A stretch of DNA of 37,985 nucleotides from Candidatus Zixiibacteriota bacterium. Its GTDB lineage: Bacteria > Zixibacteria > MSB-5A5 > GN15 > FEB-12. The stretch's first letter is position 1, and each line of letters opens with the position of its first letter. The notes under the pieces are model-generated. The model was not told the origin of the DNA. It did no database searches and saw nothing but the letters and a program-made list of their open reading frames with translations. This document shows positions 1 through 37,985 of this stretch, piece after piece. Made by a program: the position numbers and the translations under genes. The stretch is taken from contig CP070674.1 in NCBI GenBank assembly GCA_020351995.1, positions 623,876-661,860 on the forward strand, written 5' to 3'.

Positions 1-943
1 TGTGATCCCGGTACCATTGTATCGTTTCGCGGGCACCACCCAGAAGAGTGTACTGTGGCTGGAAACCGAGCACCCTTCTGGCCTTGTCGATGCTGCAACC
101 CCAGTACTTGCGCTGCGGATTGCCACGGCGTGCGTTCCCTGGAGTGTCCGCGTCTTCATCGAATATTCTCTTAAAGATGAAGTTATTTTCTTTGCCCTCG
201 GGGTAAACTTCACGGACTACGCTGCCCAGGATTTCGTGTATCTGTTTCCAGGTATATACATTTGGATCCGAGATGTTGAAGATTTCGCCGGAAGAGACGG
301 GTTTTGTCAGAGCCGCAAAACAGGCCGAGACCAGGTCCGAAACGTAGCATAAACTGGCTGTTTCTATTAAGCGAAACGATATCAACTCGTCCTGCTCGGA
401 CAACAGTTTCAGGGAATTCAAACCCCGCACATCGCCCGGTCCATAGATAAAGGCCGGCCGCAATACCACCATCGGAATTTCACTGGAATAGCGCAGGACT
501 TCCTGCTCCGCCCGCAGTTTGCTTTTTCCGTAGACCGAATCAGGTTGCGGTTGATCGTTCTCAGTCAAGAGGGCATTCTCGGATTTCGCGCCGACGGCCG
601 CGATGCTGCTCATATACAGAAAGCGGCGGATACGATGACCGTTACGGCGACAGGCCTCAAGGAGAGTTCTGGTGCCCTCGACGTTAACACGGTGATAGTC
701 CTCCGGCCGCCGCGATGAAACGATTGCGGCCATATGGATCACGTAGTCGACATCCACGAGTTCCCCCACATACCGGTCGGCGTCGTTGAGCTCGCCGTGG
801 ATATAGCGGATCTCCGGGTATTCTTTCATCATCGGATGTTCACTGCGCACCAGACAACGAATACCGTGCCTGTCATTAAGCAGACGGTCGATCAGATGGC
901 GCCCGATGAATCCGGTCGCTCCTGTTACAAAAAAGTCAGCCAT
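1..943 (-). CDS. NAD-dependent epimerase/dehydratase (extended SDR), 3' end cut by window edge
   Basis: The frame was read by hand on the minus strand from an ATG at 943 and stays open to the window edge, giving 314 residues without a stop. The N-terminus has the Rossmann nucleotide-binding motif VTGATGFIG (residues 6-14), an acidic/basic beta-strand pair after it, MSS at 111-113 and the catalytic YGKSK with Y138 and K142. These features are those of extended SDRs acting on nucleotide sugars or similar carbonyl compounds (epimerase, reductase or dehydratase). The family is clear but the substrate is not. The ATG lies inside the last codons of the upstream radical SAM gene (8 bp overlap), so the two are probably translationally coupled and work on the same product. 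The C-terminal residues lie outside the window. Confidence 0.9.
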   Translation of the reverse strand, partial: MADFFVTGATGFIGRHLIDRLLNDRHGIRCLVRSEHPMMKEYPEIRYIHGELNDADRYVGELVDVDYVIHMAAIVSSRRPEDYHRVNVEGTRTLLEACRRNGHRIRRFLYMSSIAAVGAKSENALLTENDQPQPDSVYGKSKLRAEQEVLRYSSEIPMVVLRPAFIYGPGDVRGLNSLKLLSEQDELISFRLIETASLCYVSDLVSACFAALTKPVSSGEIFNISDPNVYTWKQIHEILGSVVREVYPEGKENNFIFKRIFDEDADTPGNARRGNPQRKYWGCSIDKARRVLGFQPQYTLLGGARETIQWYRDH

Positions 944-2036
944 CTTTTTGCTCCAGTGCGTATTGACGTTCCTCTTCAGCCAGGGTGATTTTCCGCCCCA
1001 GCGTGAGCGTGCGAAAAGGAACCTCTCTTAGCACGCACAGGGGATTTCGAACATACCGCTCGACCTCCATGTAACAGGCGAGAAAACAGCGCCTGCGGCA
1101 GTCCAGGTACTTATCCATCCATTCCCCCTTCTCCTTCATCAGGGAGTACAGGTTCGGGTAATCCATAAGGTTGTGCGCCGTGTTGCGAATGCAGTAACAG
1201 GGGAAATATACCGTGCCGTCGGGTTCTACTCGCGGTGAGAAGAACGGGAAACATCGGTGATCGGAAAATCGTTCGATCTTGTTGAGGTAGCTCATCGAGC
1301 AGGCAACCGACCGGCCTTCCCGCTTCAACTGTCGTAATTTCCTGATAGCTGATTCGTAATGTGTGTTATTTCTCAACTCCTCACGCGGATGCGCGCCGAC
1401 ATGCTGCGGCGAAACGCTGAGCGTAATGCACAGCGAATCACAGAACGTAACTAAATCTTCAATATGATCGAGATTGGTCGGACACAACACGGCATGGATG
1501 CTGACATTGAATCCGAATTGTTTCCGCAGTTTCGCGAGCCTTTCTATATTAGCGATGATCGCTTGCGTGGATCCGGGAACACCGCACAGGTCATCGTTCG
1601 TGCTTTCGTCCATCGAATCCAGGCTTACTATTACGTTGTCAATGAGGGGCAGGAGCTCAAGTAGATTCTCAATCTCGTAGGCGTTGGTGCTTACGACTAT
1701 GGGACGGAAGCGTAATTCGCGGGCCTTTTCCAGAAACGACCGCAGATGTGGATGCAGCGACGGCTCGCCACCGGTAAAATTGATAGCCGGGCACCCGGGA
1801 CGGATTTTTTCCAGAAGTTGCAAACCCAACCCGAGCGGCAGATCGGGTTCGTCACCCGGAGGGTAGCAGTACAGGCAGCGCAGATTGCACCGTTTGGTAA
1901 TGTATATGTTGGTCATCAAGGGGCGGAATATTCTCAGACGCAACCGGACTGACAGAAAATCCAAAAGCAGGTTCTTAAAAAGCTCATAGTACGGCTTTTT
2001 GGACACCGCCCTGTTCTTAACCGCGTTGGCTTTCAT
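936..2036 (-). CDS. Radical SAM protein with SPASM-like C-terminal cysteines
   Basis: This is a radical SAM enzyme of about 366 residues. The SAM-cluster motif CNLRCLYC gives C50, C54 and C57, followed by the glycine-rich TGGEPS (about 88-93) that contacts SAM. The C-terminal part has cysteines at about 262, 280, 282, 313, 317 and 321, including a C-x17-C stretch with a DGTVYFPC core. This resembles a SPASM/Twitch auxiliary iron-sulfur region, so the protein may modify a peptide or a cell-envelope metabolite. The frame extends upstream to a TTG at 2111. I chose the ATG at 2036 because GGTGG lies 10-14 nt upstream and the extra residues look non-conserved. The gene overlaps the SDR gene downstream by 8 bp. 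The substrate is unknown. Confidence 0.88.
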   Translation of the reverse strand: MKANAVKNRAVSKKPYYELFKNLLLDFLSVRLRLRIFRPLMTNIYITKRCNLRCLYCYPPGDEPDLPLGLGLQLLEKIRPGCPAINFTGGEPSLHPHLRSFLEKARELRFRPIVVSTNAYEIENLLELLPLIDNVIVSLDSMDESTNDDLCGVPGSTQAIIANIERLAKLRKQFGFNVSIHAVLCPTNLDHIEDLVTFCDSLCITLSVSPQHVGAHPREELRNNTHYESAIRKLRQLKREGRSVACSMSYLNKIERFSDHRCFPFFSPRVEPDGTVYFPCYCIRNTAHNLMDYPNLYSLMKEKGEWMDKYLDCRRRCFLACYMEVERYVRNPLCVLREVPFRTLTLGRKITLAEEERQYALEQKDG

Positions 2037-2302
2037 AATTTCGACACCACCTGTCCGTTGTGTTCCGGCGTAAACCGCCGGGCGTATATCTTCATCCGGC
2101 CTTAAGAGCAATCAGAATGCCGGGATAATCGGCTCGGGTTAAATTCCCGGGGCGGCTATGCGGCAAGGGATTACGTCGCTCCATAGGACCGAGCATCGGG
2201 ACGGCGGTAGCTAGTAAATATCCAGAAGCGTTAGCTAATATCCACTCTGGCGCGGTGTCATACAGTGCGATGTCCGGCTTGACCCGGTCTAGATAAGACG
2301 GA
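2037..2302. other. Intergenic stretch, no gene seen
   Basis: No convincing coding frame or RNA gene is visible here. It should hold the promoter of the minus-strand radical SAM/SDR pair, but I cannot point to a clear -35/-10. An imperfect direct repeat (GTAGCTAGTAAATATCCA and TTAGCTAATATCCA) lies at about 2207-2252. Confidence 0.4.
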
Positions 2303-2346
2303 ATAAAAAATACAAAGAGAGCCGGGCTACCTCCCGGTAGCTTTGT
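2303..2346 (-). terminator. Rho-independent terminator for the minus strand
   Basis: A two-part hairpin (outer stem ACAAAG/CTTTGT, inner stem CCGGG/CCCGG, 2312-2346) is followed on the minus strand by ATTTTTTATT. The U-tract is only on the minus side, so it ends a transcript coming from the right. It lies 40 bp beyond the stop of the minus-strand fragment at 2387-2665. Confidence 0.7.
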
Positions 2347-2386
2347 CTTCTGTTGTTCTTACGGCTTGTATGCCGGCCTCGCTGTC

Positions 2387-2665
2387 TTAAAGAGTGGCAT
2401 GGGCGATATACGTTTGGAATAATTCTGCAAAGATCCGCGACAACCGCCGCCCTATGAGGATGTTCAGCCCCGGATGATGCGCCAATGCGGCAGCGTGGCC
2501 GAAATGCCCCAAACCTCTTCCGAGATACTTATAATTGACGGCACGTTTTTTGTAGTCCAGATTGAAGTAATCACATGAGGACTCCTTTGTCAAGACCTGG
2601 TCATGATAGGGCCACCGGGTAAAGGCATGGGTGCGCGACTTATTTGTGAGAAAGGCTTTTGACAA
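2387..2665 (-). pseudogene. Probable 3' fragment of an unrecognised gene
   Basis: An open minus-strand frame of 92 codons ends with TAA at 2387 and is followed 40 bp later by a good terminator. The only start near its 5' end is a TTG at 2665. It runs into the beginning of the TPR gene on the other strand, so any longer ancestral gene has lost its 5' part. The translated C-terminal half (for example KYLGRGLGHFGHAAALAHH) looks protein-like but I do not recognise a family. A Shine-Dalgarno-like AAGGAG precedes an ATG that is followed at once by TGA in another frame, which could mark a frameshift. It may be a relic or a short real gene. I lean to a relic. Confidence 0.35.
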
Positions 2666-2682
2666 ATCGGAAGTATTGGTTT

Positions 2683-3711
2683 ATGAACGGTTTTCTGATT
2701 CCAATTCTATTTTCCCTGGCCGTCGGGTCCACGACAGTCAGCGTCAGCAATTCAGAATCGCTCCGGGGACAATATGATCAGCGGCTGATATCGGATATAA
2801 TCTACCACGTGTTTACCGATAGCTATGACAGCGCCCTGAGCCTGTGCGACAGTATCATTAGAGCTAATCCCGGCGATCCTTCGAGCCATTTTTTTCGGGC
2901 CTACACCCTGATGACGGTCATGACCGAAGAACACGATAACTTTTATCAGGAGGCTTTCTTTGGATCGCTTGACTCGGTCGAATCCCTGGTTAACGCTCTT
3001 ATTGACACCTGCCCAACAGAAAGCAAGGCTTGGTGTTACTGGTATCTCGGCAATGTCTGGGCGCATCGCTCATTGTGGAAAGCGCGGTTTGGGTCTGCTG
3101 CTTCCGCCTATAAGCTGGCCTCGAAGGCCCGAAAATATTATGAGGCCAGCCTGGAGATCGACAGCAGCTTGTATGATAACTACGCCGGCCTGGGAGCGGT
3201 CCATTACTGGAAGTCGGCCAAAGGCGGTCTGTTCAGGACCTTAGGTTTTATCCGGGACGAGCGCGAAAAAGGCATCGCCGAAATGAAAATCGCGGCCGAC
3301 TCTTCAGTCCTATCCCGGGAAACCGCCCGGAAGACACTTGTAACTATCCTGGCTGACTTCAAGCAGTATGACTCAGCTATTGTCTACGCCGAAAACATGC
3401 TGGCCCAATATCCCAACGGCAGGTCGTTTCTGTGGGGTATCTCGTGGTCCCACTATCATAAAGGAGACTACAGTCAGTCTTGCGAGTATTTCAAGAAGCT
3501 GCGTCTGATACTGGCCGAAAACCCCGGCAATTATTATAAGCTGATAGCCTGTGACGCTCAGATAACCCGGTGTCTGGAAAATCTTGAGCGAATCGATGAG
3601 GCACGCGAATGGGCCACACAGGCTATGAGCTATGTCGCGCGGATATCCGATGAAGTGCGCGAAGAACAAAAGGACAATCTGAACTACCTGGGCAAAATGA
3701 TAAATCGATGA
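2683..3711 (+). CDS. Secreted TPR-repeat protein
   Basis: The predicted protein has 342 residues. An N-terminal hydrophobic stretch (about residues 3-18, FLIPILFSLAVGSTT) looks like a signal peptide. The rest is helical with tetratricopeptide-type helix pairs, for example the segments beginning DSALSLCDSII, SAASAYKLASKARKYYEAS, YDSAIVYAENMLAQYP and YSQSCEYFKKLR. TPR proteins are scaffolds, so a periplasmic protein-protein interaction role is likely, with partner unknown. The ATG at 2683 is preferred over an upstream TTG at 2659 because it starts the signal peptide directly and has GGAAG about 10 bp upstream. Its TGA is directly followed by the stop of the convergent flippase-like gene, with no base between them. 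Confidence 0.85.
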   Translation: MNGFLIPILFSLAVGSTTVSVSNSESLRGQYDQRLISDIIYHVFTDSYDSALSLCDSIIRANPGDPSSHFFRAYTLMTVMTEEHDNFYQEAFFGSLDSVESLVNALIDTCPTESKAWCYWYLGNVWAHRSLWKARFGSAASAYKLASKARKYYEASLEIDSSLYDNYAGLGAVHYWKSAKGGLFRTLGFIRDEREKGIAEMKIAADSSVLSRETARKTLVTILADFKQYDSAIVYAENMLAQYPNGRSFLWGISWSHYHKGDYSQSCEYFKKLRLILAENPGNYYKLIACDAQITRCLENLERIDEAREWATQAMSYVARISDEVREEQKDNLNYLGKMINR

Positions 3712-4734
3712 TTACCCGTTTCGCGGGCTTTGCTGTTCCCCCGCCACGACGCTTTCCCTGATTTGTGTTAGTGAGAGATTAACCCTGTGCAGAAATATCA
3801 GCCCGATGACCGTGGTTGGAATGTACTGCGACAGGTGAAGTACAATTGAAAAGGCTCTGGTGTCAGCCCCGGCGATTTGATAGGTCGACAGGGCCAAAAC
3901 CGCGGCTAGATGGAAGGTGCCGATCGAGCCCGGAAGCGATGGAACGAAAAGGGCCAGCACTACAGCCGCAAGCAAAACAAACGCTGCTGTAAACGGAAGG
4001 TGGAACGAAAAGGATACGAACAGGAAGTATATAGACAATGCCATCGAGATCCAGGTCAAGATGGTTAAAGTGATAGCTTTCGCTATCACCTTCCGCTTCC
4101 TGATGCGAAGGATCATATCGGCGAAGCTGTCCATTGATTGTTGAGCGGAAGTGCGGCGTCGCACCGGTACGAGGCGGAGCAGTGCTGATACTGCTTTGCT
4201 TACCGCCCTCGGCCTGGTGGCCGTCAGAACGATAATAATCAGCGGTATTAGAAGCAGCAGCGCGATTGGTACGGCCGATCCCGCCAATTCCAGCTCCCGA
4301 TAAAACGGGACAAATAGAAAGACGCCTAAAACGACAGCCACAAGAAATCCCAGATCGAATACCAATCTTTCAACCAACACCGTTGCCAACAGCGGTGCCT
4401 GCGACAGGTCTTTGTCCTGGCGAGAGAGAACGAAAACACGAGCGTATTCTCCGAGGCGAAAGGGAAGGACATTATTGAACATCAGGCCTATGGTAGTTGC
4501 GGAGAAAATATCCAGCATGGGGGTGTTCTTCAGGGGAGACACAAGGGTGCGCCAGCGCGCGGCTTGAAGCCACATGGCCAGAAAGCCAAATAACAGATTA
4601 GGTACCAGCCACCAGTAGTTGGGAGCGCGCATGGCCCGCGCCATTTCATCAAGCGGGACCGACCTGAAAAGCAGCCATATGGAGATGGTGGTAGCCGCGA
4701 AACCGACCACCGGATTTATGTACCTTCGCTTCAC
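3712..4734 (-). CDS. Flippase-like integral membrane protein (LPG synthase TM-region/UPF0104 family)
   Basis: This is a polytopic membrane protein of about 340 residues with roughly eight hydrophobic segments. It carries the hallmark pattern of the lysylphosphatidylglycerol-synthase TM-region family: NNVLPFRLGEYARVFVLSR after the third segment, then VLVERLVFDL, and near the C-terminus PSLPGSIGTFHLA. Members move lipid-linked substrates across the membrane or form the flippase half of MprF, and this protein lacks the synthase half. The frame extends to a TTG at 4869, but the extra N-terminal part is Cys-rich and unlike the family. The GTG at 4734 starts just before the first membrane helix and has GGGGAG close upstream, with rather short spacing. 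The lipid substrate is unknown. Confidence 0.82.
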   Translation of the reverse strand: MKRRYINPVVGFAATTISIWLLFRSVPLDEMARAMRAPNYWWLVPNLLFGFLAMWLQAARWRTLVSPLKNTPMLDIFSATTIGLMFNNVLPFRLGEYARVFVLSRQDKDLSQAPLLATVLVERLVFDLGFLVAVVLGVFLFVPFYRELELAGSAVPIALLLLIPLIIIVLTATRPRAVSKAVSALLRLVPVRRRTSAQQSMDSFADMILRIRKRKVIAKAITLTILTWISMALSIYFLFVSFSFHLPFTAAFVLLAAVVLALFVPSLPGSIGTFHLAAVLALSTYQIAGADTRAFSIVLHLSQYIPTTVIGLIFLHRVNLSLTQIRESVVAGEQQSPRNG

Positions 4735-4966
4735 GAACTCCCCGTGAATAAAGTCTGTATTGAGATTGTCAGGAGTTTTCCGTCCTGTCGCAATACAATT
4801 TACGCTACGCTTTGTGAATGAGCAAGAAACTTGCCAGCAGCTTCCGGTCCGATGTTCAAAACGGCACAAATTATTTTAGCTTGCAACGTGGACTTGAATT
4901 GTTATCTTTGCAGTAGAACCAATTGACCAGGTAGCGCAGTGGCTGCCGATGTGAGGGGCTCTGCCC

Positions 4967-7900
4967 ATGGCGGCAGGTGAGTCAAACGACGATAGCACCA
5001 GGTCTTTCGTCGCTCTGGCCAAAGACACCGCGGTTTCACACTACAGGATAATCAACAAAATAGGCTCGGGCGGGATGGGTGAGGTGTATCTGGCGCAGGA
5101 CACCGATCTCGATCGCAAAGTCGCGATCAAGTTTCTGTCGGCGCACTTATGCCAGGATGAAGACTGCCGCCGCCGGTTCCGGCGCGAAGCTCAAGCCGCC
5201 GCGAAACTGGATCATGCCAACATCGTCACCGTCCATGAGGTCGGCGAGTTCAACGACCGGCCGTATTTTGTCATGCAGCATATCGAAGGGCAGTCGCTTC
5301 GCGGTCTGTTCAAGAAAGAGGAACTCCCATTCGAACGAATCATTGATCTTTCAATTCAAATCTGCGACGGTCTGCGAGAGGCACATGAAGCTGGCATCAC
5401 GCATCGCGATATTAAACCCTCCAACATCCTGATTGATAACAAGGGTAAACCGAAACTGGTCGATTTCGGCCTGGCTACCGTAAAAGGTACCGACAAACTG
5501 ACGAAAACCGGTTCCACGATGGGGACCGAAGGGTATATGTCACCGGAACAGGTCGAGGGCAAACAGGTAGACCAGCGCTCTGACCTGTTTTCCTTAGGTG
5601 TTGTCCTCTATGAGATGATAACGGGCAAGCGTCCCTTCACAGGAGAATATCCGCAAGCGCTCACCTATGCCATCCTTCACGAGACACCGGAACCGCTGGC
5701 GAGATACAAAGCGAACGTTCCTGACGGGCTCCAGCAGATTGTCGACCGGGCTTTGGAGAAAAATGTCGAGACTCGTTACCCCAATGCCGCCGCCATGCTT
5801 ACCGATCTGAAGCGACTGAGGCGCGACTACTCAGGAATCACAACGGGAGGTCGCGCAGTTCTCCGCACATTGCTCAAACCGCTTCCGATCGCGATAATAA
5901 GCCTGATCGTTGTGGGCATAGCGGTCGCCGGATATTTTCTCACTGATCTGTTCTCTAGGAGGCCGGAGGCGACGACCACCGCTACCAGCGACACTCAGCT
6001 GGCAAATTCAATTGCTGTTCTTCCGTTCCGTGATCTCAGCCCCGACAAGGACCAGGACTTCTTCTGTGAGGGCATGACCGATGCCATTATCGGTCGTCTC
6101 TCTTCGATACGGAATCTCAAGGTCATATCACTTACTTCGGTCTTGCGCTTTAAAAGCCCGGACCGTGACCTCAAACAGATTGGAGCCGATCTTGGCGTGT
6201 CGACCATTCTGGAAGGAACAATCTTGAAAGATCGGGACAGCATCCGGATTCGCGCGCAGTTAATCAACGTTGCGGATGACGACCACCTGTGGACGGATCA
6301 TTACGACCGCGAAGTGAAAAGTGTATTTGCCGTTCAGGACGATATCTCTCAGGCGATTGCCGAGGTTATGGAAGTCACTCTGCTTAGCGATGACCAACCC
6401 AACCTGGCTGCCCGAGGGACTGAGAACATGGCGGCTTACAACGCTTATTTGCAGGGTCGCTACTTCTGGCGCAAGTGCGCCGAGAAACATCTCAGGAAAG
6501 CTATAGAGTATTTTCGCAAGGCAATCGAACTCGATCCCGATTATGCTCTGGCTTACAGCGGGCTCGTCGATGCCTGGATAGATCTCATTGCTTATGGCGG
6601 ACTGTCGGAACAGGAGGAGTCGGATGCCCTTTCAGAGTCGAAACAAGCTGTAGAGAAGGCGCTTTCACTGAACGACAGGCTGGCCGAGGTACAGGCGTCA
6701 CAGGGCAATTACCACCGGGCCAGGCACAGCCGCCCCGACGGTACCGAGTCAGACCTGGAAATGGCGAAAAAGGCTTACCTGAAAGCGATTGAGCTGAATG
6801 ACGGATACTCCTGGGCGCATTTCTGGTACGCCATGCTGCTACAGAGGGCATACCAGGTCGACGAGTGGGAAAGGCAAATCAACATAGCCTATCAGCTTGA
6901 TCCGCTATCACCGAGAGTTCTGACGGAACTCGGCTATTTCTATTACATGATGAAAGCGGAATATGATAAAGGTGAGGAATACTTGAATCGCGCGGTTGAA
7001 ATCGAACCTTCCTATCCCGCTCCTTACTACTGGATTGCTTTTCGTTACATAGGTAAAGAAGACATGGAGAATGCTCTGGCTACCGCGGACAAGATGGCCG
7101 AAGTGTCAGCGGAATCGAACCCCAGGCCGTACATCCTGAAGGCTGAAATAATGAACCGGTTCGGCAGATCCAATGACGCCGCTAAACAGTACGAACGAGC
7201 TATTGAGGTCGCGCCCCACCAGGGAGACACATATTACCAGTACGCTTTCTTTCTCGACAACTGGGTCGGTGACCATAAAAAGGCGGATCCGTACTATCGG
7301 CGGGCGGCTGAACTCGAGCATCGTTCGTGGGCGATCCATTCCTGCTACGGTTATTGCCTCGCCGAGCTCGGAAAGTACATGGAGGCTCTTAAGCACTTCG
7401 AGCGAGCGTATGAACTGGCCCCCCTTCAGGGTGACCCAAACCGTGGTCAGGGCTTGGTGCTGGGCTATAGGTTGGGCAAGCCCCGGGAGGGAGTTCCTCA
7501 TATAAAGCGAGGGCTGGAAATACAGCCCCATAATGCCTGGTACTGGAATGATCTGGCCTATCTGTATAGCTTTATCGGCGATACAGATTCGTCTCTGATA
7601 GCTTCCGATAGCTCCATTCAGAGAATAGTGAATGCGGCCTGGAACAAGACTCACCTTCTCCACCCGGTCTGGCTTCACTACCGGGTTGAGATCCTCGCGC
7701 ACAATGGCCTTCTTGACAGCGCCGCGAGTTGTCTTTACAGGTGCCTGGACCTGGACACGGCGGGAGTGGAATTCCCGGATTATATCAAGGATCTCGCGGA
7801 GATAGCCATAACCCGGAGGGATTACGCTGCTGCTGACAGCCTCTGTCAATTCCTCGTCTCCCGCGAGGACTCCCTTCAGCACAGATGGGAACGGTATTAC

Positions 7901-8740
7901 AAAAAAGAGGCGCCGGAAGCAGACAGCAGCCAGCATTACCCGCGTCTCGCATACGAGGATTCCCTTTATCGTGCGTGGGGGCGGTACTATGCCGTCCGGC
8001 CGCTGTTGCATCAGGGGAAGTTTCGAGAGGCGGTGGAGTGCCTACGCAAGGGTGTGGAAAGCGACCGGGCTGAGATGGGCAATTGCGGACCGTTACGTGA
8101 AAAACATTATCAGATCGGTTTGCTCTTTCTGGATTATTTGGGTGAGCCACTGGCCGCAATCAAGGAATTTCAAGCCGCGGAGACAGTGAACCAACAGGTT
8201 GACACATCCGGCGATTGGTCGCTGCGGCTTTGCTGCCTGCAGGCCCGGGCCTACGCCGCAGCGGGTCAGCGACAAAAAGCCAAGACGGTTCTGGATGAAT
8301 GCTACGAGAACCTCGACACGGCCTATACCGCGCGGCTTCTCGAGTACTATGGCCATGCCGCCGCAATCAAGCGGTCGGAAGGAGATTACAAGAAGGCCGT
8401 TGAATTGATGGAGAAGCAGCACGAACGGTCCGGCTATGAACACCAGTTTGATGTGCTCCTGGCACTGGGGCAGGCATACCTGGATGCCGGGCGAGCAACG
8501 GATGCGGTTGCGGCTCTCGAGAAAGCTATGGCACGATATATGCCACCCCGACTGGAGCGCCCCGCCCTCTCTGTTCTGGGTCACTATTATCTTGGCCGGG
8601 CCTACCACGCGGCCGGTCGCGCCGGCGATGCTGTAAAGCAATACGAAGTCTTTCTGGACATCTGGGAAAACGCCGATGAAGGGCTTGGGCCCGTCGAGGA
8701 TGCTAACCGACGACTGGCACAATTGAAAAGTGGTATCTGA
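4967..8740 (+). CDS. PknB-type Ser/Thr protein kinase with TM helix, TolB-N-like domain and TPR array
   Basis: This large protein has 1257 residues. Residues 26-285 form a Hanks-type kinase with a glycine loop (GSGGMG, 33-38), VAIK with Lys55, HRDIKPSN with catalytic Asp148, DFG at 166-168 and SPE at 192-194, so all key residues are present. One membrane helix follows (about 305-325). Residues about 347-470 form the SIAVLPFRDLS...CEGMTDAI domain that often follows bacterial kinases and cyclases and resembles the TolB N-terminal fold. From about 490 to the end there are many TPR-like helix pairs. The kinase would be cytoplasmic and the sensor/TPR part extracytoplasmic. ATG 4967 has GAGGGG 8 bp upstream. 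A weak promoter (TTGCAA at 4881, TATCTT at 4903) lies in the divergent gap. Ligand and targets are unknown. Confidence 0.95.
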   Translation: MAAGESNDDSTRSFVALAKDTAVSHYRIINKIGSGGMGEVYLAQDTDLDRKVAIKFLSAHLCQDEDCRRRFRREAQAAAKLDHANIVTVHEVGEFNDRPYFVMQHIEGQSLRGLFKKEELPFERIIDLSIQICDGLREAHEAGITHRDIKPSNILIDNKGKPKLVDFGLATVKGTDKLTKTGSTMGTEGYMSPEQVEGKQVDQRSDLFSLGVVLYEMITGKRPFTGEYPQALTYAILHETPEPLARYKANVPDGLQQIVDRALEKNVETRYPNAAAMLTDLKRLRRDYSGITTGGRAVLRTLLKPLPIAIISLIVVGIAVAGYFLTDLFSRRPEATTTATSDTQLANSIAVLPFRDLSPDKDQDFFCEGMTDAIIGRLSSIRNLKVISLTSVLRFKSPDRDLKQIGADLGVSTILEGTILKDRDSIRIRAQLINVADDDHLWTDHYDREVKSVFAVQDDISQAIAEVMEVTLLSDDQPNLAARGTENMAAYNAYLQGRYFWRKCAEKHLRKAIEYFRKAIELDPDYALAYSGLVDAWIDLIAYGGLSEQEESDALSESKQAVEKALSLNDRLAEVQASQGNYHRARHSRPDGTESDLEMAKKAYLKAIELNDGYSWAHFWYAMLLQRAYQVDEWERQINIAYQLDPLSPRVLTELGYFYYMMKAEYDKGEEYLNRAVEIEPSYPAPYYWIAFRYIGKEDMENALATADKMAEVSAESNPRPYILKAEIMNRFGRSNDAAKQYERAIEVAPHQGDTYYQYAFFLDNWVGDHKKADPYYRRAAELEHRSWAIHSCYGYCLAELGKYMEALKHFERAYELAPLQGDPNRGQGLVLGYRLGKPREGVPHIKRGLEIQPHNAWYWNDLAYLYSFIGDTDSSLIASDSSIQRIVNAAWNKTHLLHPVWLHYRVEILAHNGLLDSAASCLYRCLDLDTAGVEFPDYIKDLAEIAITRRDYAAADSLCQFLVSREDSLQHRWERYYKKEAPEADSSQHYPRLAYEDSLYRAWGRYYAVRPLLHQGKFREAVECLRKGVESDRAEMGNCGPLREKHYQIGLLFLDYLGEPLAAIKEFQAAETVNQQVDTSGDWSLRLCCLQARAYAAAGQRQKAKTVLDECYENLDTAYTARLLEYYGHAAAIKRSEGDYKKAVELMEKQHERSGYEHQFDVLLALGQAYLDAGRATDAVAALEKAMARYMPPRLERPALSVLGHYYLGRAYHAAGRAGDAVKQYEVFLDIWENADEGLGPVEDANRRLAQLKSGI

Positions 8741-8839
8741 GGTCCGCCACGTAAAAGGGAACATAGTCACTGGATAATCGATGCGAAATGTGCGTTCATT
8801 TCACTAGCCTCCCGATAAAACATCCCTCATACTACCGTC

Positions 8840-9292
8840 ATGGAGAATCTCGTACTCAGGTCAACTAAGCCATCCGATAGCGAATTCGCCTTTCAGGTTA
8901 AGAAACTGGCTTTTGGCGAATATGTCGAACAGGTGTGGGGATGGGACGAAAATGAGCAACGACGGCTGCACCAAAAGCGTTTCGCCTCGCAAGAGTTCTG
9001 TGTGATCCAGTGGTCAGGAATCGACGTGGGTGTCCTGGCGATTAACCGCGAGCCAGACAACCTCACTGTCAATCAGCTATTCGTTCTTCCCGAATATCAG
9101 GGCAAGGGCATCGGCAGAGCATGTATGACGCGAATCATCAACGATGCCGCTATTTCAGGTTCTTCGGTCAGGCTGCGAGTGTTGAAAATCAACAGGCGGG
9201 CCATGGTTTTCTTCGAGCGGCTGGGTTTCGAGAGGATTGGCGAGACTGACACGCACGTGCACATGGAGCGGTCGCCTCAAACGTGGTCGTGA
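8840..9292 (+). CDS. GNAT-family N-acetyltransferase
   Basis: The protein has 150 residues and the single-domain GNAT fold. The acetyl-CoA pyrophosphate-binding loop is QGKGIG, inside VLPEYQGKGIGRACM (about residues 81-95), followed by the typical VLKINRRAMVFFERLGFE segment where the family carries its N-x-x-A-x-x-x-Y/F-x-x-x-G-F pattern. The length is normal for the family. It should transfer an acetyl group to an amine of a small molecule or a protein N-terminus, and the substrate cannot be told from sequence. No clear Shine-Dalgarno sequence precedes the ATG at 8840. The gene lies 99 bp after the kinase on the same strand, so co-transcription is possible but not shown. Confidence 0.9.
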   Translation: MENLVLRSTKPSDSEFAFQVKKLAFGEYVEQVWGWDENEQRRLHQKRFASQEFCVIQWSGIDVGVLAINREPDNLTVNQLFVLPEYQGKGIGRACMTRIINDAAISGSSVRLRVLKINRRAMVFFERLGFERIGETDTHVHMERSPQTWS

Positions 9293-9417
9293 GATTCGAT
9301 AGTGTCAGTTGTCGTACACTTATAATAGTGAGCTTGCCGGCCGAAACATTCCAATCAGCGCTGCGTAGAGTGGAGATAACAGCACGTTTAAAAAGGCTCA
9401 AGGAGTATATCATAATT

Positions 9418-10923
9418 ATGTCTATTTATGCATGGGAGCAACGCCGCAACTTCCTCATAAATCTGTGTGCCTTTCTTTTAATATTCCAGTTAGCCACGAC
9501 ATCTCAGGGAGAAAGCGTACCCCGATTTGAACTCGCATCAATCCCAGATAGTATCGCTCCGGCCAGTGGAGAAGTGGAGTTTGGACACCTGGTCGTTTAC
9601 GAGAACAGGGCTGACAGCAATAGTCCTACCATCAAGTTACCTGTGATGATCGGAAAGAGCCGGGCCGAGAATTCGCGTCCCGACCCTATTCTCTTCACCG
9701 TTGGTGGCCCGGGTGTAATCTCAACCATGAGGGGTGGCCGGGATCTGAACGCGTGGCCATATTTGGATGATCGTGATTTCATTTACTTTGAACAGCGCGG
9801 AGCGCAGTATGCTCAGCCCAGTCTGATCGGGCCTGAGATTGACTCCATCCTGCTAAACAACAGCGGTGAGCGTATGAACGGACAGCTCGATAGAGATGAG
9901 CTGATTGCGGCTGTCCGGAGGCTTCGTGAGAGGCTCGAGGCTCAGGGTATCGACCTTACCTGTTACAGCACGAGAGAAAGCGCGGCCGACATCGAAGATT
10001 TGCGCAAGGTGCTCGGAATCGAAAAGTGGAATCTGTATGGCATCTCGTACAGCTGCCGCTTGATGCTCGAGGTGATGCGCAGGTATCCTGATGGCGTGAG
10101 AGCCGTTATTCTCGACTCACCGCTGCCACCCGATGTTAGCTGGGATGAAACCTCAATCGACCGTTACTGGTCCAACGTTATGAAGCTCGCGACTCACTGC
10201 GGGGCCGATTCCGTGGTGAATGAGAAATACCCCAACCTCAAAGATCGGCTCCTTGACCTAATAAAGGAGGCTAACGAAAATCCCATCGCGGTCAGTGTCA
10301 CCCATCCGGCTACCGGTCAAGCCGTTCAAGTTTCCATTGATGGGGAAGGCATTTTCCGCATTCTGGCGGCCTACATGGGAAATACCTCGTATATCTATTC
10401 CTTTCCGTACTCGATGGACTTGCTCTGCCGGAAGAACACCGAGGTTCTCGCGTTTCTCGCCCCGTCACTGCTGGGTATACCGGAGTATTCCTGGGGTATG
10501 CGGTATTCGATCTGGTGCAACGAGGAATTTCCCTTTGATGATTTTGGGAAGTTTGCCCGGCATGAAGACTTGCCCGCGCCATTGTCCGGTCTTGAGTGGA
10601 CGATAGTGGAACCCGAGATATACGACTTCTGGCCACGACGGCCGCTTGATACGCTCGACAATCAGCCGGTGTTCAGCCAGATCCCGGCTCTGGTCGTTAA
10701 TGGCCAGTATGACCCGGATACTCCACCGGAATGGGGAAAGCATGTCTGCGAAACGCTCACCAATTCCTATTATTTCGAGTACCCGGGCCAGGGTCACTTA
10801 CCGCTTTTTATACATCCGTGCGGTAGACAGATGGGGATAGACTTTCTCAATGACCCCAGCACGAGGCCGAGCGATAGCTGTCTGGTGGCATCCGGCCCGT
10901 TCAGGTTCTATTCAGGGGAGTGA
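9418..10923 (+). CDS. Secreted alpha/beta hydrolase, S33 tripeptidyl-aminopeptidase-like
   Basis: The predicted protein has 501 residues with an N-terminal signal peptide (about residues 10-30, FLINLCAFLLIFQLATTS). The alpha/beta-hydrolase machinery is visible: the oxyanion region VGGPGV at about 98-103, the nucleophile elbow GISYS with Ser210, a NGQYDPDTPP segment with Asp432, and GQGH with His460. This layout matches S33 prolyl/tripeptidyl aminopeptidases, which remove N-terminal peptides outside the cytoplasm. The frame is open upstream to a GTG at 9283. ATG 9418 was chosen because it starts the signal peptide and AGGAG lies 12 bp upstream. The S12-like hydrolase gene follows closely and may be in the same operon. 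Exact peptide specificity is unknown. Confidence 0.87.
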   Translation: MSIYAWEQRRNFLINLCAFLLIFQLATTSQGESVPRFELASIPDSIAPASGEVEFGHLVVYENRADSNSPTIKLPVMIGKSRAENSRPDPILFTVGGPGVISTMRGGRDLNAWPYLDDRDFIYFEQRGAQYAQPSLIGPEIDSILLNNSGERMNGQLDRDELIAAVRRLRERLEAQGIDLTCYSTRESAADIEDLRKVLGIEKWNLYGISYSCRLMLEVMRRYPDGVRAVILDSPLPPDVSWDETSIDRYWSNVMKLATHCGADSVVNEKYPNLKDRLLDLIKEANENPIAVSVTHPATGQAVQVSIDGEGIFRILAAYMGNTSYIYSFPYSMDLLCRKNTEVLAFLAPSLLGIPEYSWGMRYSIWCNEEFPFDDFGKFARHEDLPAPLSGLEWTIVEPEIYDFWPRRPLDTLDNQPVFSQIPALVVNGQYDPDTPPEWGKHVCETLTNSYYFEYPGQGHLPLFIHPCGRQMGIDFLNDPSTRPSDSCLVASGPFRFYSGE

Positions 10924-10980
10924 CTGCGACTACTATTGACAGCAGGGTTTATTGAGTACCGTGGAAAGGTGGTTGACAAA

Positions 10981-12936
10981 GTGCGCACATTGACACATTC
11001 GGTAGATCAAGACAAGACCGGGTCAGCCGTGGCGAGTGCATCATTGAGATGGCTTCCCACTCTAATTGCCGTTTCTCTGGCTCTTGTTCTTTGTCCGACC
11101 ATATACTCTCAGCCCCCGGCTGATTTCGTCGAACAAACTTTGCTCGCTCAGGACATAGAGCGCTTAGAATCCGAACTCGATAGCATAGTGAATGCGACGT
11201 CCACATCAGGTGCGGCTGTCGCAATCGTGTCCAGAGACTCTATCATTTGGACGGGCTCGTTTGGATTGGCCAATATTGAGACCGGGGAACCCGTAACTGA
11301 AAGAACGCTCTTCTGTATTGGCTCATGCACCAAGAGCTTCACGGGCCTCGGCATTCTCAAGCTGGTTGATGAGGGGGTGATTGATGTGAATACGCCGGTG
11401 AGAGAAATCGCCCCGGAGATAACTATCGACAATTCGTGGGAGGATACTGACCCGGTTAGGGTGGTTCACCTGCTTGAGCACACGACCGGTTTCGATGATT
11501 CCCATCCCAACTGGTTTTATTTCGATGGCCCGGTTCTTACTCTTCGTGAGGCTCTCGACAAGAAAGCCCACCTGCGCAAAGCTCGCTGGCTACCCGGTAC
11601 TCGCTTTAGCTATTCGAGCGTTGGGTTCAATGTCGCCGGGTACGTCATTGAAAAAACATACGGACAACCCTTCGAAGAGTGCCTTAAGAATGAAATCCTG
11701 ACCCCGATCGGGATGGCGAATACAGTCGTTGGATACTCGCAATCATCTGAGAGTCCGAAGGCAGTGGGTTATGATCGAAATATCGAACCGATTCTTCAAT
11801 GGTATGATTACGATATACCGGCCGGCGCCATATTCTCGTCGGTCGAGGAAATGGCGGTGTTCGTTCAATTCCTGCTTAATCGGGGAAGCGTTGGAGATAG
11901 GCAGGTCATCTCAGATAGCCTGTTCGACCGTATCGGACGCCCCACCACCACTCTCGGCGCAAGAAATGGATTGCCGTCTGGTTATAGCTTCGGGATCGGC
12001 ACCCGGTACCGGGCTGGTGTGAAATGGCTCGGGCACAGTGGGGCCGTTCCCGGTTTTGTGTCCGAGTATTACTACAGCCCTGATGCCGGCCTGGGTTTTG
12101 TGGTTCTCCAGAACTCTTTCGGTATTATGTTTGACAGTGACGTGTTCGATCGCGTGTGGGAATTCGTATCGTCACGTGTCGATTCCTTGCCCGAACCGTT
12201 ATCTGAGCCCCTTCAGTGTGAGCAGTTGCGATCGTATTGCGGTTACTACGAACCTCGTAATCCCCGACTGCAGTTGACCGGCTTCATTGAACTGCTAACC
12301 AGCGGAGTTGATATTTTCTGCGAGAACGACACGCTGTACACTCAGGGAATGGGAGAAGATCGCAGTCCACTCGTTCCTGTCACCGGTAACCTGTTTCGGC
12401 GGTCGCGCGACCCGGAAGCCACCAGGGCATTCATCGAAACCGCCGATGGCGAGATGGTTTACGCCTCCCAGGGATCATACTATGAAAAAACAACGATCTG
12501 GAAAACCTACTTGCGCCGGTTTCTCGTAATTAGTGCCTTGGTTCTCATGCTGTCTTCGATTGCCTACGCTATTTTCTGGGTTCCGGTCTACGTTTTCAAG
12601 AGGCTCACACGCAAAGAGAACCTGTGCCGGTATCCGAGTATGCGGCTGATCCCACTGCTGGCTGTGCTGGCACTTGTAGCCGGCATCGCTAAAATGGCAG
12701 ATCAGACCTTGCTTGAATTCGGTTCGAAGACCACTCTCAACGCGATCTTCTACGTGTCAACTCTGATCTTTGCGGCATTGTCAACGCTTAGCCTGTATAC
12801 AACATATCGCAGCTTCAGCAAACAGGTTAAAACTGTCGCTCGCGTTTATGCGATTCTGCTTTCGTTATCCTGCTTTGGGATGACGCTCTATCTGGGCTAT
12901 TGGGGCATCATTGGCCTGCGACTGTGGGCCTATTAG
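10981..12936 (+). CDS. Beta-lactamase-fold serine hydrolase (S12) with four C-terminal membrane helices
   Basis: The protein is about 651 residues long. A signal peptide or anchor lies near residues 24-43. The penicillin-binding/class C fold has SCTK (Ser115, Lys118), the second motif as YSS (Tyr211; most relatives have Y-x-N), and the third motif as GHSG (His352). The family includes beta-lactamases, D-Ala-D-Ala peptidases, D-aminopeptidases and esterases. The C-terminal 150 residues contain four hydrophobic helices, so the catalytic domain is probably held on the periplasmic face of the inner membrane. The GTG at 10981 is favoured by AAAGGTGG ending 8 bp upstream; a TTG at 10936 is an alternative. 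It follows the S33 gene by 57 bp. It should not be read as antibiotic resistance without assay. Confidence 0.87.
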   Translation: MRTLTHSVDQDKTGSAVASASLRWLPTLIAVSLALVLCPTIYSQPPADFVEQTLLAQDIERLESELDSIVNATSTSGAAVAIVSRDSIIWTGSFGLANIETGEPVTERTLFCIGSCTKSFTGLGILKLVDEGVIDVNTPVREIAPEITIDNSWEDTDPVRVVHLLEHTTGFDDSHPNWFYFDGPVLTLREALDKKAHLRKARWLPGTRFSYSSVGFNVAGYVIEKTYGQPFEECLKNEILTPIGMANTVVGYSQSSESPKAVGYDRNIEPILQWYDYDIPAGAIFSSVEEMAVFVQFLLNRGSVGDRQVISDSLFDRIGRPTTTLGARNGLPSGYSFGIGTRYRAGVKWLGHSGAVPGFVSEYYYSPDAGLGFVVLQNSFGIMFDSDVFDRVWEFVSSRVDSLPEPLSEPLQCEQLRSYCGYYEPRNPRLQLTGFIELLTSGVDIFCENDTLYTQGMGEDRSPLVPVTGNLFRRSRDPEATRAFIETADGEMVYASQGSYYEKTTIWKTYLRRFLVISALVLMLSSIAYAIFWVPVYVFKRLTRKENLCRYPSMRLIPLLAVLALVAGIAKMADQTLLEFGSKTTLNAIFYVSTLIFAALSTLSLYTTYRSFSKQVKTVARVYAILLSLSCFGMTLYLGYWGIIGLRLWAY

Positions 12937-12987
12937 CCAGTAGGCGGAAGTATAACCTCGACCACCCCGCAGCGCACGGTCTTAACG

Positions 12988-13554
12988 TCACCGCGCGCTG
13001 GTAATGGTGACCGGGACCGGGTTTCTCAAAATGTCGAGAACCGGTGAGGTCTTCTGCACATGCGCCCACAGTTCAGCGACCTTTTCCGGCGACGCGTCGC
13101 AGTCGGTCTTATATGTCAGCTTTATTCCCTCATATCCGGGGCGTACCCGGTCAGAGAGCCCGAGGAAACCGTGAAGGTCAATCTGCCCATCCAGGTCAAG
13201 CTCAATACTCTTCACGTTAATACCCTGTGCGGCTGCATTGTAGGAGAAACCGACCACCAGGCATGAGGCGAGTGCCTGAAGCACCGATTCGACCGCGTTC
13301 GGGCCTTTGTTCTGACCCAGAAGTACCGGCGGTTCGTCACCTTCGAGCACGAAAGGCCTGGCTCGCGAGGTATCTTCCTGTCCCGCGCCGTAAAAACCCT
13401 TAATGGTTGTCTTGGAATGACCCCCGCCCATCCACGTGGTAGTGGCGCGGAAGTTGAATCTCGCCAGATCGGGGTTATCCTTGATGGCATTCACTGTCTG
13501 CATAAACTGGTCGACGTTAATACCGTTTGAAATGCTTTGCTTGTTTACGGACAT
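12988..13554 (-). CDS. OsmC-family protein with a single family cysteine
   Basis: The protein has 188 residues and the OsmC/Ohr fold pattern: a beta-rich N-terminal half, then GPNAVESVLQALASCLVVGF holding Cys98, then the DASPEKVAEL helix. In classic OsmC and Ohr peroxidases a second cysteine sits in a CPV-like motif near the C-terminus. Here that position reads TSPVLDIL with Ser170. A different cysteine (C152) precedes DASPE. The protein may therefore bind or transform another substrate, or use C152. ATG 13554 has GGAGA 8-9 nt upstream on the minus strand. It is convergent with the S12-like gene and stands alone. Peroxidase activity is uncertain. Confidence 0.88.
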   Translation of the reverse strand: MSVNKQSISNGINVDQFMQTVNAIKDNPDLARFNFRATTTWMGGGHSKTTIKGFYGAGQEDTSRARPFVLEGDEPPVLLGQNKGPNAVESVLQALASCLVVGFSYNAAAQGINVKSIELDLDGQIDLHGFLGLSDRVRPGYEGIKLTYKTDCDASPEKVAELWAHVQKTSPVLDILRNPVPVTITSAR

Positions 13555-13626
13555 GGTGTTTCTCCATGATTTGAGGATGAATAATGATTCTGGCCCGGAT
13601 TTCCCTGCTTTTGACGGGACCTATTA

Positions 13627-13636
13627 GTTACGTAAC
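13627..13636. promoter_or_regulatory. Perfect 10-bp palindrome upstream of the OsmC-like gene
   Basis: GTTACGTAAC is a perfect palindrome 73 bp upstream of the OsmC-like start. Two related direct repeats (GGACCTATTAG at about 13618 and GGACCTAATAAG at about 13673) flank this region. It could be an operator for the OsmC-like gene. No regulator gene lies next to it. Confidence 0.35.
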
Positions 13637-13690
13637 CAGCCCGAGGAATAATTGCGCTTGTTGGAATAAATGGACCTAATAAGTCAACGA

Positions 13691-13729
13691 CTCTCATATA
13701 TTTTGTGAGAGCTTGCCATCAAATATATG
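13691..13729. promoter_or_regulatory. Perfect 11-bp inverted repeat between divergent genes
   Basis: CTCATATATTT (13691-13701) and AAATATATGAG (13719-13729) are exact reverse complements separated by 17 bp. No U-tract follows on either side, so it does not look like a terminator. It lies between the divergent OsmC-like and small secreted-protein genes and could be an operator or a structured leader element. Confidence 0.45.
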
Positions 13730-13836
13730 AGCCGGCGAGCGGAATCCTGGGTTGTTATGTTTGAACAGGGCCGTTCGAAATAACTTATCATATTTAGTGA
13801 CAATGTATTACGAGCCTTAAGAAAAATAAATAATTC

Positions 13837-13866
13837 TTTACAACACTAATCCTGTCCTGTTATTAT
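13837..13866 (+). promoter_or_regulatory. Sigma70-like promoter of the small secreted protein
   Basis: TTTACA (13837-13842) and TATTAT (13861-13866) each match the consensus at five of six positions, with an 18-bp spacer. The predicted start site near 13873 gives a leader of about 100 nt before the ATG at 13974. Confidence 0.55.
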
Positions 13867-13973
13867 AAGGTGTTAGGGTTGGGCAAACTAACGGAAAAGG
13901 GAGCAGAACATGAGGTATTTCCGGCAACGGCTGACCCCAACCAAAATGCATGACTCAAGGAAAGGAGACAGCC

Positions 13974-14444
13974 ATGAGAATCAGAAGCATCGTGCTGACA
14001 GCGATGGTCATGCTTGGCTCGGTATTGCTGTTGATGCCTGCTGCCGGCGCCCAGATGTGTGAGAGCACCGGAAACAACTTCGTTGACCTCAACGGAGACG
14101 GTTTCAATGACAACGCGCCAGATCATGATGGCGACGGAATCCCCAATGGACTGGATGCGGATTACGTCAAACATGCCCAGGCTGGCACCGGTTACCAGAT
14201 GCACAGGGGCCATGGTGAACACGCCTCGGCACATTTCGAGGGTGATGATATGACCCGGGCCGAGAGCCATGGGCGGTTCGGCACGCCTAACTGCGAGGTC
14301 TTCTGCGGAAGGCGGGGCTCTTTTGGGACCACCGACGGCCCGGATGAAATCGCCTACTGTGGCTTTGGCAGTGACGGTATGTCCGGAACTGCCGTGTGTG
14401 ATGGGACGGGCCCACAAGGGGCTCGGAACAGAGGCTGCAAGTAA
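13974..14444 (+). CDS. Small secreted Cys-rich protein with calcium-loop motifs
   Basis: The predicted protein has 156 residues. A clear signal peptide (about 1-26, ending AAGA) is followed by six cysteines (29, 107, 111, 129, 142, 155) that could form three disulfides. Two acidic loops, DLNGDGFND (38-46) and DHDGDGIPNGLD (50-61), resemble EF-hand-like calcium loops of thrombospondin type 3 or dockerin repeats, so a calcium-stabilised exported protein is likely. ATG 13974 has AAGGAG 7 bp upstream; an ATG at 13950 lies in frame but would bury the signal peptide. The gene has its own promoter and a strong terminator, so it is a single-gene transcript. I do not recognise the family. Confidence 0.8.
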   Translation: MRIRSIVLTAMVMLGSVLLLMPAAGAQMCESTGNNFVDLNGDGFNDNAPDHDGDGIPNGLDADYVKHAQAGTGYQMHRGHGEHASAHFEGDDMTRAESHGRFGTPNCEVFCGRRGSFGTTDGPDEIAYCGFGSDGMSGTAVCDGTGPQGARNRGCK

Positions 14445-14464
14445 CCGTAGTGCTGGTCCAAGTC

Positions 14465-14505
14465 AAATGGTGATGGCGAACTATACCGCCATCACCATTT
14501 TTATT
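14465..14505 (+). terminator. Strong Rho-independent terminator
   Basis: AAATGGTGATGGCG (14465-14478) pairs perfectly over 14 bp with CGCCATCACCATTT (14487-14500) around an 8-nt loop, and runs into TTATTAA. It follows the stop of the small secreted protein by about 20 bp. Confidence 0.9.
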
Positions 14506-14635
14506 AACCCGCGTCAATGTCACGGGACGCCGATTCGTAATCATCAAACAAACCATCAAGGTACCTCCTTGCCAACCGCTACGTTGGCCACAATATTGCT
14601 GTAAAAATACACCTTTTTCGAATAGAGAGACCACG

Positions 14636-15130
14636 GTGGACAGTAGGTTAAAATCGATTATCTGGAATCAGTTTGGGGCCGCCATTGACGCCCTCGAAAA
14701 TGCGATGGCAGCTTGTCCGGATGATCTTTGGCGAGATCGCACCAGACAACCGGAATTCTGGTATGTCGCTTATCACGCTCTGTTCTGGCTTGATTTCTAC
14801 CTGTCGGCTTCGGTGGAGGATTTCGCTCCTCCGGCACCGTTCGGGCTTGAGGAGTTAGATCCGGCCGGAAAGCTCCCCGATCGGCTCTACACCAAAGATG
14901 AGCTTCGGGCCTATTTGCGGTTCGGACGTCGGAAATGCAAGGATACTATTGACTCCCTGACTGATGAGAAAGCCGGTCGGCCCTTCAATTTTGGGAGGGT
15001 GAAGCTCAGTTTCGCGGAACTGCTCCTGTACAACATGCGCCATGTTCAACATCATGCGGGGCAATTGAATTTGGCTCTTCGTCAGGCCACGGACTCGGCG
15101 CCGGGGTGGGTCTTCGGGGCTGAAGACTGA
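14636..15130 (+). CDS. DinB-superfamily protein
   Basis: The protein has 164 residues and is predicted to be all-helical. The pattern matches the DinB/YfiT four-helix bundle: AYHALFWLDFY with His47 in the second helix and RHVQHHAGQL with His136, His139 and His140 in the last helix. These histidines normally bind one divalent metal ion. Members include thiol-S-transferases (bacillithiol or mycothiol type) and many of unknown role, so no reaction is assigned. The start is GTG at 14636 with GAGAGA about 7 bp upstream. No ATG lies upstream in frame near a ribosome site. The gene is isolated between the terminator at 14465 and the XRE regulator locus. Confidence 0.82.
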   Translation: MDSRLKSIIWNQFGAAIDALENAMAACPDDLWRDRTRQPEFWYVAYHALFWLDFYLSASVEDFAPPAPFGLEELDPAGKLPDRLYTKDELRAYLRFGRRKCKDTIDSLTDEKAGRPFNFGRVKLSFAELLLYNMRHVQHHAGQLNLALRQATDSAPGWVFGAED

Positions 15131-15301
15131 GGCAGCCACGGCATTTCTATTCGGCAGTGTGCTTTGACCCCCACCTAACGGTCAGTCTGGCTGTTGCAAA
15201 TGTAACTTGCCTTTAAATAACAACTTATTTGGCAGATATGGATCTCCGTCCAGCTCTCCTTCAAACTGAATTCACAAGATATGTTATCTTAAACATAATG
15301 G

Positions 15302-15322
15302 TTTTTATGTGAAACATAAAAA
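15302..15322. promoter_or_regulatory. Candidate operator of the XRE regulator
   Basis: TTTTTATGT and ACATAAAAA are perfect 9-bp inverted arms around GAA. A further AAACATAA copy lies at 15291. The element ends where the -35 of the TATAAT promoter at 15344 would be, so binding there would block transcription. It sits just upstream of a small HTH gene, which suggests autoregulation. Confidence 0.5.
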
Positions 15323-15327
15323 ATGGT

Positions 15328-15356
15328 TTGACGTACACGTCATTATAATGTAGTCT
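15328..15356 (+). promoter_or_regulatory. Promoter of the XRE regulator, predicted leaderless or near-leaderless
   Basis: A perfect TATAAT lies at 15344-15349, and TTGACG at 15328-15333 pairs at 17 bp with a weaker TAGTCT at 15351-15356. With either -10 the start site falls within about 8 nt of the ATG at 15364, and no Shine-Dalgarno sequence is present. Confidence 0.5.
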
Positions 15357-15363
15357 CGTAGTC

Positions 15364-15597
15364 ATGGATATTCGCATAAACTTAGATCTGGTTCTGGTAA
15401 AAAGGAAAATGTCGCTCACTGAACTGTCCAACCGGGTTGGCATTTCGGTCACTAACCTTTCATTACTCAAGACCGGTAAGGTCAGGGGAATTCGATTCTC
15501 GACCCTGGCTGCGATTTGCCGCGAACTGAACTGTCAACCTGCGGATATTCTTGAATACTTGCCCGAATCCGCCCCATCGGCCGGTGCGGAAACCTAG
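15364..15597 (+). CDS. Small XRE-family helix-turn-helix regulator (YozG-like)
   Basis: The protein has 77 residues and is little more than a Cro/C1-type HTH. The helices SLTELSNRVG and SVTNLSLLKTGKV (about 17-40) form the DNA-binding unit, followed by FSTLAAICRELNCQPADILEY, which is very typical of YozG-like XRE proteins. Such genes often stand directly before a small membrane-protein gene, as here, where the next start is 41 bp downstream. The inverted repeat at 15302-15322 is a likely target. The ATG has no ribosome-binding site and the promoter places the mRNA 5' end at or near it. Signal and regulon are unknown. Confidence 0.9.
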   Translation: MDIRINLDLVLVKRKMSLTELSNRVGISVTNLSLLKTGKVRGIRFSTLAAICRELNCQPADILEYLPESAPSAGAET

Positions 15598-15638
15598 GGC
15601 GATCTTTATTGTCTGTCGAAAGTGGAGGTGTTTCGAAT

Positions 15639-16241
15639 ATGGATGAGAATCGTTTCACGGCGGCCGGGTGGGCGTCGATCGTCGCGGCGGTAGTATTCCC
15701 GCTGGCGTTCGTGGTCGAAGGGATACACGAGGCGGCTCTTGAGTACGTCGATTCCGGTTTTACAGTTGGGGTAGGACCCGGAGATTTCTTGTTTCTTCTC
15801 TACGCCGCCCTGACAGTCTATTTGCTGAAGGAATTCAAGAGCTTGATGTATGAGCAATACAGCTTCAAAGAAATCAGTACCATCATCTCCGTGGCCATCT
15901 TCTGGGTCATTGTTTTCTTTGGCGGCTCATTTGTGCTCGAGTTACTGCTGGCCACGGTCTGGCCACACAATGACATCGGTCTACCGCTGGTTTTGATTAT
16001 CTTCTGGGTTACGGGCATTGCTATATTCGGAATCATCGATATAATACTCGGAATAATCATATTGCGTCAGAGGCATCGGTTCAGCTATTCGGTTAAGGTC
16101 TTTGCGGGTCTGAGTATCGCCACTGGAGTCTGTGAAGCGACACTTATCCTGTCCTTCCTCACAATGGTGCTGGTTCCGGTATCCTGCGCGGTATTGGCTT
16201 ATATCTTTCTGCACAAGGTCGAAGAAATAGAAATCGTTTGA
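15639..16241 (+). CDS. Multi-pass membrane protein paired with the XRE regulator
   Basis: The predicted protein has 200 residues with about five hydrophobic segments (about 10-28, 45-63, 78-107, 112-140 and 151-190, the last perhaps two helices). No catalytic motif or known family is recognised. ATG 15639 has GGAGGT 9 bp upstream, a strong site, and is preferred over a TTG at 15609. It sits 41 bp after the XRE gene on the same strand, so the two probably form an operon. Known YozG-like regulators are commonly paired with DUF2975 membrane proteins. I cannot say that this protein belongs to that family. Confidence 0.75.
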   Translation: MDENRFTAAGWASIVAAVVFPLAFVVEGIHEAALEYVDSGFTVGVGPGDFLFLLYAALTVYLLKEFKSLMYEQYSFKEISTIISVAIFWVIVFFGGSFVLELLLATVWPHNDIGLPLVLIIFWVTGIAIFGIIDIILGIIILRQRHRFSYSVKVFAGLSIATGVCEATLILSFLTMVLVPVSCAVLAYIFLHKVEEIEIV

Positions 16242-16429
16242 TCCGGAGTCCTGTGATATCCGGATAAGAACAGACTCGCTGTCTCATCGTGGATGACTCC
16301 GTATTGATCGCGGCCGTGTACGATAACGTTCGTATCCTGCCTGGCGAGATTCGATCGCCGCAACGAAAAGCGAAACCCCGTTAAATCTAAAACGTAGTGT
16401 TAGTATTCAAGAAGACGAAGGAGACTTTC

Positions 16430-18676
16430 ATGAAAAGGTTAATGTACGCGCTTTTGGCGGCGGTATTTTTTATCTGCCTGCTCAGTCTGAATGGCTTTGC
16501 CCAAATTGACGCTGAAATTTTGCTGAAGAGAATGATTGAGGCCCGCGGCGGAGCGAAAAAACTCAGCGAAATAAGAACCTCAGTTGTGACCGGCAAGATG
16601 ATTATGGTGGCGCAGGGGGGCATAGCCGGCGACATAACCATCACCAGCATTTACCCTGACAGGGCACATATGGAGATGGCCGTCGCTGGTGTTGTAATAA
16701 AACAGGGATATGACGGGCAGGTTGCCTGGACGGATAATCCGCTGGCCGGCGGCTACCAGCAATTACCGCCGGCTGAAACCGCCGCTATGAAGCGAGATGC
16801 TATCGGCTATGATGCCTTTCTCAATCCAGACACACACGGTATCGAATACAACTTCAAGGGCATGGACAGTGATTCCGGCAAGGAATACTACTTGCTCGAG
16901 CAGGTTTTTCCTGATGGTGCTAAAACAACCATGTACGTTGATACCGAATCGTATGTCGTTCACAAAACACGTGTCAACAAAGGCTCGCCTGTACTGCCTC
17001 TCATTGAGGAATCATATTATTCTGATTACCGTGAAGTCGACGGTATCACCTCGGCGTATCAGGTATCCTACCGCTCGAACGGACAGGAAGCCATTAAATA
17101 TATTCTGGATCAGGTCGTTTTCAATGCCGAGATTGACCCCGCGCTGTTTCAGGCGGCGGAAAAGCGCTTCACCAGAGATGAGCTGATCGCCGACACAAGA
17201 CAGCTTGCGGCTATTATCGAGAAGACCCATCCGGATCCCTATCGGCACATCGGCGGTAAGATCGCGTTTCACCGTCATTATCAGGATATTCTGCAGACCA
17301 TTCCCGAGCAGGGCATGACAGGCACCGAATTTATGGATCTGTTGCTTCCGTTCGCTGCCGCTATCGGCGATGGGCACACGGAGATCTACGCTCACCACAA
17401 CGTGAACGTGACTGCGCCCGGCGGTATTCCGCTCAAGTTCGAGGTTGTCGAGCAGTCTCTTTACGTTTCCGCCGTCCCGGGCGAGCAATACCGAAATCTT
17501 CTTGGGGCAATACTGGTCTCGGTTGAGGATGTCTCACTCGATGAACTGGGCCGACGATTGCGCAAGATCAGACCCATTGACAACGAGTACCATCTGCTCT
17601 GGCACTTCACCACCAATTACCTCTGGTTCGGGCCCTATCTACAGGAATTGCTGCCGGAATGGACTGGAACCGGTCAGATTCGAGTCAAACTGCGGCTGGC
17701 GGCCGGTGAGACCGAGGAGGTTATCCTCAAGCTCCCGATGAATATAACCTCATTAATTCAATCAGAGTCGCGGCTGGTATTACCCGCTACTGACAACTCC
17801 GGTTTCATATACGACTTTCTTGGTGACAATAAACGCACGGCCTACCTTCGGATAGATCACATGAAATACTACCGTGAGAGTTTCGAGGCGCGCAACTCCC
17901 TTGGAATGGATAGCATTCCGCAGGAAACCCTCGACGGTATACCGTCGGCCACTGAGTTTTTCAGATCACTGGTAACCGGTATGAAGAAATCCGGGACAGA
18001 GACTTTAATCGTGGATCTGCGCCACAACGGAGGCGGTGATGCCTTGATGGCGGATATTCTGATGTACTTCCTTCATGGTAAGTCCGCTACTCTTGAAACC
18101 CGGTGGAACAATGTAAATCGGCTCTCGGCAATATATCTCGAATCCCGCGCGAACCTCACGCTCGAAGATCTGAATAAAGAGCGCGATGTGCCCTGGATCG
18201 AAGGTGACTACGACTTTAGCGAAGACTATTCGGACTCTGTCCTCAGCGATGCTTCCTCTCTTGATGAAGGCCTCGAACACGCGCCGACATTCTACAACGA
18301 ATGGGAAAGCGGGGCGTACGGAAGTTACTATTGCCCCGAGAATGTAATCGTGCTAACCAGACCGTGGACATTCAGTGCCGGGTTTGGTATCGCCGTTCGT
18401 TTGTATCGCACCGGTGCTGTCCTTGTTGGGACTCCGTCCGCCCAGGCGCCGAACTCTGGTGGAAATGCTGTCAGGTGGACCCTGGACAACAGCGGAATCA
18501 CCGGCCGGGTGGCGCAGTCGTATGTGCTGAATTTCCCTGATGACAGTGAGCTGGCGCGGGTACTGCCGGTACATTATCCATTGACACAGGGGTTGCTGGC
18601 CTCATACGGGTTTGACCCGAATGCCGAGGTCCTCTATGCTCTGGATTTGCTGCCCAAGCTTGCGAATCGAAAATAG
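16430..18676 (+). CDS. Secreted S41-family peptidase with N-terminal lipoprotein-sorting-like domain
   Basis: The predicted protein has 748 residues. Residues 1-25 form a signal peptide (LLAAVFFICLLSLNGFAQ). Residues about 27-245 resemble the LolA/LolB-like outer-membrane lipoprotein-sorting fold (ARGGAKKLSEIRTSVVTGKM, then short beta strands). The C-terminal half is an S41 core: TLIVDLRHNGGGDALMAD, then TFSAGFGIA with the likely nucleophile Ser649, then VGTPSAQAPNSGG. The Ser context is of the Tricorn/IRBP-like type, and the CtpA-type lysine is not obvious, so catalysis should be tested. ATG 16430 has AAGGAG 6 bp upstream. The gene is monocistronic as far as I can see. Substrate is unknown; action in the periplasm or outside the cell is inferred. 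Confidence 0.87.
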   Translation: MKRLMYALLAAVFFICLLSLNGFAQIDAEILLKRMIEARGGAKKLSEIRTSVVTGKMIMVAQGGIAGDITITSIYPDRAHMEMAVAGVVIKQGYDGQVAWTDNPLAGGYQQLPPAETAAMKRDAIGYDAFLNPDTHGIEYNFKGMDSDSGKEYYLLEQVFPDGAKTTMYVDTESYVVHKTRVNKGSPVLPLIEESYYSDYREVDGITSAYQVSYRSNGQEAIKYILDQVVFNAEIDPALFQAAEKRFTRDELIADTRQLAAIIEKTHPDPYRHIGGKIAFHRHYQDILQTIPEQGMTGTEFMDLLLPFAAAIGDGHTEIYAHHNVNVTAPGGIPLKFEVVEQSLYVSAVPGEQYRNLLGAILVSVEDVSLDELGRRLRKIRPIDNEYHLLWHFTTNYLWFGPYLQELLPEWTGTGQIRVKLRLAAGETEEVILKLPMNITSLIQSESRLVLPATDNSGFIYDFLGDNKRTAYLRIDHMKYYRESFEARNSLGMDSIPQETLDGIPSATEFFRSLVTGMKKSGTETLIVDLRHNGGGDALMADILMYFLHGKSATLETRWNNVNRLSAIYLESRANLTLEDLNKERDVPWIEGDYDFSEDYSDSVLSDASSLDEGLEHAPTFYNEWESGAYGSYYCPENVIVLTRPWTFSAGFGIAVRLYRTGAVLVGTPSAQAPNSGGNAVRWTLDNSGITGRVAQSYVLNFPDDSELARVLPVHYPLTQGLLASYGFDPNAEVLYALDLLPKLANRK

Positions 18677-19022
18677 TGATTTCTGAGTTCAAGGCGGGGC
18701 AGGTATAACGGAGGTATTTGCCTCGCTCTTTGTCGGTAGCGAAGCCCGAAAGTCAATGACGTTCAACAAATAGTGCCCCTCGCGATCTTTCGACTGTCCG
18801 TTTCTCAGGTGTACTCTCGCGGATCCCGCTAATATTTCAGTGTTTCTTGTTGCGAGTAGCGTCAGGATTTATTATATGTAGTAAGTTCGTAGACGTAGCT
18901 CGTGAGGATTTCAAAAACATAATCCGTTTTCCGGCCCGGTGCCGAAATGGCATCAATCAAGAAGTTATGTACATCATTCACTGAGGGTTTTCCTCATCAT
19001 CTAACTTTTCGCAGGAGGAGTT
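18677..19022. other. Intergenic region before the subtilase, weak promoter candidate
   Basis: No coding frame is credible here. A weak promoter-like pair, TTGCGA (18850-18855) and TATATG (18873-18878) with a 17-bp spacer, points toward the subtilase. AGGAGG at about 19013-19018 is the ribosome site of that gene. I see no terminator for the S41 gene beyond a small GAGG/CCTC repeat near 18712. Confidence 0.35.
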
Positions 19023-22000
19023 ATGCGAAGGTTCACAACCGCCATACTTATCCTGGGACTCCTGGCGCCATGCCTTGCCATGGCCGCTGACGTACTGGAT
19101 GTCGACCCATCGCGGTACCTCAACAAGGAGAGTTTCCTGGGATATGTACCCGATCGCTTCGTCATTGTCCTCAAAGGCAATGTCGAGGTTGATCATGCCA
19201 GAGACATGCGCTCTACCGTAGCACTGTCGAACAAAGCTGGTTTTGACGAACTGGCCCGTACTTTCGGGGTCACTCGTCTAAAACCGCAGTTTCTAGGCGC
19301 TGATCGCAAACCGGGGGCAGAAACACTGGCCCGCCACTACAAGGTATACCTTGAATCAGGTGACAACATCGAAGAAGCCCTCGCTGCCTACGAGGCCCAT
19401 CCGATGATCGAAAGGGTTGAACGCATTGGCATTCACACTGTCTGCGCCGAGCCCAACGACCCCTACTATGATGACAACCCTGGCGGTTATCCTTATGATC
19501 AGTGGCACTATTTCGATACCTATGGTATCCGGGCCAACACCGCCTGGGACAGCGAGGCCGGCGATCAAGCCGTGCTGGTCGGCGATCTCGATATCGGCAC
19601 GATGTATAACCATGGCGACCTGGGCGGCAGCAACCCGCCGGGACCGAATGATGCCAGCACCAATGGCAATATCTGGGTTAACACTAACGAAACGCCCGGT
19701 AACGGTCAGGACGATGACGGCAATGGCTATGTCGATGACATCATTGGCTGGGATTTCGTAGAAAGCACCGACTGGTACTCCTATGAGTGTATTGATATCG
19801 ATTGCGGCGGTGCTGACAACGATCCTTCCGATGGCGATGGTCACGGTACACACACCGCCGGGACGATTGCGGCGATCACCAACAATGGTTATGCTGTAGC
19901 CGGCGTTGCCGGTGGCTGGGGTAACGGTAGCTTCAACGGCGGCGGTAACGGCGTGAAAGTAGTACCATGCCGAATCGGTTACCTTCTGGATTACTGGATT
20001 TACGGGCCAACCGGGGTGGTTATCATGGACTACGTGGCCGAGGCTATGTACTATATGGCCGAATTGAAAATCTCCGGTTGGAATGTGGCTGCGATCAACT
20101 GCTCATTCGGTACCTCCAACAGCGGTGGTATATCCTCGGCTGCTACCTACCTGATAGCGCAGGATGTTGTGATTTGCGTGTCGGCGGGTAACAGTAGCTC
20201 ATCTACACCAAGCTATCTTGGCTCACGCGGCGATTGCCTTGATGTAGCCGCGACCAATGAGTCGGGCAACAATGCCAGCTTTACCAATTACGGTAGCTGG
20301 GTGGATATCGCGGCACCCGGTGTCGCGGTACTCAGCACGATTACTGATCCCGCCAATCCCGATGTCGACTATGTCGCGCCAATGGATGGTACCTCGATGT
20401 CCTGCCCGCACGTTGCCGGTGTTGTCGGGCTGCTTGAGTCTTTCAATCCGAGCCTGAGCGCAACGGACAAGATTGGCATCATCACCGACCCGGCTAACAC
20501 CAACCCCTACGGTGGCAATCGGGATTTAGGCGCCGGAATCATCGATGCGCGCAAGTGCCTTGATGCCGCCGGTGGCGGATGCGATCTCGCGGCTGACTTC
20601 TCCGGCACACCTACTTCCGGTTGTGTTCCACTCTCGGTGAGTTTCACTGATCAGTCCTCGGGTACTGGTATCGATGGCTGGTCGTGGGATTTCGGTGACG
20701 GTGTCGGTACTTCCTCGGCACAAAACCCGAATTACACCTACACTTCCGCCGGGACCTACACCGTCTCGCTGACAGTTTCCAGCAGCAGCCAGGGGTGCGA
20801 CGACACCAACACGAAGACCGCCTATATTACCGTCAACCCGGCACCGACGGCAAACTTCGTCGGCGCTCCTCTCAGTGGCACCGCGCCGCTGACGGTCAGC
20901 TTCACCGACCAGTCCACCAACGCAACTTCATGGAGTTGGGATTTTGGTGATGGCGTCGGTACTTCGAGTCAGCAGAATCCAGACTACACCTATGATAACG
21001 CCGGTACTTATACGGTCACGCTGACGGTGAGCAATGCCTGTGGATCGGATGTGGAAGAGAAGATTGACTACATCACGGTCAGTCCGTGTGTCGCTCCAAC
21101 AGCGGACTTCTCCGGCACACCCACTACTGGTTGCGCCCCGCTCGCGGTCAATTTCACCGATCTGTCCACCGGCAATCCCACTTCATGGAGCTGGGACTTT
21201 GGTGACGGTGTCGGTACATCGACCCAGCAAAACCCGTCGTACTCTTACACCAACCCGGGAACGTATACGGTTACATTAACGGCCACCAATTCATGTGGCT
21301 CTGATCCAGAGGTTAAGACAGATTATATCGTTGCCGATGACTGTCCCGTCACCACCACCGAGGCCTACGCCAATGCGGATGCTCCTGTACAGGGTACCGT
21401 CAGCGGTAATTATGCAGATACCCGGTTTAGTGATGACATTTACGAGTCAATTACAGAAGTAGAAGTAGCCCAGAATAAAGTACAGAAGTACAGCTCCCTG
21501 GAGCACAAGTGGACAATCGATGTCGGTACCGGCGGTGCTGACATGGCGTTTTATGTGGAGGCCTATCGTCCGGACAATTCCGATGGTGACAACTTTGTCT
21601 TTGCTTATTCGACCGACGATGCTCTCTACACCGACATGGTGACGGTGGCCAGCGCTACCGAGCAGGTGTACTCGGCTTCTCTGCCGTCCGGCCTAACAGG
21701 TACCGTCTATATTCGCGTAGTCGACTCCGATGGCGCTTTCGGAAATATTTCGCTCGACGCTGTCTTCGTCGACCAGATGTATATCGAGTACGGCGGCGAA
21801 CCGCCGCTGCCGGATCCGCCGGTGGCTGATTTTGTTGGTTCACCGACCTCGGGCAGTGTACCGCTTACCGTCAACTTCACCGATCTTTCGACAAATAACC
21901 CGACCTCCTGGTCGTGGGATTTCGGCGACGGTATCGGAACCTCGAATGAACAGAATCCGAGCTACACCTATAATTCGGTTGGCAGCTATACCGTATCTCT

Positions 22001-22688
22001 GACGGCGACCAACGCTTATGGTTCGGATGACGAGATCAAGACCGACTATATAACGGTCTCCGAGGCCGGCAACAACATGCACGTGCATAATATGGTGGTC
22101 GATCGTCTGAAGTATATCGCCGTGTACTACGGAACCTGTACCGTTTACATTTACGATGACAACCACAACCCTGTTGTTGGTGCGACCGTTTACGTAACGG
22201 CCAGCGGTCCGAGTGGCGGTGAGTACAACGGCGTAACCGGTGGCGACGGTTCGGTCTATTTCATGACTACCGAAGGATTCAAGAAGCCGGTCGGTGAGTG
22301 GTGCTTCGAGGTGACCAACGTTACCCACGCGTCCTATACCTATGACTCCGGTTCCAACGATGTCACCAAATCGTGCGAGAGTGGACCGGTCTTCAAGGGC
22401 GCCATGAACGAAACCGTTATACCAAACACCTATGCGCTCGGTCAGAACCATCCGAACCCGTTCAACCCGGCAACTATCATCTGGTTCAGTCTACCAGAGC
22501 CGGCCCAGGTGAACCTGAACGTCTACAATATCCGCGGCCAAAAGGTCGCCACCCTGGCCAGCGGTCAGTATTCGGCCGGAATTCATCATGTGGAATGGGA
22601 TGCTTCCGCGCAGACTTCGGGAGTGTATCTCTATCGTCTATCGGCAGGAGACTACTCCGAGACCCGAAAGATGATCCTGATCAAGTAA
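19023..22688 (+). CDS. Secreted subtilisin-like (S8) protease with four PKD domains and FlgD-like C-terminal sorting domain
   Basis: The protein has 1221 residues. A signal peptide (1-21) precedes a propeptide. The S8 triad is Asp190 (DLDIGT), His274 (GHGTHTAG) and Ser458 (GTSMSCPHVAG). Three PKD domains with WSWDFGDG follow (about 523-770), then a beta-sandwich region (about 775-920), a fourth PKD domain (about 935-1015), a carboxypeptidase-regulatory-like or Ig-like domain, and a terminal domain NHPNPFNPATIIWF...RGQKVATL...SGVYLYRL. This last one resembles FlgD-Ig/type-A sorting domains used for export in FCB bacteria, so cell-surface or extracellular proteolysis is inferred. ATG 19023 has AGGAGG just upstream. 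No type IX secretion genes lie in this window. Confidence 0.95.
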   Translation: MRRFTTAILILGLLAPCLAMAADVLDVDPSRYLNKESFLGYVPDRFVIVLKGNVEVDHARDMRSTVALSNKAGFDELARTFGVTRLKPQFLGADRKPGAETLARHYKVYLESGDNIEEALAAYEAHPMIERVERIGIHTVCAEPNDPYYDDNPGGYPYDQWHYFDTYGIRANTAWDSEAGDQAVLVGDLDIGTMYNHGDLGGSNPPGPNDASTNGNIWVNTNETPGNGQDDDGNGYVDDIIGWDFVESTDWYSYECIDIDCGGADNDPSDGDGHGTHTAGTIAAITNNGYAVAGVAGGWGNGSFNGGGNGVKVVPCRIGYLLDYWIYGPTGVVIMDYVAEAMYYMAELKISGWNVAAINCSFGTSNSGGISSAATYLIAQDVVICVSAGNSSSSTPSYLGSRGDCLDVAATNESGNNASFTNYGSWVDIAAPGVAVLSTITDPANPDVDYVAPMDGTSMSCPHVAGVVGLLESFNPSLSATDKIGIITDPANTNPYGGNRDLGAGIIDARKCLDAAGGGCDLAADFSGTPTSGCVPLSVSFTDQSSGTGIDGWSWDFGDGVGTSSAQNPNYTYTSAGTYTVSLTVSSSSQGCDDTNTKTAYITVNPAPTANFVGAPLSGTAPLTVSFTDQSTNATSWSWDFGDGVGTSSQQNPDYTYDNAGTYTVTLTVSNACGSDVEEKIDYITVSPCVAPTADFSGTPTTGCAPLAVNFTDLSTGNPTSWSWDFGDGVGTSTQQNPSYSYTNPGTYTVTLTATNSCGSDPEVKTDYIVADDCPVTTTEAYANADAPVQGTVSGNYADTRFSDDIYESITEVEVAQNKVQKYSSLEHKWTIDVGTGGADMAFYVEAYRPDNSDGDNFVFAYSTDDALYTDMVTVASATEQVYSASLPSGLTGTVYIRVVDSDGAFGNISLDAVFVDQMYIEYGGEPPLPDPPVADFVGSPTSGSVPLTVNFTDLSTNNPTSWSWDFGDGIGTSNEQNPSYTYNSVGSYTVSLTATNAYGSDDEIKTDYITVSEAGNNMHVHNMVVDRLKYIAVYYGTCTVYIYDDNHNPVVGATVYVTASGPSGGEYNGVTGGDGSVYFMTTEGFKKPVGEWCFEVTNVTHASYTYDSGSNDVTKSCESGPVFKGAMNETVIPNTYALGQNHPNPFNPATIIWFSLPEPAQVNLNVYNIRGQKVATLASGQYSAGIHHVEWDASAQTSGVYLYRLSAGDYSETRKMILIK
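20585..22065 (+). repeat. Diverged DNA repeats encoding four PKD domains
   Basis: The WSWDFGDG-GTS coding block recurs at about 20680-20712, 20931-20966, 21186-21221 and 21909-21944, with high base identity between copies. Spacing is about 250 bp for the first three, and the fourth is separated by a beta-sandwich domain. This indicates tandem duplication within the gene. Confidence 0.85.
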
Positions 22689-22711
22689 GCTATCCCGTTA
22701 GGGGGGAAATA

Positions 22712-22743
22712 GGGGCAGGCCATCAGGTTTGCCCCTTATTTTG
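22712..22743 (+). terminator. Rho-independent terminator of the subtilase gene
   Basis: GGGGCA (22712-22717) pairs with TGCCCC (22730-22735), extendable by AATA/TTATT with one bulge, and is followed by TTATTTTGT. Confidence 0.75.
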
Positions 22744-22838
22744 TGCTTTGGGGTACCCTCTGATCAGACATAAGCTATTGTTTGACAAGACACAACGGAA
22801 CTGCCGCTGTTGAAAGTCAAAAAAATATCATTTTTCTG

Positions 22839-22867
22839 TTGACCTTCCGAAACATTATCATTACTCT
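22839..22867 (+). promoter_or_regulatory. Candidate promoter of the membrane-protein/winged-helix pair
   Basis: TTGACC (22839-22844, five of six) is followed after 17 bp by TACTCT (22862-22867, weak). The start site would fall next to the inverted repeat at 22876-22913. Confidence 0.4.
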
Positions 22868-22875
22868 GTCGTAAA

Positions 22876-22913
22876 GTACTTTGTATTACAAAATATTCGT
22901 AATGACAAAGTAC
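22876..22913. promoter_or_regulatory. Long inverted repeat, candidate operator for the winged-helix regulator
   Basis: GTACTTTGTATTAC (22876-22889) and GTAATGACAAAGTAC (22899-22913) are reverse complements except for one extra base, with a 9-bp AT-rich centre. It lies just downstream of the promoter candidate and 21 bp before the first gene of an operon that encodes a DNA-binding protein, so autorepression is likely. Confidence 0.6.
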
Positions 22914-22934
22914 GCTGATTGGAGGAAACGGACT

Positions 22935-23570
22935 ATGAAACAAATGATTTCCTTAAAAGAGATCGAACGGCGAGCTTACCGCTCGACCTTCCAGGACGGC
23001 ATCTACGACATTTTGTTCGGGATGATCTTTCTGATACTGGCCTGGATACCGGCTCTGGATAAGGTCAACATTCCCAGAACTTACGGCTATTTGCTCATCC
23101 TGTTGCCCGTTTTGATGGTATGGATCGGCAAGAGGCAGATAACAATTCCCAGATTGGGAGCGGTCGAATTCGGCCCGACCCGAAGAACGCGGAAGATGTT
23201 GTTTCTCATAGTCGTCGCGGCGTTCTTCTTCCTCAATATGCCGCTTTTGCTGATGATGGGCGATGGATTTGGCGGGGGTCTTCTCGAGCACGCCGGCATT
23301 CCGGTTGCGGCCGGTCTGGTCGTGACGCCTGTGATAGTTGTTGCCGGCTACTTTCTCGACTGTCCGAGGATGTTTGTTTATGCGGCTCTTATGGCTTTCA
23401 GTATTCCGCAATCGAGTTTCATGTATGATTTCGTCGGCTGGCCCTTCAATTCCGTTATCAGCCTCGGAATACCGGGGTTGGTGATTCTCATTTACGGACT
23501 GACGCTTCTGTCAGGGTTCCTTACTAAATATCCCAGGCTAAAGGCGGAGGTTAATCATGTCGGTCAGTAA
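22935..23570 (+). CDS. Multi-pass membrane protein, first gene of a two-gene operon
   Basis: The predicted protein has 211 residues with about six hydrophobic segments (GIYDILFGMIFLILAWIPAL, then about 45-62, 82-103, 113-135, 138-155 and 172-195). I recognise no enzymatic motif. ATG 22935 has GGAGG 9 bp upstream and is preferred over an upstream TTG at 22881, which would lie inside the inverted repeat. The last 14 bp overlap the next gene, so the two are translationally coupled. Context suggests a membrane protein whose level is controlled by the winged-helix protein encoded after it. Confidence 0.8.
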   Translation: MKQMISLKEIERRAYRSTFQDGIYDILFGMIFLILAWIPALDKVNIPRTYGYLLILLPVLMVWIGKRQITIPRLGAVEFGPTRRTRKMLFLIVVAAFFFLNMPLLLMMGDGFGGGLLEHAGIPVAAGLVVTPVIVVAGYFLDCPRMFVYAALMAFSIPQSSFMYDFVGWPFNSVISLGIPGLVILIYGLTLLSGFLTKYPRLKAEVNHVGQ

Positions 23571-23904
23571 TGAACCGGGTGGTTACCAGCTGACGGAACT
23601 TGACCGGATCATTCATGAACCGGCGAGGTACAACATCATGGCGTTGCTCTACGTGGTCAAGCGGGCCGAGTTTCTCTTTGTCCAGAACCAAACCGGGCTC
23701 ACGCCGGGCAACCTGTCTACGCACGTCAGTAAGCTGGAAGGTGCCGACTGCGTCGTGATTGAAAAAACCTTCGTCGGTAAGGTGCCGCGAACCTTTCTCA
23801 GCCTGTCGGAGAGAGGGCGAGAGGCGTTCGAGGACTACCGTGAGAAAATGAAAGTTCTGTTCACAACGCCGCCCGGAGCTCAGAGTCCCCCGGGCAGCGC
23901 CTGA
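23557..23904 (+). CDS. Winged-helix transcriptional regulator (HTH_34/MarR-like)
   Basis: The protein has 115 residues. The pattern EPARYNIMALLYVVKRAEF, then TGLTPGNLSTHVSKLEGADCV (recognition helix about 50-63) and VPRTFLSLSERGREAFEDY (wing and following helix) is characteristic of the PF13601-type winged-helix regulators. No metal-binding cysteine set is present. It overlaps the preceding membrane-protein gene by 14 bp. The near-perfect inverted repeat at 22876-22913 upstream of that gene is the natural candidate target. Signal and direction of control are unknown; repression of its own operon is inferred. Confidence 0.9.
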   Translation: MSVSNEPGGYQLTELDRIIHEPARYNIMALLYVVKRAEFLFVQNQTGLTPGNLSTHVSKLEGADCVVIEKTFVGKVPRTFLSLSERGREAFEDYREKMKVLFTTPPGAQSPPGSA

Positions 23905-23935
23905 TCATTCGCGAGTCTCGAGAATTCCGGCTACC

Positions 23936-25360
23936 TCACATGCCGGGAGAAATATTGTGATTCAGACGGAAGAAATTGTCGGGGTCGTATGTCTGCTTTG
24001 TCTGTGCCAGCCGTTTGAAGTTTGTCCCGTAGGCCGATTGAACCCGTTCTTTCTCATCCTCGGTCAGGAAATTTACATAAACACCTTCGGTCGCATATGG
24101 TGAGGTGTCTTTGTAAAACTGTCTGGCCCAGGCGATGCATTTCTCATCATCGGCCGGCTTCTGCCAGCGTCCGTGGACGTTCATAACGTAGTTCGCGTCT
24201 CGATGCGGATAGGCCGTATCCTCGGGATTCTTTTTGTTGGCTTCGCCCGCAAGCAGACCGAAGAAGATTTCACATTCGTCAGATGGCAATTTCTCGGTGT
24301 GCTTGATGGCTACATCGATAACGCCATCGGTCAGCTCGGTGAAATTGAGCGACTTCCAGTAATTCCTTGCTCCCGGCGTCAACAGCGGGTCGAAGGCGGT
24401 TTGCCAGGCCGTATAAGGTTGCCAGCCAAGATGCTCACCCAGGACCTTGCCGAAATCACGCACCGGTGCAATTGCTTTCTCTCCTTCGCTGGCATCGCCG
24501 GTGTGGAAACAGGCGAAGGCCACTATCGGCTGACCGTGCACATCACCAGGTAAGAATGGCAGTGGTGGTGCTTTTCGCATAACCGCCCACACGGTTGTGT
24601 TATTTCCGAGATTGGCGGCATACTCCCGATATTTCTCGAGCACCGATTTTGCTTCCTTCAGGGAGTAAACTACCAGTCCGGCGTAAACCTCCCTGCCAAT
24701 CTCGTGAAGCTTGAACTCGAACCTTGTCACGATGCCGAAGTTGCCGCCCCCTCCCTGGGTAGCCCATAGCAAATCGGGGTGGTCCCACTCGTTGGCCTGT
24801 ATGAACTGTGCATCGGCTGTGACTACATCGACGGCGGTGAGATTGTCTACGGCCATACCGTACTTTCGGGTGAGCCATCCGAATCCACCCCCGAGTGTAA
24901 GACCGGCCACGCCAGTCGTGGAGTTTATACCGAGAGGAGTAGCCAGTCCGAAGGCCTGTGCTTCATGGTCAAAATCTCCCAGGGTCGCTCCCGGACCGAC
25001 ATGAGCCAGACGATTCTGGGGCTCAATGCGTACCCATCGCATTGGTGATAGATCAATCACCATACCGTCGTCGCAGACAGCTTTGCCGGCGATATTGTGG
25101 CCTCCCGAGCGTACCGCTGTCAGCAAGTTGTTTTCACGGGCGAACTTGACTGCGGCGATCACGTCCGCCACGCCGGTACACCGGGCAATCAGGCCCGGCT
25201 TACGGTCGATCATAGCGTTCCATATTGTGCGGGCTTGATCATAGCCGGGATCGCCCGCTTTGAATATTTCACCCCGAAACCAAGCTGAAAATTTTTCCAG
25301 CGTCGAAGTATCTACCGCGGTCTGGCCACCGCTCACAGTAGCTACCTTAATTGAACTCAT
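23936..25360 (-). CDS. FAD-linked oxidase, berberine-bridge-enzyme-like
   Basis: The protein has 474 residues. The FAD-binding PP-loop is RSGGHNIAG with His88, the usual 8-alpha-histidyl attachment site. The TTGVAGLTLGGGFGWLTRKYG segment has no cysteine where bicovalent members carry the 6-S-cysteinyl link, so the flavin is probably attached once. QGGGGNFGIVTRFEF and the C-terminal BBE motif YDPDNFFRLNHNI are intact. Such enzymes oxidise alcohols, sugars or alkaloid-like compounds and give H2O2. ATG 25360 has GGAAG 6 nt upstream on the minus strand; an in-frame non-ATG start at 25438 is unlikely. It lies downstream of the catalase gene on the same strand, with a terminator between. Confidence 0.92.
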   Translation of the reverse strand: MSSIKVATVSGGQTAVDTSTLEKFSAWFRGEIFKAGDPGYDQARTIWNAMIDRKPGLIARCTGVADVIAAVKFARENNLLTAVRSGGHNIAGKAVCDDGMVIDLSPMRWVRIEPQNRLAHVGPGATLGDFDHEAQAFGLATPLGINSTTGVAGLTLGGGFGWLTRKYGMAVDNLTAVDVVTADAQFIQANEWDHPDLLWATQGGGGNFGIVTRFEFKLHEIGREVYAGLVVYSLKEAKSVLEKYREYAANLGNNTTVWAVMRKAPPLPFLPGDVHGQPIVAFACFHTGDASEGEKAIAPVRDFGKVLGEHLGWQPYTAWQTAFDPLLTPGARNYWKSLNFTELTDGVIDVAIKHTEKLPSDECEIFFGLLAGEANKKNPEDTAYPHRDANYVMNVHGRWQKPADDEKCIAWARQFYKDTSPYATEGVYVNFLTEDEKERVQSAYGTNFKRLAQTKQTYDPDNFFRLNHNISPGM

Positions 25361-25643
25361 CGTTTCTTCCTTTTCTGTCGAGATTTTAGGGCTGTTTCTA
25401 AGCGGCGCCCTGCGCGCCGTGAGTGTGCCCGGATACAAAGTAGTACGGCTGAAACGGGATTTATTGGAGTTTAAAATGGATTTATTTTATCCACAACCGA
25501 AACGGGCGAATCCTGAAGATTGGCAGGCTGTTACCGGATTGTGCCTGAGGCCATAAGTGGCTGTGAAACCGCGGCATAGCGCGACGGCACGTTTTCGTCG
25601 AATTCCGGCCCGCACGCCGCCGGAAACCCACCACTTCACGAGT
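25361..25643. other. Intergenic stretch with a possible short ORF
   Basis: It should hold the promoter of the FAD oxidase on the minus strand, but none is clear. On the plus strand an ATG at 25476 has GGAG 6 bp upstream and opens a 26-codon frame (MDLFYPQPKRANPEDW...) ending at 25556. There is no other support for it. Confidence 0.25.
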
Positions 25644-25681
25644 CTATTAAAAGAGAAGGCGGGACTGTAGACAATCCCGCC
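25644..25681 (-). terminator. Rho-independent terminator of the catalase gene
   Basis: On the minus strand GGCGGGA pairs with TCCCGCC (25658-25664 with 25675-25681) and is followed by TTCTCTTTTAATAG. It lies 25 bp after the catalase stop. Confidence 0.75.
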
Positions 25682-25706
25682 TGTTCATTCATCATGATCA
25701 AGGTGT

Positions 25707-27146
25707 CTATTTGCCCAGAGCTTTCCTGACTCCCTCGGCATAAGCCGGGTCGGCCTTGGCGAAATGCCCGAGCTGACGCTCGATAATTTCGTTCGGTACC
25801 CCTTTCATGGCCCCGGCGACAGCCTTGTGCAGGCGGTCTCGTTCGCCATCGGGCATGAGGCGATAAAGATTCCCGGCCTGCGTGTAATCATCGTTACCTT
25901 CGCGATGATCATACCGGTCCGCGTCGCCGGATATCACAAGCGGCGGCTCCTTGAACTTATGATCTTCAGCGGGGCCGCCAAAGCTGTTCGGCTCATAGTT
26001 GACATCACCGCCGGAGTTGCCATCAAAGCGCATCTTTCCGTCACGATGGTAAACGTTGACATTCGCTTTCGGACGATTAACCGGAAGACTCTCATAATTG
26101 ACACCAAGACGATATCTGTGAGCGTCGGCATAAGAGAAAATCCTGAACTGAAGCATCTTGTCGGGGCTATGACTGATCCCCGGTACCATGTTAGCCGGTG
26201 AGAAGGCCGACTGTTCTACGTCGGCGAAATAGTTCTCGGGGTTGCGGTTCAGTTCCATGACACCAACATCAATTAGCGGAAATTCCCCGTGCGGCCACAC
26301 TTTGGTCAGATCAAAAGGATTGTAGGATGTCTTCTCGGCCTGCTCTTCGGTCATGACCTGAACCTTGAGATTCCACTTCGGAAAGTCTCCTCGCTCAATC
26401 GCCTCAAAGAGGTCTCTCTGATGGCTCTCCCGGTCGTTAGCGATGATAGCGGCTGACTCCTCCGATGTCAGGCACTCGATACCCTGCGCGGTCTTGAAAT
26501 GAAATTTCACCCAGACCCGTTCGTTCTTGGCGTTGACCAGGCTGTAGGTATGGCTGCCGTAACCGTTTAGATGACGGTAGCTTCGGGGTAGTCCGCGATC
26601 GGAGAAAAGGATCGTTACCTGGTGTAAACTCTCAGGTGACAATGACCAGAAATCCCACTGCGTGGTGTTGCTTCTCAGGTTGGTCTTGGGATCCCGTTTT
26701 TGGGTGTGAATGAAATCCGGGAACTTGTACGGATCACGCACGAAGAATACCGGGGTGTTATTTCCAACTAGGTCCCAGTTGCCTTCATCGGTGTAGAACT
26801 TCACCGCGAATCCTCTCACATCGCGCTCGGCATCGGCAGCACCGCGCTCACCGGCGACCGTCGAGAAGCGCAGAAAGCAATCCGTCTTCTTGCCGACTTT
26901 CGAGAAGATACTGGCCTTGGTGTACTTGGTGATATCGTGGGTGACGGTCAAGGTCCCGAAAGCGCCCGATCCCTTCGCATGCACCACCCGTTCTGGAATG
27001 CGCTCACGGTTGAAATGGGCGTGCTTCTCGAACAGTTGCCAGTCCTGCACTAACAGCGGCCCGCGCGGTCCGGCTGTAAGTGAGTTCTGGTTGTCACCCA
27101 CCGGGATACCGGCTGAAGTGGTCAGTTGTTTCTTCTTTTTCTCCAT
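25707..27146 (-). CDS. katA: Monofunctional haem catalase, clade 3 (KatA type)
   Basis: The protein has 479 residues, the normal small-subunit length. It disproportionates H2O2 to water and oxygen with haem b. The distal histidine is His56 ([12 protein letters not shown]), the distal asparagine is in VGNNTPVFF (129-130), and the proximal ligand is Tyr339 in [14 protein letters not shown]. All are intact, and [11 protein letters not shown] and [11 protein letters not shown] are typical. No signal peptide is present, so it is cytoplasmic. ATG 27146 has AGGAGG 9 nt upstream, a strong site. The perR gene ends 110 bp upstream on the same strand, so peroxide-dependent co-regulation is expected from the well-known PerR-katA pairing. 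Confidence 0.97.
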
Positions 27147-27255
27147 TATTGTTGCCTCCTTTTGAAGTTCACTTTAGCATGGCCGGCCATAGTCGGAGCC
27201 ATATGACCGTTTTATTGTCTTTAGTTTTGGCGAGATGCAGCCCCAGCGGAAGATG

Positions 27256-27654
27256 TTACTTCTTCTTGCGTCGACCCCGCATTATAACCTGATACTCGCT
27301 GATCTCAAAGCCCTTCAGCCTTTCTTTTTCGGTAATCTGCAGATGATCCCACGGAATATCGTAGATATCGCCCGTCTCGTTGTCTATAAAGTGATGGTGC
27401 TTTCCCATGTTCGGGTCGAAGAAAACGGTACCTTCCTTGAGAAGCTGGGTTTTCAGTAATCCTTTCTTGACCATCAAATTGAGCGTGTTGTAAACGGTTG
27501 CCCGCGAGACCGTAGGGCACTTTTTACGGGCATGCTCGAGGACCTCATCGGCCGAAGGATGCGCCCGGGTATTTAGAACATAGTCAACAACCGCTATCCG
27601 CTGCGGCGTGGGCTGTATATGGCACTCTCGCAGAACTGAAATGGCGTCTTTCAT
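27256..27654 (-). CDS. perR: PerR-type Fur-family regulator lacking structural zinc cysteines
   Basis: The protein has 132 residues. The winged helix with SRATVYNTLNLMVKKGLL (about 50-67) is typical of Fur proteins. The five ligands of the B. subtilis PerR regulatory metal site align at a constant offset: His32, Asp80, His86, His88 and Asp99, including the aspartate that favours PerR over Fur. The two CXXC zinc motifs are missing: the first site reads HHHFIDNETGD and the tail ends in RGRRKKK. Peroxide sensing by metal-catalysed histidine oxidation is therefore plausible without structural zinc. It stands before the catalase gene and probably controls it and itself. ATG 27654 has no ribosome site, and the promoter predicts a leaderless mRNA. 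Confidence 0.93.
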   Translation of the reverse strand: MKDAISVLRECHIQPTPQRIAVVDYVLNTRAHPSADEVLEHARKKCPTVSRATVYNTLNLMVKKGLLKTQLLKEGTVFFDPNMGKHHHFIDNETGDIYDIPWDHLQITEKERLKGFEISEYQVIMRGRRKKK

Positions 27655-27658
27655 CGTA

Positions 27659-27689
27659 TTAGAATAAGTCTAAAATTAGACACTGTCAA
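27659..27689 (-). promoter_or_regulatory. perR promoter with Fur/PerR-type operator in the spacer
   Basis: On the minus strand TTGACA (27689-27684) and TATTCT (27666-27661) are 17 bp apart, and the ATG of perR begins 6 nt after the -10. The spacer holds GTCTAATTTTAGAC (27668-27681, 6-bp arms). The overlapping TTAGAATAAGTCTAA (27659-27673) resembles a 7-1-7 PerR box. Binding here would block RNA polymerase, which suggests autorepression. Confidence 0.65.
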
Positions 27690-27970
27690 TAATAGTACGG
27701 GAATTCGGTAAAAATGTTGGCTTCAACGCGAAGTTCGTGGAGTCGGCATCGAGTCCATGATCAATCGGCATCGCCGGCACCGCTCAGCCCCGGATTGGCT
27801 TGACAAATTCATGTCGGAATTCAATATTGGCGGTTGAAAAATACGTCACCTGTCGGCCCGGCCGCAGACGGAGACAAAAATATACTGCGTTACTATATCG
27901 AACATATCAGCCCAGTCAACTAATCCGAAATTTTCATATAATTATTATTGGTGGAGATAGATCGTTTAAT
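27690..27970. other. Divergent gap between perR and the CoA-pathway operon
   Basis: No gene is seen. It must hold the promoter of the four-gene operon, but I cannot find a pair of good hexamers. GTGGAGAT at 27951-27958 may be the ribosome site, though its distance to the ATG at 27971 is long. Confidence 0.35.
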
Positions 27971-28894
27971 ATGGCAGTTGAAAACATTAGCATTCATGAA
28001 GTAGGACCGCGCGACGGTCTGCAGGTCGAAAAAACCACCGTCCCGCTGGAGGACAAAATCCGGTGGATTGATGCTGTTATCAAAAGTGGTGTCGATATCG
28101 TGCAGCTCGGCTCTTTTGTGAATCCGGAAAAGGTCCCCCAGATGGCCGACACCGACAAGCTGTTCGAGCATTATTCATCCGATGGCAATAAACCGGGAAG
28201 AGTGATCCTCTCCGGTCTGGTACTTAACGAAAGAGGACTCGAGCGCGGGATGGCCTGCGGCGTGGAGATGTTCTGCATGGGCGTCTCGGCCAGTGAGACT
28301 CACAGCCAGAAAAACACGCGCATGACCACATCGGAGGCGCTGTCACGCATAATCCCCATGGCCAAATCGGCGCTTGAGGCCGGCAAGCGGGTGCAGGTGT
28401 CGGTACAGTCGGCGTTCGGCTGCGGCTTCGAGGGACCGATAGCCGCTGAGAAGGTCCTTGGCATTGTCAAAGAATACCTCTCGGCCGGTATTCGCAATAT
28501 CAGCCTGGCCGATACCGCCGGACACGCTCAGCCGCTCCAGGTAGAAGTACTTTACACCACCATCAAAGGATTGGACCCCGACGTTGAGCTGGCCTGTCAC
28601 TTTCACAACACTTACGGCCTTGGCCTGGCCAACTGTTACGCTGCCTTCAAGAGTGGTGTAACCTACTTCGAGTCAGCTTTCGGCGGACTTGGTGGCTGTC
28701 CGTTTACGAAACTTCCGGCGGGAAACGTAAGTACTGAGGATCTGGTTCATTCGTTTCAGCGGATGGGACTTCGCAAAGATATCCAGCTAAACACACTGTT
28801 GGATACGGCCCGGCAGGTAAGTGAATTCTTCGGTCGCGAACTTCCCGGCGCGGTGATGAAAGCCGGTTCGATTGTGGATTTCAAGGGAGCATAA
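27971..28894 (+). CDS. HMG-CoA lyase family enzyme (HMG-CoA or citramalyl-CoA lyase type)
   Basis: The protein has 307 residues, about 33 kDa. The TIM-barrel features are complete: GPRDGLQ at 12-18 (catalytic Arg14 and metal ligand Asp15), CHFHNTYGLGLAN with metal ligands His210 and His212, and the signature GGLGGCPFTKLPAGN with Cys243. The family cleaves 3-hydroxy-3-methyl-acyl-CoA to acetyl-CoA and a keto acid. The (R)-citramalyl-CoA lyase of Chloroflexus belongs to it and works beside a class III CoA transferase, the same neighbour as here (22 bp downstream). HMG-CoA cleavage cannot be excluded. The ATG at 27971 starts the conserved region; upstream frame to 27800 looks non-coding. Confidence 0.9.
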   Translation: MAVENISIHEVGPRDGLQVEKTTVPLEDKIRWIDAVIKSGVDIVQLGSFVNPEKVPQMADTDKLFEHYSSDGNKPGRVILSGLVLNERGLERGMACGVEMFCMGVSASETHSQKNTRMTTSEALSRIIPMAKSALEAGKRVQVSVQSAFGCGFEGPIAAEKVLGIVKEYLSAGIRNISLADTAGHAQPLQVEVLYTTIKGLDPDVELACHFHNTYGLGLANCYAAFKSGVTYFESAFGGLGGCPFTKLPAGNVSTEDLVHSFQRMGLRKDIQLNTLLDTARQVSEFFGRELPGAVMKAGSIVDFKGA

Positions 28895-28915
28895 AGGCAA
28901 GGAGATAAATCTGTA

Positions 28916-30109
28916 ATGAAATTACTGGAAAACATTCGTGTTATAGACATGACCAATGTGCTGTCGGGTCCCTTCTGCACGTTGCATCTGGCCCAGCTCG
29001 GGGCCGAAGTGATCAAGATTGAGGTTCCTGACGGCGGTGATCTGGCGCGAAGACTCGGCAACGTTCCCGCCCTGAATAAAGATCTGATGGGAACGAGTTT
29101 CCTGGCGCAGAACGCCAACAAGAAATCTGTGACATTGAACCTCAAGACCGAGGAGGGCAAGGAGATCTTCCGTAAGCTTCTTGAGACCTCCGATGTGCTT
29201 GTGGAGAATTTCCGCCCTGGAGTTATGAAGAGACTCGGTTTCCCGTGGGAAGAGATGGAAAAGATCAACCCGCGTCTGGTTTACTGCGCTATCTCAGGAT
29301 TTGGTCAAACCGGCCCCGATGCCTTCAAGCCCGCCTACGATCAAATTATCCAGGGCTTGTCGGGTGCCATGGATGTTAACGGCGATGAGCGGCTTCATCC
29401 GCTGCGCGCCGGTTTCCCCGTATGCGACACGGTAGGTGGACTCAACGCCGCCTTTGCTATCATGGCCGCGCTTTATCATCGGGAGCGCACCGGCGAGGGC
29501 CAGGCCATAGATATCGCCCTGCTCGACTCGATAATGCCTCTCATGGGCTGGGTGGCCGCGAACCTGTTAATCGGTGGCAAAGCGCCCATCCCGATGGGTA
29601 ACGATAATTTCACCGCCGCGCCTTCCGGGGCTTTCCGCACCAAGGACGGTTACATCAATATCGCCGCCAACCAGCAAAGGCAGTGGGAAGACCTTACCGA
29701 TCTGGTCGGCTTGCCTGAACTGAAAACCGATCCTCGCTTTCAGGAACGCGACACGCGCAAAGCCAACAGGAAAGAACTCACACCCATTCTGGAAGAAAAA
29801 CTCACCCAGAACACCACCGAGCATTGGGTCGAGATCTTCAACGCCAAGGCTATCCCCTCGGGTGATATTCTCAACCTGGAGAAAGCTCTGACCAGCGACC
29901 AGATCAGACATCGCGAGACTATCGTCAAGGTTAAAGAACCCAAGATCGGGGAAATTCAGATATTCAACCTCTCGGCCAAGTTTTCGAAGACGCCCGGAAG
30001 TATCGACGCTGCTCCCCCGCGCCTTTCGGCCCATACCGAAGAAATTCTCACGCAACTGGGATATTCGAAAGAAGACCTGCAAACGCTCAAAGAGAAGGCC
30101 GTAATCTGA
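28916..30109 (+). CDS. Class III CoA transferase (CaiB/BaiF family)
   Basis: The protein has 397 residues, normal for the family. The N-terminal LGAEVIKIEVPDGGD motif and the segment NANKKSVTLNL are typical, and the catalytic aspartate that forms the acyl anhydride is probably Asp171 in PVCDTVGGLNAA. These enzymes move CoA from a donor such as succinyl-CoA or acetyl-CoA to a carboxylic acid. Known substrates include oxalate, carnitine, itaconate, mesaconate and D-citramalate. AAGGAG lies 11 bp before ATG 28916. It follows the lyase gene by 21 bp, so it probably makes the CoA ester that the lyase cleaves. Substrate is inferred from context only. Confidence 0.92.
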   Translation: MKLLENIRVIDMTNVLSGPFCTLHLAQLGAEVIKIEVPDGGDLARRLGNVPALNKDLMGTSFLAQNANKKSVTLNLKTEEGKEIFRKLLETSDVLVENFRPGVMKRLGFPWEEMEKINPRLVYCAISGFGQTGPDAFKPAYDQIIQGLSGAMDVNGDERLHPLRAGFPVCDTVGGLNAAFAIMAALYHRERTGEGQAIDIALLDSIMPLMGWVAANLLIGGKAPIPMGNDNFTAAPSGAFRTKDGYINIAANQQRQWEDLTDLVGLPELKTDPRFQERDTRKANRKELTPILEEKLTQNTTEHWVEIFNAKAIPSGDILNLEKALTSDQIRHRETIVKVKEPKIGEIQIFNLSAKFSKTPGSIDAAPPRLSAHTEEILTQLGYSKEDLQTLKEKAVI

Positions 30110-30147
30110 ACCGAACGAAGAGCGCAATTATATTTGGAGAAGAATAG

Positions 30148-31440
30148 ATGGGAATGACATACGTTCAAAAAGTTCTCGCCCGGGCCTGCGGAAAACCATC
30201 GGTTGATGTAGGCGACGTCGTTGAGCCGGAAGTTCACCTGGCTATGTCGCACGAAAACGGCGCGATGGCGATGAACCAGTTCATCGAGATATACCGAGAC
30301 ACCGGCATCGATATGAAGGTCTGGGATCCGGAGCGAATCGCGATTATCTATGACCATCGAATCCCCGCTGAGAGTTCCAAGACAGCGAACAATCAAAAGA
30401 AACTGCGCAACTTCGTCGTCGAGCAGAAAATCTCCAAGTTCCACGATATCCGCGGGGATCAGGGGGGTATCTGCCACCAGATTCTCCCTGAATTCGGATA
30501 CGTCAGGCCGGGTTACGTTGTTGTCGGCACCGACAGTCACACCACCAGCCACGGCGCTCTGGGAGCGTTCGCGTTCGGCGTGGGAGGCACGGAAATGGCA
30601 GCGGTCTGGACATTGGGACGCGTTCTCAATGTCGAGGTTCCCGGTACTATCAAAGTCAACGTCAACGGTAAGTTTCCCGCGCATGTCGGACCGAAAGATC
30701 TGATTCTGCACCTGATCGGAAAAATAACCGCCGAAGGTGCCAACTTCAGGGTCCTCGAATATCACGGCGACACAATCAGGAACATGTCAACCTCCGGTCG
30801 TCTGGTCATCTGTAACATGTCAGTCGAGGCCGGGGCTACCTCGGGTATCGTGCCGCCCGACAAGGAAACCCTGCGCTATCTAAAAGACGAGGCCGGCGTG
30901 AAAGATAAGATCGAGACGTTTGCCCCTGATCCCGACGCTCACTATGAGCAGACGGTGGAGATCGACGTATCCGATATGGCGCCTCAGATCGCCTGTCCGC
31001 ATGCAGTTGACAATGTGAAACCCGTTGGCGACGTTGCGGGCACAAGAATTGACCAGATCGTCATCGGGTCGTGCACTAATGGTCGTCTGGATGATCTCGA
31101 AATCGCGGCACGAATACTTAAAGGCAAGAAGGTTGCCCCGGGTACGAGGATGATTGTCTTCCCCGCTTCGTGGCGCATCTACCGCGAAGCTTTAAAGCGC
31201 GGATACCTGAACGATCTGTCCGAAGCTGGTGCCGTGGTCTGTAATCCCGGGTGCGGTGCCTGTCTCGGTGTACACCAGGGTGCGCTGGGCGATAACGAGG
31301 TCGCCCTGGCAACAACTAACCGTAACTTCAAAGGCAGAATGGGCAACCCTAAAGCTGAGGTTTATTTATGTTCACCCGATGTCGCCGCGGCCAGCGCCCC
31401 TTCGGGTGTAATAACCGATCCCAGAGCAGGAGGTCGCTGA
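30148..31440 (+). CDS. Aconitase-family hydro-lyase large subunit (LeuC/homoaconitase type)
   Basis: The protein has 430 residues, the length of stand-alone archaeal-type isopropylmalate isomerase or homoaconitase large subunits. The [4Fe-4S] ligands are Cys309 (GSCTNGR), Cys369 and Cys372 (NPGCGACLG), all intact. GTDSHTTSHGALGAFAFGVGGTE is the typical substrate-side loop region (no more than a family signature). The enzyme should add or remove water on a 2-hydroxy dicarboxylic or tricarboxylic acid. GGAGAA precedes ATG 30148 by about 7 bp. Leucine-pathway partners (LeuA, LeuB) are absent here, and the neighbours are a CoA transferase and a lyase, so a catabolic role is favoured over leucine synthesis. 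Confidence 0.9.
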   Translation: MGMTYVQKVLARACGKPSVDVGDVVEPEVHLAMSHENGAMAMNQFIEIYRDTGIDMKVWDPERIAIIYDHRIPAESSKTANNQKKLRNFVVEQKISKFHDIRGDQGGICHQILPEFGYVRPGYVVVGTDSHTTSHGALGAFAFGVGGTEMAAVWTLGRVLNVEVPGTIKVNVNGKFPAHVGPKDLILHLIGKITAEGANFRVLEYHGDTIRNMSTSGRLVICNMSVEAGATSGIVPPDKETLRYLKDEAGVKDKIETFAPDPDAHYEQTVEIDVSDMAPQIACPHAVDNVKPVGDVAGTRIDQIVIGSCTNGRLDDLEIAARILKGKKVAPGTRMIVFPASWRIYREALKRGYLNDLSEAGAVVCNPGCGACLGVHQGALGDNEVALATTNRNFKGRMGNPKAEVYLCSPDVAAASAPSGVITDPRAGGR

Positions 31441-31441
31441 T

Positions 31442-31933
31442 ATGTCTGAAGTAGTCTTAAAAGTCGGCGATGACATTTCCACCGATATCATCTATCCCGG
31501 ACGATTCATGGCGACGGTCCTGCCTACCGAAACGCCGCAGTACGCTTTCGCCGACGACGTTGAATTCAACAGGAAACTCAACGCTAACGAGATCCCCAAA
31601 GGGAGCATCATTGTCGCCGGACAGAACTTCGGCTGCGGGTCATCGCGCGAACAAGCCGCCTCATGCCTGAAAGGATGGGACCTCGTAATCGTGGCCAAAC
31701 ACTTCGCCCGAATTTTTGTACAGAACTCGATCAATCTCGGCCTGCAAACGGTGATATGCCCCGAATACGACGCTGACGAAGGAGACGAGCTGGAAATCCG
31801 CGGTGATGTGCTCGTCAACCATACCAAAGGCAAAGAGTTCAAGATTGTTCCGCATGCCCCGGCACGGCAGGCAATCATCGACGCCGGAGGCCTGGTGGCT
31901 TATACCAGGGCAAGGCTTCTGGCCAAGAAATGA
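31442..31933 (+). CDS. Aconitase-family hydro-lyase small subunit (LeuD type)
   Basis: The protein has 163 residues, the swivel domain. GQNFGCGSSREQA (61-73) is the diagnostic small-subunit signature with the catalytic serine and arginine. The specificity loop after DISTDIIYPG reads RFMAT (21-25), unlike the usual KYLVY-type loop of isopropylmalate isomerases or the YLRT loop of homoaconitases. The start ATG lies one base after the stop of the large subunit and is preceded by AGGAGG, so the subunits are made together. It ends the four-gene CoA operon. The nonstandard loop fits a substrate other than isopropylmalate, but this is inference. Confidence 0.92.
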   Translation: MSEVVLKVGDDISTDIIYPGRFMATVLPTETPQYAFADDVEFNRKLNANEIPKGSIIVAGQNFGCGSSREQAASCLKGWDLVIVAKHFARIFVQNSINLGLQTVICPEYDADEGDELEIRGDVLVNHTKGKEFKIVPHAPARQAIIDAGGLVAYTRARLLAKK

Positions 31934-32035
31934 GGCAATGTCCACATGGACAGGCGATCTAAGTACCGAATCGATCACATTGCGATATGCCGAAAGCGGT
32001 TCAATCCGCCGCGACGCTTTTGGCTGGGAGGATTA

Positions 32036-32995
32036 ATGACTAGTATCATTCGAACGGTCCTGCTTTCGATGCTGATCGCATACCTTGCAGGCTGCGGACA
32101 GGACAGAACGCAGAAAACAGAAGGCGTGTCCTATTTCGGGTTGGAATCACCGGGAACGGATACTGCGATCTTTGCGTCGAGTATCGTTACGACTGACAAC
32201 CACGAACACAGTCGAATCGAATTCTCGAAAGACGGCCGCGAGATCTATTGGGTTACGATGCCGGTGGATACCAGTCGTCCAACGGAGCATGGTTCGCCCT
32301 ATCAAATTTTGGAGCAGACGATATGGTATTCGCGGTTGGAGCGCGGGCGATGGTCCAAACCCGCTACCCTCGCGTACGACATAATCGCTATGGGCTCACC
32401 GACATTTTCTTCCGACGGCAGTGAGTTCTATTTCAGGTCACGTGATCCGGATTCGATGGTTCTCAACATAACCTGGGAGATCAGCCATACCGATAGCGGC
32501 TGGACCGACCCGGTCGTCACGGATGCCTTGCCGCTGCCTCCCCGCAACATGTCCTTTTGCTTTTCAGGTAACGGCAATCTTTACTTCGATTCATTTGGCG
32601 GCAGAAGTAGCGAAGGAACGGCAATCTGGGATATATACTGGTCGCGGTTTGAAAACGGCGCATATGCGGAGCCGCAATTGGTGGGCGGTGGTGTTAACGA
32701 CGGTTCTATGAACTGGACACCATGGGTGGCACCGGATGAAAGTTACATTATTTTCTCCTCGCACCGGGAGGGCAATCTGGGTAACGGCGACCTCTACATA
32801 TGCTTCCGGGACTCTCTCGATGGATGGACCGATGCGATCAATATGGGACCCCCGGTAAACACAGCTTCGCAAGAGAGATTTCCGTCGGTGTCGCCCGATG
32901 GCAAGTTTCTGTTCTTTGCCCGCAATAATGAAAACACCTACTCAGACATCTACTGGATAAGTGCCGCTTTCATTAATCGACTGAAACCTGATTAA
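32036..32995 (+). CDS. PD40/TolB-like beta-propeller lipoprotein
   Basis: The predicted protein has 319 residues. The N-terminus ends in a lipobox LAGC (about 15-18) after a hydrophobic stretch, so it is an exported lipoprotein. The rest has repeated PD40-type strands: FSKDGREIYWVT, FSSDGSEFYFRS, VAPDESYIIFSSHREG and VSPDGKFLFFARNN. Such propellers form binding platforms, as in TolB. ATG 32036 has GGGAGG close upstream; an in-frame ATG at 31946 would put 30 charged residues before the signal peptide. It follows the hydro-lyase gene by about 100 bp and may or may not be in that operon. Function is unknown. Confidence 0.87.
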   Translation: MTSIIRTVLLSMLIAYLAGCGQDRTQKTEGVSYFGLESPGTDTAIFASSIVTTDNHEHSRIEFSKDGREIYWVTMPVDTSRPTEHGSPYQILEQTIWYSRLERGRWSKPATLAYDIIAMGSPTFSSDGSEFYFRSRDPDSMVLNITWEISHTDSGWTDPVVTDALPLPPRNMSFCFSGNGNLYFDSFGGRSSEGTAIWDIYWSRFENGAYAEPQLVGGGVNDGSMNWTPWVAPDESYIIFSSHREGNLGNGDLYICFRDSLDGWTDAINMGPPVNTASQERFPSVSPDGKFLFFARNNENTYSDIYWISAAFINRLKPD

Positions 32996-33004
32996 GACAT
33001 TGCC

Positions 33005-33022
33005 CGGGTGAAAATCCACCCG
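33005..33022. terminator. Weak hairpin between convergent genes
   Basis: CGGGTG and CACCCG pair across a 6-nt AAAATC loop, just beyond the PD40 stop and before the stop of the convergent membrane-protein gene. No U-tract follows on either strand, so terminator function is doubtful. Confidence 0.3.
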
Positions 33023-33032
33023 TATCGGATAT

Positions 33033-33620
33033 CTACCCACCCCATCCGATTAACCAAAGCGACAGTGTGGTAAGTATCAGACAGTAGACGGCGGTTCGTC
33101 GGACCTCTCTGGTCGCGAGAAATCTTATGGTCATGAACGTGATAAGAAAGACAAAGGCGAAGGTTTCGACTATTCCCAGAAAGACTCTTAATGCCATGCT
33201 GTTTACGCCGAGTACCAGACACCACGCGATTCCAATGCCGGCGGCAATGGCCAGCGCGATTTCCAACTGCTTTTCAGTAAATGGGACAGAGTGACAGCCC
33301 TCCGGCGCCTGTTCTCCGCTGCCCTTATTTGACAGTACCGTTGTCATCTGCTCCAAGAAACTCCTCTTACCCTTAGCGATCAGGACAGCCATCAGTGTAA
33401 ACTCCAGCACTATGAACACCGCGGCCGAAAGTGCATTGGCCGTATCTTTGTCGATAATTCCGTTTTCGCCCAGCATCTGCAGGAACCCGCTGGATATGAT
33501 AATAGGGACCTGGAAAATCAGAAATCTCATGACCTGGTACATCGACACCAACGCAAGTAAGCCGACCGCCCGGTCATCGAAAGTAATATCTTCTATACGC
33601 TGAATTGGCTTGTTAAACAT
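33033..33620 (-). CDS. Five-helix membrane protein, function unknown
   Basis: The protein has 195 residues with about five hydrophobic segments (about 18-47, 62-83, 113-135, 140-165 and 172-191). A hydrophilic loop (about 84-112, with EQMTTVLSNKGSGEQAPEG) separates the second and third helices. I recognise no family or catalytic motif. The ATG at 33620 is the only good start, but its ribosome site is weak (GGCAGG about 12 nt upstream). It is convergent with the PD40 lipoprotein gene and divergent from the OmpA-like gene. No partner is obvious. Confidence 0.7.
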   Translation of the reverse strand: MFNKPIQRIEDITFDDRAVGLLALVSMYQVMRFLIFQVPIIISSGFLQMLGENGIIDKDTANALSAAVFIVLEFTLMAVLIAKGKRSFLEQMTTVLSNKGSGEQAPEGCHSVPFTEKQLEIALAIAAGIGIAWCLVLGVNSMALRVFLGIVETFAFVFLITFMTIRFLATREVRRTAVYCLILTTLSLWLIGWGG

Positions 33621-33872
33621 GGCAACAACGCCTGCCCGATATAGAGTTCCCCGGCATAACCCTGCCCTTCCTGAATAATGTCGGCAATATAGTGTTTAAG
33701 GACCACATTCGAAATACGCCGCTCAGGCCCTCTCCTCAGGCCGGGAAACTGTGATCGGGAACGGCGTTTGCTTTTATAGTGAGCAGTTAGTACCAAAATC
33801 GTTCTCGCAGCTAAACATATGGCTCATAAGAGAGGAAAAACGATACACTTTGCTTAAGACGTGGAACAAAAA

Positions 33873-34023
33873 ATGCACCGAAGTGCATCAGATAACGGCG
33901 GCTAGACCCGCCGAAACCGGACTAAACACGGGTGCTTTCGGGTAGATTGTTCAACGATTGAGCAGCAGGATTTTCAATAGAGGAAAGGGCATACATAGGA
34001 ACCTCGCCGTGAAAACCGGCGAG
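33873..34023 (+). promoter_or_regulatory. Structured region upstream of the OmpA-like operon
   Basis: Three perfect short hairpins lie in a 428-bp gap without genes: ATGCAC-CGAA-GTGCAT (33873-33888), CGGCGG-CTAGAC-CCGCCG (33896-33913) and CTCGCCG-TGAAAAC-CGGCGAG (34003-34023). CCGAAA (33911-33916) could also pair with TTTCGG (33936-33941) and would compete with the second hairpin. It may be a 5' leader with alternative folds. I could match it to no known riboswitch. Confidence 0.4.
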
Positions 34024-34048
34024 ATGTAAATAGTATCCGGAGGGCATT

Positions 34049-35026
34049 ATGACAAAACGCATATTACTGGTTATCGGTTGCCTGGCTTTATTGACCGGTG
34101 TGGCCGCACCCCAGGAAGTAGTCATCAAAGATTTCCCGATAGGTGTTGCCGGCAGTATAGGTCAGGATATATTCAAACCGCATCGCGACGAGTTGAAAGC
34201 GATAGCCGACACGCTTAGCAAGTACCCGCTCGTTCGGGCAGTGATCACCGGTGGCGCCGACGGTTTCCGCTACCGGCAGAGCAACGACGCCAAGAACCCC
34301 GCCCTGGCGCTGGGCCGCGCGCACGCCCTGCTCAATTACATGATCCGGGAGTTGAAGGTTGACTCCAGCCAGATTATTATTCGCACAGAAGACGTTGCCG
34401 CCAGGGGACCCGAGCATCGTTATGCCGGGATCCGCATCGTTCGCGACTTGTCCGACATCGATGAAGATGTCGCCGGCCTCAAGTCCCGCCTCAGCGATCT
34501 CGAACAGCGCCCGGCGGTGGAGAAGCATTTCACCGAGGTCAAAGAGATACCCAATATCCTTAAAGAGAATCTCGGCCTGCAGGTCAGCGCCGGGCTTTCC
34601 ACCTCGCCTTTCGGGGGTATGCCGGTACTGGCGGGCGCGTTGACATGGAAGCGGATGATCTTTCTGGAGGGTATCGTCGGCCACACCTTCTGGAACGGCG
34701 AGTTCGTGTTCACGGGTGTTGACCTCGAGACCAAGCGCCGAATGATTGGCGGTCATGTTGTTTACTACCCCAGGGAGGATATCCCCGTTGGTGTGGTCGG
34801 CGGATGGCTCCGCGTGGAGGAGATGGCCCAGGACTACTACGAGTATGTTCGCCTGTCGGAGGGCCCGGTCTTCGGTTTGCGGGCGTCGCCGCTTGAGTTC
34901 ATCTCGGTCACGGGCGCTTATAATCCGTCGCGTCATCGCGAGGCCGGCAGGGCCAAAGCGTCGGCGGAAAACGACCAGTTCCTGCTTTACGTGACGGTTC
35001 ACATCGGATTTGGAGGCGCCAGATGA
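34049..35026 (+). CDS. Exported OmpA-like protein with C-terminal beta-barrel-like region
   Basis: The protein has 325 residues with a signal peptide (about 1-21, LLVIGCLALLTGVAA). Residues about 30-135 follow the OmpA-like peptidoglycan-binding pattern (ELKAIADTLSKYPLVRAVI, then TGGADGFRY, then LALGRAHALLNYMIRELKVD). A short coiled coil (DVAGLKSRLSDLEQR) follows, then an amphipathic beta-rich region (about 175-325) ending in LYVTVHIGFGG, as expected for an outer-membrane barrel. The order, binding domain first and barrel last, is the reverse of OmpA. ATG 34049 has CGGAGGG about 7 bp upstream. Its stop overlaps the next start by 4 bp. It probably links the envelope layers. Confidence 0.75.
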   Translation: MTKRILLVIGCLALLTGVAAPQEVVIKDFPIGVAGSIGQDIFKPHRDELKAIADTLSKYPLVRAVITGGADGFRYRQSNDAKNPALALGRAHALLNYMIRELKVDSSQIIIRTEDVAARGPEHRYAGIRIVRDLSDIDEDVAGLKSRLSDLEQRPAVEKHFTEVKEIPNILKENLGLQVSAGLSTSPFGGMPVLAGALTWKRMIFLEGIVGHTFWNGEFVFTGVDLETKRRMIGGHVVYYPREDIPVGVVGGWLRVEEMAQDYYEYVRLSEGPVFGLRASPLEFISVTGAYNPSRHREAGRAKASAENDQFLLYVTVHIGFGGAR

Positions 35027-35499
35027 AAAGATTACTGATGCTTATGCTGGCGATGCTGGTAGCGATGCCGGTTTTGATGTTGCCTAATTGCTCGGACCCG
35101 CTGGAGAGCATAACCGATCCCGAACCTTATCCGCCGCGACCAGTCGATACCGTGTATATAACCGACACGGTTTACATCATTGAACCCGGCCCGGGTGAAA
35201 CCCAGACGGTGTGTTCGATACTTCTGTCGAACCTGTATGAGATCATCTGGATGTTTCACAATTCGGAAGGCACCTATGATCTTCATTTTGACGCCGTGCC
35301 CGTTCGTGACTTCACTTTCCGTACGCTGACGGTGGACATCGACGGTCAGCAGTTTGAGTGGCCGGTGGGCCAGACGCTCGAGTTCACTGCGGAGGGGTTA
35401 TATTTGAACGCTTTTGCCACGATTAAGATTCTTACTGATCAGCCGTGTCTTCAGGGGCACGAGGTTGATATTTGTTTAACGATTGCTAAACCGGAATAA
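35023..35499 (+). CDS. Small exported protein, probable lipoprotein
   Basis: The protein has 158 residues. A long hydrophobic N-terminus (4-21) ends in LPNC at 20-23. The cysteine fits a lipoprotein, but the residues before it are poor for a lipobox. A Pro-rich stretch with VDTVYITDTVYII (about 41-53) looks like an extended linker, followed by a beta-rich domain with two cysteines. No family is recognised. Its ATG overlaps the TGA of the OmpA-like gene (ATGA), so the two are translationally coupled and probably act together in the outer membrane. A strong terminator follows. Confidence 0.75.
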   Translation: MKRLLMLMLAMLVAMPVLMLPNCSDPLESITDPEPYPPRPVDTVYITDTVYIIEPGPGETQTVCSILLSNLYEIIWMFHNSEGTYDLHFDAVPVRDFTFRTLTVDIDGQQFEWPVGQTLEFTAEGLYLNAFATIKILTDQPCLQGHEVDICLTIAKPE

Positions 35500-35533
35500 C
35501 GAATTTTTCTGACACCCCGCAGTTCTTATATAG

Positions 35534-35562
35534 CGGCCCCCTCCTCCCGGGGCCGTTTTTTT
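35534..35562 (+). terminator. Strong Rho-independent terminator of the OmpA-like operon
   Basis: CGGCCCC (35534-35540) pairs with GGGGCCG (35549-35555), followed by seven T residues. Confidence 0.92.
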
Positions 35563-35583
35563 ATGGTCACCCGTTTCCTCGTC

Positions 35584-35603
35584 ATTCCGGCGTATGCCGG
35601 AAT
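35584..35603. repeat. Short palindromic dispersed-repeat-like element
   Basis: ATTCCGGC-GTAT-GCCGGAAT is a perfect 8-bp stem in the context GTCATTCCGG...CCGGAATCCA, which resembles REP/dRS3-like elements that occur in many copies in diverse bacteria. A second GAATCCAG half lies about 10 bp further on. Only one full copy is in this window. Confidence 0.55.
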
Positions 35604-35865
35604 CCACGGCCTCCAGAATCCAGTAGGGGAGGATCCCCGTGATCCTGCCGGTGGTAGCCTCCGCGAATAGCCTTAATGGACCAAATATGTACTTTTTCGA
35701 GCCAACCCGCAAAAAAACCGACTATTCCGTCGTCCGACACCGTATTAATGGACCGAAGGCACGTATAAGTTGTCGATTCATCTTAAGTACCGCCGGGATA
35801 AGGAATCCCGGTCCGGGTCACTTTGTTGGTAAAAGGGGCTATTCAATTAGCAGGGACTGTCCATA
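35604..35865. other. Intergenic region upstream of the PAS-phosphatase gene
   Basis: No gene is seen. TTAATGGACC occurs twice (about 35672 and 35745). CCGGGAT-AAGGA-ATCCCGG (35793-35811) is a perfect 7-bp hairpin about 55 bp before the ATG. AGGGA at about 35851 may be the ribosome site. No clear promoter is visible. Confidence 0.35.
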
Positions 35866-37776
35866 ATGCCGCATAATATCGATGGTGCAGCGCACCGGGC
35901 TGAAACGCGTCTTCTAAAAGACATTTTCAGCCAGATTGCTGAAGGCGTGATTGTTGCCGACCTCGACGGCCGCTTTCTGCTGTTCAACGCGGCGGCGGAA
36001 AAGATGCTGGGACTCGGAGCGCAGGACGTTACCCCGGACCGATGGACCGAGGCCTACGGTTGTTACCTGCCCGACACCGTGACGCCCTACCCACCCGCAA
36101 ACCTACCTCTGGCGCGGGCTTTACGCGGTGAAGAGATTACCGACGATGTCATATATATAAAAAACCCACGCAAACCGCTCGGCATCTGGATAAGCCTCAG
36201 TGGCAAACCGCTGGTGGATGAAAACGGCTCCATCTGGGGCGGTTTTGTTATCATCCGTGACATCTCCCGGCAGACGGAGGCCGAGCGCAAGACGTACTCG
36301 GTATCTCAGAAGCTGGCCGCCGTTATCGATAACGAAACCACCGCTATCCTGGTCGAAAACGAGTACCGGGAGATCCAGTCGATCAACCAGGCTTTCTGTG
36401 ACCTGTTCGAAATCCCTGTCGAGCCCCATGAACTTGTCGGTGCCGACTGTTCTCAGTCCGCCGAGCAGTCAAAGTATCTCTTCCGCGATCCGGATGGCTT
36501 CGTTGAACGGATCGAATCTCTGCTGGCAAGCCGCACCATGATTACCAACGAAAAACTTTACCTGACCGATGGGAGAATCTTCGAGCGCGACTACATTCCC
36601 TTAATTGAGCAAAATGACTATGCCGGTCATGTCTGGCAGTATCGTGATATTACCGCCCGCGAAAAGGCGCTCCAGCGAATCGGGACTATCGAGCGTCTCA
36701 GCAGCGCCTTGGCGCAGACGGCCGATAGCGTGGTTATCACCGACAGGCACGGTGAAGTCGAGTATGTCAACGATGCGTTCGAAAAAACTACCGGGTTTTC
36801 CCGCGACGATGTGATCGGTCGCACCCCGCGGATTCTGAAATCGGGCAAGCACGATGAAGAGTTTTACCGCAGGCTGTGGGGAACGATTGTCGCCGGTCAT
36901 CCTTTCCGCGGAACCATCATCAACCGCAAGAAAACCGGCGAGTTCTACACGGCTGAACAAACCATCACACCCATAAAAGACCATTCCGGTGAGATCACTC
37001 ATTATGTTTCCGTGCTCAGGGATATCACCGAGTTGCTTCAAAAGAAGGAGCAGGAAATCGAAATGCGCGTGGCGCGCGAGGTCCAGCAGTCGTTTTACAA
37101 AGCCAGGACCGATGTTCCGGGTTTCGATATCGCCGGGGCGACCATCCCATGCACCGAGATGGGTGGCGACTATTACGATTTTATCCCTATGCCCGATGAC
37201 ACCGTCTGTATCGCTATCGGCGATGTGGCCGGCCACGGGATCAGCTCGGCTCTGATCATGGCCGAGATGCGGGCCGCGGTGCGTTCGTTCACCTCGGTCA
37301 GCCGCGACGCCGGCGAGATTATGACCTCAATCAACCGCGCGCTGCAACCTGACTTGTGCAACGGACGTTTTTCTACCCTGATACTCATCATGCTTAACTT
37401 CCGCGAGGGCACCATGACCTATGCCAATGCCGGCCATGAGTTCGGTTATCTTCTCAGTGACACCGGCCGCATTGACTATCTGTTGGCGAGCACGGGCACC
37501 CCGCTGGGTGTTTTCGCCGACAATGTTTATATCTCCAGCAAACCCGTGAGCCTTCGCAAAGGGCAGATGATCCTGCTGATGACCGATGGGATTACGGAAT
37601 CATGGAATTCCGACGGGGGTCAGCCCGAGATCGGCCGGGCCATCAGTTATGTTGTTTCGCACCGGGGAGAGTCAGCCCTGGGGATATCGGAAGGTCTTTG
37701 CGAGTCGTCGAAACTGCTTGCCGACGACAATGTCATGCCGGACGACATCACCGCCGTAGTCCTCAAGGTGCTTTAG
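35866..37776 (+). CDS. PAS-PAS-PAS-SpoIIE/RsbU-type PP2C phosphatase
   Basis: The protein has 636 residues and no membrane helix. Three PAS domains lie at about 14-140 (QIAEGVIVADLDGRFLLFNA), 145-272 and 278-400 (ADSVVITDRHGEVEYVND...GFSRDDVIGRTPRIL). A short helix (EIEMRVAREVQQSFY) leads to a SpoIIE-type PP2C domain at about 405-635 with GGDYYDF (Asp435), GDVAGHG (Asp453), TDGITE and DDITAVVL, so the metal-binding aspartates are intact. Such proteins dephosphorylate anti-sigma antagonists in partner-switching pathways in response to signals on the PAS domains. No anti-sigma or antagonist genes lie next to it, so it probably acts in trans. The signal is unknown. Confidence 0.95.
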   Translation: MPHNIDGAAHRAETRLLKDIFSQIAEGVIVADLDGRFLLFNAAAEKMLGLGAQDVTPDRWTEAYGCYLPDTVTPYPPANLPLARALRGEEITDDVIYIKNPRKPLGIWISLSGKPLVDENGSIWGGFVIIRDISRQTEAERKTYSVSQKLAAVIDNETTAILVENEYREIQSINQAFCDLFEIPVEPHELVGADCSQSAEQSKYLFRDPDGFVERIESLLASRTMITNEKLYLTDGRIFERDYIPLIEQNDYAGHVWQYRDITAREKALQRIGTIERLSSALAQTADSVVITDRHGEVEYVNDAFEKTTGFSRDDVIGRTPRILKSGKHDEEFYRRLWGTIVAGHPFRGTIINRKKTGEFYTAEQTITPIKDHSGEITHYVSVLRDITELLQKKEQEIEMRVAREVQQSFYKARTDVPGFDIAGATIPCTEMGGDYYDFIPMPDDTVCIAIGDVAGHGISSALIMAEMRAAVRSFTSVSRDAGEIMTSINRALQPDLCNGRFSTLILIMLNFREGTMTYANAGHEFGYLLSDTGRIDYLLASTGTPLGVFADNVYISSKPVSLRKGQMILLMTDGITESWNSDGGQPEIGRAISYVVSHRGESALGISEGLCESSKLLADDNVMPDDITAVVLKVL

Positions 37777-37810
37777 CTGCACGCAGGTCGAAATCCCCTG
37801 CCCGTTAGGG

Positions 37811-37829
37811 TCTCCCATTAAGCGGGAGA
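37811..37829. terminator. Hairpin between convergent genes
   Basis: TCTCCC and GGGAGA pair perfectly around a 7-nt loop between the phosphatase stop and the stop of the minus-strand gene. No U-tract follows, so it is only a weak candidate. Confidence 0.3.
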
Positions 37830-37844
37830 GGTTCGACACACGGC

Positions 37845-37985
37845 CTACCCCAAAATGCGCTTGAGGATGGATTTGGTGGCGCCCTCGTACTTCTTGACTA
37901 CCATCACCGCGGTCGGTGAGTAACGAGCAACCTTCTCCGGAATCTCACCAAATAACATCTTCCGGAAAAACGGCTCCTTGGCGGC
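37845..37985 (-). CDS. C-terminal end of a universal-stress-type (UspA-like) protein, cut by window edge
   Basis: The minus-strand frame runs from the window edge to TAG at 37847-37845 and gives 46 residues. LFGEIPEKVARYSPTAVMVVK matches the last helix and strand of UspA domains (G-S-x-x-E-K-V-x-R-x-x-P-x-x-V-x-V-V), followed by a short basic tail. The family pattern is often seen both in stand-alone Usp proteins and at the end of transporters with a Usp domain. The rest lies outside the window, so which one cannot be told. Confidence 0.65.
   Translation of the reverse strand, partial: AAKEPFFRKMLFGEIPEKVARYSPTAVMVVKKYEGATKSILKRILG

Follow-up and report, generated by a model that had tools for sequence, protein, structure and literature searches.

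The window is the whole stretch of 37,985 nucleotides analyzed here, taken from the forward strand of contig CP070674.1 (positions 623,876 to 661,860; assembly GCA_020351995.1) of a Candidatus Zixiibacteriota bacterium. An open reading frame with an ATG start encodes a protein of 132 amino acids (the window protein) that belongs to the FUR family, and the gene is followed on the same strand by a catalase gene. The features of the locus are collected in Table 1.

Table 1. Features of the perR-like locus, in window coordinates.
Feature	Position	Strand	Basis or remark
perR-like gene, FUR family without CxxC	27256..27654	minus	ORF, PF01475, HMMER alignment
His32 codon (B. subtilis PerR H37)	27559..27561	minus	HMMER alignment, relatives
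Codons 80-99: D80, H86, H88, D99 (PerR D85, H91, H93, D104)	27358..27417	minus	
Codons 91-94, Asp-x-x-Thr at the place of the first CxxC	27373..27384	minus	Alignment
Putative operator	27659..27681	minus	Conserved sequence upstream of relatives
Sigma-70-like promoter, TTGACA-17-TATTCT	27661..27689	minus	Overlaps operator
Promoter-like TTGAGA-16-TATAAT, 11/12	27281..27308	minus	Inside perR 3' end, upstream of catalase
perR-catalase intergenic region	27147..27255	minus	Without second operator
Monofunctional catalase, 479 aa, presumed target	25707..27146	minus	109 bp downstream of perR

The window protein matched the FUR family model (Pfam accession PF01475) over residues 14-125, scoring 78.8 bits where 23.1 is required. 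A HMMER alignment matched its residues 1-103 to residues 6-108 of the Bacillus subtilis PerR (PDB 2FE3) without a gap, which gives the constant offset of five and confirms the five sensing ligands that an earlier note on this DNA had placed at His32, Asp80, His86, His88, and Asp99. The PerR-type asparagine of the recognition helix was also present (N56, the equivalent of Asn61; Asn rather than Arg). In the same alignment, C96 and C99 of the B. subtilis protein fell on D91 and T94. The C-terminal CxxC motif was missing as well, the chain ending in GRRKKK, and the only cysteines of the window protein were C11 and C46. The absence of both motifs, also claimed in the note, was therefore borne out, and the structural Zn(Cys)4 site, which is usual though not universal in PerR, is missing. 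This absence was not treated as excluding a PerR, because the Leptospira PerRA and PerRB sequences are without the site too. Both, as well as Irr, are described as having no cysteinate motif in two reports (PMC8638851, PMC8638967), where Asp and Asn are also given as distinguishing PerR from Fur, although Irr has both.

The window protein scored below the cut-off of each of the nine NCBIfam models listed. These included PerRA (87.3 bits against a cut-off of 200), PerRB (80.9 against 250), TransRegPerRClab (80.1 against 180), and TransRegPerRTherm (55.6 against 200), while the Irr models fitted about as well as the PerR ones (IrrA, 84.6 against 150; Irr, 81 against 170). A sequence search of the PDB returned the Leptospira PerR structure 5NL9 as the best match (6.2e-19; 1e-25 with a profile), followed by the B. 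subtilis PerR.

A single-chain AlphaFold2 model was built from eight sequences, namely those of the window and of the loci L033-L039. It had a mean pLDDT of 80.2 (the lowest of the five models reached 60.5), with values of 51-67 from residue 101 on, and displayed the Fur layout across its whole length. In VIA-align comparisons, the Z score was 15.0 to the Magnetospirillum Fur (4RB3), 13.7 to 5NL9 (rmsd 2.7 over 131 residues), and 13.1 to the B. subtilis PerR-Zn-Mn structure, and Foldseek placed the Magnetospirillum Fur at the top, with the B. subtilis PerR next and 5NL9 in 19th place. The fold comparison of the predicted model confirms the superfamily and leaves the PerR and Fur branches unseparated. 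At the place of the first CxxC, the alignments displayed D-x-x-T in 5NL9 and D-x-x-S in the Magnetospirillum Fur (4RAZ), and it may be that this motif is often replaced by an acid-x-x-hydroxyl turn.

Within the phylum of the window, 26 close relatives (E <= 1e-25) were found in 24 of 132 genomes, including the window's own; the three other listed genomes of the same genus had none at this threshold. A scan of named genomes gave ten loci. Four of their records had Zixiibacteriota in the title, and Ignavibacterium, Proteobacteria (L038), and Gemmatimonadetes (L039) were each named by one; the remaining three loci were distant. The perR proteins of L033-L037 are those of the phylum genomes G042, G030, G090, G131, and G073 and were counted once. 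Hence, the set of distinct relatives comprised 28 sequences including the window gene, 26 from the phylum together with L038 and L039. The record titled Ignavibacterium sp. (DYGG01000022.1, L033) carries the same perR protein as contig C51 of G042, a genome that belongs to the same taxonomic order as the window genome, and its title may be a mislabel.

All five ligands, H87, N56, and D91 were invariant among the 28 relatives, position 94 was T in 24 and S in four, and a CxxC motif was found in none. The conservation of the ligands and the asparagine throughout the set upholds the PerR-type identity proposed by the note, and the family score, the invariance of the ligands and D91, and the lack of CxxC in every relative show that the pattern is not a chance feature of one gene. 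The histidine cluster H86-H87-H88 occurred in every sequence and, together with H32, accounted for all invariant histidines. The C46-P47 pair was present in 26 sequences and C11 in 19; L038 and L039, in which C46 is missing, contain no cysteine at all. The window's own genome (3.6 Mb, one contig) encodes two PF01475 proteins, the window protein and L001. The latter has two CxxC motifs, Glu at the place of Asp104, and Arg at the place of Asn61, features that indicate an ordinary Fur/Zur type.

The site at 27659-27689, which the note put forward for a check of DNA binding, was found to hold both a palindrome and a sigma-70-like promoter. The palindrome GTCTAA-NN-TTAGAC (27668-27681) overlaps a TTAGA-N5-TCTAA repeat (27659-27673), and each has one exact copy in the 3.6 Mb genome. 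On the minus strand of the window, the promoter overlaps GTCTAA-TT-TTAGAC and TTAGACTTATTCTAA, and its -10 hexamer lies six bases from the perR ATG. The box is weak on its own, with 0.77 occurrences expected per window at one mismatch, and it is supported because it is conserved upstream of the relatives.

This conservation was scored with the pattern TTGACANNGTCTAANNNNNNACTTATTCTAA, which has 23 specified letters and covers the operator and the promoter. The pattern was at most three letters off in 20 of the 28 genes, four to seven letters off in six (L052, L056, L061, L070, L039, and L045), and 11 letters off in L055 and L047. When each upstream region was shuffled 300 times, the observed fit was reached by no shuffle in 24 of the 28 cases, the exceptions being L070 (fraction 0.013), L045 (0.003), L055 (0.28), and L047 (0.47). 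The pattern was chosen from 19 upstream regions, to which its fit is partly by construction; among nine loci fetched after this choice, eight were within four letters. The distance from the pattern to the start codon was 4 or 5 in 25 of the 28 genes (2 in L059, 8 in L038, and 11 in L039), with the start codons of some relatives set by hand. In the window's own genome, the longer pattern occurred once within three mismatches, at perR. Reversed-pattern controls gave one match each as well, so this genome-wide uniqueness is weak by itself.

A Shine-Dalgarno sequence was not visible before perR, which makes a leaderless transcript likely; the catalase gene has AAGGAGG. The perR transcript is thus probably leaderless with the operator on top of its promoter, an arrangement predicted from the missing Shine-Dalgarno sequence and the short spacing, which is kept in most relatives. 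The putative operator is a palindromic sequence conserved over the promoter. A second, weaker site resembling GTCTAA-NN-TTAGAC was observed among the relatives about 20 bases past the perR stop codon and before the enzyme gene, with a shuffle fraction of at most 0.017 in 12 of 25 regions. No such second operator was found in the perR-catalase intergenic region of the window (12 mismatches, fraction 0.77). The promoter-like sequence in the 3' end of perR was one of six such matches in all, compared with 1.4 in shuffles. The perR and catalase genes would share one transcript, and the catalase may additionally have a promoter of its own, independent of the operator. A search of the window's own genome for a second regulon target gave no convincing candidate, as matches with one or two mismatches were no commoner than those of the reversed-pattern control.

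Several further occurrences were noted. One operator-like site of the own genome, with one mismatch, lies within L090, and an exact palindrome was present in contig C14 of G123, near unclear ORFs. Two genomes of one genus carry second perR copies, L045 (G050:C93) and L047 (G042:C51), at distances of 28 kb and 22 kb, respectively, from the copy next to katG. Their neighbors, named by eye, are genes resembling those for a lipoprotein and a Ser/Thr kinase, and their operators are degenerate, with 7 and 11 of the 23 letters off.

A peroxide-removing enzyme was encoded directly downstream on the same strand in 25 of the 28 genes. The enzyme was KatG in 15, a monofunctional catalase in eight (the window, L052, L055, L056, L061, L064, L068, and L070), a di-haem cytochrome c peroxidase in one (L038, where the start of a katG gene follows further downstream), and a peroxiredoxin in one (L054). 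The three genes with no such neighbor were L063, which is at a contig end, and the second copies L047 (G042) and L045 (G050). The window catalase, three further catalases, ten KatG proteins, and the cytochrome c peroxidase were named by profile; the other loci were named by tblastn at >=68% identity, with either the window catalase or the KatG of L044 as reference and with many matches truncated at the end of the DNA, and the peroxiredoxin was assigned by eye from its motif, as were the names of unscanned neighboring genes. The four kinds of enzyme belong to families that are unrelated to one another but act on one substrate, and peroxide is therefore the likely common theme of the swapped neighbors. 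Together, these gene orders constitute strong comparative evidence in favor of what would be a peroxide-responsive repressor.

The peroxiredoxin gene itself displayed an unusual feature. On the minus strand of L054 (positions 1-300; G013:C93), an in-frame TGA occupies the place of the peroxidatic cysteine (FTFV-stop-PTE), which suggests a selenocysteine enzyme. The contig ends shortly after this codon, and a search for selB in the genome G013, which is 84% complete, gave zero matches over the cut-off.

Phylogenies were constructed from two alignments. The first included 62 of 70 rows after the removal of five same-contig duplicates, two Acaryochloris paralogues, and one row with a stop; the second included 61 rows, with L042 also removed, and had the CxxC columns and the C-terminus masked. 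Six rows represented Irr, five of them annotated as Irr or IrrA and one from S. meliloti added by likeness. The window clade was supported at 97/87 with all columns and at 97/91 with masked columns. With all columns, the Irr rows clustered by themselves (100/100), on a branch of length 1.49 and apart from the window clade; the window clade, Irr, and PerRA were joined at 99/91, and the window clade was grouped with PerRA at 98/73. With masked columns, the grouping with PerRA was found in 4% of the bootstrap trees (AU 0.374), the grouping with Irr in 36% (AU 0.389), and a single zinc-free group, which needed three changes, in 10% (AU 0.34). None of these three groupings was rejected by the AU test, and the program warned of long branches, including that of PerRA. 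We do not claim that the zinc-free state arose once, as support for this fell from 99/91 to 10% once the CxxC columns and the C-terminus were masked. The conjugative plasmid pREC1 of Acaryochloris marina (L074) contains four FUR-like genes within about 6 kb, three of which are annotated only as "transcriptional repressor".

Given these observations, we consider the window protein likely to be a repressor of the PerR type that responds to peroxide and lacks structural zinc, as the Leptospira PerRA does. Fe2+ (or Mn2+) would be bound by H32, D80, H86, H88, and D99, and the dimer would sit on the operator, where its overlap with the -35/-10 region would shut off perR and the catalase gene behind it. 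H2O2 would react with the bound iron and oxidize a ligand histidine, whereupon the metal would be lost, the repressor would leave the DNA, and catalase would be made. The C-terminal dimerization domain is predicted to retain a Fur fold in which the hairpin is closed by D91-x-x-T/S94-G, a role played by zinc in ordinary PerR. The overall reading of the note thus stands with regard to the PerR-type identity and the missing zinc cysteines. Its proposal that the dimer must be stabilized differently is reasonable, but it is not novel, having already been published for the Leptospira PerRA (5NL9). Its further suggestion of a change in how peroxide is sensed found no support: the ligands and the asparagine are kept in all 28 relatives, and PerRA, without the cysteines, is described as a bona fide PerR. 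Since PerRA, PerRB, and Irr are all devoid of structural zinc cysteines and PerRA nevertheless represses catalase, the loss of zinc need not change sensing.

Three other readings of the window protein were weighed against a peroxide-responsive PerR. It could be an Irr-like haem or iron regulator in which H86-H87-H88, perhaps with C46-P47, binds haem, so that the catalase follows the supply of haem or iron. The near-equal IrrA and PerRA scores, the absence of CxxC together with the presence of the PerR-type Asp and Asn in Irr, the conservation of the histidine cluster and of C46-P47, and the share of Irr groupings among the masked bootstrap trees are all in keeping with such a regulator. So are the linked enzymes, 24 of the 25 being haem proteins. 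Irr is described as binding haem at Cys29-Pro30 and His117-119, and the haem motif of the Bradyrhizobium Irr as an N-terminal Cys-Pro. However, no Cys-Pro precedes the FUR domain of the window protein, where the Bradyrhizobium motif lies (a mark that perhaps does not apply to every Irr), L038 and L039 are without C46, and the Irr rows stand apart from the window clade when all columns are used. Moreover, the peroxiredoxin beside L054 contains no haem, and a haem or iron-uptake gene was not noticed beside the perR-like gene when the neighboring ORFs were read by eye. We therefore regard an Irr-like regulator as unlikely. A Fur that responds to iron, controls catalase, and does not sense peroxide would agree with the family assignment, with the Magnetospirillum Fur as the top fold match, and with the absence of the first CxxC from the aligned stretch of that protein (4RAZ). 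Yet the two marks that separate PerR from Fur, Asp rather than Glu at 99 and Asn rather than Arg at 56, point to PerR in all 28 relatives, the adjoining genes encode peroxide enzymes, and L001 of the same genome is better suited to the Fur role; this reading is accordingly very unlikely.

A structural zinc site made of other residues could draw on C11 and C46, the latter being widely kept. Both cysteines, however, are in the DNA-binding half, C11 is absent from nine of the 28 sequences, two relatives have no cysteine whatsoever, and the only invariant histidines are H32 and H86-88, all of which makes such a site very improbable. A combined reading was also considered, in which the window protein reads both peroxide and haem through a histidine cluster common to the PerR site and an Irr-like haem site, helped by C46-P47 in 26 of the 28 relatives. 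We give this only a very slight chance. If true, haem catalases would be produced only under peroxide and with haem available, and the loss of structural zinc would belong to the same shift.

Zinc-free PerR was already known from Leptospira, and what is surprising here has thus been published for another organism. What is new is a clade of zinc-free PerR proteins with a conserved operator and promoter, centred on what is probably the Zixibacteriota; the finding is real and mostly ordinary, and the genomic context of the clade is unusually clear. It extends the zinc-free PerR past Leptospira, to 24 of 132 genomes of the phylum and to one Pseudomonadota and one Gemmatimonadota record. Among the literature matches listed, no title on structural zinc or on Leptospira PerR announced another zinc-free PerR, and no relevant title was found for Zixibacteria and PerR. 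The 28 distinct sequences provide material for learning what holds zinc-free dimers together, and the exchange of KatG, catalase, cytochrome c peroxidase, and peroxiredoxin beside one regulator provides clean comparative evidence for its role. The clade also offers a small, non-pathogen system for asking if structural zinc affects the redox behavior of PerR.

Among known regulators, the Leptospira interrogans PerRA (LIMLP_10155), for which the crystal structure 5NL9 is available, resembles the window protein in its five ligands, the Asp and Asn marks, the absence of CxxC, the Fur fold, and the control of catalase, the window catalase being a presumed target. Both have D-x-x-T-G at the place of the first CxxC (the two stretches compared being IDEKTGEIYDI and IDNETGDIYDI). 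They differ in phylum, share 28-32% identity in structural alignments, and, unlike PerRA, the window perR is directly upstream of a catalase gene. The B. subtilis PerR (2FE3, 3F8N), whose regulon comprises catalase and peroxide functions, has the same regulatory site at the offset of five and the same recognition-helix asparagine, whereas it contains both CxxC motifs and the Zn(Cys)4 site, neither of which is found in the window protein. The Irr and IrrA proteins of Alphaproteobacteria have no CxxC, carry Asp and Asn, and in part of the rows include the histidine cluster; the window protein differs from them by the missing Cys-Pro before the FUR domain, and its clade by adjoining genes of peroxide enzymes. 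In a review (PMC10294975), PerRA is characterized as a bona fide PerR, with the ank-katE operon and the genes for AhpC1 and CCP as the targets that it represses.
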